Source of the DNA: an uncultured bacterium
GTDB lineage: Bacteria > Planctomycetota > UBA1135 > GCA-002686595
Length of the DNA: 64,000 nt
Direction: 5' to 3'
NCBI GenBank assembly: GCA_938083085.1
Contig: CALLKX010000048.1
Location: 1-64,000, forward strand
Made by a program: the position numbers and the translations under genes. The notes beneath the pieces were generated by a model. It was not told where the DNA came from and searched no databases. It was given only the letters and a program-made list of their open reading frames with translations. Numbering within the stretch: position 1 is the stretch's first letter; each line of letters begins with the position of its first letter. This document shows positions 1 to 64,000 of the stretch, piece by piece.

Positions 1-1646
1 CCGAGGAGCACCAGCGCTCGTGCGCGCAGCACGAGCGCGAGCACGGGCCGGTACAGCCGGAGGAGGACTCTGGCCAAAGGTCCGTGCCCGCCCGCGTCCG
101 AGGCCGGGCCGGCCCCGCGCAGGAGCAGACGGCAGAGGGCCGGGGTGACCGTCAACGCCACGGCGAGGGAGGCGAGCAGCGCGACCACGAAGGTGGCTCC
201 GAGCGGGCGGAAGAACTTGCCCTCGAGACCCTCCAAGAACATGAGCGGCAGAAACGCCAGGGCGAGGATAAAGGTGGCCTGGACCATGGCGGGCCGGATC
301 TCTCCGGTCGCCGAGATGACCACATCGGGGACCGCGCGACGTTCACCGTCGGGCCGCGCGCGGTTGATCCGTAGACGCCGCAGGACGTTCTCCACGTCGA
401 TGATCGCGTCGTCCACGAGCACTCCGATGGCGATGGCCATGCCGCCCAGCGTCATCACGTCGAGACCTCCACCTGTGGCGCCCAGCCAGAGCGCCGTGAT
501 CCCGAGCGAGAGCGGCAGTGCACAGAGGGCGATGAGGGCGGTGCGCAGGTTGAGCAGGAACGCCAGGAGCACCGCGCTCACGACCACCGCCGCCTCGAAG
601 GCCACGGCCCGTACCCGCGCCACGGCTCGCTCGATGAATGACGCATGCCGCGCGAAGCGCGCGTCAATACGCGCGCCGCGGGGCGGGCTCGAGCCGGCGA
701 GGACCTCGTCCACCGCCGCCGTCACGTCGAGGGTGTTGGTCCCGGGGGCCTTGGTCACCCCGAGGATCACCGCCGAAACGGCGCTTGCAGGGGCACCTTG
801 GCTCCCAAGGGCGACCGCCGCACTCCCCCGGCGCGGAGCGCCCTGGATCGCGATCTCCGCCACGTCGGAGACTCGCACCGGACGGCTTCCCCCCGTCCTC
901 AGCACCGCTGAGGCGAGGTCGGCCTCGCTCTCCACGCGCGCACGCTGCGCCACCTCGAGCTCGCGGCCCGCGTCATCCGGCAGGTACCCGCTGCTCCCGG
1001 TACTGTGGGCTCTCCCCACGGCCTCCGCGAGTTCACCGAGGGAGACATCGAAGGCCCGCATGGAGCTTTGGTCAGCGATGACCGCCAGCTCCGGCAGCCT
1101 CCCCCCCATGACCGAGATCTGCGCGACGCCGGGAACCGAGAGCAGCCGCGGGCGAAGCTCAAACTCTGCCCAGGCTCGCAGCTCGAGCCCGGCGGGGTCC
1201 TCCTGGGTCGCCACCAGGGTGACCTGGACGATCTCACCGGTGAGCGAGGCCTCGGGGCCCATGGCCGGGATCAGGCCCGGCGGGAGGTCACGCGCCACGG
1301 TGGTCAGCCGCTCGGCGACCCGCTGACGCGCGGCCTCGATGGGCGCACCGTCCTCGAAGTCCACGTAGGTGATCGACAGTCCGCTGACGCTTGAGGAGCG
1401 CACCCGGTCCACGCCACGGGCGCCCAGCATGGCGCGCTCCACCGGCATGGTCACCAGACGCTCAACCTCCTCCGTCGCGAGGCCGGGCGCCTCGGTCATC
1501 ACCGTCACCCGGGTGCCCTCGAGGTCCGGGAAGACATCCACCGGCAGTCGGGCCAAGGCGCCCAGCGCCACGGCGAGGAGGCCAAGCGCGACTGCGACCA
1601 CCGCCGCCGCGTTGCGTACGCAGACCGTGACCAGCGAGGTCAGCAT
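1..1646 (-). CDS. CusA/CzcA-type heavy-metal RND efflux transporter, N-terminal part (continues beyond window start)
   Basis: Minus-strand translation from ATG at 1646 reads MLTSLVTVCVRNAAAVVAVALGLLAVALGALARLPVDVFPDLEGTRVTVMTEAPGLATEEVERLVTMPVERA..., then ...GGLDVMTLGGMAIAIGVLVDDAIIDVENVLRRL, the RND TM4/IDVEN motif. No stop before the window edge, so it is missing from the ORF track. ATGA overlap with the upstream adaptor gene. Confidence 0.93.
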   Translation of the reverse strand, partial: MLTSLVTVCVRNAAAVVAVALGLLAVALGALARLPVDVFPDLEGTRVTVMTEAPGLATEEVERLVTMPVERAMLGARGVDRVRSSSVSGLSITYVDFEDGAPIEAARQRVAERLTTVARDLPPGLIPAMGPEASLTGEIVQVTLVATQEDPAGLELRAWAEFELRPRLLSVPGVAQISVMGGRLPELAVIADQSSMRAFDVSLGELAEAVGRAHSTGSSGYLPDDAGRELEVAQRARVESEADLASAVLRTGGSRPVRVSDVAEIAIQGAPRRGSAAVALGSQGAPASAVSAVILGVTKAPGTNTLDVTAAVDEVLAGSSPPRGARIDARFARHASFIERAVARVRAVAFEAAVVVSAVLLAFLLNLRTALIALCALPLSLGITALWLGATGGGLDVMTLGGMAIAIGVLVDDAIIDVENVLRRLRINRARPDGERRAVPDVVISATGEIRPAMVQATFILALAFLPLMFLEGLEGKFFRPLGATFVVALLASLAVALTVTPALCRLLLRGAGPASDAGGHGPLARVLLRLYRPVLALVLRARALVLL

Positions 1647-3364
1647 CAGTCTTCCTCGGCGTGGAACGTACCGTCAGCGTGGAAGTGTCCGCCGCTCTGG
1701 ATGGCTCCCTGGGCGGCGAGGCCGAGGCGGCCTGCGCCCCTGGCGACCACGCGATTCCCCGGCTCGATCGGGCTCTCCACGAAGGTCCACTCCGGGCCCT
1801 CCTCGATCACGGTGACCGCCACGGCGATCAACTCCATTGTCGTCGCAGGATTCTCCACCCAGACGATGCGCTCTGCCCCGTCTCGGCGGAGCGCCGCGGT
1901 GGGCACCGCCAGGCGTGACGAGGGAACGAGGTTCGAGACCGTCGGTTCGACGCCAGGGGCCAGCGAAGCCGCGGCGCGCTCGAGACTCGCCGCCACGCGG
2001 GTCCGCGCCTCCTCCGCCACCACACCGGCCTCGAAGGTCACCGTGACCACCGAGCTGCCGCTCGAGCTTGTCGAGGCCGTCCCAGCGACCCCGCCGCTCC
2101 TCGCCAGCGCGTCCTCGAGGGGGCGGCCCACCAGCTCCTCCACCTGCTCCGCCGAGAGCCCCTCCGCCGAGGTGGTGACCTCGACGCTCGGACCGGGTGC
2201 TGGAATCGACACGATCACGGAGAGCCCCGGGCGCGCCCAGAGCGGCGCGGCAGCGCCGCTGAAGAACGCGAAGACCTCTGCGCTGCGCTCGCGCGCGTCG
2301 GCGGTCAGCCCGGAGCGGAGGGTCGCCGCCACCGCGCCGCCCGTCCCGCTCGCAGAGCGAACCTGAACCCGCGAGCCCTCGGTGAGGCGCGAGAGATCCG
2401 CCTGGAACACCGCGCCCCTCACCTGAACCGCGCCGCGCCGCCGCACGCGCACGACGGGGTCCCCTGCCTCGGCCCACGCGCCGTCCGTGGTCTCGAGGGA
2501 CAGGACCTGGCCGGGCCGCTGCGCGCGCACCTCGATGCGGTCGATGGTCCACCAGCTCCGCCCGTCGCCATCGTCCCCCACGACCACCGCGCCGTCGCCG
2601 CCGATGAGCTCAGCCACGGGGACGCCGGTGAGCGTCGCCGCCCTTGCCAGGAGGGACTCCCTGCGGGCCTCGGCTGACGTGCGACTCGCGAGCCGCTCGG
2701 CCCGATCCACGGCCAAGCGGGCCCCGACCTCCTGGGCCTCCGCCAGCCGAGCACGGGCGTCCAGCAGGGACGCCTGAGCGTTGACCAGCGCCGCCGCCTG
2801 GCCACCACCCGCATCCCGGATCGCGTCCAGTTGCTTGAGCCGATCCGACCAGCGCCCCTCAAGGGCCGACAGCGCCTCCTCGTGCCGATGATGCGCGAGC
2901 TCGAGGTGCTGCGCCTCTTCGAACCATGCCACGTGTCCCTCCAGCTCGGCACGGACCGCCGCGAGCTCCGCCTGCAGCGAACGCCACGAGGGCGCGTCGA
3001 TACGGAACAGCAGCTCGCCCTCCCCGACCTCGCTGAGGGGGAGCGCCACGACCTCGACCCTGCCGTCGAGGGGGGCGGCGGCCACCTGCAGGGCATCAAA
3101 GGCGGGCTCGACCGCACCCGGGAACTCGAGCAGCGGGCCCCGCCCGCGGAGCTCCGCCTCCACGAGCACCAGCCCCAACGCCTCTCGCCCCTCCGCGTTC
3201 AGCAGCATGGACCGAGCCCCGCCGGGCTTCACCTCCTCGCCGTGGTCATGTGCAGCGTCGTTCGCGTGATCGGTGGAGGCCGGCGCCCCGCCGCCACAGG
3301 ACGCGGCGAGGAGCAGACAGAGGGCGAGGGTGCGCCCCTTGGGTGGGTCCAGTTGCATCATCAC
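1646..3364 (-). CDS. RND efflux periplasmic adaptor (MFP) lipoprotein with His-rich termini and an embedded RND-porter-like segment
   Basis: Lipobox-like N-terminus (LLLAASCGGG), hairpin/lipoyl/beta-barrel organisation, LAVPTAALRRDGAERIVWV motif, located between TolC-like and CusA genes. HANDAAHDHGEE and GGHFHADGTFHAEED are His-rich. See finding on residues ~392-480. Confidence 0.88.
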   Translation of the reverse strand: MMMQLDPPKGRTLALCLLLAASCGGGAPASTDHANDAAHDHGEEVKPGGARSMLLNAEGREALGLVLVEAELRGRGPLLEFPGAVEPAFDALQVAAAPLDGRVEVVALPLSEVGEGELLFRIDAPSWRSLQAELAAVRAELEGHVAWFEEAQHLELAHHRHEEALSALEGRWSDRLKQLDAIRDAGGGQAAALVNAQASLLDARARLAEAQEVGARLAVDRAERLASRTSAEARRESLLARAATLTGVPVAELIGGDGAVVVGDDGDGRSWWTIDRIEVRAQRPGQVLSLETTDGAWAEAGDPVVRVRRRGAVQVRGAVFQADLSRLTEGSRVQVRSASGTGGAVAATLRSGLTADARERSAEVFAFFSGAAAPLWARPGLSVIVSIPAPGPSVEVTTSAEGLSAEQVEELVGRPLEDALARSGGVAGTASTSSSGSSVVTVTFEAGVVAEEARTRVAASLERAAASLAPGVEPTVSNLVPSSRLAVPTAALRRDGAERIVWVENPATTMELIAVAVTVIEEGPEWTFVESPIEPGNRVVARGAGRLGLAAQGAIQSGGHFHADGTFHAEED

Positions 3365-4656
3365 TCTTGCTCCTCGTTCGTTCCGTGCGGCGCGTGAAGC
3401 GCCGCGAGTTCCATGCGCGCCACCAGCTCCTCACCGAGGAGCTGGAGTCGTTCGAGCTCGGCGGCCTGGCGCCGCTCCATGGCATCCACCAGCAGGAAGG
3501 GGCGGAGGTCGCCCAGGGCCAGGAGCTCGGAGAGAATGGACTCCTGCTCCAGCGCCAGCGGAAGGAGGCCCTGCTCGACCGGCGCGCGCCGGCCGCGGGC
3601 CGAGCGCATGGCACGGCGCACGCGCTCCTCGCGCTCAAGGGCGCGCTCGAAGGCGAGCTCATAGGCCTGGGCCGCGACCTCCCTTCGGGCGACGGCCTGG
3701 GCCAGGGCGCCGAGGCCGCGGTTCCACAGAGGGATCGGGATCTGGAGTCCGAAGAGGACCCGCCTCCCGCCCCCCTCACGGCCGGCTCCCGCCCCCAGGC
3801 TCGGCTCGATGAAGCGGGCCCGGTGGGCCACGTTGACCGCGGCCTCCGCGACCTCGAACGCCGCAGCTGCAGCGACCAGCTCAGGCAGCTCCCTGCTGAC
3901 GGTCCCCTCCGGCTCGCCGGCGTTGTCCTCGATCATGAGGGGCTCGAAGGCGACAGGCCCGCCACCGCGCAGCCCAAGGGCGTGCAGCATCCTGAGCTCC
4001 AGGTCCTGCGCCCGCTGGCTCGCCGCGACCGCGCGGCGCTCTGCGTCGATGCGCGCGAGCCGCAGGAGCCCGCTCTCCACCGTCCCGAGGTTGCCGGTCT
4101 CCACGAGGACCTCGATCCGCTTGAGGGGCCCGGCGAGGTCCTCGGCCAAGGTCCGGTTGGAGCGCTCTTCCGCGAGCGCAACGGTCCAGGCCACCCAGTC
4201 CGCCTCGAGGCTCCGCGCCCGCTCGAAGACCAGCCGCTCCGCCCGGGCCACCGCGAGACGGGCCTGGGCGTCCAGCCGACTCGCCAGCGCGTGCTGCCGG
4301 CCGGCGATGGCCAGCGGGACCTGGATCAGCACATCGAGCTCGTCGAGGGCCCCGCTGGAGAGGGCGTTCGCGAGGTCCAAGTTCAGCGTCGGGTCCGGCC
4401 AGAGCCCGGCGTGCTCTCTTCCCGCAAGGGCGGGGAGCTCCCTGGCAAAGGCGAGCTGAAGCTCCGGGTCGAGCACCGGGAGCAGCTCCCTCGCCTGCTT
4501 GAGGGTGAGCCCGCCCGAGGTGGGGATCTCGACGCGGGCCTCACGGAGGTCCCGGCGCTCGGCGATCCAGTCGAGATCGACCGGTCGCGGCGGGGGCGCG
4601 GCGCAGCACGGGAGCGCGGCGAGCAGCAGGAGTGAAGCGCGGGAGCGGAGTCGCAC
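3361..4656 (-). CDS. TolC/CusC-family outer membrane efflux lipoprotein
   Basis: Lipoprotein signal (LLLLAALPCCAAP), long helical TolC-like regions (GLTLKQARELLPVLDPELQLAFARELPALAGREHAGLWPDPTLNLDLANAL), overlaps adaptor start. Confidence 0.85.
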   Translation of the reverse strand: MRLRSRASLLLLAALPCCAAPPPRPVDLDWIAERRDLREARVEIPTSGGLTLKQARELLPVLDPELQLAFARELPALAGREHAGLWPDPTLNLDLANALSSGALDELDVLIQVPLAIAGRQHALASRLDAQARLAVARAERLVFERARSLEADWVAWTVALAEERSNRTLAEDLAGPLKRIEVLVETGNLGTVESGLLRLARIDAERRAVAASQRAQDLELRMLHALGLRGGGPVAFEPLMIEDNAGEPEGTVSRELPELVAAAAAFEVAEAAVNVAHRARFIEPSLGAGAGREGGGRRVLFGLQIPIPLWNRGLGALAQAVARREVAAQAYELAFERALEREERVRRAMRSARGRRAPVEQGLLPLALEQESILSELLALGDLRPFLLVDAMERRQAAELERLQLLGEELVARMELAALHAPHGTNEEQE

Positions 4657-4749
4657 GGATTCAGGGGGCAGGGACTTCGAAGGATACGGCGGGTACCGGC
4701 GCAGAGACGCTCGGCGAACGGGCCAGGGGGTTCCCCGGCGCTCCGCCGA

Positions 4750-5223
4750 TCAACGAAGGACCTGGACCGTCACGCGGTGTCGCAACGCGGCGCTCCGCGA
4801 GGGTGGAGCCGCTCGTGGCGGCGCGCGGCGACGCGCGCGCCTCGGTGCCTCCGATGGGCTTGTCCACCGGGCGAGGCTCGACTCCGCGGCCTCTGCGGTC
4901 AGCGATGCGAAACACTTCCCCCCCTCGAGGTCCACCGGCAGAGCCTCCTCCGCCACCAGCTCAAGGTCCACGCACACCTCCGAGTCGAGCGGCGCGCCAG
5001 GCTCATCCGGGGCCGCCGGGAGGTCGCTCTTGGGATCCTCTGCATGGTGACCGCAGCCACAGCTGGTCTCGGCAGGGGTCGCATCCCGACCGCCGGGGAT
5101 CCCCAGGCAAAGCTCTACGCCGCCCACGGGCGCCATGGCGGCGAAGGCCTGCAGGAGGAGCAGCAGAGGTGCGATGAGACGAAGCATCTCTTTGTTTTTC
5201 GGCTTCACGCCGCCCCCGGTCAA
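4750..5223 (-). CDS. Small exported Cys/His-containing protein upstream of metal efflux operon
   Basis: Signal-like N-terminus LRLIAPLLLLLQAFAAMAPVGG followed by ELCLGIPGG...ETSCGCGHHAED...SEVCVDLELV; same strand as and directly upstream of the efflux genes. Exact start uncertain. Confidence 0.6.
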   Translation of the reverse strand: MTGGGVKPKNKEMLRLIAPLLLLLQAFAAMAPVGGVELCLGIPGGRDATPAETSCGCGHHAEDPKSDLPAAPDEPGAPLDSEVCVDLELVAEEALPVDLEGGKCFASLTAEAAESSLARWTSPSEAPRRARRRAPPRAAPPSRSAALRHRVTVQVLR

Positions 5224-5371
5224 GCAGAGCCACGGAATCCCGGCGGCTCCGCTCCCGCCCCCCCCACGGAGCCCCCAGGAGCGCCGCCTGCCCGCACGAC
5301 TCGGCTCCAGTCAGCCCCACCCGACCGATACCGGCCCAGGGAAGCGCCTCGACGGCCGCGAGCGCGGAGCC

Positions 5372-7864
5372 TCAGCGGCCGATGCGCTTCGCCCGCACGA
5401 AGTTGGTCAGGATCCGGAAGACAGAGGTGTCGAAGACCTCGGCCGAGGCGGCGGAGGTGGACTTCCACCACTTCTCCTCCCCCAGCGTCCGCAGCTGGAG
5501 CGGCTTCAGCCCCATGTGGTTCACCGCGAAGGCCTGCCGGTCGATGGGCTTCTTCAGCCCGGTCGCCGCGCTGAACCCCTGCTCCTCGAAGTGGTTCGCC
5601 GTATCGAGCACCGTGCCGTGTCCCATGCGGAACCAGGCTGCCAGGTCGCCGGACCCGTGCTTGGTGGCGGCGCTGGGGCTGTCGAGCAGGACCTCGACGC
5701 GCTCTGGATCAAGGACCTTGATCAGGTGCGCGCCAACGAGGCTGTAGTAGGGCTGCACGCCGCCATCGAACACGCCGCGCAGGAAGGGTGACGCGGCCCC
5801 CGCACGGGTCGGGACGGCGTACACGTTGTCCATCACCTCCTGCGGCCAGGGGAACTTCGCCACCAGCGCAGGGAAGCTCCGCTGCACCGTGTTCGTCAGG
5901 GACCAGCAGGAGGTGAAGAGCGCACCGCCGGAACGGACGAACCAGCGGACGGCCTCCACGTCGGCGGGCGCGATCTCTCCGGTGCACCCGACCATGAGGA
6001 TCGCGCCGGGGTGAAGCCGGGACGCCTGCACCCGCCCCGCGGGCGCGATGCGGAACTTGATGCCGAGGCGCTTCAGCACCTTCTCGATGTGATCTCCGCG
6101 ACCCGGAATCACGATCACATCCAGGCCCTGGTAGATCGCCGCCTCGTTCACGCTGTACCCGTAGCGCTTCTGGAGATCACGCTGCTCGGCCTTCGTCCGG
6201 AAGGTGGCGCGCTTCGCGTTCTCTTCCCACCACGCCGGCCAGTCCTCGGGCTTCATCACCATGCCGCTGCGTCCGGAGAACGCGAGGAGCGCGCGGTGGG
6301 CCGTCTCCACGACGCAGGAGTGCTCGTCCTTCAGGGCCGCGAGCAGCGGCGCCACGCAGCCAGGCCGTGAGAGCTGGGCCATGCCCTCCGCCGCGGACGC
6401 TCGGAGCTGCCACTGCTCGGAGCTCAGGAGCAGCTTCAGGGGCTCGAGGGCCGCGTCCGAACGAGTTCGCCCGAGCGCCACGGCTGCGGAGGTCGTGAGC
6501 GCCGGACCAGGATCTCCGGCGATGAACGCGACCAGCGCCGCCACCACCGGCGGCGCAGCCTCCGGTTGACCGAGGGCCACGGAAACGGCTTCCAGAACGC
6601 GCTCGCTGGCGCCGCCCTCGAGGAGCTCCAGGAGGGTCAACGCCGAGGGCTCGAGGGCGTCACGCTCGGCGCCGACCGTGAGGTCGACCGTGCCCGCGAG
6701 CAGCCCCACGAGCTGGAGCTGGACGCGGGCGTCCAACTCGCCGCCGAGGGCCTCCTCGGCGACGCGGCTGCCCACCTCGCCGAGGCTCCCCATGGCGTGC
6801 GCGGCCGCCGCTCGGGTCGGCACGTCCTCGGACCTGAGCAGCCGCTCCAGCCAGGGGCCAGCGCTCTCGGCGTCGACGGTCCCCGCGCCGAGGACCCGCG
6901 CCAGCCGCGGCCCGGCCTCGAGGGCGCCCGCGATGGGCTCCCCCCGCTCACCCTCGAAGCAGGCGACGAGGAAGCTCCGCGCGTCCGCCGGGGACATGGA
7001 CCGAAGGGCTCCGGCGAGGGCGCTCTCCAGCCGGCGCTCGATGACCGCCGGCAGGCCCATCGCCGCCAGCGCAGGACGAAGCACCACGGCATCCTCCGGC
7101 GTCGGTGCCTCGGAGACCGCGTCGAGCGCCGCACAGACGATGGCGATGTCCCGCGGCTCGTCGAGCCGCTCCAGCACGAGGTCCTTTAGGGCCTCCGTTC
7201 GGACGGGACCTGCGCCCCGGGCCACGGAGACCATCGCTCGCGCCGCAGCGGGGCCGTCGACTGACTCCTTGGACTTCAGCCCCTTCGACAGTCTCTTCAC
7301 GTTCTTCGCCGCCGCCTTGGCCTCCATCCCGGGGGCGGTAGCAGAGGCCTCCACGCAGCAGGCGAGGGCCGTCGCGGCGACGAAGAAGGTCTTGCCCGAG
7401 CACTTCTTCAGCAGCGCAGCCGCGGCCGAACCATCGGTGCAGCCGCCGAGCAATCGCGCCGCGGAGATGCGCGCCTCCGTGAAGGGGGACTCCAGCGCGA
7501 CCTCGACCATTCCCTTCGTGATCGCCTTGTTGACCGGACGCCCCTCGAGGCCGCGGATCGCCGTGAGCACGACGAGCAGGTCCTCGTCACTGCGGGCCGC
7601 CTTCACCAGCGCCGCCTCGGCCTTCGGCGAGGCGTCCCCGGCGAGGTCGAGGGCCGCGCCCTGCCGGTCGGACGGGTCCTTGGAACGGATGTTCTTCAGG
7701 GCGTCCGATTGCGGAGCGGTCGCAGGGGCCGTGGCGACCTGCTGCCCGCCGGGCCACAGCTCCGCCGGGGAGTCCGCGGCGTGTCCGCGAACCGGGGTGA
7801 GGAGCCACGCAGCGGCGCAGAATGTGGCAAACAGGCGCACCTCGGTTCGTTGTCGTTGCTCCAT
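5372..7864 (-). CDS. Exported HEAT-repeat protein with C-terminal GATase/ThuA-like domain
   Basis: Signal peptide, many helical HEAT-like repeats (e.g. AALVAFIAGDPGPALTTSAAVALGRTRSDAALEPLKLLLSSEQWQLRASAAEGMAQL), then alpha/beta segment VIVIPGRGDHIEKVLKRLGIKF...GAILMVGCTGEIAPADVEAVRWFVRSGGALFTSCWSL. Confidence 0.75.
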   Translation of the reverse strand: MEQRQRTEVRLFATFCAAAWLLTPVRGHAADSPAELWPGGQQVATAPATAPQSDALKNIRSKDPSDRQGAALDLAGDASPKAEAALVKAARSDEDLLVVLTAIRGLEGRPVNKAITKGMVEVALESPFTEARISAARLLGGCTDGSAAAALLKKCSGKTFFVAATALACCVEASATAPGMEAKAAAKNVKRLSKGLKSKESVDGPAAARAMVSVARGAGPVRTEALKDLVLERLDEPRDIAIVCAALDAVSEAPTPEDAVVLRPALAAMGLPAVIERRLESALAGALRSMSPADARSFLVACFEGERGEPIAGALEAGPRLARVLGAGTVDAESAGPWLERLLRSEDVPTRAAAAHAMGSLGEVGSRVAEEALGGELDARVQLQLVGLLAGTVDLTVGAERDALEPSALTLLELLEGGASERVLEAVSVALGQPEAAPPVVAALVAFIAGDPGPALTTSAAVALGRTRSDAALEPLKLLLSSEQWQLRASAAEGMAQLSRPGCVAPLLAALKDEHSCVVETAHRALLAFSGRSGMVMKPEDWPAWWEENAKRATFRTKAEQRDLQKRYGYSVNEAAIYQGLDVIVIPGRGDHIEKVLKRLGIKFRIAPAGRVQASRLHPGAILMVGCTGEIAPADVEAVRWFVRSGGALFTSCWSLTNTVQRSFPALVAKFPWPQEVMDNVYAVPTRAGAASPFLRGVFDGGVQPYYSLVGAHLIKVLDPERVEVLLDSPSAATKHGSGDLAAWFRMGHGTVLDTANHFEEQGFSAATGLKKPIDRQAFAVNHMGLKPLQLRTLGEEKWWKSTSAASAEVFDTSVFRILTNFVRAKRIGR

Positions 7865-8209
7865 GGCAGCGCCCCCTCCAGGGCGGTGGAATCATGCCAG
7901 AACCGAGCGGGCGCGTCGGCGAGCCTCCAGCGCGCGCGGGCGTCTGCGCTCCAATCGAGGAGACCCCGCCGGATTCCCCGGGCAATCGTTTGCCTGGCGA
8001 TCCCGTATCCATAAGGTTCGGACCCGGTTAGGCACCCTTCGCCTCGACCGGCTTTCCTCGCCCCAGGCCCCATCAGGTCGCGGCGAGGAGCCTCCCAGCG
8101 GGAGGAGCAGGATGAGGTGAGCGAGGTGCCCGGCTAGCCCGGAGTTTCCGCCCCTATGGCGGGACCCAGCCCCCCCTGAAACGGCATCACGCCGAATACC
8201 TGCCTCCAA

Positions 8210-10405
8210 ATGACGGCCACGACCCGCCAGGAAGCGGTCCGCTCCATCGCGAGCGACGCGTTCCTCGATCTCCGCGAAGACATCTCCGGTCTTGAGGGTC
8301 AGTCCCTCTCCGACTCGTTCGGTCGCTACGTCTTCAGTGACGATGTGCAGCGCCAGACCCTGCCCGAGCCCATCTATCAGGCGCTTCGCAAGACCATCGA
8401 GACGGGGTCCAAGCTCGACCTTGAGATCGCGGACGAGGTCGCCCTCGCCATGAAGACCTGGGCGGTCGGCCACGGCGCGACGCACTACACCCATTGGTTC
8501 CAGCCCATGACCGGGCTCACCGCCGAGAAGCACGACTCCTTCCTGAAGCCGACCGGCTCGGGCGGCGCGATGCTCGAGTTCTCGGGCCAACAGCTCAGCC
8601 AGGGTGAGCCAGACGCCTCCAGCTTCCCCTCGGGCGGCCTCCGCGCCACCTTCGAGGCCCGCGGCTACACGGCCTGGGACCCGACCTCTCCGGCCTTCGT
8701 CCGCAAGTCCGCCAGCGGTGCGACCCTGTGTATCCCCACGGCCTTCTGCTCGTGGACCGGCGAGGCGCTCGACAAGAAGACCCCGCTCCTCCGCTCCTGC
8801 GAGGCCATCTCCCGCGCCGCCGTTCGCCTCCTCAGGACGATCGGCGAGTCCTCTGTGACCCGCGTCTCCCCCACGACCGGCGTGGAGCAGGAGTACTTCC
8901 TCGTTGACCGGCAGTTCTTCCACCTGCGCCCTGACCTGATGGCCACGGGCCGCACCCTGTTCGGCGCGATGCCGTACAAGGGACAGGAGTTCGACGACCA
9001 CTACTTCGGCTCCATCTCGGGCCGGGTCCTCGACTTCATGCGCGACCTCGAGAAGGAGCTCTGGCTCCTCGGGGTGCCGCTCATGACCCGGCACAACGAG
9101 GTGGCGCCCAGCCAGTTCGAGCTCGCCCCCCAGTACTCCGGTGTGTCGGTCTCGATCGACCAGAACATGCTCACCATGAGCGTGCTGAATGACGTTGCCG
9201 AGCGGCACGGGCTCGCGGTCCTCATGCACGAGAAGCCGTACGCCAACTTCAACGGCTCCGGCAAGCACATGAACTGGTCCATCGGCGACGACCTGGGCCA
9301 CAACCTCCTCGAGCCCGGCAATACGCCCCACGAGAACCTCAAGTTCATGATGACGCTCACGTCCATCGTGCGCGCCGTGGACATGCACCAGGACCTGCTG
9401 AGGGCCTCGATCGCCTCCGCGGGGAACGACCACCGCCTCGGCGCCAACGAGGCGCCGCCCGCCATCATCTCGATCTTCCTCGGCTCGCAGCTCACCGAGG
9501 TCATCAACGCGATGATCGAGGGGCGCGACCCGGCGAACTCGGGCAAGGGCTCGCTCCGGCTCGGGGTCGACGCCCTGCCGGAGCTGCCCCAGGACATCAC
9601 GGACCGCAACCGGACCTCGCCGTTCGCCTTCACGGGCAACAAGTTCGAGTTCCGCGCGGTGGGCTCAGGCCAGTCCGTGGCGTACCCCGCAGCGTTCGTC
9701 AACACGATCGTCGCCGAGTCCATGGAGTTCATCTGCGATGAGCTCGAGGCCCGCGGCGGCGCCAACGCCGAGAACATCAACGCGGTCGTTCGAGAGACCC
9801 TCGCCAAGCACCAGCGCGTGATCTTCGACGGGGACAACTACTCCGACGAGTGGGTCGCCGAGGCAGAGAAGCGCGGGCTCCTGAACCGGCGCACGACGCC
9901 CGAGGCGCTCGTGGCGCTCTCCGACGAGAAGAACACCGCGCTCTTCGAGCGCTTCGGTGTGCTCACCTCGCACGAGCTGGAGTCGCGGGCCAACGTGAGC
10001 AATGAGATCTACGCCTCGAAGATCCGCGTGGAGGCCCTCGCGACCATCGACATGGCGCAGACGATGATCCTCCCGGCCGCCTCGGCGTTCCAATCTCAGC
10101 TCTCCGAGACCATCCGAGGAGTGCGCGCGGTCGATGAGTCGATCCCGACAGGCGCACAGGTCGAGGCGCTGCACTGCACCGCCTCCGGCGCCACGGCGCT
10201 TCAGGCCGCGGTGAACGCGCTCTCCGATGCGCTCGCCAAGGTCGAGGGCGCGGGACATGGTGAGGCGGAGCACGCTGAGGCCATGCTGAACGAGGTCATC
10301 CCCCAGATGGAGAAGGTCCGCTCGGCAGCCGACGGTCTCGAGAAGGTCGTGGACGACGACCTCTGGCCGCTCCCGAAGTACCGCGAGCTGATGTTCATCC
10401 GCTGA
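8210..10405 (+). CDS. glnN: Type III glutamine synthetase (GSIII)
   Basis: 731 aa; THWFQPMTGLTAEKHDSF, GGLRATFEARGYTAWD, VGVEQEYFLV-like, EVAPSQFELAP, GSGKHMNWSIG, AGNDHRLGANEAPPAIISIFLG are hallmark GSIII motifs. Confidence 0.97.
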   Translation: MTATTRQEAVRSIASDAFLDLREDISGLEGQSLSDSFGRYVFSDDVQRQTLPEPIYQALRKTIETGSKLDLEIADEVALAMKTWAVGHGATHYTHWFQPMTGLTAEKHDSFLKPTGSGGAMLEFSGQQLSQGEPDASSFPSGGLRATFEARGYTAWDPTSPAFVRKSASGATLCIPTAFCSWTGEALDKKTPLLRSCEAISRAAVRLLRTIGESSVTRVSPTTGVEQEYFLVDRQFFHLRPDLMATGRTLFGAMPYKGQEFDDHYFGSISGRVLDFMRDLEKELWLLGVPLMTRHNEVAPSQFELAPQYSGVSVSIDQNMLTMSVLNDVAERHGLAVLMHEKPYANFNGSGKHMNWSIGDDLGHNLLEPGNTPHENLKFMMTLTSIVRAVDMHQDLLRASIASAGNDHRLGANEAPPAIISIFLGSQLTEVINAMIEGRDPANSGKGSLRLGVDALPELPQDITDRNRTSPFAFTGNKFEFRAVGSGQSVAYPAAFVNTIVAESMEFICDELEARGGANAENINAVVRETLAKHQRVIFDGDNYSDEWVAEAEKRGLLNRRTTPEALVALSDEKNTALFERFGVLTSHELESRANVSNEIYASKIRVEALATIDMAQTMILPAASAFQSQLSETIRGVRAVDESIPTGAQVEALHCTASGATALQAAVNALSDALAKVEGAGHGEAEHAEAMLNEVIPQMEKVRSAADGLEKVVDDDLWPLPKYRELMFIR

Positions 10406-10449
10406 CGGCTGACGTTCATCCGCTGACAGCTGACGTTCATCCGCTGACG
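10387..10449. repeat. 21-bp tandem repeat x3 covering the glnN stop codon
   Basis: gctgatgttcatccgctgacg / gctgacgttcatccgctgaca / gctgacgttcatccgctgacg. Confidence 0.95.
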
Positions 10450-10753
10450 GGGGCTCTGTCCCGCAACGGACGCCAGGAGCCGGCGCGCGACCCCGTCGCG
10501 TGCCGGCTCCTTGTTGTTCGGCGAGGGCCGCGCCCTCCGACTGAGCGTGGTCCGTCCCGCGACCGACCCTCGGCCCCTTCGATGACGCCCGCCACGCTCC
10601 ACGCGAGCCCGTCCGCCGAGCTCGCGTCGACGGGGTCGACGCCTCCTCGATCGGGGCCTCACGCCCACGGGTGAGGAGCCGCTCTCGGCGGAGCGGCCCA
10701 TCCCTCCAGCACGCAGATCATCTGCGGCGCGCCCAGTGGCCTCGAGCCACCGC

Positions 10754-10815
10754 CCGGACCGACGCTGCGCGGGACCGACGCTGCCCGGGTCGACGCTGCC
10801 CGGGTCGACGCTGCC
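10754..10815. repeat. 15-16-bp tandem repeat x4
   Basis: Units gcgggaccgacgctgc / ccgggtcgacgctgc repeated. Confidence 0.85.
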
Positions 10816-10889
10816 AAGTTCGGGGCCACCAGCACAGGGGCCGCACCGCCACGCGGCCCGAAGTGGCTCCCAGCGAAGGGTGGGATGAA

Positions 10890-10966
10890 TGGTAGCGAGG
10901 GCGGGACTTGAACCCGCGACCCCTGGCTTATGAAGCCAGTGCTCTAACCGACTGAGCTACCTCGCC
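10890..10966 (-). tRNA. tRNA-Met (anticodon CAT), CCA encoded
   Basis: Minus strand GGCGAGGTAGCTCAGTCGGTTAGAGCACTGGCTTCATAAGCCAGGGGTCGCGGGTTCAAGTCCCGCCCTCGCTACCA; cloverleaf stems pair, anticodon loop CTTCATAA. Elongator Met versus tRNA-Ile2 cannot be fully decided from the anticodon alone. Confidence 0.96.
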
Positions 10967-11279
10967 GCCTTTTGGCCCGAAGAATCTACCGGTCGGAGGT
11001 GCCCCCGGCAAGGGTCCTGAGCGAGACCCGAGGGGGCTCCTGGAGGGAAGCAGCCTCCCGTCCATCGGCTACAGCCACAGCGGGGCGCGGCCGTTCGACC
11101 GGAACCCGCCCCCCCCGCTGGAGCCGCCCTGCGCGGCGGGGCGGCGCGTGGAAGGCCGCGGCCCCTTGCCCGCTCACGCCGGGATCCGAGCGACCCAGCG
11201 CCCGGAGGCACCCCCTCGCTGCACGGCCCCCTGGGAGCCCCTTCGAGGCCGGGGAGGAGCGCCACCGGCGACGGCCAGA

Positions 11280-11930
11280 TCAATCCACCCAGGCGCGGCG
11301 GATCGCCTCGGGGTCAGTCTGCGCGCAGGCTGTCCCCCGGACGCTGGTGTACCCGGCCCTGATCGGGGTGGAGTCTCCCGACTCCGGGCAGAAGGAGAGG
11401 CAGTGGTCGATGGGCCGGGAATAGAGATGGAGGGAGATCCCTTCCTGGCCGCCACTAGCCCGGATCTGGTGCAAGGCAATCTCGTCCTGGATGAACGCCA
11501 CCCCGCCGGCCTCGTAGGTCATCACGCGGCCGCGCTTGAGCTCTCCGTCGCGCGCCGAGAAGTGCTCCTCTTCGAGCGCGCCGTCCAGCACCGCCATCCA
11601 GCAGTTCTGGTTCCCATGGTCGTGGATCGCGGAGGCCTGACCGGACTTCCAGCAGAGCAGGAGCAGCTCGAAGTCGCGGGAGCGCCAGATCAGGTTTCGA
11701 CTGTAGGTGCCGTCCCCGAACAACGCGTAGCGGCGCCAGGAGTCCTCTCCTGCGGCGTACTTGCGCAGGAGGGACGCGACCCGAGCCCCGTCGACTTCCG
11801 CGGGAGCCACCCCGTCCAGCTCGACCTCCAGCGCGGCCGTGAGCCGATCCAGGGAGCAGTCGTCTGAACGCACGGGTCGCGCCATCGCGGGGTCCACGTC
11901 ACCATCGGTCATGGGGTTGAGATCGGTCAT
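11280..11930 (-). CDS. Cysteine dioxygenase family cupin
   Basis: YSRNLIWRSRDFELLLLCWKSGQASAIHDHGNQNCWMAVLDGALEEEHF matches the CDO cupin core. Start taken at MTDLNPMTDGDV; the longer ORF start at 12224 runs through a tandem repeat and is unlikely. Confidence 0.85.
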   Translation of the reverse strand: MTDLNPMTDGDVDPAMARPVRSDDCSLDRLTAALEVELDGVAPAEVDGARVASLLRKYAAGEDSWRRYALFGDGTYSRNLIWRSRDFELLLLCWKSGQASAIHDHGNQNCWMAVLDGALEEEHFSARDGELKRGRVMTYEAGGVAFIQDEIALHQIRASGGQEGISLHLYSRPIDHCLSFCPESGDSTPIRAGYTSVRGTACAQTDPEAIRRAWVD

Positions 11931-12143
11931 CGCTTGGGCAGAGGTCCGGGGAAGGGGTCTGTGCAAGTGTCCGTCACCGAGGCGGTCCCGTCCACCCGGC
12001 GCCCGTGATGCCTGGATCCACCCTGGGACTGGGAGCCTTGAAGCCAGCCCACCGCCAGAGGCCCTGGGGGCCGTCCCGCATCGGGGCGGGGCCGCCCGTC
12101 GCTGGGACGCCAGGAAGGAGCAACGGCCGGACCCAGCTCCTGC

Positions 12144-12208
12144 TCCGCTGGGACGCTTCGCTGGGACTCTCCGCTGGGACTCTCCGCTGGGACTCTCCGC
12201 TGGGACTC
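12144..12208. repeat. 13-bp tandem repeat x5
   Basis: tccgctgggactc repeated; first two copies diverged. Confidence 0.95.
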
Positions 12209-12277
12209 GGTTGATCGAGCCCAACCGGGATCAGCCCGTTCCGACCGACGGGCCCAGGCCCCGGGGTAGAGACCTCT

Positions 12278-12643
12278 TCACTCGTCCATCGCGCTCAGCT
12301 CTGTCCCACCGTGGGCGACCGCGAGGAGCACGCAATCCGCCGCGCCTGGTCCGCCGTTGGCCAGGGGGGCGTGCTCGCTGCCTGCGGGGTACCGCACGAA
12401 GTCACCCGCACCGAGGGCGCGCCCGTCGTCGTCGGTATACCCCCCGGAGAGCACCAAGACGTCCTCCGGACCCAGGTGGCGATGGCGGGGATACCCACAG
12501 CCGGGGGCCATGCGGATGAGGACCGTCCGGGCAGGTCCGTCGGAATCGGGAGCGAGGTCCAACCACTGGACCCCCTCGTAGCGGGTCTCTCGCCAGGGAA
12601 GCTCGCTCAGGGACCCCGTGAGGGACAGGCCAGGAAGGTGCAT
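12278..12643 (-). CDS. ChrR-like cupin domain protein
   Basis: MAPGCGYPRHRHLGPEDVLVLSGGYTDDDGRALGAGDFVRYPAGSEHAPL cupin motifs; start at MHLPGLSLTG (12643). Confidence 0.75.
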   Translation of the reverse strand: MHLPGLSLTGSLSELPWRETRYEGVQWLDLAPDSDGPARTVLIRMAPGCGYPRHRHLGPEDVLVLSGGYTDDDGRALGAGDFVRYPAGSEHAPLANGGPGAADCVLLAVAHGGTELSAMDE

Positions 12644-12724
12644 GGCCTGAGGATAGCGACCGCTCCGGGAGGGCGGGCCGTCGACCGCTTCAGCCCCGGA
12701 GGCGCGTGACCCGATAAAGGCCCT

Positions 12725-13159
12725 GTGGGAGAGCCTGAACCGATCCACCGCAGGACCAGCGATACAGACCCCGTGTCGCTTCTCGCCAGCGCCACGGCGC
12801 GGCTGGTGGCCTCCGCCTGCTCCGGCGGCCGGGACGCCGTCGAACGCGACCTGCTCCGTGAGGTGGTCGACTCCGGCCTCGCCAGCGCCGCCGGGATCTG
12901 GTCCAGGGCCCATGAGCTCGCACCGTGGACGCAGGTCCGGAGCTACGGCGGCGACGTCCCCTCGCCCGCCGCGTTGGGTGCGGGTTCCACCCCCACCCGG
13001 CTCGACCTCTCCCCCGGTCGGTCCCTCGTGGCCCTCGGCGCGCTGCTGGACCACGAGGCGAACGTCGAGGCGATCGAGGTGCTCACCGCGGTCGTCGCGC
13101 TGACATGTCCGGAGGAAGAGGACACACCGCCTCCCCTCCCGGCCGTCGATCGAGACTGA
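12725..13159 (+). CDS. Hypothetical protein, divergent from the cupin gene (GTG start)
   Basis: 144 aa protein-like composition (LLREVVDSGLASAAGIWSRAHELAPW...); occupies the non-antisense interval. Weakly resembles an N-terminal sensor region. Confidence 0.4.
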   Translation: MGEPEPIHRRTSDTDPVSLLASATARLVASACSGGRDAVERDLLREVVDSGLASAAGIWSRAHELAPWTQVRSYGGDVPSPAALGAGSTPTRLDLSPGRSLVALGALLDHEANVEAIEVLTAVVALTCPEEEDTPPPLPAVDRD

Positions 13160-13411
13160 TTCCGAACCTGAACCACCCCTCGGGACAAATCCGTGGAACT
13201 AGTATTCCTCCCAGCGACAGCGTTTCGGCTCGGCTCGATCCACCGATGAAAGGCCACCAGCGCGGGGAAGAAACCTAGCGCCCACACGCGGGCACCATGG
13301 GGTCGATCGCGCCCGACCATTAGCCCGTCAGAATTGAGCACGCGGACTCCATGGTCGACGTCGATTCGTCCGTACTCTGGGAGTGGGAGGTAGTCAAATA
13401 TCGCCCAGAAT

Positions 13412-13514
13412 GGGGCCTCTCCGAGAGGTGCGCTGCGTTGCGAGCCGCAGCGTATCCGGGAAGCTCGGAAGGCCCCTCTCTCTCTAGGGCCGGTGATGCT
13501 AGCTCACCGGCCCT
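13412..13514 (+). ncRNA. Candidate small structured RNA ending in an intrinsic terminator
   Basis: Nested helices GGGGCC/GGCCCC (13412-13417 with 13471-13476), CCGAG/CTCGG (13421-13425 with 13464-13468), TGCGCTGCG/CGCAGCGTA (13429-13437 with 13446-13454), followed by a perfect terminator hairpin. No credible ORF here. 5' end not determined. Confidence 0.5.
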
Positions 13515-13523
13515 TCTTTATTT
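13486..13523 (+). terminator. Rho-independent terminator
   Basis: AGGGCCGGTGA-TGCTAGC-TCACCGGCCCT perfect 11-bp stem followed by TCTTTATTT. Confidence 0.8.
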
Positions 13524-13746
13524 GCCGCTGCTGCCGACGGCCGAGACCTGCTGCCTCCCGCCGGGTCCTGCGGCCTACGGACCGGTCCCACGGCGCCCCG
13601 CGGTAGAGCCTTCATCCCGGCGCTGCTCGACGCCCATCGGGCGAGGCCCTTCCCCGCCCGCAGTCAGCCAAGTGCGCCCCTGCACAGGCTGGAGGGTGGC
13701 CCAGCGCGATGCCTTGCCCGCCTCCGGGCCGATTCTGGAGCCTGCC

Positions 13747-13782
13747 GTTGGGCCTACTGCTGGGCCTACTGCTGGGCCAAAG
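13747..13782. repeat. 12-bp tandem repeat x3
   Basis: gttgggcctact / gctgggcctact / gctgggccaaag. Confidence 0.75.
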
Positions 13783-13879
13783 CCCGAGCGGCGAGCGTGG
13801 GGCAGGTACGGGCGACGGGGTAGGATCGGCCTCCGTGTTCCCACGGCCCACTCCAACAGCTCGCCTCAGCCACACCATC

Positions 13880-14935
13880 ATGCGCTCGCACCTCGCCCCG
13901 CTCCTCGCCATCCTGGCCGCCTGGTTCCTGGCACCTGGCCCCTCCGCCCTCGCGGCTCCGGCCCAGCAGGGGCCCGCGGCCGCCACCGTGGCGGCCAAGC
14001 CCTTCCTCTGGCGGATCGAGAAGGGGCCGATGAAGGGCTACCTGTACGGGACCATTCACCTCCCCGATGCTCGAGCTCTCAACTTGCCCGGGGAGGTCGA
14101 AGAGGCCTTCAAGGCCAGCGGGTCCTTCTTCGCGGAGATCGAGACGACCCCCAAGGCGGAGCAAGAGGTCCAGAGGGCAGCCCTCCTGCCGGCGGCAAGC
14201 CGGCTCGATCAGCTGGTCGGCCCGGAGACCTGGGCCAGGATCGAGGCTCGCCTCGCGGGCGCAGGACTGCCGCCGATGTACTCCGCCGGCATGGCCCGCA
14301 TGAGGCCCTGGGCGCTCGGAGCCACCCTCCCGATGCTCAAGTACCTGCCGGAGATGAGCGCCGGGAAGCCCCCCCTGGACAAGATGCTCTTTCAGCGGGC
14401 TGCGAAGGACGGCAAGACCACCGGCGGCCTCGAGACCCCTGCGGAGCAGATCGCCGCCTTCGAGGTCTTCACCCAGGCCGAGCACATCCGCATCCTCAAG
14501 GACTCCCTCGACGAGCTGGACCGCTACGAAGGAGAGGGCAGGGACCTCATGGAGGAGACCCTGAGCGCCTGGCTTTCTGGAGACGAGCCGCGCCTGCTCG
14601 CACTGATGGACGCGGGGTTCGGGTCCGACCCGGAGCTGAGAGAGCGCGCGGCCGCCGCGCTCTTGTGGCGACGCAACCTCCGCATAGCGAGCCGGATCGA
14701 GGATCGAATGCAGGCAGACACGGAGACCTTCTTTGCGGTGGGTGCGCTCCACATGCCGGACGCCCCCGCGCAGGACGCGATCGCACCGGGCGGCCGCTCC
14801 CCCTCCAAGGAGGACGCCGTTGCACCGCAGCCGTCCAGCTCGACCTTCGAGGTCACGCCTGGCGAGAGCGCGCCGAAGCTCGGCCTCGTCACGCTGCTCA
14901 GGCAGCGTGGGTATACGGTCAATCGGATCCGCTAA
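13880..14935 (+). CDS. TraB/GumN family exported protein
   Basis: Signal peptide; PFLWRIEKGPMKGYLYGTIHLPD, TFFAVGALHMPD, and C-terminal LGLVTLLRQRGYTVNRI are characteristic of TraB/GumN. Confidence 0.88.
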   Translation: MRSHLAPLLAILAAWFLAPGPSALAAPAQQGPAAATVAAKPFLWRIEKGPMKGYLYGTIHLPDARALNLPGEVEEAFKASGSFFAEIETTPKAEQEVQRAALLPAASRLDQLVGPETWARIEARLAGAGLPPMYSAGMARMRPWALGATLPMLKYLPEMSAGKPPLDKMLFQRAAKDGKTTGGLETPAEQIAAFEVFTQAEHIRILKDSLDELDRYEGEGRDLMEETLSAWLSGDEPRLLALMDAGFGSDPELRERAAAALLWRRNLRIASRIEDRMQADTETFFAVGALHMPDAPAQDAIAPGGRSPSKEDAVAPQPSSSTFEVTPGESAPKLGLVTLLRQRGYTVNRIR

Positions 14936-15032
14936 CCGCCTGCCCCCGCGGGAGCTCCCGACCCGGTCACGTGAATCCGGCCGCAGAGGGCGGGGCCTGC
15001 GCGACCCGAGGAAGGGGCCCGCTGATGAGCGG

Positions 15033-16544
15033 TCAGGGGGCGATCGCCCAGGTCGAAGGCAGCGCGTCGATCTCGTTGATCAACAGCATCCTCGTCACCG
15101 GGTTGTAGCTCCAAGAGTTCTGTCCAGAGCCCCAACCAGAGCCGCTCGTCTGCACCACCGCCTGCCCGTTCCGCGTGACAGACTGCGGTAGGGTGGGGTA
15201 GCTCCTCACCATGACCTGATCGCCCGTTCCGTCGGCACTCCCGAGGAGAAGGAAGAGGTCCTGGCTCGTGTCGAGGCCGAGCTCCAACATGTCCAGCTCG
15301 ATACCGTCGACGTTGACCGTCGAGAGCAACCGCACCGAGTTCTGACCGGTGGCGACCGCGTAGTCCAGGGCGGCAAAGGCCCCGGTCGCTGTGGGGTCCA
15401 CCTTCAGGTTGCCCCAGCGGGCGTTGCGATCCGCCAGCACCTGCCCGACGGGAACGGGGGAGCCGAACGAGTGTTGTGCGAACCAGTCGCAGACCTCTGT
15501 CTCGTCGATGGTGTCCCAGCAGTGCCCCTGCTGCGACGGTAGCGGACAGGCGGACGGCAGCGCGATCAGCTCATGGCTGGCTGAGGCCGCCGACATGAAC
15601 GAGTGCAGAGCAAGGCTCTGGTCGATCAAGTACTGCTCGCTGTCGTCAAAGGCGTAATAAGTCCTCAACGGCACGCCCTTGAGGTTGGTCGCCATGTGCC
15701 GACCTCCGGGGACGAGAGCACCCAAGGCGTCGACCTCGATAGACGACGCCCGGGCGAATTCAAAAGAGCCGGCCGGGGATGCCGGCGAACCGCCGAACAA
15801 CCCCTCGAGAAGCGCCTGGGTGTCGGGAGCGACGTTGTCGTACGTGTTGTGGAGCGAGACGGTCCCCGTGTGGTTCACCACCGCCGCGAAGGCACCACGG
15901 TCTCGATCGCGGTGGCGGGCTGCATAGCTCATCGCAGCGCCCCCCCCCATGGAGAAGCCCACGCCGTAGAGGCGATCCTTGTCCACCGAGAAGTTGGCGA
16001 TCACGTAGTCGATCACTGCCTGCACGTGCACCTGGCTCTGCACGCTGCCGAAGCTGCTCTGCGAGGTCCCCGGGGCTGTGGGCGCCAGGTTGCGCGAGTA
16101 GGGCGCAACCAGAATCCAATCTCGCGCCTGGCACTCCGCCACGAAGGAGGTGTTGGCCGCAATGTCGAGGTGGGAGACGTTGTAGCCGTGGAACGCCACC
16201 AGGAGCGGGCGCTCGTCCCCGACCGCCGTCGGCGGGACGTAGATGGAGAAGGCCTCGTGCGCCTGCGTCTCCTCCACGAAGACGTACATGATCAGCGTCA
16301 AGCCCCCGCGACCAGGAATCAGCCCCGCGAAGGCCTCCGACGCCTGACCCGCTGAAGCGATGAACGCCGAGGTGCCCACGCCGATCTGAATCGGTCGCGC
16401 CCCGATGCTCGAGGGGCGCGCTGCCGTCGCGCTCAGTAGCGACCGGAGAGACTGACCCGGCGCACTCCTATACTGCGCGTCAGCGACACTGGTAGTGACC
16501 GCAAGAGCCATCGCCACGACTGCGGCAGAGAGGAGTTTTTTCAC
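15033..16544 (-). CDS. Exported alpha/beta hydrolase, PHB-depolymerase/LpqC-like esterase
   Basis: GTG start at 16544 gives signal peptide VKKLLSAAVVAMALAVTTSVADAQ; SIYVPPTAVGDERPLLVAFHGYN, DKDRLYGVGFSMGGGAAMSYAARHRD nucleophile elbow. Confidence 0.8.
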   Translation of the reverse strand: MKKLLSAAVVAMALAVTTSVADAQYRSAPGQSLRSLLSATAARPSSIGARPIQIGVGTSAFIASAGQASEAFAGLIPGRGGLTLIMYVFVEETQAHEAFSIYVPPTAVGDERPLLVAFHGYNVSHLDIAANTSFVAECQARDWILVAPYSRNLAPTAPGTSQSSFGSVQSQVHVQAVIDYVIANFSVDKDRLYGVGFSMGGGAAMSYAARHRDRDRGAFAAVVNHTGTVSLHNTYDNVAPDTQALLEGLFGGSPASPAGSFEFARASSIEVDALGALVPGGRHMATNLKGVPLRTYYAFDDSEQYLIDQSLALHSFMSAASASHELIALPSACPLPSQQGHCWDTIDETEVCDWFAQHSFGSPVPVGQVLADRNARWGNLKVDPTATGAFAALDYAVATGQNSVRLLSTVNVDGIELDMLELGLDTSQDLFLLLGSADGTGDQVMVRSYPTLPQSVTRNGQAVVQTSGSGWGSGQNSWSYNPVTRMLLINEIDALPSTWAIAP

Positions 16545-16820
16545 GGTGCGGGTTCCCTGCTGTAAGAAGCAGGAGTCGGTAGAGGCGGGGTCCAGAGTGG
16601 CAGCAAAGAGCGGACGTAGGACCGTTGCCCAATGCTTGATGTTAGTTGGTTGCCGTGAACTGCGATCGGCCGGGGTCGCTGGGAAATGCCCTAACGCCTC
16701 CATTCTCGTCCCGATACTAGACCGAGCCCCGCCGATGCCACGCCGAGATGAGGCCCAGGCCCCTATCGGACAGCTCCCCTCCCCTGATGGCGCTCCGGCC
16801 CAGCACCGCCCCTGCGCTGA

Positions 16821-19355
16821 TCAGCGCGGTTTCTTCCCCAAGAGGGTCACCGCCAACTCGCAGCCGGGAGATCGAACCGACACGATCTCTCGGAACTTGG
16901 CGTAGGAGGGGTGGTCCACCGCCAGCAGCCACCGGGTACGCGGTACGCCCCCACGCTCGTATCGTGCATCGACGTCTCCCACCGAGGGGAACGTCATCTT
17001 CTTGGGTACGTCCGGCCGACCGCCCCGATCCTGGCCGAGCCGGAGGAGCCGGACCTTGGCCTTGCGGACCCGGTTCCCTGCGCTATCAGAGACCGTGACC
17101 CCGACCTTCACGGTCGTCTGCGTGCGCAACTCTGGTAACTCCACGGTCTGGCCCGGCTCGAGCCGATCCACCGGCAGCCGGAGGGGCTCATAGCCTGGGG
17201 CCTGGGCGACGACCTGCACGCGGCCTGGCCGGATCCCCTTCAGCTCGAAGTCGGCCCCATCCATCACGGCGACGCCGCCCCGGAGCCCGCTGAAGCGGAG
17301 GCCGGGCACGGCGGCACCGTCGCCGCGCCGAACGACGCGACCGGAGATCGAGGCGGGGGACGGCCGCGGCTCTCGCTCAAGGACCATACGGAGCTCGTCA
17401 GCTCGCCCCTTCCTGAACCGGACCTCATCGCCCTGCCGATGGCCCGAAGCGCGAGCCTGGACGATCCAATCCTCCACTGCCCGATCAAGCTCCAGCGTGG
17501 CCCGACCGCGCCCGTTGCTCCGGGTCGTCCGCAGCAGCCGACCTGACCCGGCCTCCTTGGCGGACAGGCCGTCGGGCCAGGCCTCGACCCCGGCGCCCTT
17601 CACAGCGAACCCGTAGTCGTCGTGGATCAAGAGCTCGATCGCCGAGCAGGCCACCAACTGCAACGTCGGCTCCAAGGCCGGAGCCCCGCCGACCATGGGC
17701 CATGAGGTGTGCAGCGGGAGGTGCCCCTCCGCAGAGATGCGGACACGCCGGACCGCGTCCGCGGGGAACTCGGTCTCGAAGCGCCCGCCGGCGTCCTCGT
17801 ACTCCTGACCGCGGGACCACATCGCTGCAGATCCTCCGCCGGCCGAGGCCGAGAGCAGAATGCGCGCCGAGATCTCGACCGCAGAGACCGGCTCGTCGAG
17901 GTCGTTCACGACCCGCAACACCGCCATCTTGGGTCGCTCGAGCGCCAGCTCGACTCCCCCGCGCTCCTGGCCAGGCTGGAGGTGGCCGTCAATCCTCACG
18001 AAGGCCATGGCGGCCCCCGATTGCGCAAGGACTCCCACGGGACGGCCAGCGGGCGCCGTCTCGCAGCGGAAGGATCCGTCGCTCAGCACCTCCGCCACCG
18101 CGCCGCGCTGGCGGCTCTGTCCCTCCGCCAGCCCGGCCCCGCCGGCCGCTGGGTCCGGGCTGAGGCGGGCAAGTTCCCCGGGCGCGATGATCAATACCGT
18201 GAGGTCCTCCGGATCGACCCCCTCGCCGCACCACACCCGCCCTGAGACCGACGCCGCGCCGCCGACGGCGAGGTCGCGCGTCCGGACAGCCTCCCCCTTG
18301 ATCACGGTGAGCTTGCGGATCACGGGCGGGCCGAACCCGGGCGCGAGGGATAGGTCCAGCGGCCCGAGCGGCAGGCCGTCGATTTCAAAGCGCCCGTCCT
18401 CCCCTGTGACCACCGGCGGATACGCCAACCGCCCCGACTTGCCCCGATCCACCCCGGCAACCGCAGGCTGCGCCTTGACCTGTACGCCCGCCAGCGGCTG
18501 GCGCGTGGACTTCTCCACGACGCGGCCGCGGAGCTGTTCGCCCGGGTCCGCTTTGAAGACCAATGACATCGACTCCCCGGAGCCGACGTCCACTCCGAGG
18601 TGCGATGAGGGGAGCATCCCGGGGACGACCAGTACCGCGCTCATTGGGCCGCAGGGCACCTCGAAGGTCTGCGCCTCATCAAGCAGCCACCTCTCACGCA
18701 GCATGGTTCGACCGTCGGCCGTGTGGGAGCGATAGACCAACAGGAGCCCCTCCGCGCCCTCTTCAAATCCATCGCTCGAGACGGTCAACGTGGCGCCCCG
18801 CCGGAGCGCGACATCCACCACTGAAGCCGGGTCGTCCACCACTCCCACCAAGGTCACCTGCTCGAAGCCCGACGCCCCGACCTCGACGTCGAGGGTCGAC
18901 CCCCCGCGCCAGCGAAGCTCCAGCGTCCCGTCGGGACCATCCGCGAGCGTCACCCCTTGGGTCCGGCGCTCCTCGCCATCCCAGACCCGCTCGAGCTCCA
19001 CGCCATCCACCGGGGTGCCTTCCTCGGCAGCAACCACGCGCAGGCGCGCCACGCGCTCGGGCGACGCGGCCGCCTCGCCCTCGCCCTGGGTCGGCCTCGC
19101 CTCGAGGGTGCTCCGACCCGAACGCGCTCCACCCGAAAGGGAGGTCCCGTCGACGAGGCTCGCGCCACGCTCGTCCAACCCGGCGAGGGCCAGATCACCA
19201 GACACCGCCACGTTCTCTTCGGCGCCGGAGCCAAGCTCGGCGCCCGAGGGAGGCGCGGGATCAGTGAAGAGCGCGAGGGCGCCGAGCCCGAGGGCACACG
19301 CCACCGCGACGACCACCAGGAAGAGGCGGGGCAGGCGAGAGTCGGGGCTTGTCAT
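16821..19355 (-). CDS. Large membrane-anchored protein with repeated carboxypeptidase-regulatory-like / beta-sandwich domains
   Basis: N-terminal TM (LFLVVVAVACALGLGALALF); repeated GRVVEKSTRQPLAGVQVKAQ..., ISGRVVRRGDGAAVPGLRFSGL, GRFEIDGLPLGPLDL. Start chosen at MTSPDSRLPRLF. Confidence 0.75.
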   Translation of the reverse strand: MTSPDSRLPRLFLVVVAVACALGLGALALFTDPAPPSGAELGSGAEENVAVSGDLALAGLDERGASLVDGTSLSGGARSGRSTLEARPTQGEGEAAASPERVARLRVVAAEEGTPVDGVELERVWDGEERRTQGVTLADGPDGTLELRWRGGSTLDVEVGASGFEQVTLVGVVDDPASVVDVALRRGATLTVSSDGFEEGAEGLLLVYRSHTADGRTMLRERWLLDEAQTFEVPCGPMSAVLVVPGMLPSSHLGVDVGSGESMSLVFKADPGEQLRGRVVEKSTRQPLAGVQVKAQPAVAGVDRGKSGRLAYPPVVTGEDGRFEIDGLPLGPLDLSLAPGFGPPVIRKLTVIKGEAVRTRDLAVGGAASVSGRVWCGEGVDPEDLTVLIIAPGELARLSPDPAAGGAGLAEGQSRQRGAVAEVLSDGSFRCETAPAGRPVGVLAQSGAAMAFVRIDGHLQPGQERGGVELALERPKMAVLRVVNDLDEPVSAVEISARILLSASAGGGSAAMWSRGQEYEDAGGRFETEFPADAVRRVRISAEGHLPLHTSWPMVGGAPALEPTLQLVACSAIELLIHDDYGFAVKGAGVEAWPDGLSAKEAGSGRLLRTTRSNGRGRATLELDRAVEDWIVQARASGHRQGDEVRFRKGRADELRMVLEREPRPSPASISGRVVRRGDGAAVPGLRFSGLRGGVAVMDGADFELKGIRPGRVQVVAQAPGYEPLRLPVDRLEPGQTVELPELRTQTTVKVGVTVSDSAGNRVRKAKVRLLRLGQDRGGRPDVPKKMTFPSVGDVDARYERGGVPRTRWLLAVDHPSYAKFREIVSVRSPGCELAVTLLGKKPR

Positions 19356-19414
19356 CGGGCGGCGATCAGGCGTCGATCGGGCGTGCTCGCACCCGAGGGA
19401 GGGCCCGGACGGGC

Positions 19415-19449
19415 TTCGGCGTCCATGGTTCGGCGTCCATGGTACGGCG
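19415..19449. repeat. 14-bp tandem repeat (two perfect copies plus partial)
   Basis: ttcggcgtccatgg twice, then tacggcg. Confidence 0.85.
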
Positions 19450-19468
19450 CTGCCCGCAAAATCGGGCG

Positions 19469-20347
19469 TCACCCATCCCCAAGACCCAGGATCGAGCCGA
19501 AGCTCCGCCCATCGAGAGAGAAGACCTGCACCCGTTCCCCCTCGCGGTCAAGAACGCACGCGCGGCTCCGCCGGTCCGACTCCGCCAGGTCCAAGGCGAC
19601 CGCGCAGGGCTGGTCCACGCCCCCCTCTCCGACCTCCCGTTCATCGCCGGCCACACAGCGGAGCGGGCGGCCCGCCGCGTCGAACAGGTGCAGGCCGGAT
19701 CGGTCCCCGCGCGTCACCACCAGGAACCGCCCTCCACCCGCGAGCGCCACCGCCTCGGGCTCCCCAAGCTCCTCGGGAATCTGAAACGCGAACCGAAAGA
19801 CCAGGCGACCCGCCAGGGACCCCTCGAAGACCTGAACGCGACGGGCACCCGCCTCGACCACCGCCAGTTCGCCGTCGCGCCAATCCAGCCCACGGATCCG
19901 CCGAAAACGCCCCTCCGGATCCCCAAGGGGCGCGATGGATCGACCCTTCCCCCCGGACGGAAGCAGCACCTGCAGCGCGTGCCGCCGGTCGCCGCCGGAC
20001 GCCACGAGGAGCAGCATGTCATCGTCCGCCCCGACGACGCGCAGGTCCACGGGCTGGCCGAGCGCACCGCGCGCGTCCTGCCCCGGGCTCTCGTCCCCGA
20101 CCGAGGCCACCTCGACACCGAACAGCGTGAAGCAGCGCACCTTCCCTGCGGCGCCGTCCGCGATCCAGAGCCGGCGGTCCGCGTCCACGTCGAGGCCGTC
20201 CACCGACGATCGACCCGCGTCCACGTCCCGGAAGCTGAAGCGCGTCTCGAGCGGACGGCCGTCGAGGTCGTGGGTCGAGACGTCCGCGGTCAGCGCCTGG
20301 CGTCCGACGAAGAGCACGCCAGCGTGAAGTCTGAGGCTTCCCTGCAC
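19469..20347 (-). CDS. NHL/6-bladed beta-propeller-like protein
   Basis: Repeated blades: VDGLDVDADRRLWIADGAAGKVRCFTLFG, GEPEAVALAGGGRFLVVTRGDRSGLHLFDAAGRPL. Confidence 0.65.
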   Translation of the reverse strand: MQGSLRLHAGVLFVGRQALTADVSTHDLDGRPLETRFSFRDVDAGRSSVDGLDVDADRRLWIADGAAGKVRCFTLFGVEVASVGDESPGQDARGALGQPVDLRVVGADDDMLLLVASGGDRRHALQVLLPSGGKGRSIAPLGDPEGRFRRIRGLDWRDGELAVVEAGARRVQVFEGSLAGRLVFRFAFQIPEELGEPEAVALAGGGRFLVVTRGDRSGLHLFDAAGRPLRCVAGDEREVGEGGVDQPCAVALDLAESDRRSRACVLDREGERVQVFSLDGRSFGSILGLGDG

Positions 20348-20356
20348 GGCGAGACT

Positions 20357-21235
20357 CTAGCCTTGATCGCCCGCTGGCGCAGATCGGAACCGCAACACCA
20401 CGACCTCGGCGGGGACGCCGACGCGGAGGGGCGCACCGATGACCCCTATGCCGCGGCTGACCACCAGCGTCGTGCCGCCCAGCTCCACCCTCAGCCCCGG
20501 GTGCGATGGGCCGAGGTCGCGCAAGAGCGGGAGGTCGACCTGGGTCCCGTGGGAGTGCCCCGACAACACCACCCGCGCGCCGCGCGCCGCGAATTCAGGG
20601 GCCGCGCGTGGACCGTGAGAGAGGGCGACAATCACGGCCGGGCGCTCACCCTCGGCGGCGGCACGGAGCCCGCTCACGGCCCCCTCAACGTCCACGACCT
20701 TGCCCTCCTCGGGGTCCTCGATCCCGCAGAACCCGACCCGCGCGGACCCCACCTCAAGCAGCTCAGAGGTGTTCCGCAGGAAGCGCCAGCCCGCAGGCTC
20801 CATCGCCTCGACGAAGCGCCCCTCCTCCCGGTGGAGGTAGTCGTGGTTGCCGAAGACCGCGTAGGTCGCGCGAGCTCCGACGAGGCTGGCGAGCTCCTCC
20901 TGGAGCGGCATCACGTTATGAATCCCGTGTACGACGAAGTCGCCGGTCCAGCAGACCACGTCCGGCTCGAGCCCCTCGAGGACGCTCCGCACGCCCGCGA
21001 GGTCGCCCCGCCCGAGGAATGGCCCGGCGTGCAGGTCAGAGAGGTGAACGATGCTGAACCCCTCGAGGTCCTCGGGCAGGTCCGCAACCTCGACCCACTC
21101 CTCTCGGACGTGCAGGCGGCCTCGCCCGAGGTGGCGGCGCCGATACAGCGCGCGCCCTCCCAGGAGGACAGCGAGCCGCTCGATCGCCGCGAAGGCGGCG
21201 ATCCGGAGTCGGCTGAAGCGGCGCGGAGCGATCAC
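20357..21235 (-). CDS. Metallophosphoesterase, YaeI/YkuE type
   Basis: IVHLSDLHAGPFLGRGDL, CWTGDFVVHG, YAVFGNHDYLHREE, VALSHGPRA, VVLSGHSHGTQVDLPLL motifs. Confidence 0.92.
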   Translation of the reverse strand: MIAPRRFSRLRIAAFAAIERLAVLLGGRALYRRRHLGRGRLHVREEWVEVADLPEDLEGFSIVHLSDLHAGPFLGRGDLAGVRSVLEGLEPDVVCWTGDFVVHGIHNVMPLQEELASLVGARATYAVFGNHDYLHREEGRFVEAMEPAGWRFLRNTSELLEVGSARVGFCGIEDPEEGKVVDVEGAVSGLRAAAEGERPAVIVALSHGPRAAPEFAARGARVVLSGHSHGTQVDLPLLRDLGPSHPGLRVELGGTTLVVSRGIGVIGAPLRVGVPAEVVVLRFRSAPAGDQG

Positions 21236-21266
21236 CCGAGGATGCTCTCCGGGAGGCCGCTACCCG

Positions 21267-21944
21267 TCAACGGACCAGGCGCTCTTCCCCGACGAGAAGC
21301 GGGCCAGCGCCGTCCGGCGACACCAGCGAGGCCTCACCAGAACGCAGCGTCAAGCGCAGCCCCTCGGGGCTGATGCCGAGCCAAAGCTCGCCCTCCTGGA
21401 GGTCAAGGAGACCGTGGGGAGTGAGGACGCGAAGCTGGCCCCTGGCGACGGCGGTGCCGCTGATGAGCCGAACCCGCGGGGGCACGACGCTCTCCAACAA
21501 CGCCCGAGAGCCCGCGTGGAGCTCCAGCCTCCCTCGCCCCAGGGTGAGCGTGCCCGGCGATCCATCGGTGGTCCCGACCATGTCCCCAGGCTCCACGGGG
21601 ATCGCCGCGCTGGGCGCGCCCGCATCCGCCGGCGTGGGAGATCCCGCGCCGCTGGTCCTGTCCTTGGGCTTGACCTCGACAAAGCCCGCGAAGGCGCCCC
21701 CCGATCCCGGCTCGAAGGCCGCCTCCACTCCGAGGGGGGCCGCACCGCCCTCGCCGAAGTACAGCATCAGGCCCAAGGCGAAGGCCGGGAGGAGCAGAGT
21801 CCGCAGGCGGATCCGCGAGAGCCGCAGCGGCCCGCCGCGAGCGCCCAGGCCTCCGCCGCCGCTCACGCCCGCAATCCTGGCCGACAGGTCCGCGACGATC
21901 TCGTCACGGCGCCGGTCGAGGTCATCTGGCTTGTGGTTCGTCAT
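21267..21944 (-). CDS. FecR-domain-like protein with a single TM segment
   Basis: TM LLLPAFALGLMLYF; VEPGDMVGTTDGSPGTLTLGRGRLELHAGSRALLES...GTAVARGQLRVLTPHGLLDLQEGELWL resembles FecR. Confidence 0.6.
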   Translation of the reverse strand: MTNHKPDDLDRRRDEIVADLSARIAGVSGGGGLGARGGPLRLSRIRLRTLLLPAFALGLMLYFGEGGAAPLGVEAAFEPGSGGAFAGFVEVKPKDRTSGAGSPTPADAGAPSAAIPVEPGDMVGTTDGSPGTLTLGRGRLELHAGSRALLESVVPPRVRLISGTAVARGQLRVLTPHGLLDLQEGELWLGISPEGLRLTLRSGEASLVSPDGAGPLLVGEERLVR

Positions 21945-22037
21945 GGCAGCCGCGGGCGCGGCACCTGGATCATCGGTCGAGAGCCGCTGGACCTTGACCA
22001 CAGGATGATCCCGGCACCACCGGCCTCAGCTGAGGTG

Positions 22038-23510
22038 CTATTTGAGGCGCTGTATGGCGGCTTCGATCCGGCTCCGGGTCCGATCAAGACCCAGCAAGGT
22101 GATGCAGTCCCCAAGGTCCCGGCCGCCCGGCATCCCGGTCAGCGCGCAGCGCAGGGGCTGGAACAGCGCGGGGAACTTCAGCTCCCGCTCCTTCACCCAG
22201 CCCTTCATCCCGGCCGAGAGAGACTCGGTGTCGAACTCGCCAGCGACCGAGCGCTCCTCGAGCCAGCCGGCGAACGCGGAGAGGTGCTCGGCCCGGGCCT
22301 CATGCTTGCGGGCGTTCTTCTCCGCCGCCTCCTCGTAGGTCACCTCGCCGTCAGCCTCGAAGAAGGGGCGCACGCGGGCGGGGAGCTCGCTGAAGAGCTC
22401 GATCCGCTCTTGCTCTCCCGCCACGAGCCGCTCGAACCACTCACGACGCGCCTCAACGTCCCCGGCGCTCGCCAGCCCCGCGGCCTCCAGGAAGGGCGTC
22501 ACCTCGGCCACGAGCTCCTCGATGGGCATGCGCCGGATCGTGTCGCCGCTGAGCCACAGGAACTTCTTGGGATCGAAGACCGCCCCGGCCTTCTGCACAT
22601 CGGCGATGTCGAAGTTCTCGACGAAGGTGGCCGTGTCAAAGACCTCCGTCTCGCCGTCGAGCGCCCAGCCCTGCAGGCAGAGGAAGTTCACGATGGCCTC
22701 GCGGGGATAGCCCTTGGCGATGTAGTCGCCCAGCGCCGTGTCTCCTGTGCGCTTCGAGAGCTTCTTGCGGTCCGTCCCGAGCATGAGCGGCAGGTGCCCG
22801 AAGGCCGGCGCCTCCTCATTCAGCGCGCCGTAGAGCAGGACCTGCTTCGGCGTGTTGACGAGGTGCTCCTCTCCCCGGAAGACGTGGCTGATGCGCATGT
22901 CGATGTCATCGCACACCACGACGAAGTTGTACGTCGCCGCACCGGTCCGGCGGACCATGATCCAGTCGTCGACCTCGGCGTGGTCGAAGCGTACGTCACC
23001 GCGGACGAGGTCCCGTACCACGGTCTCCCCCTCAGGCACACGAAAGCGGAGCACGTGCTCCTCGCCGGCTGCGGCTCGGCGGTCGGACTCCTCGCGGCTC
23101 AGGCTGCGGCAGCGCTGGTCGTAGCGCGACGTCTCCTTGTTCGCCTCCTGCGACGCGCGGAGCTCATCGAGGCGTTCGGGGGTGCAGAAGCATCGGTATC
23201 CGTGGCCCGACTCCAGCACCTGCGCGGCGACCCGCTCGTGGCTCTCGCTGCGCTCGGACTGCCGGTACGGCTCGTGGGGCCCGCCGATCCCGGGTCCCTC
23301 GTCCCAGTCGATCCCAAGCCACCGGAGGCCGTCGAGGATTGCCGCCTCGCTCTCCGCGGTGCTCCTCGTCCGATCCGTGTCCTCGACCCGAAGAATGAAC
23401 GCTCCGCTCCGGCCCCGGGCGTAGGCCCAGTTGAAGAGCGCGGTCCGGCAGAGGCCGAGGTGGACGGTGCCCGTGGGGCTGGGGGCGATACGAACTCTGA
23501 GGTCGGTCAC
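22038..23510 (-). CDS. gltX: Glutamyl-tRNA synthetase
   Basis: VRIAPSPTGTVHLGLCRTALFNWAYAR (HIGH-like), RVEDTDRTRS, GTDRKKLSKRTGD (KLSKR). Start at GTG 23510. Confidence 0.95.
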   Translation of the reverse strand: MTDLRVRIAPSPTGTVHLGLCRTALFNWAYARGRSGAFILRVEDTDRTRSTAESEAAILDGLRWLGIDWDEGPGIGGPHEPYRQSERSESHERVAAQVLESGHGYRCFCTPERLDELRASQEANKETSRYDQRCRSLSREESDRRAAAGEEHVLRFRVPEGETVVRDLVRGDVRFDHAEVDDWIMVRRTGAATYNFVVVCDDIDMRISHVFRGEEHLVNTPKQVLLYGALNEEAPAFGHLPLMLGTDRKKLSKRTGDTALGDYIAKGYPREAIVNFLCLQGWALDGETEVFDTATFVENFDIADVQKAGAVFDPKKFLWLSGDTIRRMPIEELVAEVTPFLEAAGLASAGDVEARREWFERLVAGEQERIELFSELPARVRPFFEADGEVTYEEAAEKNARKHEARAEHLSAFAGWLEERSVAGEFDTESLSAGMKGWVKERELKFPALFQPLRCALTGMPGGRDLGDCITLLGLDRTRSRIEAAIQRLK

Positions 23511-23598
23511 GGCGGCGCAGGGGTGGGAGTCCAAAAGGAGCCGAAGAGGATACGACCGGCGGGGCGAACTCGACAGGACCGGGGCCTACACTCTCCCC

Positions 23599-24696
23599 AT
23601 GAGTCCGAGCGCCACCATCAGTGACCAAGTCCTTCGCAAGGCCCCCAAGGTCCTCCTCCACGAACATCTCGACGGCTGCCTCCGTCCTGCGACGGTCCTC
23701 GAGCTCGCCGCAGAGTGCGGCTACTCAGGGTTGCCAGAGTCCGATCCCGACCGGTTGGGCCAGTGGTTCTTTGAGGGCGCGGACCGCGGATCGCTGCCCC
23801 AGTACCTCGAGGGCTTCCAGCACACGATCGCCGTGCTGCAGTCCACCAGCGCCCTCGAGCGCGCGGCCTACGAGCTCGCGGAGGACTGCGCGGCAGAGAG
23901 CTGCGTCTACCTCGAGGTCCGCTTCGCGCCGCACTTCCACACCGTTGGGGGGCTCGGCCTCGACACCGTCATGGGCGCGGTGATCGCGGGCCTGAAGCGC
24001 GGGCAGGAGGACTTTGGGGTCGAGTCCGGCCTGATCGTCTGCGCCATGCGCAACCAGTCCGCCGAGCTCTCCGTGAAGCTCGCCGAGCTCGCCGTCTCCT
24101 GGTTCGGCCGCGGCTGCTGCGGCTTCGACCTCGCTGGCGAGGAGGCCGGGCATCCGCCCAAGCACCACATCGAGGCCTTCCAGCTGATCAAGCGGCGCAA
24201 CGGCTCGCTGACCATCCACGCCGGGGAGAGCTTCGGACCGGAGAGCATCTGGCAGGCGCTCCAGTTCTGCGGCGCCCACCGCATCGGCCACGGCACCCAC
24301 CTGATCGACGACATCGCCATCTACGACGGCAAGGTGATCAAGGTCGGCAGCCTCGCCACCTACGTGCTCGACCACCGCATCCCCATCGAGTGCTGCCTGC
24401 AGAGCAACCTGCACACCGGCGCCGTCAAGTCGATCGCCGAACACCCCTTCCCCTACCTCCTCCGTGAGGGCTACCGGGTGACCCTGAACACGGACAACCG
24501 CCTGATGAGCAACACCACCATGACGGACGAGTTCCGGGTGGCGGTCGATCAGTTCGCGTGCACCCTCGATGACCTCGAGCGGGTGACGGTCAACGCCATG
24601 AACGCGGCCTTCTTTCCGTACGCCGAGCGCCACCGGATCATCGATGAGCGGATCGCGCCGGCCTACGCAGCCCTCAAAGAGGAGCTCGCCGGTTGA
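23599..24696 (+). CDS. add: Adenosine deaminase
   Basis: PKVLLHEHLDGCLRPATVLELA, LTIHAGESFGPESIWQAL, HRIGHGTHLID, VTLNTDNRLMSNTTMTDEF. Confidence 0.93.
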   Translation: MSPSATISDQVLRKAPKVLLHEHLDGCLRPATVLELAAECGYSGLPESDPDRLGQWFFEGADRGSLPQYLEGFQHTIAVLQSTSALERAAYELAEDCAAESCVYLEVRFAPHFHTVGGLGLDTVMGAVIAGLKRGQEDFGVESGLIVCAMRNQSAELSVKLAELAVSWFGRGCCGFDLAGEEAGHPPKHHIEAFQLIKRRNGSLTIHAGESFGPESIWQALQFCGAHRIGHGTHLIDDIAIYDGKVIKVGSLATYVLDHRIPIECCLQSNLHTGAVKSIAEHPFPYLLREGYRVTLNTDNRLMSNTTMTDEFRVAVDQFACTLDDLERVTVNAMNAAFFPYAERHRIIDERIAPAYAALKEELAG

Positions 24697-25721
24697 GCGC
24701 AGGCCCGTTCCGTCGCGATCCCTCCGCCTTCAAGGGCGCGGTGGAGACGCGCCCCTTCGAGAGCGACGTCCTGCGTGACAACCGCCTCGGCGACCCTCAT
24801 GTCCGCGAGCTGCCCGTCTACCTGCCCCCCGCAGCCCTCGACGGGGAGGCTCTCCCGGTCATCTTCTGCCTCTCTGGCTTCACCGGACGAGGACAGTCGA
24901 TGCTCGAGACCCACCCGTGGAAGACGGGGGCCGTCCTCGCCTACGACCGGGCCCTCGAGGCCTCAGGGGCACCGGGGTGCATCCTGGCCATGCCCGACGC
25001 CTTCACGCGGCTGGGCGGGAGCCAGTACGTGAACAGCAGCGCCACCGGGCGCTATGCGGACTACGTCGCCGAGGAACTGGTGTCGTTTGTGGACGAGACC
25101 TACCCGACCCTGGACAGCGCGCGCGGCGTCTGCGGCAAGAGCTCCGGCGGATTCGGCGCCCTCCACCTCGCCATGCAGTATCCGGGCGTCTTCCGCGCGG
25201 CGGCCTCGATCAGCGGCGACTGCGACTTCGAGCTGCCCCTGGGGCCCGAGATGGTCGGGGCGGCCCGCGCCCTCCTCCCCCACGGCGGCGACCCGGCCGC
25301 CTGGCTCGAGCAGTTCGCCGACAAGCACGACCTGAGCGGCGATGGCCACGCGGCCATCAACGTCCTGGCCATGTCGGCGTGCTACGCGCCCAACCCCGAG
25401 TCGCCCTCTGGCTTCGACCTCCCCTTCGACCCCGAGACCTGCGCCCGCCGGGCCGACGTGTGGGCGCGGTTCCTCGCCTTCGATCCGGTGGAGGCTGCGC
25501 GCGACCACGCCGCCGAGCTCAAGGACCTCGACCTCCTCTACCTCGAGGCTGGATTGAAGGACGAGTTCGGGCTCCAGTTCGGGCTCCGACGGCTCGTCCA
25601 GGTCCTCTCGGATCTCGGCGTCCCCCACGAGCACGTGGAGCATGACGGCGGGCACTTCGGGCTGGATCGGCGCTACGCCGAGGTCCTCCCGCGCATCGAC
25701 CGCGCCCTGAGGAGCTCGTAG
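24693..25721 (+). CDS. Esterase-D/enterochelin-esterase-like alpha/beta hydrolase
   Basis: PVIFCLSGFTGRG, GVCGKSSGGFGALHLAMQYPGVFRAAASISGDCDF (GKSSGG nucleophile), TTGA overlap with add. Confidence 0.8.
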   Translation: MSAGPFRRDPSAFKGAVETRPFESDVLRDNRLGDPHVRELPVYLPPAALDGEALPVIFCLSGFTGRGQSMLETHPWKTGAVLAYDRALEASGAPGCILAMPDAFTRLGGSQYVNSSATGRYADYVAEELVSFVDETYPTLDSARGVCGKSSGGFGALHLAMQYPGVFRAAASISGDCDFELPLGPEMVGAARALLPHGGDPAAWLEQFADKHDLSGDGHAAINVLAMSACYAPNPESPSGFDLPFDPETCARRADVWARFLAFDPVEAARDHAAELKDLDLLYLEAGLKDEFGLQFGLRRLVQVLSDLGVPHEHVEHDGGHFGLDRRYAEVLPRIDRALRSS

Positions 25722-25881
25722 CCGGCGAACCGCTCGCGCGTCGCCACGGGCCGATGACCTCTTCGGCCCATCCGACGACACCGGGCTGTTGGGCGCAGGG
25801 CGGTCCAAGCGCAGGGCCGCGCCGCCGCTCTTGCCGAGCGGATCTCAGCCCGGCATGGCCCGCGCAGCCGGCGCGGGGTCA

Positions 25882-26232
25882 TCAGGGGTGCTGGACTTCC
25901 ACCACGGTGCCGATGCCACCGCGCACGTAGAAGTCCCCCTCGACCACCATCTTCTTCGGGGCGACCGCCGCCACGAGGTCATCCATGATCTTGTTGGTGA
26001 TCGCCTCGTGGAACGAGCCCACGTCGCGGAACGACCACAGGTAGAGCTTCAGGCTCTTGAGTTCGACGCACCGCTCCGCCGGGCTGTAGCGGATCCGGAT
26101 GGTCGCGAAGTCCGGCTGCCCGGTCTTCGGGCACACGCAGGTGAACTCCGGGCAATCAAAGCGGATCTCGTAGTCACGCCCGGGGTTCGGGTTGGGGAAG
26201 GACTCGAGGGAGGTGGAGGGCTGGGTCGACAT
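25882..26232 (-). CDS. queF: NADPH-dependent 7-cyano-7-deazaguanine reductase QueF
   Basis: [60 protein letters not shown]. Confidence 0.96.
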
Positions 26233-26245
26233 GGCGGGGAGGATA

Positions 26246-28447
26246 CTAGCGACGGCGACCGCGCGCTCGGTCCACGGGGACTCCGTCGAGCCGGCGGTCG
26301 AGCACCCAGAGCACGTCGAGGTCTTGGAAGCACGCCGCACCAGCCACGGTGAGGCGACCCGTCGCAGCCACCAGCGCCTCGAGCTCGACCGAGTTTCCGC
26401 TCCGCGGATCCACCACCCACAGGACCCACTCCACCTTGACCTCGTCCATCGGCGGCGCGAGCACGGCCCCGCTCAGGTCGAAGGTCCAATCCTCGCCGAC
26501 GACGCGTGGCACGACCGACGCTGGAAGCGGTCTCGGCGAGGAGGAGATGATCGCACCGTCAGGGCGCGCGAGGGCACCGGGGAACCAGACCGCCATGACC
26601 TCGCCAGCGGCCAACCAGTCCAGGTCCCCCCCGGGGTTGAAGATCGCCTCGGTCCGGCCCTCCTTCGCCCTGACCCAGACCCCTTCCGCCGTCCCCTCCA
26701 CGCCTCCGTTGGCCGACCCGCGCCAGCGGACCACGGGCGTCGCGAGCTCCAGAGGGTCACCGCTGGTGGCGGCCCGTGCGATGACCCGGAGGCTTGAGGC
26801 CTCGAAGGGGTCGAAGGACCGCGACGCCGGTGACGCGCCCTCACCGACCCAGCCAAACTCACCGCCCTCCCCGAGCCCCGTCGCCGCACTCGGGATCGGG
26901 AGACGGACTGCCCGCCGCCGCTGCTGCTGCTGCTGGCCCGGCTCGCCCTCCGCAGCCGGCAGAAGGAGCGTCACGCCTCCCTCTCGAAGCGCCTCGAACT
27001 CGATGGAGTCTGTGACCACGGCCCAGAAGGACTCGCTCTCCAGGCCCAGGACATCCACTGGGCGTGAGCCACGGGGGACGAACGGCGCCGAGGCGAGGCT
27101 GCGGTCCTCCTGCTGTCGAAGGGCCCGCACGCCTGCAACGACCCGGGGTGGATCGAGGACCACCACCGTCCGGGTCCAGTCGTCCTCGCGGGCCGCCTCG
27201 AGGACGGCCCCCTGGAGCGCTCCGACCTCCGCCGCTGCGGCCGCGATGGTCTGGCCACTGCCGGCCGCGAGGAACGCATACAGGGCGCCCACGATCACCG
27301 GCAGCACGGTCCTGCGCATGCCGGCGAGCGCCGTCGCAGAGGTGCCCAGCCCGACCGCCATGCACACGCCCAGGAAGGTCGCCCCTTGCAGGTCCCCGAG
27401 GCTGGAGGGGAGGAAGCGTTGCCGCGTGCCGAGCAGGAGCAGGACCAGCAGCGCGACGGCCCATCCGGCGAGGAAGCGTCCCCAGAGCCGCGGGGCGGCG
27501 CGCGCCGCGACGATCCCCGGGTGCAGGGCCACGAGGAGCGCGAGCACCGCGAGCCCGTACCCGAGGGCGCCGACACCAATGGTGTTCACCGGGAGTACGA
27601 CGACCCCGACTTTCTCCGCGGAGATCGCGAGGACCCGCAGGAGCCCGCCGCCGTCTCCCGCGATGATGAGCGCCGGGTCCAGGGGCTCGGCGACCTTCGT
27701 CGTGAAGCTGGGGGGCTGCATCGCGCGCCGCACGCCCCACTCCATCAGCAGCGCTGCCCCGTAGCAGGCGGCGACCTGAAGGGAGGTGCGGAGTCGCACG
27801 CGATAGGGGCGGTGGCGATGCGCGGCGACGAACTCGAGTCCGAAGCTCAGCGGCAGCAGGATCAGCGCGGCGGGTGAAGCCGCCGCCGCGAGCAATGCGA
27901 GCATGAAGGCGACCGCGAGGAAGCCCGAGCGCCGGTGCTGCCTCCCGCGCAGCAGGAACGCCACGGACCAGGCGCTGGCCGCGAGGCCGATCGCGTCCCC
28001 GCGGGCGGGCAGGTGCGCGGCAAGGGGGACCAGCAGCGGATGGACCAGGAGCAGCGCCCCCGAGGCGATCCCCGCGGCGCGCGCGTGCTCCCTACCGGTC
28101 CAGGGCTCCATCGCCCTCGCGACGGCGCTCCTCACCCCGAAGGCAGCGACGATGAGGAGGATCAACCCCTCCAGTCTGAGCCGGCCCGCGTCCCCGGCGG
28201 TGTAGACGCCCTCGGCGGCCCGAAGAGAACGAGAGAAGGCGAGGGAGAGTGCAGCGACCGGCCGGTGGTCCACGGCAGCAACGCCCCACGGCGCGCCGCC
28301 CTCCTCGAAGTCGAACGCGCGCTGAGTGTCCTCGAGGACCGCCGCGTCAGGGCCGAGAAATCCGGCACCCAGGAGCGGGCGGTGGGCCGACCAAGCGAGG
28401 AGGAGGCAGGCGGCGACGATCAGAAGTCTCTTCAGGAGAGGCTGCAC
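26246..28447 (-). CDS. Multi-pass membrane protein, hypothetical
   Basis: About ten hydrophobic helices, soluble C-terminal part; GTG start giving [35 protein letters not shown]. Start uncertain. Confidence 0.65.
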
Positions 28448-28499
28448 GGTGGGAAAGGTTAACCTCGGGGCCTCGTCAACCCAGTGCCCTGTCCCGCCG

Positions 28500-28952
28500 A
28501 TGCTCGAGATCTTCAAGCCCCTCATCGACGCCGCCACCGGCGTCTCCCTCTCCGACCCGGAAGCCGCTCGCCTGGAGCTCACCTCCCGGCTGGACCCTGA
28601 CTCACCGGAGGGGCAACGGCTCAGCCAGGCGCTGATCGAGCTCCTCGAGGCGGGCAAGGTGGCGGATCGGGGCGCGCCCCCCGTGCGATACAGCCGCGCC
28701 GCCAAGGCCACCGAGGAGACGGGAGGGTTCTCGATCGACGTCGTGGACATGACCGGACCCGGGCCGCGCCACCGCCACCCCAATGGGGAGGTGAACTGGT
28801 GCATCGCCCTTGAGGGCTCGCCCACGTTCGGCGAACAGGACCCGGGCTGGGTCGTGGAATCGCCCGGTAGCGAGCACGTCCCCACCGTCAGTGGCGGCCG
28901 GATGTTGATCGTCTACCTGCTGCCCGAGGGCGCGATCGAGTTCGCCACCTGA
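28500..28952 (+). CDS. DUF4863 / PnbB (4-hydroxylaminobenzoate lyase)-like cupin protein
   Basis: ETGGFSIDVVDMTGPGPRHRHPNGEVNWCIALEGSPTF...GWVVESPGSEHVPTVSGGRMLIVYLLPEGAIEF matches remembered family signature. Confidence 0.75.
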   Translation: MLEIFKPLIDAATGVSLSDPEAARLELTSRLDPDSPEGQRLSQALIELLEAGKVADRGAPPVRYSRAAKATEETGGFSIDVVDMTGPGPRHRHPNGEVNWCIALEGSPTFGEQDPGWVVESPGSEHVPTVSGGRMLIVYLLPEGAIEFAT

Positions 28953-29270
28953 GCGCGGACCTCGCCCGGCCCTGGGCTCGGCCGTGGGCTCGCCTCCGCT
29001 GGCGAGGCGATCGCTCCCCCTGCGGCCTCCGCCACCCTTGGAGCCCGCCCCACTCTTGATCCCGGCGCCCCTGCGGCATGGCATGCCTCCCGCCATTCTC
29101 CCGGGCAGCCTGATGCTCCTGTAGATGGGCGCCACCGGAGGCCGACGCCCGCGAAGGCCATCGGTCCGTTCCACGGGCGATTCGGGTGGGTGCAGCGGCC
29201 GGTCGCCTCGGCGACGGGCCATCCAGGCGCTTTGGAATCGAGCGAGGCGGTGGAGCGTGCGGGCCCGGCA

Positions 29271-29326
29271 GAATAGACCCCGCTGAATGGACCCAGCTGA
29301 ATAGACCCAGCGGATTGGACCCAGCA
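29271..29326. repeat. 14-bp tandem repeat x4
   Basis: gaatagaccccgct / gaatggacccagct / gaatagacccagcg / gattggacccagca. Confidence 0.92.
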
Positions 29327-29400
29327 CGGAGCCCCATGCGGCAGGTCGAAGCGGCGCGGCAGAAGGGCAAGAGACCGCGGCGCCTTCGGGAGGCCGCCGG

Positions 29401-30624
29401 TCAGTCGCGGCTGCGACGGGTCCAGAGGACCTGGTCCCCGTCCGTCGTCGAGGTGCGATAGCCGAAGAGCGCCAGCCAGGACTCGGTCCCCCGCGGCGTC
29501 TCCGGAGAGCACACGACCCCGGCGCCAGCGGGGCGCACGGCGCGCACGCCACGGAAGAGCCGGAGGGCGCGGTCCAGGCGGAGGCGGCGAACGACCCGTG
29601 AGGCCACGAGCCACAACCGCCCGACCGGCGTGCACAGGAAGAACCCCTCGGTACCGAGCCCCTGGTAGAGAGGCATGAGCATGTACGAGTCGATCGGTGC
29701 CTGCACCACCTCGCCACGCTGGAGGCCGAGGGCCTGCTCCGCGCAGACTCGCTTGAAGTTGGTCCAGCCAGGCTCCATCACGAAGCCGTCCTCTGGCTCG
29801 ACGGGGTGGGCATAGACCATGTCGAGCACCGGCGGGACCCCGCCGCGGATCGTGTCGATGCACGCGCGAGATCGCCGCGCCGCGGCCCGGTCCATGTGCG
29901 TCACCCCGGCGTGGTCGAGGGCCACGCGCAGCGCGTGCGAGAGGACCTCCTCGGTCTGCGGATCCTCGTGCTGGCCCCCCTCGAGGACCACGCCCACCTC
30001 GCCCTGCCCGACGATCCAGGTGAGCAGCGGCCCCTCGATGCGCTGCTCGAGGCCGAGCACCACGGGCAAGCCGATGGCCCGTGCCAGCCGCCGGCTCGCG
30101 ATCACGTCCGGGACGACGCTGAAGGGGCCTCCCCCGGCCGAGGTCGAGTGCAGGTCGAGGAGCAGGACCTCCCGGCCAGCCGCCTTCGCGCGCTCCCGCT
30201 CACCCTCGATGATGCGGAGCAACTCCCTCTGCTCCGCCTCGTCGGGGCGATCCTCCGCAGGATCTCGCTCGAGGAGTTCCGCGAGGATCGGATCGGTCCA
30301 GAGCCGGTTGAGATCCTGCCCACCGTGCCGTTCCCCTCGCCTGAGCGCGCCGAGGTTCCCGGCGAGGGCCACCACTCGGCCCGCCGTCGGCCGATCTGCG
30401 AGCTCAGCGATCACACGCCGTGCGGCCATGACGCCGGCGGGCTCGTTGCCGTGCATGCCTGCAGTAATGAGGACGAGCGGCCCGGGCTGGCCGTCGTCCT
30501 TGACCCCAAGCTCCCGCTCCACCTCCCCTACCAGGGGACCCCGGGCGGGGACTCGGCGGGCCCCTTGCCCGGATTCGACGCTTACCTCGCTCATGCCTTC
30601 GAGGCTCTTCGGACACCCTCGCAA
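29401..30624 (-). CDS. Succinylglutamate desuccinylase/aspartoacylase family metallohydrolase
   Basis: VLITAGMHGNEPAGVMAARRVI, GQDLNRLW, LLLDLHSTSAGGGPF, GVVLEGGQHEDP. Confidence 0.88.
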   Translation of the reverse strand: MRGCPKSLEGMSEVSVESGQGARRVPARGPLVGEVERELGVKDDGQPGPLVLITAGMHGNEPAGVMAARRVIAELADRPTAGRVVALAGNLGALRRGERHGGQDLNRLWTDPILAELLERDPAEDRPDEAEQRELLRIIEGERERAKAAGREVLLLDLHSTSAGGGPFSVVPDVIASRRLARAIGLPVVLGLEQRIEGPLLTWIVGQGEVGVVLEGGQHEDPQTEEVLSHALRVALDHAGVTHMDRAAARRSRACIDTIRGGVPPVLDMVYAHPVEPEDGFVMEPGWTNFKRVCAEQALGLQRGEVVQAPIDSYMLMPLYQGLGTEGFFLCTPVGRLWLVASRVVRRLRLDRALRLFRGVRAVRPAGAGVVCSPETPRGTESWLALFGYRTSTTDGDQVLWTRRSRD

Positions 30625-30661
30625 CCGGACTTGAGGTCCGCTTGGAGGGCTTCTTTGGAGT

Positions 30662-32584
30662 TCAACGGGCCCTCAGCGTCTCCTCGAGGAGATTCGCCGC
30701 CGCGTCGACGAAGTCGTGCTCGGTCACGATGCCCACGAGCCGGCCGCTGTCCACGACGGGGAGGCACCCGATCCGGTGCTCGCGCATGATCTCGATCGCG
30801 GCGATGGTGGTGTCCCCCGGAGACACGGTGACCGGGCTGGTGACCATCACATCTTGGACGGAGAGGGGGTCGGCGCTGCCGTCGCTCTCCTTACGCACGG
30901 ACAGCTTGCGGAGCAGGCCGCGCTGGGTCAGAAGCCCCACGAGGCTCCCCTGGTCGTCCTCCACCGGGACGTAGCGGATGTGCTCCCAGTCCATCAGGCT
31001 GGCGGCGAGGTCGATCACGTCCTCGGGGTGCAGGGTGAAGAGGTCCCGGCTCATGATCTGCCCCACCGTTCGGAAGCTATGGCGCCAATCGGAGATCTCG
31101 TCGAGGTCCGCGAGCGCCCACTTGTGGACCGGGAGGCCGGCCGTCTGACGCGCGTAGGTGGCCGACGCGAGCGCGCGATGTCGCTCGTCCAGGGTCCCGC
31201 GGGTCCCCATTCGGGCCAGTGAATCCAGGGCCCACTGGGCGCCCGTCCTCCCGCTCGACACCCGCTCCTCGATGAGGTCGAGGTAGCGGTCCGCCGAGCC
31301 CCGCTCGATGCCCTTGAAGGCGAGACCCTCCCGGGCGCGCGGGAGCAGGTCCGAGAGGATCAGGTCGCGTGCGCTGACGCGCTGGCCACCGAGCCAGCGC
31401 AGCTCGGCGGAGAGCCCGTAGCGCGCTGCGGCCATGAAGTTGCCCTTGGCGTCGTCGAACTCCATGACGCGCCGCACGTCGTCGAGCTCCTCACCGAAGG
31501 CGATCATCAAGCCCAGGTAGAAGGCTGTGTTCGCGATCTGGTCCTCCACTGTGGGACCCGCGGGCAGCACGCGGTTCTCGATGCGCAGGTGCGGCTTGCC
31601 GTCGGAGATCCCGTAGCAGGGCCGGTTCCAGCGATAGACCGTGCCGTTGTGCAGGCGGAGCGCGTCCAGCGTCGGGACCTCGCCGCGCTCGAGGGCCTCC
31701 ATGGAGCTGCCCCTGGTGTCGCCGCCGAGCAGGAGCCGGAAGCGCGACACGTCCTCCCTGAAGATGTCGAGCACGCCGCCCTCGACCCAGCGGTCACCGA
31801 ACGTCACTCGCTGGCGTGTGTTCCTCGCCATCTGCGACGCGTTGCGGATGTCGAGGGACTGGGCGAAGAGCGCCACCCGGGTCTCGTGCCAGAGGCGGTG
31901 CTGCAGCAAGACAGGAGAGTTGACCGCCGCGGCGAGCACGGGCCCCGTGACCAGCTGCGCCAGGTTGTACAGGTTCGCGAACTCCTCAGCGCCCACCTGG
32001 AAGTGCACCTGGAAGGAGGTGTTACAGGCCTCCATCATCACGTTGTCGTGCACCACGCGGAGCTCGTCGAGCCCCTTGATCAGGCTCTCAAAGCGGCCAC
32101 CGCGCCGATCCGACATCACCTGGTTCAGCTGGCGGTAGCGCGCGTTCTCCGCCATGTTGGCCAGGGAGAGGTCCGACTGGGCGAGCGTCGGGAGGATGCC
32201 GCAGTTCAGGATCTGGCCGCCCTCGGCCTGGGCCGCCGAACGAGCCTGCCGCATGAGGCCGTCCAGCTCCGCGTGCATGTCTGTCAGGCACGTGGGCGAG
32301 AGCACCTGCGGCTGCAGGTTGGCCTCGATGTTGAAGCTGGCCAGCTCCGGAGTGAAGCTCGAGCTGGTCTTGCCGAGGCGGTCCAACATGGCCGACTGGA
32401 TCGGGATCGGACGCCAGGCCTCGTCCACGAGGAACAGCTCCTGCTCCGCGCCGATCCGGCGCACGTCACGCTCGATCATCCCCTCATCGATCATCCGCTC
32501 GAGGACGCGGATGTCCTCGAGGACGGACTGCATGAATGTGCGCAGCTCGGTGGCGCCCGAAGCACTCGCCGGGTGGTGGACCAT
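30662..32584 (-). CDS. GCS2-like glutamate-cysteine ligase family protein with C-terminal CBS pair
   Basis: IGAEQELFLVD, SFNIEANLQPQ, MMEACNTSFQVHFQV, RIENRVLPAGP (GCS2 fold); C-terminal VGQIMSRDLFTLHPEDVIDLAASLMDWEHIRYVPVED and VQDVMVTSPVTVSPGDTTIAAIEIMREHRIGCLPVVDSGRLVGIVTEHDF (two CBS). Confidence 0.88.
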   Translation of the reverse strand: MVHHPASASGATELRTFMQSVLEDIRVLERMIDEGMIERDVRRIGAEQELFLVDEAWRPIPIQSAMLDRLGKTSSSFTPELASFNIEANLQPQVLSPTCLTDMHAELDGLMRQARSAAQAEGGQILNCGILPTLAQSDLSLANMAENARYRQLNQVMSDRRGGRFESLIKGLDELRVVHDNVMMEACNTSFQVHFQVGAEEFANLYNLAQLVTGPVLAAAVNSPVLLQHRLWHETRVALFAQSLDIRNASQMARNTRQRVTFGDRWVEGGVLDIFREDVSRFRLLLGGDTRGSSMEALERGEVPTLDALRLHNGTVYRWNRPCYGISDGKPHLRIENRVLPAGPTVEDQIANTAFYLGLMIAFGEELDDVRRVMEFDDAKGNFMAAARYGLSAELRWLGGQRVSARDLILSDLLPRAREGLAFKGIERGSADRYLDLIEERVSSGRTGAQWALDSLARMGTRGTLDERHRALASATYARQTAGLPVHKWALADLDEISDWRHSFRTVGQIMSRDLFTLHPEDVIDLAASLMDWEHIRYVPVEDDQGSLVGLLTQRGLLRKLSVRKESDGSADPLSVQDVMVTSPVTVSPGDTTIAAIEIMREHRIGCLPVVDSGRLVGIVTEHDFVDAAANLLEETLRAR

Positions 32585-32729
32585 GCCCAGATCTTACCGG
32601 CGGCGGGCCCGGAAACGGGGCGGTAGAGCCCTTGATGCTCCCCCTTCGCCCCACCTGTGGCGCCGACCATTGTCGTGGGCGGGCCGCAGCGTGTTGGGAC
32701 CGGAGCCGAGGACGTGCGATACTAATAGC

Positions 32730-34532
32730 ATGAAGTCCAGCGCCGAGACCCACGCAGCGCCCTCCGGGAGCGTCGCCCTCGCGGGCCTCGAGTCGTGGCT
32801 GAGGCGCCCCCTTCGACTCGCCCTCCTGCTCGCTGTGGCCACCCTCGTCGCGACGGCGGCGACCTCCTTCGGCGAGGTGGAGCTCCTTCGAGCCTGGGGG
32901 GGAGGACCGACCGAGCATGACCTCGTGCTGCGGCAGGGGGTGATCTGGTCGGCCTGGGCCATCCTCATCCTCCCGCTCTCCTCCCTGGCCGGCGCCATCA
33001 TGCGCAGGGTCCCCGGCTGGCCCATGGGCCTCGCGTGCCACCTCCCGATCGCGGCGCTGGTCGCTTCACTCTTCCTCGTCCTGGAGAACTCGCTCACCGC
33101 CTGGGTCCAGGGCCCCGACCGCACCGAGCACTTCCGCGAGCGAGTCCTCGACCAGGCGGATCCAAGGTCCACCCGCAGGCGCCCCCCCTGGGAGCGCGGC
33201 TGGAGATCAGGCGCGCCGGAGGACTCCCTCGGAGCATCAGAGTCCCCGGGACCCTCGGGGTCGGTGCCAGCAGACGGCTCCCATGACTCCGAGGCCGGTT
33301 CCAACGCGAGGGACGGCGGCGAGGAGCCGCCCGCAGCGGGCCCCTCCCCCGAAGGAAGCCACAGCGAGGAGATCCGCGGCGCGGAGACCGCGCCCCTAGA
33401 TGGCATGGCCTCAACTGGCGGGAGCTCGGCGGGCCGGAGCTCAGCAGACCGGAGCTCAGCAGACCGGGGTTCAGCGGGCCGGGGTTCAGCGGGCAGGGAC
33501 TCCGCCGGCTCGCGTACCGCCCCCGGTGAGACCGCCAGCGGTGACGCCGTGGCGGGAGAACAAGGGGCTGCGCTCACGGCGGCTCAGGCCCGCGAGCGCG
33601 CGGCGGCCCGGCGCGGCCGGGGGGACCGGCGGCGCGGGGGCGGACTGACCGCCGCCACTGGCTTCGTCACCGGCGACGTGCTGCTCGACTTCGAGCGGCG
33701 CTGGACGCTCCGCGTGCCCCGCTACGCGCTGATCTACTTTGCGCTCATCGGGCTCGGGCTGGGAGCCCGCGCCTTCCTGGTCGGGCGGACCAAGGACCGC
33801 GAGGCGGCCGCCCTGGAGCTGCGCGCCAGCCAGCTCCAGGCGGCGCTGACGTCAGCGCAGCTCTCGGCGCTGAAGGGTCAGCTCCACCCCCACTTCCTGT
33901 TCAACGCCCTCCACTCCGTCGGCGGGATGATCCGGGCGGAGCAGCCCGCCGAGGCATTGAGCGCCCTGGCCCGGGTCGGTGATCTCCTCCGCACTTCCCT
34001 GGACGCGGGCCCCGAGCAATTCGTCACCCTCGCCAGGGAGATCGAGCTGGCCGAGCGCTACCTGGAAGTCGAGCAGCTGCGGCTCGGTGATCGCCTCCGG
34101 CTCGAGCTGTACATCCCGGCGGAGCTGGCTGCTGCGGAGGTCCCCGCCTTCATCACACAGCCTCTGGTGGAGAACGCTATCAAGCATGGCGTCGCCGTCT
34201 CCAAGCACGGCGGGACCGTCCGCCTTCGAGCGACCGCGAACGACGACGGCACGCAGCTCCTCATCGACATCGAAGACGACGGCCCGGGGTTCCAGCCGGG
34301 GAGCCCCGATGGCGTCGGGCTTGAGCACGTCCGTACCCGACTCGCCACCCTCTTTGAGGACGAAGCCAGCTTCAAGATCGGCGCCATGGAGGCGGGGGGG
34401 ACGCGCGCGCAGGTCCGCATTCCCCTGGACGATCTCGAGCCCGAACACGCCGCCGAGGGTGGCGCCGCGTCGTCGGTCGAGGAGCCTCCTGGAGGCTCCT
34501 CGGGCGGGCCCCTCGGGGAGACGCTCGGATGA
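32730..34532 (+). CDS. LytS/YehU-type sensor histidine kinase with long low-complexity loop
   Basis: LKGQLHPHFLFNALHSVGGMIR (His_kinase motif), PLVENAIKHGV, IEDDGPGF, four TM segments. Confidence 0.92.
   Translation: MKSSAETHAAPSGSVALAGLESWLRRPLRLALLLAVATLVATAATSFGEVELLRAWGGGPTEHDLVLRQGVIWSAWAILILPLSSLAGAIMRRVPGWPMGLACHLPIAALVASLFLVLENSLTAWVQGPDRTEHFRERVLDQADPRSTRRRPPWERGWRSGAPEDSLGASESPGPSGSVPADGSHDSEAGSNARDGGEEPPAAGPSPEGSHSEEIRGAETAPLDGMASTGGSSAGRSSADRSSADRGSAGRGSAGRDSAGSRTAPGETASGDAVAGEQGAALTAAQARERAAARRGRGDRRRGGGLTAATGFVTGDVLLDFERRWTLRVPRYALIYFALIGLGLGARAFLVGRTKDREAAALELRASQLQAALTSAQLSALKGQLHPHFLFNALHSVGGMIRAEQPAEALSALARVGDLLRTSLDAGPEQFVTLAREIELAERYLEVEQLRLGDRLRLELYIPAELAAAEVPAFITQPLVENAIKHGVAVSKHGGTVRLRATANDDGTQLLIDIEDDGPGFQPGSPDGVGLEHVRTRLATLFEDEASFKIGAMEAGGTRAQVRIPLDDLEPEHAAEGGAASSVEEPPGGSSGGPLGETLG
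33421..33510. repeat. 15-bp in-frame tandem repeat x6 in kinase loop (GSSAG/RSSAD/RGSAG pentapeptides)
   Basis: ggagctcggcgggcc / ggagctcagcagacc x2 / ggggttcagcgggcc / ggggttcagcgggca / gggactccgccggct. Confidence 0.92.
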
Positions 34533-35281
34533 CCAACACCCTGCGGGTCCTGTGCGCGGACGACGAGCCCCACGCCCTGGAGTTCCTCCGTCGGCTCATC
34601 GCCGACGACCCATCCCTCGAGCTCGTGGGCGCCTGCAGCAACGGCGAGGATGCCCTGCGCCTGACCCTGGAGCTCTCCCCCGACCTCCTCGTCCTCGACA
34701 TCCGGATGCCGGGCGGCTCCGGCCTCGATGTTGTGGCCGCACTCGAACCGGACTCCCGCCCCCTCGTGGTCTTTGCCACGGCCCATGACGACCACGCCGT
34801 GGAGGCCTTCGAGCTCCACGCCGTGGATTACCTGCTGAAGCCCTTCGACGACGCACGCTTCACCCGGGCTCTCGCCCGTGCGCGGGAGCGTCGGCAGGCG
34901 GAAGGGCCGGACCCTGGCCAGGCGCGGCTCGAGGGGCTGCTCGAGGAGCGCGGTGAGGATCGCCTCGTGATCCACCGCGAAGGCAAGATGGTGATGATCC
35001 CCTTCGATGAGATCCTCTGGGTCGAGGCAGCAGATCAGTACGTGAAGATCCACGGGACCGACGGGCGCACTCAGCTCATGCGTGCCTCCATGAGCCACGT
35101 GGAGAAGCGGCTTCCCGAGGATGACTTCCTGCGAGTCCATCGCTCCGCGATTATCCGTCGGCGAGCGGTACGCGCCCTCGCCAGCTCGACGTCCGGTACG
35201 GGTCGGCTCACCCTTGAGGGAGGCGCGACGGTCCCGGTCAGCCGGACACGTATGGCGATCGTCCGCAGGTCCCTGCGCTGA
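34529..35281 (+). CDS. LytTR-family response regulator
   Basis: Receiver (LRVLCADDEPHALEFLRRLI, LVLDIRMPGGSGLDV, FATAHDDHAVEAFELHAVDYLLKPF) plus LytTR DNA-binding domain (ILWVEAADQYVKIHGTDG...FLRVHRSAII); ATGA overlap with kinase. Confidence 0.95.
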   Translation: MTNTLRVLCADDEPHALEFLRRLIADDPSLELVGACSNGEDALRLTLELSPDLLVLDIRMPGGSGLDVVAALEPDSRPLVVFATAHDDHAVEAFELHAVDYLLKPFDDARFTRALARARERRQAEGPDPGQARLEGLLEERGEDRLVIHREGKMVMIPFDEILWVEAADQYVKIHGTDGRTQLMRASMSHVEKRLPEDDFLRVHRSAIIRRRAVRALASSTSGTGRLTLEGGATVPVSRTRMAIVRRSLR

Positions 35282-35591
35282 GGCCGGCACGCCCCATCAG
35301 GGGCGGCACGGCCCCCGGGGCGGCCTTACACTTGCGCAACACTCCAGCTTGCCCGAACGGCCTCCACGGATGCGCCGACGGGGGGGCCGAGCGAGCACCG
35401 GTACCCCCGGCAGGTGACCGCTGGCAACACGCCCCCTACTGCCAGCGCCAAGGGAGTGCTCTGGGAGGATCCTTGCGGAACGACAGGGGGCGGAATCGGT
35501 TCCAATGCACCGATAGATCAAGAGGAACCCGGGGCCTGTGCCCAGGGGGCCCCTGGCAGCCCGCTCCAAGCACCGCGACCAACCCAAGAAC

Positions 35592-36680
35592 ATGTTCAGC
35601 ACCTCCACCTTCACCATCGGGACCGTGGCGCTCGCAGCGTCCGCAGCCGCCGGCGTCCTCATCGAGGCCACCTTCGCCACCCGCTACTCCACCGAGCGGA
35701 CCTTCGAGGTCAGCGTCGCGGTGGAGTCCGCCAACGAGACCCTCAGCTCGGAGATGTACATCGACGGGGAGCCCATGGAGGGCCGCGGCTTCGGCGGCGG
35801 TGGTAGCTCGACGTCCATGAGCTACTCCTACACCGACACGGCCAAGGAGGTGAAGGACGGCGTCCCCACCAAGGTCGAGCGCTCCTTCGACGAGGTCAGC
35901 GCCAGCACCGAGCGCGAGGGCCGCGACGGCCCCATGGAGATGGAGGCCGAGAGCAGCTTCGACGGACTCACCATCCTGATCTCGGGCGAGGACGACGAGT
36001 CCGAGGTCGAGATCGTCGACGGCGAGGAGCCCGAGGGGGAGGGCCGCCTCGAGGGGCACCGCCTCTCGCTGCCCCTCGACACCCTGCTCCCCGAGGAGGC
36101 CATCGAGCCGGGCGCGACCTGGGACATCGAGGGCGAGGCGCTGATGATCGCCCTCGGCGCGCCGCTCGAGGGCAAGCTCATCGATCGCCCCCAGCGCGGC
36201 GGCGAAGGCGGCGGCGAGGGGCGCGGAGGCCGCGGTGGCCGCGGCGGCATGCGCGGCGGCAGCCCGCGGACCGGCCTCGGCGCCATCGCAGGCGGCGAGT
36301 GGTCCATCACCGCGACCCTCACTGAAGAGACGGAGGAGGCCGGCGGACTGGAGTGCGCGGTGATCTCCCTCGAGATCGAGGTCGAAGGCGCCATGGAGGC
36401 TCGCCAGCGCAGCGGTCGTGGCGGCCGCGGCGGCCAGCTCCTGCCCCCCTCGGCTCCCGCCCCACAGGAGTCCACCTACACCGGTGAATTCGAGGGTGCC
36501 CTGCTCTGGAGCATCGAAGAGGAGCGGCCGGTGGCCCTCCGCTTCGAGGGGTCCTACCAGGTCGACATGGAGATGGAGCGCGAGACCCAGCGCGGACTCA
36601 TGGAGATGAGTCGCTCCACCGAGACCACCCTCGAAGTCAACGTCGACGTCGCCACCGGCAAGGCCGAGAGCGACGACTGA
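35592..36680 (+). CDS. Exported hypothetical protein with RGG-type internal tracts
   Basis: MFSTSTFTIGTVALAASAAAGVLI; beta-rich acidic body; RPQRGGEGGGEGRGGRGGRGGMRGGSPR and RQRSGRGGRGGQ. Confidence 0.7.
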   Translation: MFSTSTFTIGTVALAASAAAGVLIEATFATRYSTERTFEVSVAVESANETLSSEMYIDGEPMEGRGFGGGGSSTSMSYSYTDTAKEVKDGVPTKVERSFDEVSASTEREGRDGPMEMEAESSFDGLTILISGEDDESEVEIVDGEEPEGEGRLEGHRLSLPLDTLLPEEAIEPGATWDIEGEALMIALGAPLEGKLIDRPQRGGEGGGEGRGGRGGRGGMRGGSPRTGLGAIAGGEWSITATLTEETEEAGGLECAVISLEIEVEGAMEARQRSGRGGRGGQLLPPSAPAPQESTYTGEFEGALLWSIEEERPVALRFEGSYQVDMEMERETQRGLMEMSRSTETTLEVNVDVATGKAESDD

Positions 36681-36721
36681 CCCACACCACGAACAACACC
36701 ACACCTTCCAACCCAATAGCC

Positions 36722-37474
36722 ATGTCCAACAGCACTCCCCTCATCCTCCTCGGCAGCGTCCTCGCGGGGGGCGTCAGCGCCATCGGCGCGACCGTCCTGC
36801 TCGCCCCCGCGCCGGGTCCTGAAGCGGCTCAGGCCGCGTCCGCTGGCTCCGAAATTCTCGCGGCTATCGACGACCTCGGACTCTCGATTTCAAGCCTCTC
36901 CCAGCGCGTGGAAGATCTCGAGAGCACGGAGAGCCTGGCGCCCATCTCGGGCACCGGGCGGATGGCTGCGAGCCTCGACCGCAGCGAGATCGAGAACGTC
37001 GTGAATGACATTCTCGGCTCAGTCGAAGGCGCCCCGGCCAGCATCGCGAGCCCCTCCCTCGAGTCCGCCGTAGCCAACGTGATCGAGATGCGCGAGGAGC
37101 GCGAGGATCAGGAGCGGCAGCAGCGAAGGGCCGACGCCGAGGCCAAGCGCATGGAGGATCGCCTCGCCAAGCTCCAGACGGACCTTGGCCTCGATCAGAC
37201 CCAGGTCGACTCCATGCGTGGCATCTTCCAGAACCAGACGGTGAAGGTCGACGAGATGCGCCAGTCCATGCGCGAGGCCCGGGACTCGGGACTCGACATG
37301 GGCAGCATGCGTGAGATGTGGACCGGCCTCCGTGACGACACGAATACGGCGGTCCAGGGGATCCTCTCCCCGAGCCAGTACGAGCAATACGAGGAGTCCA
37401 ACTCCAACCGGGGCTGGGGCGGACGCGGCGGCGGCGACACCGGCGGCGGCCGCGGTGGGCGCGGCGGCCGCTGA
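36722..37474 (+). CDS. Exported Spy/CpxP-like (LTXXQ-type) helical protein with C-terminal RGG tail
   Basis: Signal/TM N-terminus; LQTDLGLDQTQVDSMRGIFQNQTVKVDEMRQSM...GILSPSQYEQYEESN; tail GWGGRGGGDTGGGRGGRGGR. Confidence 0.65.
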   Translation: MSNSTPLILLGSVLAGGVSAIGATVLLAPAPGPEAAQAASAGSEILAAIDDLGLSISSLSQRVEDLESTESLAPISGTGRMAASLDRSEIENVVNDILGSVEGAPASIASPSLESAVANVIEMREEREDQERQQRRADAEAKRMEDRLAKLQTDLGLDQTQVDSMRGIFQNQTVKVDEMRQSMREARDSGLDMGSMREMWTGLRDDTNTAVQGILSPSQYEQYEESNSNRGWGGRGGGDTGGGRGGRGGR

Positions 37475-37502
37475 GGCGGATCGCTGACTGAGTCTCCTTG
37501 AA

Positions 37503-37545
37503 CGCGGGAGGTGGCCGATACATTTCGGCCACCTCCCGCGTCCTC
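37503..37545 (+). terminator. Strong intrinsic terminator-like hairpin
   Basis: CGCGGGAGGTGGCCGA-TACATT-TCGGCCACCTCCCGCG, 16-bp perfect stem, followed by TCCTCTTTCT. Confidence 0.7.
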
Positions 37546-37554
37546 TTTCTCGGT

Positions 37555-37597
37555 GGGCGCCACGGGGCTGCCGGGCGCCACGGGGCTGCTAGGCGCC
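37555..37597. repeat. 18-bp tandem repeat (two copies plus partial)
   Basis: gggcgccacggggctgcc / gggcgccacggggctgct / aggcgcc. Confidence 0.9.
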
Positions 37598-38263
37598 GGG
37601 AAGCGAGTTCTGGCTCCGCCCTTGCGGGCCGCACCGCTGCCCCTCCCAGTCGACCGTTCTCGCCGAGAGACGGCCAGGGAGGCACCTCGCTCGCCCCACC
37701 TCCCCACAATGTCCGCGCCCCCCCCGTCGCGGACCGATCGCCCCAGGTGCGGCCTGGGTCCACTGATCGCGCTTTGCAAAGGTCGGGTTCTGGGCATTGA
37801 CGACTGCGGCACCCACGCTCAAGGTTCCGGGGGCGGCGGGCCGGATGAACACCAAGCTCGCTGGAACGAGCCGAAGGCGAAGACCAAGGCAGCAATGAAG
37901 ACGATGTTGAACCCCGCCCCCTTCGGCGAGTGCTCCCGGTCACCCGACGCGGACACCGGCAGGAAGGGCCCCCTTAGCCTGAGTGGTCCACGCTGTGGGA
38001 ACCGCTGCCGCCCGGGTCCGGAAGACGGCAGCGTTGACCTTCAGCCATGGCACTGACCAGGGGTGACGCGGCTCGGACCGTCTCTTCGCCCCGAGTGCAC
38101 CGCACCTGCCACCCACCGGCCTCCACGTCCCACTCCGGGTGACCCTGTCCCCAGAAGCCCCGCCTCCAGCCCCCGGGACCCAAGCCCGCTCAGCGAGCCC
38201 TCCCGCTGAGCCCTCCCGCCGAGCCCAATCCGCCCCCTCGAGCAACCCCACGCTCTCCACATC

Positions 38264-40662
<2,399 letters not shown>

Positions 40663-40672
<10 letters not shown>

Positions 40673-40686
40673 TCCGGCGGCTGATC
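40663..40686. repeat. 12-bp direct repeat x2 duplicating the stop codon of the M1 peptidase gene
   Basis: cggcggctgatc / cggcggctgatc. Confidence 0.85.
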
Positions 40687-40923
40687 CGGGGGCAGACGCC
40701 GGACGTGGCGCGGTCGGCCACGTCCGCGGTTTCGGCCGTGGAGGTTCTAGGCGGCGGCGAGCGCCCGCTGCCGAGCGCTGTCGCCGCACGGAATCGCGAC
40801 CGTCCGTGGGATCGATCCTTCTGGCCAGCGCTCACGCATTGGGGCGTAGGATGAGAACCCCTCAGCAGCGCACCAGGGGTCTCGAAGACGTCGAGACGCT
40901 CGCCGTTTCACCCCACTCAAGCC

Positions 40924-42456
40924 ATGCCGGAATCCCTCACCTCGTTCGCGGTCGGCGCCGGGTTCTACCTGCTGGTCCACGTCCCCGTCATCGTCCGCAT
41001 TCTCATCCGGCCCCACCGCGAGCCGGCCTCGCGGCTCGCCTGGCTCCTGGTGGCCCTGCTGCTGCCCTTCGGGGGGATCGTCGCGTACATCCTGCTCGGG
41101 GAGGTGAGCATCGGCCAGGCCCGAGAGAGACGGGGCAGGGAGGTGACGCAGCAGCTGACCTCGACGTGGAGCGCTCAGCGGAAGGCGACCCTCGGCGGGC
41201 ATGCCTCCGCCTTGGAAGTCGAGCCAGGTAGGACCCCGGAGGGCGCCACGAGCGCGGGGACGGACGGCGTCGACAGCCTTGAGCTGGAGGAGTACGCGCA
41301 CCTGTTCCGAAGCGCCGGCGCGATCAACGGGTTCCACCCCCATGGGGGAAACCACGCGAGCCTCCTGGAGGACTCGAACGCGTCGATTCACGCCATGGTC
41401 GCCGACATCGACGAGGCAATTGACCATGTCCACCTCCTCTTCTACATCTGGCTCACCGACGAGAACGGCCAGCGGGTGGCGGAGGCGCTCCAGCGTGCGG
41501 CCGCGCGCGGGGTCACGTGCCGAGCGATGGTGGACGGGCTCGGCTCGAGGGACATGATCCGCTCGGCCGTCTGGAAGCAGATGGGCGAGGCAGGGGTCAA
41601 GCTCGCCGTGGCCCTCCCCATCGGCAACCCGCTGATCCGCGCACTGCGCGGCCGGGTGGACCTGAGGAACCACCGCAAGATCGTCGTCATCGACAACCGC
41701 ATCACGTACTGCGGGAGCCAGAACTGCGCCGATCCAGAATTCCGCGTGAAGGCGAAGTTCGCGCCGTGGGTCGACGCCGTGATGCGGTTCGAGGGACCTG
41801 TCGTCCAGCAGAATCAGACCCTGTTCGCGAGCGACTGGCTGACCCAGGAGGACGATGACATCTCGGCTCTCCTCACCGCCCAGGCACCGGCGCCTGGCCG
41901 CGGCCCCGGCTTCACGGCCCTCGCCTTCGGGACCGGCCCCACCATCCGGTACTCGGCCATGCCCGGCGTGTTCGTGAGCCTCATGTACACCGCTCGCCGG
42001 GAGCTGGTGATGACCACGCCCTACTACGTGCCCACCGAGCCGATGCAGGAGGCCCTGTGCGCCTGCGCTCGGCGAGGCGTGGCGACGACGGTCGTCTTCC
42101 CCGCCAGGAACGACTCCTGGATCGTCGGGGCGGCCAGCCGGAGCTACTACGCAGAGCTCCTGAAGGCGGGGGTCAAGATCCGTGAGTACGTCGGCGGCCT
42201 CCTCCACACGAAGTCCCTCACCCTCGACGGCGCCGTCTCCCTCATTGGCTCCGCGAACGCCGACCGGCGGAGCTTCGAGCTGAACTACGAGAACAACATC
42301 CTCCTCGCGGACCCTGCGACAACAGCGGCGCTCCGCGCGCGCCAACAGGACTACATCGCGTCGTCGGAGGAGGTCACCCTCGAGATGGTCTTCGCCTGGG
42401 GCGTGGGGCGACGGCTCTGGAACAACACGATCGCGATGCTCGGGCCGATCCTCTGA
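40924..42456 (+). CDS. cls: Cardiolipin synthase (PLD superfamily)
   Basis: Two N-terminal TM helices; HKD motifs HRKIVVIDNRITYCGSQN and HTKSLTLDGAVSLIGSANADRRSFELNYE. Confidence 0.93.
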   Translation: MPESLTSFAVGAGFYLLVHVPVIVRILIRPHREPASRLAWLLVALLLPFGGIVAYILLGEVSIGQARERRGREVTQQLTSTWSAQRKATLGGHASALEVEPGRTPEGATSAGTDGVDSLELEEYAHLFRSAGAINGFHPHGGNHASLLEDSNASIHAMVADIDEAIDHVHLLFYIWLTDENGQRVAEALQRAAARGVTCRAMVDGLGSRDMIRSAVWKQMGEAGVKLAVALPIGNPLIRALRGRVDLRNHRKIVVIDNRITYCGSQNCADPEFRVKAKFAPWVDAVMRFEGPVVQQNQTLFASDWLTQEDDDISALLTAQAPAPGRGPGFTALAFGTGPTIRYSAMPGVFVSLMYTARRELVMTTPYYVPTEPMQEALCACARRGVATTVVFPARNDSWIVGAASRSYYAELLKAGVKIREYVGGLLHTKSLTLDGAVSLIGSANADRRSFELNYENNILLADPATTAALRARQQDYIASSEEVTLEMVFAWGVGRRLWNNTIAMLGPIL

Positions 42457-42670
42457 CGGAGCTGGGTGTCCCACTGCGGGAACAGGCCGCCTCCAGCACC
42501 CTCGCGCGAGGCCCCGAGCGACTAGGCGCCCCCCCCAGCGCGGCTTCGGAGGGACACGCGGGGCAAACGACAGTATCCCGCGACGAGCCGCCCCCCCCGA
42601 CGGGGTTCCACTATGCCTGTCCGCGGCAAACGCGCGCACTCACCCCGTAGAAGTCGCATCCCAAAGCGTC

Positions 42671-43580
42671 GTGAAGGGCTCTCAATCACCGCGCGCACAT
42701 CTCGATGGCTGGCGTGTGAAAGCACGAGACATCGTCCAAATCGCCCGCTCCCTCGACGACAACTGGCAACGCGCGATTCGCGCCGAGCTCGACGCTGCCG
42801 AGGAGGAGCTCCCTCGGCTCAGCCGTTCCGCCTTCGAGCTCGCCGCGATCCTTGTGAGCGGCGAATACGACGCGGTCGCCGTAGGCGAGATCCTCGAGCG
42901 GGACAGGGAGCTCAGCCGGCAGGTGCTGGCCCTCGCCAACTCCCCGCTCTACGCGGCGGTCACGACCATCGAGTCCGCGACCGTCGCGGCCCAGCGGATC
43001 GGCATGCGCGTTCTCTTCGAGCTGGCCGTCATCAAGGTCGCCAGGACCAAGATCTTCGGGCCCGTGCTCAATGACATGCTCGGGGGCAGGAGAGCCTGGC
43101 GAGTGGCATGCAACGCCGGCGTGATCGCCCACCGGGTCTCCAGTGACCGCCTGGGCGCCAACCGAGCCTCCTTGCTCGGCGGGCTCACCCTGTCGTCTGG
43201 CCCGCCCCTGGGGCTCCAGCTGGTTCAGCGGGTGGAGGCGCGCGGGGGCAGGAAGCACCCGGAGCGCGCGCGCGGAGCTCTTGCGGCGGATCGGCCCCGC
43301 CCTCTGCGTACTACTCGCCCGCATCTGGCCCCTCTCGCCCTCGATCCTCGCGGCGGCCAAGTCCATGGCCAACTGGCCTCAGGATGTCCCACCCGCGCCC
43401 GACGTCCAGGTCGCCGTCTTCTCTGCCTATCTGGGACGCCTGCTCTCAGCCCCGGGCTTCGGCAACCTCTCGATCCCAGCGGGCTGGCCTGTGGCCAGAG
43501 CCCTCGAGGTGAATGACGACAAGATCGAGGAGCTCTCCGAGCTGGTGGGATCGGGGGGCGTGGTGCTCTTCTCCAACTGA
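42671..43580 (+). pseudogene. HDOD-domain protein gene split by a frameshift in a GC-dinucleotide tract
   Basis: Frame 2 encodes the N-terminal HDOD part (AAILVSGEYDAVAVGEILERDRELSRQVLALANSPLYAAVTTIESATVAAQRIGMRVLFELAV); frame 3 from ~43264 encodes AELLRRIGPALCVLLARIWPLSPSILAAAKSMANWPQDVPPAPDVQVAVFSAYLGRLL. One extra GC in (GC)5G at 43264-43274 would rejoin them. Confidence 0.75.
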
Positions 43581-43660
43581 GCGGCGCCGCCGGCCGCCAC
43601 GCCAAGGCGCCCGCGGCGCTCTTCCGGTCACGGGCGGAGCGGGGCCGAACTTCGTCCGAA

Positions 43661-45064
43661 TCAACGCCCGATGGAGATGGTCTTTGGAACGGTGAACTGT
43701 CGGTGCCCGTCCGGGCCGCCGAGGTGACCAAATCCCGACTGGCGCGCCCCCACCCAGGGGGACCCGGAGGCCCCGCCGAGGTACCGATTGACGCCTACCT
43801 GCCCGGCCCGCAGCCGCGCGGCGACCCGAACGCCCCGGGCGGGATCCCCGGTCCAGACGTTAGCGCCGAGCCCATAGACCGTGTCGTTTGCGAACCGCAC
43901 GCCCTCGTCCTCGGACCCGTCGAAGCGCGTGACCGCGACCACCGGACCGAAGGTCTCCTCGTGAGTGATCCGGTGGCCCTGCTCCACGCCGGTCAAGACG
44001 GTTGCTGGATAGAACCAGCCCGGCCCGTCCGGCTGGACGCCGCCGACCCGGAGGTTTGCTCCTTCCTCGACCGCCGCGCGGACCTGGGCCACGACCTTGG
44101 CGCGCTGCCCCTCGCTCACGAGCGGCCCCATCTTGACGCCGTCTTCGCGGCCGTCCCCGTGGGTCCACTCACCGGCGAGCCTCACGACCTCGGCCTCGAA
44201 CTCCTCCGCGATGGCGTCGGCCACGTAGACGCGCTCGATCGAGCAACAGACCTGCCCCGTGTTCCGCAGGCTGTGCTCCACCGCGCAGCGAGCGGCCGCC
44301 CCGAGGTCCGCGTCCTCGAAGACCACCAGGGGATCCTTGCCCCCGAGCTCGAGGACCAGCCGCTTCAGGGACCCGGCCGCGGCGTTCATGATCCGCTGCC
44401 CCGTGGCCCGGCTCCCGACGAACCCCACCATGTCCACCTCGGCCTCCACAAGGGCCGCTCCGGTCGTACCGTCCCCCTGGACGAGCTCGAGGACTCCCTC
44501 CGGGAGCTCCGCCTGGAGCAGCTCCGCGAGCCGGGCCCCGGTGAGCGGGGTGTGCTCGCTCGGCTTGAAGACCACGGCGTTCCCGGCCACAAGGGCGGGG
44601 GTGATGATGGAGAGCGGCATGCCGACGGGGAAGTTCCACGGCGTGATCGCCGCGACCACCCCGAGGGGCTCATGAACGGTCGTCACGTTGTTCGCACCGC
44701 CGCCGGAGGCGCCGTCGCCGTAGGTGATCGGCGCCAGAGCCTCCACGACCTCCTGCGCCTCGGCGCTGACACCCGACGCGTAGCCCTTCACCTCCCCCAC
44801 GGCAGATCGGAGGGTCTTGCCCATCTCACGGGTCACCGTCTCCCCAAGGCTCGGGGCGTCCGCCGCGAGCCGCTCGCCGAAGCGGGAGAGCGCCGCCGCC
44901 CGCGCTTCGACCCCCAGCTCCGCCCAGGATCGCTGGGCGGCCCGAGCCCGCGCCACGGCCGCGTGGACCTCCATCGTGCTGGCGCAGGGAATCTCGGCGA
45001 GCAGTTCGCCGGAGGCGGGATCGAGGTCGGCGATGGTCGCCACGTGTTGCGCAGTCGTGCTCAT
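43661..45064 (-). CDS. NAD(P)-dependent aldehyde dehydrogenase
   Basis: AITPWNFPVGMPLSIITPALVAGNAVVFKPSEHTP, LELGGKDPLVVFEDADL, RNTGQVCCSIERVYV, ITHEETFGPVVAVTRFD. Confidence 0.96.
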   Translation of the reverse strand: MSTTAQHVATIADLDPASGELLAEIPCASTMEVHAAVARARAAQRSWAELGVEARAAALSRFGERLAADAPSLGETVTREMGKTLRSAVGEVKGYASGVSAEAQEVVEALAPITYGDGASGGGANNVTTVHEPLGVVAAITPWNFPVGMPLSIITPALVAGNAVVFKPSEHTPLTGARLAELLQAELPEGVLELVQGDGTTGAALVEAEVDMVGFVGSRATGQRIMNAAAGSLKRLVLELGGKDPLVVFEDADLGAAARCAVEHSLRNTGQVCCSIERVYVADAIAEEFEAEVVRLAGEWTHGDGREDGVKMGPLVSEGQRAKVVAQVRAAVEEGANLRVGGVQPDGPGWFYPATVLTGVEQGHRITHEETFGPVVAVTRFDGSEDEGVRFANDTVYGLGANVWTGDPARGVRVAARLRAGQVGVNRYLGGASGSPWVGARQSGFGHLGGPDGHRQFTVPKTISIGR

Positions 45065-45416
45065 GGTAAGCCCATCCTAGGCCCACGCCGCGACCGCGCA
45101 GCGGCGAGCCTCCACCAACTCTCTGATTCCACCACCCGCCGCTAGCTCGACGGCGAGTCGCCGACCCCATGGCAGCCCGCCCGAGGCAAGGAGAGCGGGC
45201 TCACTCCAGAGCTCGGCGCATAACTCGATCGAGGACCACGTCGCCGACCGTCGAGCGGACCGGACCCGCTCGGTGTCCGATCGCTGAAGTAGGGGGGGCG
45301 CGGACGAGATCGCGGGGCGCGGGCTCACCGGCGAGTGGCCGGCTCCCTCGCTGGCCAGGCCCTCGCGCTCGCCGGAGGGCTTGCCCATCGCCGGCCGTCT
45401 CGGCGCGGTCAGCGGT

Positions 45417-46127
45417 TCACTGGATCATGCCCGCCCGGAGCGGGGGCCAGAGTCGCATGCGGACCTTGCCCCGCAGATACTCGTGGGGCACCTGCCCGAA
45501 CTCTCGGCTGTCCGAGCTCCGGATCCGGTTGTCCCCGAGCACGAAGTAGCAGTTGTTCTGCACGACCGTGTCGACGAAGGCGTACGGGTCGTTCGCGGCG
45601 GCTGCCACATAGGGCTCGTCGAGGAGCACCTCGTTGACCCAAACATAGCCATCGAAGATCTGAACGTGATCCCCAGGGAGGCCGACCACTCGCTTCACGT
45701 AGTCGACGGACGGGTCCATCGGGTAGCGCATGACGACCACATCGCCCCGGTGCACGGAGCTGAAGATGTACGACACGTGGTCCACGAGGATCCGGTCACG
45801 GTCCTGGATGCCGGGCATCATGGAGCCGCCGCGGACCTCGCTGAAGTTGAAGCACAGCGCCCACGCCAACAGCAGCATGAACGAGCCCTTGGCCGCCACG
45901 CCTGCGGCGAGGCTGACGAGCGTCGGTCGGCGACGGGGGGGCAGCGCCGGGAACGGTCGCTCCGAGCGCCGCTTTCCGGACGAGTCGGGGCGCGGCGAGA
46001 ACAGGCTGCTCCTGCGCCCCGGGTGAGCGGGGCTCGCGCCCCCCTGGCGGTCGTCGCGACGGCGGTCGTGTCCGAGACCCGGATCCTGCGTCAGATCCGT
46101 TGACTGCTTGCTGCTGAAGAGGCCCAC
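45417..46127 (-). CDS. lepB: Signal peptidase I
   Basis: EVRGGSMMPGIQDRDRILVDHVSYIFSSVHRGDVVVMRYP (Ser box), DYVKRVVGLPGDHVQI (Lys box), CYFVLGDNRIRSSDSREFGQVP. Start GTG 46127 is a guess; ORF extends to 46274. Confidence 0.9.
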   Translation of the reverse strand: MGLFSSKQSTDLTQDPGLGHDRRRDDRQGGASPAHPGRRSSLFSPRPDSSGKRRSERPFPALPPRRRPTLVSLAAGVAAKGSFMLLLAWALCFNFSEVRGGSMMPGIQDRDRILVDHVSYIFSSVHRGDVVVMRYPMDPSVDYVKRVVGLPGDHVQIFDGYVWVNEVLLDEPYVAAAANDPYAFVDTVVQNNCYFVLGDNRIRSSDSREFGQVPHEYLRGKVRMRLWPPLRAGMIQ

Positions 46128-46331
46128 TTCCGCTTCTGATCGGTGCGCAGGTCCGGCGGAATGAAGCGCGACGGCAGATCCCTGCCAAGAGTTCTGCGGT
46201 CGAGACCCGGTCCGTCCAGGATCCGGACGCCCCGGCCCTCCGTTCCCCCGCTCCGGACACGCGCCGGACTCCATTCCGGAGCCGGCGGAAGCCTGCTCGG
46301 GATCGTGCCGGCCTCGACTATCCTCACGCCC

Positions 46332-47561
46332 ATGCCCATCCTCCCCTCAAAGACCCCCGTCCCGACCGGAGACGACCCCCGGTCCCGTCAGATCCGAGAG
46401 ACCCTCTCCTCCTACGCGAGCGCGCCGCCGGCGCTGACCCCGGCCGAGCGAGCCGAGTTCAGGGCCAGGCTCGCCCAGATCCTGTCCACGGACGGGATCG
46501 ACGCGATGCTCATCGAGCCTGGCGGCACCCTGGAGTACCTCACGGGCGTGGCCCTCGGACGGAGCGAGCGGCTGCTCGCCGCAGCGGTCATGGCCGACGG
46601 CTCCTTCGTATGGGTGACCCCGGCCTTCGAGGCCAGTCGGGTCGCGACCGTCTGCGAGCGAGCCAGCGGCGGTGCGGAGTTGGGCAAGGAGGTGCTCCCC
46701 TGGGACGAGCACCAGGACGCCTCGAAGGTGCTCGCCGATGCGCTCCGGAGCCGTGGGGCCCGCCGGGTCGTCGCCGACCCCGACGTTCGCTCACGCTTCA
46801 CGCTCCCCACCGGCGCGGCCCTGGGCTTCGCCATCGAGGACGGCGCAGCCGTGGCGCGCAAGCTGCGAGGGCCGAAGACTGACCGTGAGCTCGAGATCCT
46901 CCGCTCAGCCCAGGAGCGGACCCAGGATGCCATCCGCGCCGTGTACGCAGTGACCGAGCCCGGCATGAGGTCCTCGGAGGTCGGCGCCCTCGCCCACTTC
47001 GCCCAGCAGGAGCTCGGCCTGACCGGGACCTGGGACCTCTCCCTCGCCGGCCCCTCCGGCGCCTTCCCCCATGGCGACGAGGTGGACCGCGAGCTGGAGC
47101 TCGGCACCGTCATGCTGCTCGACACCGGCGGCCGGCTCCACGGCTACTGCAGCGACACGACGCGGACCTGGACCGTGGGTGCCGCTCCCTCGGACGAGGT
47201 CCAGCGCGTGTGGGACGCCGTCCGGGCTGCGCAGCTCGCCGGCTACGAGGTCATGCGCCCCGGCGCCCGCACGGGCGACGCGGACAAGGCCGCCAGGGCC
47301 GCGCTGGCGGCGGCGGGCTTCGACGGAGGCTACGCTCACCTCGCCCACCGGCTCGGGCACAGCATCGGGGTCGAGATTCACGAGCCCCCCTACCTCGACG
47401 GCGGATCCGACATCCCCATGGAGCCCGGCATGTGCTTCACCAACGAGCCCGGCATCTACCAGCCCGGCCGCTTCGGGCTGCGCATCGAGGACATCTGCTA
47501 CATCACCGAGGACGGGGTCGATCACTTCGGCCAGTGGCAGGAGGGCCCGGGGGCACCGTGA
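46332..47561 (+). CDS. M24 family (Xaa-Pro) aminopeptidase
   Basis: LLDTGGRLHGYCSDTTRTW, AHRLGHSIGVEIHEPPYL, MCFTNEPGIYQPGRFGLRIED metal-ligand motifs. Confidence 0.92.
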   Translation: MPILPSKTPVPTGDDPRSRQIRETLSSYASAPPALTPAERAEFRARLAQILSTDGIDAMLIEPGGTLEYLTGVALGRSERLLAAAVMADGSFVWVTPAFEASRVATVCERASGGAELGKEVLPWDEHQDASKVLADALRSRGARRVVADPDVRSRFTLPTGAALGFAIEDGAAVARKLRGPKTDRELEILRSAQERTQDAIRAVYAVTEPGMRSSEVGALAHFAQQELGLTGTWDLSLAGPSGAFPHGDEVDRELELGTVMLLDTGGRLHGYCSDTTRTWTVGAAPSDEVQRVWDAVRAAQLAGYEVMRPGARTGDADKAARAALAAAGFDGGYAHLAHRLGHSIGVEIHEPPYLDGGSDIPMEPGMCFTNEPGIYQPGRFGLRIEDICYITEDGVDHFGQWQEGPGAP

Positions 47562-48853
47562 GTTCGGCCCCCCGGAAGACCGCTGGCGCCGGCGTCCTAC
47601 GCGCGGCCCTCGCCGTCGCCCACAAGGAGCTCGGCGAGAGCTTCCGCGACCGGCAGACGCTGCTCTACACCTTCGTGCTGCCCCTGTGCATGTACCCGGC
47701 GATGTTCTGGATCATGGTTCAGGGTGTGCTCGTGGTGCAGGGTCAGAAGCAGGCCCGTGATGTGACGATCGGCGTCGTCGCCGCCGCGGAGACGGCGGAG
47801 GCCGCGCGCGAGCAGCTCGCCGTGAACGAGGAGGGCAGGGGCCGCATCGAGGTCATCGCGCTCCCTCCGGACACCCCCCAGGAGACCCAGGTCATCGCAG
47901 GCCTGATCGAGGCCGAGGAGGCTGACGCCCTCCTCTTTCTCCCGGCCGAGCGGAACGACGCCGACCCGGCGGCGCTCTTCTTTGACAGCACCAGCAGCCA
48001 GTCGGAGACCGCCCGCGGGCGGGTCGTCTCCGCCCTGGAGCAGTGGACCGCCGAGCTTCGACAGGAGGCGGCGGACGCCCGAGACATCGACCCAGAGGCC
48101 CTCGAGCCCATCCTCGTCCAGACCCGAAAGGTCAACCCCAGCAAGGACGACGGCGCCCTGGTGCTCTCGCTCCTCCTCCCCATGCTGCTGGTGGTCATGT
48201 GCGTGCTCGGCGCCTTCTTCCCCGCCGTCGACCTCACCGCTGGTGAGAAGGAGCGTCAGACCGCCGAGACCACGCTCCTCCTGCCCATCCCTCGCCTCGG
48301 CCTGCACCTCGGCAAGATCTTCGCTGTGTGCGCGACCTCGATGATCGCCGCGACGCTGAACCTGCTCGCCCTGGGCCTCTCCGCGGGCCACCTGCTCGGC
48401 CAGCTCGCGGGCCTCGGCGACGGCGCCCCCAAGGTCGAGCTCCCCCTCGGCGCGTTGATCTCAATCGCTCCCCTGGCCGCGCTCTTCGCCTTCTTCGTCA
48501 GCGCGGCCCTCACCGGCGTGGCGAGCCTCGCCGCAACCTTCAAGGAGGGCCAGGCCCTGCTCGGCCCGGTGCAGATGCTCTTCATGCTCCCAGCCATGGC
48601 CACCAACCTGCCAGGCATGGAGCTGACCGCCACGACGGCCTGGATCCCGGTGGTCAACGTCTCCCTCGCCTTCAGGGGCCTGCTGGTCGGCTCGGCAAGC
48701 GCCGGCCCCCTGCTGATCTGCGCGCTCTCCCTCACCGCCTCCGCCCTGCTCGCCATCTGGTTCTCCGTGCGCCTGCTCTCGAGCGAGGAGGTCTCGCTCT
48801 CCAGCGAGACGATCCCCATGGCCCGCCTCTTCCGCATCCTCCGCTCCCGGTGA
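47558..48853 (+). CDS. ABC-2 type (NatB-like) permease
   Basis: HKELGESFRDRQTLLYTFVLPLCMYPAMFW, LLPMLLVVMCVLGAFFPAVDLTAGEKERQTAETTLLLPIPR; GTGA overlap with M24 gene. Confidence 0.88.
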   Translation: MSSAPRKTAGAGVLRAALAVAHKELGESFRDRQTLLYTFVLPLCMYPAMFWIMVQGVLVVQGQKQARDVTIGVVAAAETAEAAREQLAVNEEGRGRIEVIALPPDTPQETQVIAGLIEAEEADALLFLPAERNDADPAALFFDSTSSQSETARGRVVSALEQWTAELRQEAADARDIDPEALEPILVQTRKVNPSKDDGALVLSLLLPMLLVVMCVLGAFFPAVDLTAGEKERQTAETTLLLPIPRLGLHLGKIFAVCATSMIAATLNLLALGLSAGHLLGQLAGLGDGAPKVELPLGALISIAPLAALFAFFVSAALTGVASLAATFKEGQALLGPVQMLFMLPAMATNLPGMELTATTAWIPVVNVSLAFRGLLVGSASAGPLLICALSLTASALLAIWFSVRLLSSEEVSLSSETIPMARLFRILRSR

Positions 48854-48861
48854 CCCCGACC

Positions 48862-49641
48862 ATGACCGACCTCACATCAGCCATCGCGATCCGCGCCGAG
48901 GGACTGGCGAAGACCTTCCACGACCCGCAGCGCGGCGTGGTCGAGGCCGTCAAGGGCGTGGACCTCGACTGCCGCAAGGGCGAGATCTTCGGCCTGCTCG
49001 GGCCGAACGGCGCGGGGAAGACCACCACCCTGCGCATGCTCTCCACCATCCTCGCCCCCACCTCCGGGCGGGCGCTGATCGACGGCATCGACGTGGCCGA
49101 GGACCCGCTCGAGGTCCGGCGGCGACTCGGCTTCCTCTCGGGCAGCACCGGGCTCTACCCGCGCCTCACCGGCCGGGAGACCCTGCGCTACTTCGGCCGG
49201 CTCCACGGGCTGGAGGGCGACCGGCTCGAGGCCGCGATCGCGCGGGCCTTCGACGCCTTCGACCTGCACTCCTTCGGGGACGGCCGCTGCGAGGCCCTCT
49301 CCACTGGCCAGAAGCAGCGCGTCTCCATCGCCCGCGCGGTGCTCCATGACCCGCCCGTGCTCATCCTCGACGAGCCCACCACCGGGCTCGACATCATGGC
49401 GTCGAGCGACATGATCCAGTTCATCGACTCGCGCCGCGAGGCGGGGACCTGCGTCCTGTTCAGCACCCACATCCTGAGCGAGGCCGAGCGGCTCTGCGAC
49501 CGGATCGGCATCGTCTACGACGGCCGCATGCTCGCGGGGGGCAGCCTCGACGAGCTGCGCGCGATGACCGGCAAGGAGTGGCTCGAGGAGATCTTCCGGG
49601 AGCTCGTGCAGCGCGCCGACGCCGGCGAGGGTGCGGCTTGA
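48862..49641 (+). CDS. ABC transporter ATP-binding protein (NatA-like)
   Basis: GLLGPNGAGKTTTLRML (Walker A), LSTGQKQRVSIARAVLHDPPVLILDEPTTGLD (signature plus Walker B). Confidence 0.96.
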   Translation: MTDLTSAIAIRAEGLAKTFHDPQRGVVEAVKGVDLDCRKGEIFGLLGPNGAGKTTTLRMLSTILAPTSGRALIDGIDVAEDPLEVRRRLGFLSGSTGLYPRLTGRETLRYFGRLHGLEGDRLEAAIARAFDAFDLHSFGDGRCEALSTGQKQRVSIARAVLHDPPVLILDEPTTGLDIMASSDMIQFIDSRREAGTCVLFSTHILSEAERLCDRIGIVYDGRMLAGGSLDELRAMTGKEWLEEIFRELVQRADAGEGAA

Positions 49642-51896
49642 AGACGTCCCTCGACGTCCTCCGGGTCGAGCTCCTGCAGCTCGCGCGGGACCGGCGCGCG
49701 CTGTTCTCCGCCATCGTCCTCCCGGCGCTGCTCTACCCCCTGCTGTTCTGGGGTACGGGCGCGCTCCAGACCGTGGGCGAGGAGACCATGGCGGAGCGGA
49801 CGGTGCGCGCCCTCGTGGACCTCTCGCGGGCCGACGCCGAGACCGCGGAGGCCTTCCTCGAAGGGCTCGTGGAGCAGGGCCCCATCACGCTTACCGAGGT
49901 CGACGCCGCGGGGCTCCTGGTCCCAGACGACGAGGACTCGCGAGAGACCGCCCGGGGGCTGCTGCGCCCCACCGCCCAGACTGCCGCCGGGGCCTCCCTG
50001 TCGAAGCCCGCAGGGGAATCCACCGCCGGCCTGGCGATCGGATCAGGGGACGGGTCGGAGGGTGAGCCGGATGACCGCCCAGAAGATGCGCCAGGAGATG
50101 CGCCGGAAGAGAGCTCGGCTGAAGGCTCGGCTGAAGGCTCCGCTGAGGGCTCAGCTGAGGGCCCTCCCGGGGACGATGCGGCCCGCGGCGACGGAGCCCT
50201 CGAGCCGTTCGACGTGCTCATCGTGGCCAGCGCTGACGGCGGGACGCCGGACCTCTCCCGCACCACGTTTGACCTCTGGTACGACGTCAAGCGCGACGAC
50301 GCCCGGGAGGCTATGGGGCGCGCCCGGAGCGCCCTGCGCGACCTCGGAGAGGCCCGCTCGGCCGAGCGGCGCGAGCACCTGCTCGGCGGAGACCCGGGCG
50401 CCGGGCTCTCCCCCCTGAGTACGGACGTAGCCTCCGAGGCGGATGCCAGCGGCGCGCGCCTCGGAATGTGGCTGCCCTTCGTCGTGCTGCTCGTGCTCAT
50501 CTCCGGCGGCGCGTACGCGGCCCTGGCAGTGTTCGCCGGCGAGCGGGAGGCGGGCACCCTGGAGACGCTCCTGGTGCAGCCGGTCCCCCACCGGTCCATC
50601 GCCATGGGCAAGCTCCTCACGGTCTTCGTGGCCGGCTGTGCGACCCTCGCCATGAACCTGGGCAGCCTGGTGGTCTGCGCGGGCTCGGGGCTCATGGACA
50701 TGGGAAGCATCGGCGGCGGCGCGAGCGGCATGGCCTATGGCCGGCTGGCCGCGCTGGTCGTGGAGCTCCCCACCTGCCTCCTGCTCTGCGCGGTGCTCTG
50801 CCTCGTGTGCGGCGGCGCCCGGACCTTCCGCGAGGGCCAGCTGCTGATCTTCCCCGTCACGCTGCTGGTGGTGATCCCCACCGCCATCGTGCTCCGCCCA
50901 GAGGTCTCCCTCACGGCGCTGTGGGCGATCGTCCCCTTCTCCGGCTCCGCCCTCGCCTTGCGCGAGGGGCTCGAGGGCGACCTCAAGCTCCCGCTCGCCG
51001 CCCTGGTGATGATCTCTCACCTCGGCTGGACCTGGCTCGCGGTGGCGAGGCTCGGCCAGGTGCTCGACGCAGAGCGAGTCCTCGGCGGCGGCGGTGATCG
51101 CAAGAGCGAGGCCCACCTGCTCCAGGCGGGTGGGCGCCACGGCGTACGCTGGGGCTTTGTGGTCGTGATGGGCGTCTACCTGATCGCCATGTCCGTCCAG
51201 CGCGTCGACATGGACCTGGGGCTCTGGTTCACCTTCTGGATGATGCTGCCCGCCCTCGCCGTCGCGATCGCCTGGACCGCCCCGCGCGCCCAGGGAGAGC
51301 CCCGTCGCCTGGCAGCGGGACTCGGACTCCGGCTCCCGAGGGCGTCCCACGCCCTCGGCGCCCTGCTCATCGTCCCGGCCCTCGCCCGGGGCGCCGAGCA
51401 CCTGCTCCTGTGGCAGTCGAAGGTCCTCCCCCTGCCGCCGGGAGCGGCCGAGGGCGGGATCGAGCTCGAGGCCCTCATGGGGAGCTCCAGCCCCATGTGG
51501 CTGTTCTTCTTCTTCGCCCTCTCCCCCGGCATCTTCGAGGAGCTCGTCTTCCGCGGCGCGCTGCTGAACGCGATGAAGCGCGACTTCACCTGGAAGCGCA
51601 TCGTCTTCTGGCAGGCCCTCTACTTCGCGCTCGTCCACGCGTCGATCTACCGGCTGCTCCCCACGGGGATCCTCGGGGCCCTGCTGGCACTGATCGCGCT
51701 CCGCTCCCGGAGCGTGCTCCCGGCGATGCTCATGCACATGGGCTACAACGGACTCCTGGTCCTCGGCGCAGCGGAGCACCTCGCCTTCACTGGCGAGCCC
51801 TGGTTCGAGTACGCGCCCTGGGCAGCGATCCCCGGGCTGGCCCTGTTCCTCGTTCCACCCCGCGTCCAGGCGGGGGACTCACCGGCGCGACCCTGA
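49638..51896 (+). CDS. NatB-like ABC-2 permease fused to C-terminal CPBP (CAAX protease-like) domain
   Basis: LLQLARDRRALFSAIVLPALLYPLLFWG, FAGEREAGTLETLLVQPVPHRSIAMGKLL (ABC-2); SPGIFEELVFRGALLNAMKRDFTWKRIVFWQALYFALVHASIYRLLPTGILGALLA...MLMHMGYNGLLV (CPBP EExxxR and HxxxN). TTGA overlap with natA-like gene. Confidence 0.88.
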   Translation: MKTSLDVLRVELLQLARDRRALFSAIVLPALLYPLLFWGTGALQTVGEETMAERTVRALVDLSRADAETAEAFLEGLVEQGPITLTEVDAAGLLVPDDEDSRETARGLLRPTAQTAAGASLSKPAGESTAGLAIGSGDGSEGEPDDRPEDAPGDAPEESSAEGSAEGSAEGSAEGPPGDDAARGDGALEPFDVLIVASADGGTPDLSRTTFDLWYDVKRDDAREAMGRARSALRDLGEARSAERREHLLGGDPGAGLSPLSTDVASEADASGARLGMWLPFVVLLVLISGGAYAALAVFAGEREAGTLETLLVQPVPHRSIAMGKLLTVFVAGCATLAMNLGSLVVCAGSGLMDMGSIGGGASGMAYGRLAALVVELPTCLLLCAVLCLVCGGARTFREGQLLIFPVTLLVVIPTAIVLRPEVSLTALWAIVPFSGSALALREGLEGDLKLPLAALVMISHLGWTWLAVARLGQVLDAERVLGGGGDRKSEAHLLQAGGRHGVRWGFVVVMGVYLIAMSVQRVDMDLGLWFTFWMMLPALAVAIAWTAPRAQGEPRRLAAGLGLRLPRASHALGALLIVPALARGAEHLLLWQSKVLPLPPGAAEGGIELEALMGSSSPMWLFFFFALSPGIFEELVFRGALLNAMKRDFTWKRIVFWQALYFALVHASIYRLLPTGILGALLALIALRSRSVLPAMLMHMGYNGLLVLGAAEHLAFTGEPWFEYAPWAAIPGLALFLVPPRVQAGDSPARP
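50111..50163. repeat. 12-bp in-frame tandem repeat x4 (SAEG)
   Basis: SSAEGSAEGSAEGSAEGP encoded by tcggctgaaggc-type units. Confidence 0.85.
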
Positions 51897-51924
51897 GCGT
51901 CGCCGGGCCGGGACGAGAGCCTGC

Positions 51925-54321
51925 TCAGCGTGGAGTGGGCCCCGACTCGGCGTCAGATCCAGGATCAGACTCGGCGCCGGATTCAGCGCGGGGCTCACCT
52001 TCAGGCTCCGCGCCCAGGCCCGCTTCCGGTTCAGGTTCAGGCTCGGCGCCCGCTGGAGCGACGGCCCCCGTCACCTGTAGCGCGGCGACCCGGACCCCGT
52101 CCTTCACCGTCCACATGGCGTGCAGTCTGCCGGGCCGTTCGGGGTCCGCCGTCAAGCTGAGCCGGCCACTGCGCCGGCCAGCCTCCACGCCAGCGATCGA
52201 GGTCGCCGGACCGGGCTCATGCCCCGGCGCCACGATCCGTGCCGTCCACTCGGCGTCTCCCACGCCACCGCCGGCCTGGCCGTCGCGGGTCGTGAGATAG
52301 GTCACCACGTAGCGCCCCTCCCCCGCGGCGGCGATGTCGACCCGCCCGAGCACCTCGTCTGAAGCGACCTCCACGGGGCGGCCGAAGCTCTCGCCCCCGT
52401 CATGCGAGAACGCCACCTGAACGCGGGGCGCGCCGGCGACGCCGCCCTCCGTGTACCAGGCCGCGGCGACTGTGGCTCCGAGTGAAGCCCCGTCAGTGTC
52501 CCCGCAAGCGGCCACAGCGGGGCCGTTGACCGGACACCCTGCGATGCGCCAACCGTCCTGGTAGACCGGTCGCGGCTCACTCCAGGTGCCATCGGGCGCG
52601 CGGCGCACGGCCCAGATGTCCCGGACCTCGGCCTCCGTACGATCCCGGTAGACCACCACCGAAGAGCCGTCCGCGAGGGCGACCGCGTCCGTCGGGCAGC
52701 AGTCACAGACGAGCGCGTCGAGGAGCACCTCCTCGCCGAGGCTTCCACCGGCGCCGAGGGTCCGTGCCCGCAGCTGCATCCCGCCCGAGCCGTGGCCCGC
52801 CGCGTGCCCGGCGGCCTCTCCGCCCGCGCGCCCATCGAGCCAGATACAAAGCGCACCCCCCGTCCGCTGCGGGAGGAGCGAGACGAAGCCGTGCTCCACG
52901 GGCTGCTGGTCGTCGTGGAGCCAGCCGAGGTCACGGCCCGGCGGGCCATCCTCTTCGAGGGTCAGCCTGACCCCGTAGGCATAGGTGGAATCCCCGAGCC
53001 GCTCGAGGGTCGCGGCGAGCAAGGCCCCGGAGCTCAGCCGCGCGGCACGGGGCACATCCGCCCAGTTCACGAAGTACCGTCGGCTCGGCAGCTCCCCCTC
53101 CGCCGACTCCTTGGCCACGGTCCGCTCGGACGGCGAGGAAGGATCGGGGTCGCCCAGCAGGACGAGCCGATAGGCGCCGCTCCCGTCCCCTGCGGCGCGA
53201 GCCGTCATCACCGCGGCGGGGACCGCACCCTCAGGGCCGAGCTCCGCCGAGCGGGCCCCTTCATCCTCCACGAACACTCCATCCTCAACGAACACCGGGA
53301 AGCGAGCGCTCGTTGGCGCCGCGAGCGGCACCAGCTCGACCTCGAGCCGGGCATTGGCCGTGGGGCTCAAGGCGGCGCCGGCCCCGGAGCCGAGGAGGAT
53401 CGCGGCGACCCCCGCGAAGCCGACGCCGGTTCCAAGGACGGAGAGCAGACCCACCCGCTGTCCGATCAGGAGACACAGCGGCAGGGTGAAGAGCGGCGTC
53501 GAGCTGAACAGGACCGCGGCGAGCCCGCCGGGGAGCTCGCGCATGGCGTAGTGGTAGGGAAGCAGGCCCAACACCGCGCTCCCCACGCCGATGAGCGACG
53601 CCTTCCCCCACACCGACGCGGGGCCGGGCGCGACGAGCATCGGCTCCACCAGGCGGCGCAGCTCCCTGACGGGAGTGCTGGACCTGCCGAGGCCGGAGAG
53701 GAGCGCGATCGGGACAGCCCCGCAGGCCCCGCCCATCAACCGTACGAACCCGCCGGTGAACACATCCACGTCCTCGAAGCGGCCGCGGCCGAGGGGGACC
53801 GCCGTACCGATGGCCGTCGCCGCGCCCAGGGCGAGCAGGACCCCGATGATCCGCTTCGCTCTCGGGTTCACGTGCCCGGCGCCGTCGTCTGCGCCGCTGC
53901 GGTCCAGGGTCACGAGCACCACGCCCGCGAGCACGAGCGCCATGAAGCCCACGAGCCTCCCGTCGATCTGGTCGCCCGCCAGCGGCACCGACAGCAGCGT
54001 CGCCACCGGCACATTGAGGAGCATGACCGTCGCGGCGGTCTGCACGCCGCAGCGCCGGAAGGCCGCGAAGTAGAGGGTGTCGGAGATCGCGAAGCCGAGG
54101 AGGCCCGAACCGAAGAGCCAGACCCAGGCGTCGCCCACGGGCCAGCGCCCATTGCCGGCGAGAGCGAGGGCCAAAAAGCAGCTAGCCGCCACCCCGTTCT
54201 TGAACAGGTTGGCGGCAGCGGGGCTGACGTCGCCGCGCGCGAGCACGCGGCTGATGGCGATCGAGGCGACCGCCCAGCTAGCGGCAGCAGCGAGGGCACA
54301 TATGAGCGCAGCAGTGGACAC
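51925..54321 (-). CDS. EamA/DMT-type 10-TM transporter fused to sialidase-like beta-propeller domain
   Basis: N-terminal ten hydrophobic helices with EamA repeats; C-terminal HGFVSLLPQRTGGALCIWLDGR, LLDALVCDCCPTDAVALADGSSVVVYRDRTEAEVRDIWAVRR, DGWRIAGCPVNGPAVAA, VQVAFSHDGGESFGRPV; continuous ORF of 798 codons. Confidence 0.8.
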   Translation of the reverse strand: MSTAALICALAAAASWAVASIAISRVLARGDVSPAAANLFKNGVAASCFLALALAGNGRWPVGDAWVWLFGSGLLGFAISDTLYFAAFRRCGVQTAATVMLLNVPVATLLSVPLAGDQIDGRLVGFMALVLAGVVLVTLDRSGADDGAGHVNPRAKRIIGVLLALGAATAIGTAVPLGRGRFEDVDVFTGGFVRLMGGACGAVPIALLSGLGRSSTPVRELRRLVEPMLVAPGPASVWGKASLIGVGSAVLGLLPYHYAMRELPGGLAAVLFSSTPLFTLPLCLLIGQRVGLLSVLGTGVGFAGVAAILLGSGAGAALSPTANARLEVELVPLAAPTSARFPVFVEDGVFVEDEGARSAELGPEGAVPAAVMTARAAGDGSGAYRLVLLGDPDPSSPSERTVAKESAEGELPSRRYFVNWADVPRAARLSSGALLAATLERLGDSTYAYGVRLTLEEDGPPGRDLGWLHDDQQPVEHGFVSLLPQRTGGALCIWLDGRAGGEAAGHAAGHGSGGMQLRARTLGAGGSLGEEVLLDALVCDCCPTDAVALADGSSVVVYRDRTEAEVRDIWAVRRAPDGTWSEPRPVYQDGWRIAGCPVNGPAVAACGDTDGASLGATVAAAWYTEGGVAGAPRVQVAFSHDGGESFGRPVEVASDEVLGRVDIAAAGEGRYVVTYLTTRDGQAGGGVGDAEWTARIVAPGHEPGPATSIAGVEAGRRSGRLSLTADPERPGRLHAMWTVKDGVRVAALQVTGAVAPAGAEPEPEPEAGLGAEPEGEPRAESGAESDPGSDAESGPTPR

Positions 54322-54339
54322 GCTCGGGGGGCGCCTCGA

Positions 54340-54501
54340 TCAGCTCTTGGCTTCTTCTTCGCCCTTCTCCGCCTTGGAGAGGACGACGCCCTTGCGGGCA
54401 TCCCTGCGAGCGAGCAGATACTTGCCCGACCCCATGCCGATCTTGCGAACACGACGGCGACCACGGGTGGGGCCGCCTGCTTTGAACTGTGACTTGGCCA
54501 T
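54340..54501 (-). CDS. Small basic protein (53 aa)
   Basis: MAKSQFKAGGPTRGRRRVRKIGMGSGKYLLARRDARKGVVLSKAEKGEEEAKS; in-frame ATG inside the longer ORF 54340..55332, whose remainder is antisense to apaH. Confidence 0.7.
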   Translation of the reverse strand: MAKSQFKAGGPTRGRRRVRKIGMGSGKYLLARRDARKGVVLSKAEKGEEEAKS

Positions 54502-54618
54502 AGCTTTGAACCGCCGTCTCGGGGCATCCGGGACGATCGCGGCCAAAGAGAGTAGGAAGGGGGGCGTCCCGTGTCGAGGGTCCTCGGGCTGGAAGATCCC
54601 AGGCCGTAGACTGCGGGC

Positions 54619-55344
54619 ATGAACGGCCGGCGCATCTTCATCGGAGACCTCCAGGGCTGCAGGGAGGAGTTCGAGGCCCTGCTCACCAAGGTGGGCTTCG
54701 ATCCCGCTGGGGACACCCTCCACCCCGTCGGAGACCTCGTAAATCGGGGTCCCGACTCCGTGGGGTGCGTCCGGTTGTGCCGCGACCTGGGCGCCCGGCC
54801 GGTCCTCGGCAACCACGATGTCCACATGCTGCGGCAGTGGCACGACCCCAGCTGGAGGGGCCGCCGGACCTCCCTGGAGGCCCTCCTGGGCGCCCCGGAC
54901 GGCGAGAATCTCCTCGCCTGGCTCGAGCAGCAACCCCTGGTACTGGGCTGGGAGGATGTGATCTGCCTCCACGCGGGGATCCACCCCGCCTGGATTGACC
55001 CGGTGCCACTCCTCACGGGGAGGGACCTCCTGGACGCCGAGGACGAGGCCGTCGAGTTCGCGCTCCGTGCCCGCCACTGTGACTCCACGGGGGCGCAGCC
55101 CGAGAGCGACTGGCCCGCCCCGGGGGACCCGTTCCAGCCCTGGGATCACTTCTGGCGGGCCCGCACTTCGGAGACCCGAACCGTTGTGTTTGGGCACTGG
55201 GCCCGGCGTGGCCTGGTCGAACTCGAGCGTACCCGCGGGCTGGACACGGGCTGCGTCTACGGCGGGGAGCTCACCGCCTGGATCCCCGAGGAGGACCGCA
55301 TCGTCAGCGTGGCGGCCCGCCAGCGCTGGCACGCGGGGTCATGA
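54619..55344 (+). CDS. apaH: Symmetrical bis(5'-nucleosyl)-tetraphosphatase
   Basis: RRIFIGDLQGCREEFEALL, HPVGDLVNRGPDSVGCVRL, VLGNHDVHML, ICLHAGIHPAW, VVFGHWARRG, GLDTGCVYGGELTAW. Confidence 0.93.
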   Translation: MNGRRIFIGDLQGCREEFEALLTKVGFDPAGDTLHPVGDLVNRGPDSVGCVRLCRDLGARPVLGNHDVHMLRQWHDPSWRGRRTSLEALLGAPDGENLLAWLEQQPLVLGWEDVICLHAGIHPAWIDPVPLLTGRDLLDAEDEAVEFALRARHCDSTGAQPESDWPAPGDPFQPWDHFWRARTSETRTVVFGHWARRGLVELERTRGLDTGCVYGGELTAWIPEEDRIVSVAARQRWHAGS

Positions 55345-56153
55345 CGCCCACCAGCAGAGGCAAGGCCAAGCGCTACGAGGACCTCGACTGGTACGAGACC
55401 CCCAGGTACTACGACGCCATCTACGACGTGGACACCGACCTCGAGGCCGCCTTCCTCGAGGCCGCCCACGAGCGCCACGCCACCCCGGGCCGCGGCAGGA
55501 GAGTCCTGGAGCCGGCCTGTGGATCGGGCCGGCTGCTCGCCGCCATGGCCGAACGGGGCTGGCGGGTCCGGGGGTTTGATCTTGGGGGGGCCATGGTGCG
55601 CTACAGCCGTGAGCGGCTGCGCTCGGCGGGGCTCGCCGGGACCGTGGTCCAGGACGACATGGCGACCTTCGAGACTCCGGGGACCTTCGACCTCGCCCAC
55701 TGCCTCGTGAGCACCTTCAAGTACCTGCTCAGCGAACGCGACGCCCGCAGCCACCTGCGCGCCGTGGCGCGGGCCCTGCGCCCCGGCGGGATCTACCTCC
55801 TCGGTCTTCACCTCTCCAGGTACGGAGCCTCGCGCAAGGCCCATGAGCGCTGGACGGTCGAGCGGGGCGGTGCGGAGGTGGATTGCACAGTGACCACCTG
55901 GCCGCCTGACAAGACAAGGCGACGGGAGAGAGTCGAGGCCCGAATGCGAGTCGTCGAGAGCGGTGAGGAGCGGCGCTCCCGCACCACCTGGGAGTTCCGC
56001 ACCTACGACGCGGCGCAGGTCCTGCGCATGCTCCGCGCGGTGCCTGAGTTCGAGCACGTGGAGACCTACGACTTCCACTACGAGATCGAGGAGCCCCAGA
56101 CGCTCTCCGACCGGCAATTCGACACCATCCTGGTCCTCAAGCGCCGCCCCTGA
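55341..56153 (+). CDS. Class I SAM-dependent methyltransferase
   Basis: RVLEPACGSGRLLAAMAERGWRVRGFDLGGAMVRYSRERL, DLAHCLVSTFKYLLSERDARSHLRAVARALRPGGIYLLGL; ATGA overlap with apaH. Confidence 0.92.
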   Translation: MTPTSRGKAKRYEDLDWYETPRYYDAIYDVDTDLEAAFLEAAHERHATPGRGRRVLEPACGSGRLLAAMAERGWRVRGFDLGGAMVRYSRERLRSAGLAGTVVQDDMATFETPGTFDLAHCLVSTFKYLLSERDARSHLRAVARALRPGGIYLLGLHLSRYGASRKAHERWTVERGGAEVDCTVTTWPPDKTRRRERVEARMRVVESGEERRSRTTWEFRTYDAAQVLRMLRAVPEFEHVETYDFHYEIEEPQTLSDRQFDTILVLKRRP

Positions 56154-56457
56154 ACGCCGCAAGACCGGCCTGCGCGGCGAGTTGGCCAGGCCAAGGGGCC
56201 TCTCGATGGAGCTCGCCGGATCGAGCTCGGGGCGACGCTGTGAGCCGGGCGTGAGTCCCGAGAGAGGCCCGAGGTGAGTCAGGTCGCTCGAGGCTCCGAT
56301 GCCTGACGATGGAGTACCCCGGACCGACCACCAATTAGAGACGACCCAACCGGACCCCAGCAGTGGCCTCCAGGGCCCCGAGTGCTGGACGGCACCCCAT
56401 CCCGAAGCCGCCTTTTTTTTGATCGCCCGGGGCGCCTGAGCGAGAGATACTTCGACC

Positions 56458-58845
56458 ATGAAATGCGCCGTGCTCGACCGAGTCACCCTCGTGGGGATGG
56501 CCTTGCTTGCCATCATGTCCTGTGCCGGAGACACGGACCCGGCACCGACCGGTCCCGGAGGATTTGCGCGCATCGAATTCGAGCCGCTGCCCCCCTCGGA
56601 CGACGCCGCCCAGCTTCTTGCAACCCTCGAGGCCGCCGGGAATGACTTTCCGTGGTCGGGCCAAGCCGCGGGTGAGGTGGGACGCCGGGACCTGGCCGAC
56701 CCCTCCGGCGGGCAGGCGCCACTGCGCGGGATGTCCCTGACGGGAAGAGGTCAGGCGAGGTCCATCGAGGGGCCGGTCCCCCAAGAGGCCGACGGCTTCA
56801 ACCAGGTCGTCCTCGAGGCCGCCGCGATCCAGGGCACGAAGGAGATTGTCCATCTGGAATTGAAGCGGGACGGCAAGACGGTCTTTCGGTCAAGAGGGGG
56901 TGAGTTCAAGGCCACCGGCGGGCTCGAGGTCGTCACCTTCACGCTCCCCGGACAGGGGATCGGGCTTCCCAAGGCGGACCGATTCAAGATCGAGTTCGCC
57001 GGTCAATGCGCGGTCGACATCGCCCAGAGCGTCTCCTTCGTCGAACAGCCCCTGTCTCGCTATCTCATCGCGGGAGACCCCGGCGGCACGACACGCTTGG
57101 TCGGGGACCTCCTTCGACGCTCGATCAGCGTCACCTCCGAGAGCCCCCGCTCGGCTGCGCTCGAGTTGAGTGAGGGCGAAGCGCTCGAGCTCTACGTTGC
57201 TGGCGACCCCGAGTTCCTCATCGGGAAGGCCGCCCTCCGCTTCACGGTGACCCTTAGCGGAAGCCAAGACACAAGCACACGCTCGGTCACCGTTGGGAAG
57301 GACGAGTGGGCCCCGCTGCGCTTCACCGCCGCCGAGGCCGGCGCCGGACCGGCGACGCTGGACGTCTCTGTGCAACGCGCGGACAGCGAAGACTGCGCGG
57401 TGGGGTACATCAGCGAGGCAGCGATTCGTCGCCGAGGGCAGGCGGGGCCGACAGTCCTCCTGATCACCTCCGACACGCACCGGGCAGATCACGTTGGGGT
57501 CTTCAACACCAATTCCCCCGTCAGTACTCCGCAGTTGGATGCGCTGGCGGCGAGGGGAGTTGCGTTCAGCAACTGCCTCTCCTCGACCAACGTCACGAAC
57601 CCGTCCCACATGGCACTGATGACGGGCATGCACCCGCGGGACATCGGGATCCTCTCCAACCGCGCCCGGCTCGCGCCCGCGGCCGAGACCCTCGCAGAGA
57701 GGTTCGCCGCGGCTGGCTATGAGACCTTCGCCGTGACCAGCTCGTTCCACTTGCTCGACCAGCACAGCGGCCTGGGCCAGGGGTTCGACCGAATGGAGGG
57801 GCCGGTCAGGCTCCAGCGAGACGGTGAGGTCTCGATCTCGCGGCTCGTGGACTGGATCGATGGAGCGGAGGGCGCCCCGGTCTTCGCGTGGCTCCACCTG
57901 TTCGATGCCCACGAGCCCTACGGCCCTCCCAAGCCCTTCGACAGGAAGTACTACGACGGGCACGAGCCCTTCGGAGACCGGCCGCTGCAACTCGACAAGC
58001 GGCTGATCCCCGGCTGGCTCGAGGGCCTCCAGGACGTCGACTATCCCTACGCCCAGTACCGCGCCGAGGTCGACTATCTGGACGGCGCCCTGGCCGAGGT
58101 CCTCGACCACCCGCGGGTGCGAGACGGGCTGGTGGCCTTCACCGCAGATCACGGAGAGTCCTTCGGAGAGCACGGCGTCTGGTGGAATCACGCGGGCCTC
58201 TATCCCGGCACCACCCGGATCCCGCTCATCATGACCTGGAAAGGGGGGCCGCGTGGGCTGATGCTTGATGCCCCGGTACGGCACCTCGACATCTCCCGCT
58301 CACTGCTCGCCCTGAGCGGCCTCGAGCACGAGGACTTCCCGGGGCGGGACCTCAGGGAGGCGGTGGCTGATGAATTCCTCGAGGAGCCGCGCTTCATGGT
58401 CGGAGCTCACGGCTTCTCCGGCGCGGTCCGATCAGGGCAATGGCTCTTCACGATGGACCTCAAGCCCCACCACGAGGCATCGCGAGAGAAGCCCAGGACC
58501 ACCGGGCAGTCCGAGCTCTTCAACCTCTCGGAGGACCCCATGTGCGAACGTGACCTGCTCCTTGGAGAGCCAGATCGCGCCCTCGCGATGCGCAAGGCGC
58601 TGGTGACCTGGATGCAGTCCGCGGCCGGGGAGGGCCTCCGCGAAGATCAACGCAGGAGCACTGAGGACGAGTCCATGCTGGCTGCACTTGGCTACGCCAA
58701 CAACGCGGCCTCGCAGTCCAGCCAGCTCTGGGACCCGGAGAGGTGGAACGGTCCGCGGGCCTGGGAGGAGAGCCCCTGGCGGCGGTTCTTCGAGGACGAC
58801 TCCTTCCGCGAGAAGTACCTCCGCTCTCTCTCCAAGAGCAAGTAA
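56458..58845 (+). CDS. Sulfatase-fold (alkaline phosphatase superfamily) lipoprotein
   Basis: Lipobox AIMSC; PTVLLITSDTHRADHVGVFN, NVTNPSHMALMTGMHP, FAWLHLFDAHEPYGPP, VAFTADHGESFGEHGVWWNHAGLYPGTTRIPLIM. Confidence 0.9.
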   Translation: MKCAVLDRVTLVGMALLAIMSCAGDTDPAPTGPGGFARIEFEPLPPSDDAAQLLATLEAAGNDFPWSGQAAGEVGRRDLADPSGGQAPLRGMSLTGRGQARSIEGPVPQEADGFNQVVLEAAAIQGTKEIVHLELKRDGKTVFRSRGGEFKATGGLEVVTFTLPGQGIGLPKADRFKIEFAGQCAVDIAQSVSFVEQPLSRYLIAGDPGGTTRLVGDLLRRSISVTSESPRSAALELSEGEALELYVAGDPEFLIGKAALRFTVTLSGSQDTSTRSVTVGKDEWAPLRFTAAEAGAGPATLDVSVQRADSEDCAVGYISEAAIRRRGQAGPTVLLITSDTHRADHVGVFNTNSPVSTPQLDALAARGVAFSNCLSSTNVTNPSHMALMTGMHPRDIGILSNRARLAPAAETLAERFAAAGYETFAVTSSFHLLDQHSGLGQGFDRMEGPVRLQRDGEVSISRLVDWIDGAEGAPVFAWLHLFDAHEPYGPPKPFDRKYYDGHEPFGDRPLQLDKRLIPGWLEGLQDVDYPYAQYRAEVDYLDGALAEVLDHPRVRDGLVAFTADHGESFGEHGVWWNHAGLYPGTTRIPLIMTWKGGPRGLMLDAPVRHLDISRSLLALSGLEHEDFPGRDLREAVADEFLEEPRFMVGAHGFSGAVRSGQWLFTMDLKPHHEASREKPRTTGQSELFNLSEDPMCERDLLLGEPDRALAMRKALVTWMQSAAGEGLREDQRRSTEDESMLAALGYANNAASQSSQLWDPERWNGPRAWEESPWRRFFEDDSFREKYLRSLSKSK

Positions 58846-58963
58846 GAGAGCCCGCGCTGACCGGCGAGCCTGACGCCACCGAACGAGGGAAGGGAGGCGC
58901 AAGGACCCCCTCCGCTCGACCGGGTCGAGTCCGTCGCTCGACCCGCCTTGCCCCTGATTGGCC

Positions 58964-60091
58964 TCAGAGCTCGGCGGTCACGAGCTGACACTCGATGCCG
59001 CCGTTGAGGATCCGGTGCCGCTCGGCGCGGGAGAGCCGGAGCAACCCGGCGAGGCGTGAAGAGCCCGTGAGCAGCGCCACCCGGTAGCCGGTGAGCGCCT
59101 TGAGCTGCGCGCCGAAGTCTCCATGCAGCTCCTCGACGCGGTCCCCCACTCGCTCACCATAGGGCAGGTTGCTGACCACCGTGCCGTTCCAGCCCGCCCG
59201 CGGCGCGAAGGCGCGGGCGTCAGCGACTTCGAGGTCGCCGAGTTCGGTGAAGCCCAGCCCGTCGAGGTGACCCCGCGTCTCCTCGAGCCGGTCCGGGGCG
59301 ATGTCGTGCCCGACGAGCCGGAGCTTGCGCGGGATGCGGATCTTGTCCCTCGCCTCGTCCCGCAGGCTTGCCCACCCCGCGGCGTCGTGGTCGCGCCAGG
59401 TCTCGAAGCCAAAGCGTTCCCGCGAGAGCCCCGGGGCCATCCCCGCAGCGATCATCGCGCCCTCCACCAGCAAGGTCCCGGTCCCGCAGAACGGATCGAG
59501 GAGGGGGCCTCGGCGATCCCAGCCAGAGCGCAACACACAGGCCGCCGCGAGGGTCTCCGCCAGCGGCGCCCGGCCCTGTGAGTTCCGCCAACCCCGCCGA
59601 TGCAACGACGCACCAGAGGTGTCGACAGAGAGCGTCGCGCGGTCGCGGTAGAGGTGGAGGTGGACCCGGACATCGGCCGTGTCCCGGTCCACGCTCGGCC
59701 GGGTCCCGTCCGCGGCGCGGACCTGATCCACGATCACATCCTTCACCCGCTGCTGCAGGTAGCGGCTGTGATCGAGCACGGAGTCCTTGGTCTGGGCGTC
59801 CACCCAGAGCGTCCCCGTCGGCTCGATGAACGCGGACCAATCCACGCTGCCAACACCCTCATCCACCGCCGACTCGCTCGGACATTCGAAGCGCGCCTCA
59901 CGGCGCAGCACTCGCACCGCCGTGCGCAGCCAGAGGTTGGCGCGCCAGGCCTCGGGCATGGTGCCCTCGAAGCGCACGCCGCCCACCTGCTGCTCGGGGC
60001 GCCCGAGGCCCAGCTGTCGAACCTCCTCGTGAAGCAGCGGCTCGACGCCGGGCGCGCAGGTCGCGAAGTAGGTGAAGCGTTTTCCGAACAT
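58964..60091 (-). CDS. RlmL/YpsC-like THUMP-domain rRNA guanine-N2 methyltransferase
   Basis: YFATCAPGVEPLLHEEV, LHRRGWRNSQGRAPLAETLAAACVL, LLDPFCGTGTLLVEGAMIAAGMAPGL, VVSNLPYGERVGD. Confidence 0.9.
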   Translation of the reverse strand: MFGKRFTYFATCAPGVEPLLHEEVRQLGLGRPEQQVGGVRFEGTMPEAWRANLWLRTAVRVLRREARFECPSESAVDEGVGSVDWSAFIEPTGTLWVDAQTKDSVLDHSRYLQQRVKDVIVDQVRAADGTRPSVDRDTADVRVHLHLYRDRATLSVDTSGASLHRRGWRNSQGRAPLAETLAAACVLRSGWDRRGPLLDPFCGTGTLLVEGAMIAAGMAPGLSRERFGFETWRDHDAAGWASLRDEARDKIRIPRKLRLVGHDIAPDRLEETRGHLDGLGFTELGDLEVADARAFAPRAGWNGTVVSNLPYGERVGDRVEELHGDFGAQLKALTGYRVALLTGSSRLAGLLRLSRAERHRILNGGIECQLVTAEL

Positions 60092-60221
60092 GGGGGTTGG
60101 GGCGGTGTGGCGGCGAGCCGGGGACCCTACTCCCCCCGGTCACAGGGCGGTAGTCAGGGCCGCAGATCCGCGGTCTGGCCCGCGCTATCCAACGGGCGAT
60201 CCAAAGATAGAGACGGCGACC

Positions 60222-60329
60222 AGGGCCAGCGGCAGGGCCAGTTGCGGGGCCAGTTGCGGGGCCAGTTGCGGGGCCAGTCGCGGGGCCAGTCGCGGGGCCA
60301 GTCGCGGGGTCAGTCGCGGGGCCAGCAAG
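60222..60329. repeat. 12-bp tandem repeat x9
   Basis: ggggccagttgc / ggggccagtcgc units, with diverged edge copies; intergenic. Confidence 0.96.
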
Positions 60330-60343
60330 CAGGCCGAACGAGC

Positions 60344-61846
60344 TCAGGCCGACATCGTGTAGACGCCCGCGGTCCCGAAGGCGCGACGCCAGAGGTCGGT
60401 CTGCAGCATCTCGGTGGGGTCCAGCTCGGCCTTGAGGGCCCTGAAGGCCGCGAGCTTGTCGCGGTCAAACATGGCCTCCACGGCTCGGGGGCCCAGCACC
60501 GAGTCCTTGGCGAAGTAGAAGCGCCCGCCACGCTCGAGCACCACCCGGGTGAGCTCGTCGCACATGGACGAGAGGTCATGGCGCCGCCCGTCGGAGACCT
60601 TGAAGTCCATCGCCATGGACCAGCCGTCGAGCCCGTGCGTGAGCAAGAAGGGGTCGGGACGGTGCCGCTTCAGGACCCCGAGGTAGGAGACCAGGCCGCG
60701 CTGCTGCTGGCGGCGCAGGATCTCCTTGAAGCCGTCGTGAGCGCTCTCGGCGGGAAGGAAGACCTGATACTGAATGAGGCCGGTCCCCGGCCGGCGGCCG
60801 TAGGCGAACTTCCAGTTGGGCACGAAGTCGAGCAGGAAGTTGAAGGCCGCGTGGGACTGGCGATACCACCCCTTCCGCTGCTCGAGCTTCCCCATCTGGT
60901 GCTTGGTGAAGTTCAGCAAGCGCATGCCCGGCTCGTTCGCGAGCAGCCGCAGGATGCGCCAGACCTCGGACTTGGGAAAGCCGAGGATCGACGCCGGCAG
61001 CGCCTGGTGAGCGAGGCTCAGGGTCGACTCGGGGGCGGGGTCCTCCCCGGGTCCGAGATAGCGCGCGTGGTGGATCAGCCCTCGGCCCGCGGCCCCGCCG
61101 CTGCCAAAGCAGTCGACCCAGCCCACGAGGTAGTCGGCCGTGTCCGTGTGGGCGTCCACGTACTCCATCATCGCGCCGATGTTCGGCACGGAGATCCCCG
61201 CGACGTCGATCTCGCCGGAGTGGATCTTCTTGGTGGCGATACGCACCCGCGTGATCGCACCCAGCATCCCGAAGCCGCCGATGGCCGCGTGGAACAGATC
61301 CGGGCGCTCCTCGCGGCTGGCGAGCACCTGCTCGCCCGAGGGGAGCACCAGGTCGATGTCCTGGATGGCGTCGCCGATCGTGCCGACCTTGTAGTTGTTC
61401 TTGCCGTGGATGTTCATCCCGGCGGCCCCGGCGAGGGTCGGGAACATCGTCCCGGACACCACCTTGGGCCAGTACCCCCGCGGGAGCGCGTGACGCCACA
61501 GGTCACGGATCGTCACCCCGGCCTCGCAGTCCGCCACGCCGGTCGCCTCGTCGAAGGAGAGGATCCGGTTCATACGCGTGACGTCGAGGACATCACCCTC
61601 ACGGTTGATGCTGGCGTCGCCGTAGCTGCACCCCGAGCCGCGCAGCGCCACCGACGCTCCACGGTCACGGGCCCCCACGAGGGCCTCGGCGACCTCCCCT
61701 GGGGAGCGCGGCCGCCACACCCGGGAACGGGCGCCGGTGCTCATCCCCCAGCCTTCCACGTACTCCACCCCCGCGCCAGGGCCGAGGGTCGTGGGCCGGC
61801 TTCGCCGCGGGAGGCCGGAGCCCACCGTCGAATCCGAGGGCACCAT
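60344..61846 (-). CDS. DprE1-like FAD-linked oxidoreductase
   Basis: ALRGSGCSYGDASINREGDVLDVTRMNRI, GAAGMNIHGKNNYKVGTIGDAIQDIDLVLPSGE, GTGLIQYQVFLPAE, GGRFYFAKDSVLGPRAVEAMF; ATGA overlap with the SDR gene. Confidence 0.83.
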   Translation of the reverse strand: MVPSDSTVGSGLPRRSRPTTLGPGAGVEYVEGWGMSTGARSRVWRPRSPGEVAEALVGARDRGASVALRGSGCSYGDASINREGDVLDVTRMNRILSFDEATGVADCEAGVTIRDLWRHALPRGYWPKVVSGTMFPTLAGAAGMNIHGKNNYKVGTIGDAIQDIDLVLPSGEQVLASREERPDLFHAAIGGFGMLGAITRVRIATKKIHSGEIDVAGISVPNIGAMMEYVDAHTDTADYLVGWVDCFGSGGAAGRGLIHHARYLGPGEDPAPESTLSLAHQALPASILGFPKSEVWRILRLLANEPGMRLLNFTKHQMGKLEQRKGWYRQSHAAFNFLLDFVPNWKFAYGRRPGTGLIQYQVFLPAESAHDGFKEILRRQQQRGLVSYLGVLKRHRPDPFLLTHGLDGWSMAMDFKVSDGRRHDLSSMCDELTRVVLERGGRFYFAKDSVLGPRAVEAMFDRDKLAAFRALKAELDPTEMLQTDLWRRAFGTAGVYTMSA

Positions 61847-62601
61847 CAGATGCTCATCCGCCGGAAGAGGAACGAGGGAATGGCCCGGATGATCAGGCTG
61901 ACCGGCAGCCACCGGAGCGGCACGTGCCGGACGTCAAAGAGCCGGCCGCGGGCCGCCTTGAGAATGTCCGCCGCGGCGCGCTCGGCGCTCACGGGCATCA
62001 TGAGCCCATCGAGGTGCGCGGTCATGGGCGTCTCGATCATGCCTGGCTTCACGGTGACGACCTTGACCCGACGCTCGGCCAGGCGGTTTCGAAGCGACTC
62101 GAAGTAGGTCGCCAGCGCCGCCTTCGTCGCGCCGTACACGGGCGCGCCCTTGCGGCCACGATCGCCCGCGATCGAGCCGATCCCGACGATCGTCCCGCCG
62201 CGCTGGGTGTGGAAGAGCCGCGCCGCCAGGTTGGTCCACGTCACACACCCACCCAGGTTGACGTCGATCATGGCGAGGTCCTTCTCGGTGTCGTACTCCT
62301 CTGGCCCCACATCTGGCATGACCCCGGCGGCATAGATGAAGAGGTCGAGTCCGCCGAGCTCGGAGACCAGCTCGTCGAAGACGTCTGGAGCTTCCCCGGC
62401 GTCCGTGACGTCATGGGCCCGGTGCATGAAGCTACCCGCCTCGCTGGCCAACTCCTGCGCGAGAGCGACGAGGGCCTCCCCCCGGCGCGCGACGCCACCC
62501 ACCGAGTATCCCTCGCGCACCAGCTGGCGAACGAGGGCCGCCCCCATTCCGGAGCTGGCGCCGATCACGAGCGCCCTGCCTTTGCTGTCGATTGAATTCA
62601 C
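61846..62601 (-). CDS. DprE2-like short-chain dehydrogenase
   Basis: ALVIGASSGMGAALVRQLV, IYAAGVMP, GSIAGDRGRKGAPVYGATKAAL (YxxxK), KPGMIETPMT; GTG start at 62601. Confidence 0.85.
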   Translation of the reverse strand: MNSIDSKGRALVIGASSGMGAALVRQLVREGYSVGGVARRGEALVALAQELASEAGSFMHRAHDVTDAGEAPDVFDELVSELGGLDLFIYAAGVMPDVGPEEYDTEKDLAMIDVNLGGCVTWTNLAARLFHTQRGGTIVGIGSIAGDRGRKGAPVYGATKAALATYFESLRNRLAERRVKVVTVKPGMIETPMTAHLDGLMMPVSAERAAADILKAARGRLFDVRHVPLRWLPVSLIIRAIPSFLFRRMSI

Positions 62602-62746
62602 GGGTGGTCCGTCCCTTGGTCCATCGGACGGAAGCGTACGCCGGCTGAACGGAAGCGCGAGGGGGAGCCTCCAAATCGGTGGGATCAGCACCCTGTGATC
62701 GCTAGTGTCTTGCACCCGATGTGGCCCGACGCCGCACGACACCCGC

Positions 62747-64000
62747 ATGAGCCGCATCCTGGAAGGCCTGAATCCCGAGCAGCGCGCCGCTGTGACCCAG
62801 ACCTCCGGTCCCGTTCTGGTGCTCGCCGGAGCAGGCACTGGCAAGACCCGCGTGATCACGGTGAGGATCGCCTACCTCATCAGCAACGGGGTCCTGGCGG
62901 AGAAGATCCTGGCGATGACCTTCACCAACAAGGCGGCCGCGGAGATGCGTGAGCGCCTGGGCAAGCTGGTGGGCAAGAAGAAGGCCAGCACGGTCATCGC
63001 GAGCACCTTCCACTCGTTCTGCCTGCGCACCCTTCGGGAGTACGCCGCGGAGCTCGGGTACCCCGAGGGCTTCACCATCGCCGACTCGTCGGACCAGCTC
63101 TCGATCTTGAAGCTGAGCCTGCGGGAGCTCCACATCCCTGAGGCCCGCATGAAGGTCCAGGAGATCCAGTCGAAGATCTCCCTGGCCAAGAACCGGCTCG
63201 ACACCCCGGCGTCGTTCCTGGCCCGAGCCGGCGACACCAAGCACGAGCTCGTGGGCCGTGTCTGGGAGAAGTACCGCGACATCCTCCGGCGCAGCCGGCG
63301 GCTCGACTTCGACGACCTGCTCACCGAGACCCTGCGGCTCCTCAGAGAGAACAAGGCCGTCCGGCTCGAGCTCCAGGCACGGCACCGGTACCTCCTGGTC
63401 GACGAGTACCAGGACACCAACGGGGTGCAGTTCGAGATCGTCTGCCAGCTCACGGGCCCCGAGAAGCATCTCTGTGTGGTCGGGGACGACGACCAGAGCA
63501 TCTACGGCTGGCGGGGCGCCGATGTCTCCAAGATCCTCGGCTTCGAGCGCAGCTTCCCGGGCGCCAAGGTGGTCAAGCTGGAGACCAACTACCGCTCGAC
63601 CGCCCAGATCCTGGGGGCCGCGAACCGCGTCATCAAGAACAACCCCAACCGCCACGACAAGGCGCTGCGCTCCGCGCTGGGCGACGGCGAGCCGCTCATG
63701 GCCGTGACCATGCGCGACGAGTCCGTGGAGGCGGAGAAGGTCGTCGCGGAGATCAAGCACCTCGTGAGCCAGGGGCACGCCTACTCGGACTTTGCGATCC
63801 TCTTCCGCACCGCCGTCCAACCCCGCCCTTTCGAGGCGGAGCTGCGCATGAAGGAGGTGCCCTATGTCCTCGTCGGCGGGATGAGTTTCTTCGACCGCAA
63901 GGAGGTGCGCGACGTGCTCGCCTACCTGCGAGTAGTCGCGAACCCGCGCGATGAAGCCTCACTGCTCCGGATCGTCAACTCGCCGCCGCGTGGGGTGGGC
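62747..64000 (+). CDS. UvrD/PcrA superfamily I DNA helicase, N-terminal part (continues beyond window end)
   Basis: MSRILEGLNPEQRAAVTQTSGPVLVLAGAGTGKTRVITVRIAYLI, AMTFTNKAAAEMRERL, LLVDEYQDTN, VVGDDDQSIYGWRGAD, LETNYRST. Open to the window edge, hence absent from the ORF track. Confidence 0.96.
   Translation, partial: MSRILEGLNPEQRAAVTQTSGPVLVLAGAGTGKTRVITVRIAYLISNGVLAEKILAMTFTNKAAAEMRERLGKLVGKKKASTVIASTFHSFCLRTLREYAAELGYPEGFTIADSSDQLSILKLSLRELHIPEARMKVQEIQSKISLAKNRLDTPASFLARAGDTKHELVGRVWEKYRDILRRSRRLDFDDLLTETLRLLRENKAVRLELQARHRYLLVDEYQDTNGVQFEIVCQLTGPEKHLCVVGDDDQSIYGWRGADVSKILGFERSFPGAKVVKLETNYRSTAQILGAANRVIKNNPNRHDKALRSALGDGEPLMAVTMRDESVEAEKVVAEIKHLVSQGHAYSDFAILFRTAVQPRPFEAELRMKEVPYVLVGGMSFFDRKEVRDVLAYLRVVANPRDEASLLRIVNSPPRGVG

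Follow-up and report, generated by a model that had tools for sequence, protein, structure and literature searches.

The periplasmic adaptor of an RND exporter operon in an uncultured planctomycete carries, within its beta-barrel, a PN1 porter subdomain of an RND pump. Taking anatomy and history together, it is nearly certain that this insert is an old PN1 duplication that now constitutes an accessory domain of the adaptor. The operon lies at the start of the window, the stretch of 64,000 nucleotides that was analyzed, and includes the following features.

1..1646, minus strand: N-terminal half of the partner RND pump (CusA/CzcA-type), which has its own PN1
1646..3364, minus strand: gene of the RND periplasmic adaptor, 572 aa if started at the GTG at 3364 (Pfam HlyD_D23, HlyD_3)
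1649..1909, minus strand: final strand of the barrel (AVPTAAL), followed by the membrane-proximal domain and a C-terminal tail rich in His, aa 486-572, aligning to all homologues that have no insert
1910..2203, minus strand: inserted PN1 porter subdomain with linkers, about aa 388-485, core aa 392-480 (ACR_tran match, fold model, homologue alignment)
2204..2434, minus strand: beta-barrel segment preceding the insert, aa 311-387 (by alignment), its final strand corresponding approximately to AcrA pump-binding box 5 (box mapped by hand)
3361..4656, minus strand: outer-membrane factor, TolC-like (Pfam OEP)

The inserted domain and its operon

The adaptor gene is flanked by the OEP gene upstream and the ACR_tran pump gene downstream, and the genes overlap. 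TGATG overlaps occur at window positions 3359-3363 (TolC-adaptor) and 1644-1648 (adaptor-pump), where the pump start codon overlaps the adaptor stop codon, suggesting translational coupling. The ATG at 3361 (571 aa), which overlaps the TolC stop codon in this manner, is a likelier adaptor start than the GTG at 3364. The window copy of the pump is truncated by the contig start; the remaining half, located on contig C90, is 100% identical to the pump of genome G007. A small Cys/His-containing protein of 157 aa, likely exported as judged by eye, is encoded upstream of the TolC gene (4750-5223, minus strand); it has a 53% identical copy in G008, and no Pfam or NCBIfam match to it was found. An 830-aa HEAT-repeat protein (5372-7864, minus strand) is encoded next to the operon and is conserved at this place in the other four genomes with the insert.

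The adaptor itself matches the HlyD-family barrel-sandwich profiles above cut-offs (PF16576, E 1.3e-10; PF13437, E 1.2e-9) and has a long alpha-helical hairpin (predicted helices 125-184 and 190-246; pLDDT ~66-81 over most of the length). Adaptor residues 392-480, encoded by window positions 1925-2191 on the minus strand, align to the complete partner pump (P0003, taken from the near-identical genome G007) by BLASTP with 38 identities in 86 positions (44%; E 2e-12) and no gaps, matching the first-pass annotation, in which about 37 identities over ~85 ungapped positions had been counted by eye. A profile comparison agrees: Pfam ACR_tran matches the adaptor alongside HlyD_D23 and HlyD_3 (E 2.5e-15; profile positions 41-135 of 1021), and this match is above the cut-off also in adaptor orthologues. 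As the PN1 of AcrB extends over approximately residues 39-134, the insert corresponds to one whole PN1. Homologue alignment places it after the barrel strand GLSVIVSIPA and before the LAVP strand, where it had been located at first reading. By sequence, profile and predicted fold, the insert is the PN1 of an RND pump, and the initial proposal of a porter subdomain embedded in the adaptor thus holds.

Distribution, history and constraint

The insert is present in five genomes of one genus, which are separate assemblies and share gene order. In the four genomes other than the window's own, the search for orthologous adaptors recovered proteins 100, 80, 71, and 73% identical to the window adaptor; the adaptors of G000 and G007 are identical in sequence, and those of G008 and G002 show 80 and 71% identity. 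The G004 adaptor is split across two contigs, with the insert intact. Where contigs allow, the common order is a gene that extends the window ORF at position 8210 (glutamine synthetase-like by eye), the HEAT-repeat gene, TolC, adaptor, and pump, and a TolC-like gene adjoins the insert-bearing adaptor in the four genomes besides the window's own. An assembly chimera or gene-prediction artefact might be suspected because the draft genome is fragmented and the contig ends within the pump gene, but the same insert occurs at the same site with the same neighbours in four other separate assemblies, which rules out a chimera and leaves explanations of this kind a negligible probability.

Ordinary adaptors have no such segment, as the first-pass annotation had stated: all 25 aligned adaptor homologues, which come from the same genus, family, and order, carry ~7 residues at the insert site. 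Of the 154 genomes of the order, 5 gave a contiguous match from barrel through insert to C-terminal part (E 1e-20), all of them within the genus, and no further adaptor match spanning the insert region was found among the matches listed for 392 genomes of the phylum. Unusual candidates in G056, G341, G048, and G383 proved to be pumps, not adaptors. Within the genus, the insert is present in every one of the five genomes with this operon, and three others (G001, G005, and G006) encode a related pump, 48% identical, together with adaptors that lack the insert. A Caulobacteraceae operon with a related pump likewise has a short adaptor and no insert. Relatives on plasmids were not matched at E 1e-5, a threshold that would miss a distant independent case. 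As judged from these sequences, the insert is specific to one sub-group of a Planctomycetota genus.

In the tree, the four distinct inserts group together in a single clade (98/98) that excludes all pumps, and the identity of each insert to any of the four partner pumps is 31-40%. This monophyly and near-equal distance point to a single old copying event followed by divergence. The first-pass annotation had also considered the trace of a gene-conversion event; as an ongoing process, gene conversion is rejected on the same grounds.

The partner pump is plausibly the PN1 donor, an origin with which the data are compatible but which they do not prove. The best profile matches of the insert are the partner pumps and one Caulobacteraceae pump (about 54-60 bits), and in tree tests the AU p value is 0.33 for grouping with the own pump and 0.10 for grouping with other planctomycete pumps. 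A different RND pump as source, with the insert serving to bind a ligand or metal, is quite improbable. The Caulobacteraceae PN1, at 59 bits, scores as high as the partner pump, and the AU value for own-pump origin leaves room for such a donor, but the partner pump ties for best match and other pumps at the order level score lower. The insert contains no Cys, no His, and no conserved Met, and therefore no obvious metal site.

Identity among orthologues is 44-68% for the insert; the C-terminal part reaches 81-91% and the pump 92-94%. The insert is the fastest-evolving part of the adaptor, and that of G002 is just 44-48% identical to the others. The dN/dS ratio of the insert is 0.36-0.70, with a 95% bootstrap interval that lies below 1 in three of six pairs and includes 1 in the other three, indicating constraint, but of a weak kind. 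The hydrophobic core is mostly kept, with 32 positions invariant across the four inserts. These data bear on the possibility that the insert is a tolerated passenger, a harmless PN1 copy in a permissive loop that has no specific function and persists because in-frame loss is rare. The rapid evolution, the divergence of G002, the intervals that include 1, and the restriction to one sub-group would all fit, and this explanation is a serious one, if short of an even chance. The pairs with dN/dS clearly below 1 and the retention of the insert in every operon-bearing genome speak against it, as does the preservation of the core and predicted fold, although even a passenger would have to fold if it is not to harm the adaptor. 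The kept fold and the constraint together make a mild argument against a passenger.

Fold, position and possible roles

The insert was modelled with a pLDDT of 84 from an input of four adaptor rows and zero pump rows. Foldseek with this model returns RND pumps (CusA 3ne5: TM 0.85, 1.4 A, 88 columns), and the predicted fold is the standard porter-domain fold (PMC8277102). Sequence, fold prediction, and comparison support the view that each adaptor subunit carries the insert as an autonomously folding, ferredoxin-like domain. The model of the full-length adaptor, with a pLDDT of 51, is poor and leaves the inserted domain unplaced.

By hand alignment to what we take to be the AcrA sequence, the insert presumably takes the place of the loop between AcrA residues ~298 and ~305. 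In the same alignment, Phe292 and Arg294 of AcrA map before the insert, and Gln310 and Arg318 map after it. Mutations at these residues, which belong to box 5 (Phe292 and Arg294), pre-box 6 (Gln310), and box 6 (Arg318), impair efflux (PMC6975555). The adaptor barrel of AcrAB-TolC engages the funnel; contacts of the membrane-proximal domains are with DC and PC1, or with PN1 and DN (PMC13095208). The box mapping and these contacts together suggest that the insert springs from a barrel hairpin loop adjoining pump-contacting stretches.

The explanation tentatively preferred here, at somewhat under even odds, is that the insert is an accessory module for docking or assembly. The PN1 of a CusA/CzcA-type RND pump, plausibly encoded by the partner gene directly downstream, was almost certainly copied in frame into the beta-barrel hairpin loop of the adaptor in an ancestor shared by one sub-group of the genus. 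There, the domain would enlarge the surface through which the adaptor ring touches the pump or adjacent adaptors touch each other, and we infer that it is not a transport-active porter element. This explanation is supported by the identity of the insert as PN1, its fold match to CusA, the conserved gene order in five genomes, the dN/dS values below 1 in three of six pairs, the mostly kept core, and the site between boxes 5 and 6. It is weakened by the fast evolution of the insert relative to the rest of the adaptor and by the dependence of the box mapping on a hand alignment; a hairpin tip pointing away from the pump could also count against it. A docking or assembly role is ranked first, a tolerated passenger almost as likely, and a strict porter mimic or plug lower.

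The first-pass annotation had suggested a porter mimic or a regulatory plug besides a docking module. In its strict form, a porter mimic or regulatory plug would place the adaptor PN1 at a PN1-contacting site of the pump or over the funnel, thereby gating transport. The homology of the insert to PN1 favours such a role, as do the ability of adaptor membrane-proximal domains in AcrAB to touch PN1 and DN (PMC13095208) and the acceptance of an extra strand in trans by pump PN1 sheets (PMC8277102). All inserts retain thirteen of the positions whose conservation in the compared pumps is at least 80%. Several residues nearly invariant in the compared pump PN1s are changed in every one of the four inserts, among them those at 399, 430, 437, and 459, each 100% conserved in the pumps, and at 428 (94%), a loss that weakens the strict form. 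Nor does the pump show a compensating loss; it has just a short additional loop close to the PN2/DN junction. A strict mimic or plug is therefore unlikely. That the adaptor PN1 binds the porter surface of the pump, such that the exporter would be partly built from a porter element supplied in trans that controls assembly or transport, is rather doubtful.

The partner pump retains its own PN1. Its best family match is CusA/CzcA-like, but below the curated cut-off. At the positions of the CusA Met triad, which we take to be Met573, Met623, and Met672, it has Phe, Asn, and His (phmmer alignment to CusA, read by eye); with the triad absent, it does not qualify as a CusA-type Cu/Ag exporter. The Asp-rich TM4 motif VDDAIIDVEN is kept. 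The extra loop is clade-specific, comprises ~9 residues (frame residues ~287-295 of the L033 pump), and is absent from most relatives without the insert; it might serve the adaptor insert as a partner site.

Relation to known adaptors

Like CusB, CzcB, and ZneB (HlyD_D23, HlyD_3), the adaptor is encoded in the order TolC-adaptor-pump and has a helical hairpin, lipoyl and barrel regions, and a membrane-proximal C-terminal part; unlike them, it holds a PN1 of ~90 aa in the barrel hairpin loop, which the 25 aligned homologues do not have. Accessory domains are known on adaptors, N-terminal in CusB and C-terminal in SilB (PMC4446572). The present case resembles CusB and SilB in the addition of a small domain and differs in that the domain lies within the protein, not at an end, and stems from an RND pump. 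A limited open-access literature on fused or extra-domain adaptors, reviews included, yielded no adaptor that contains a pump subdomain. Unlike the PN1 of CusA and AcrB (ACR_tran), the insert is housed in another protein, has no transmembrane helices, and has lost several pump-invariant residues.

This adaptor, with its PN1 domain, is a variant of the RND adaptor, and the function proposed for the insert is putative. Adaptor and pump are separate proteins that need mutual recognition, and the insert amounts to a natural domain-insertion experiment beside their interface. The barrel loop next to the pump-binding stretches can hold a folded domain of ~90 residues across the divergence of several species.
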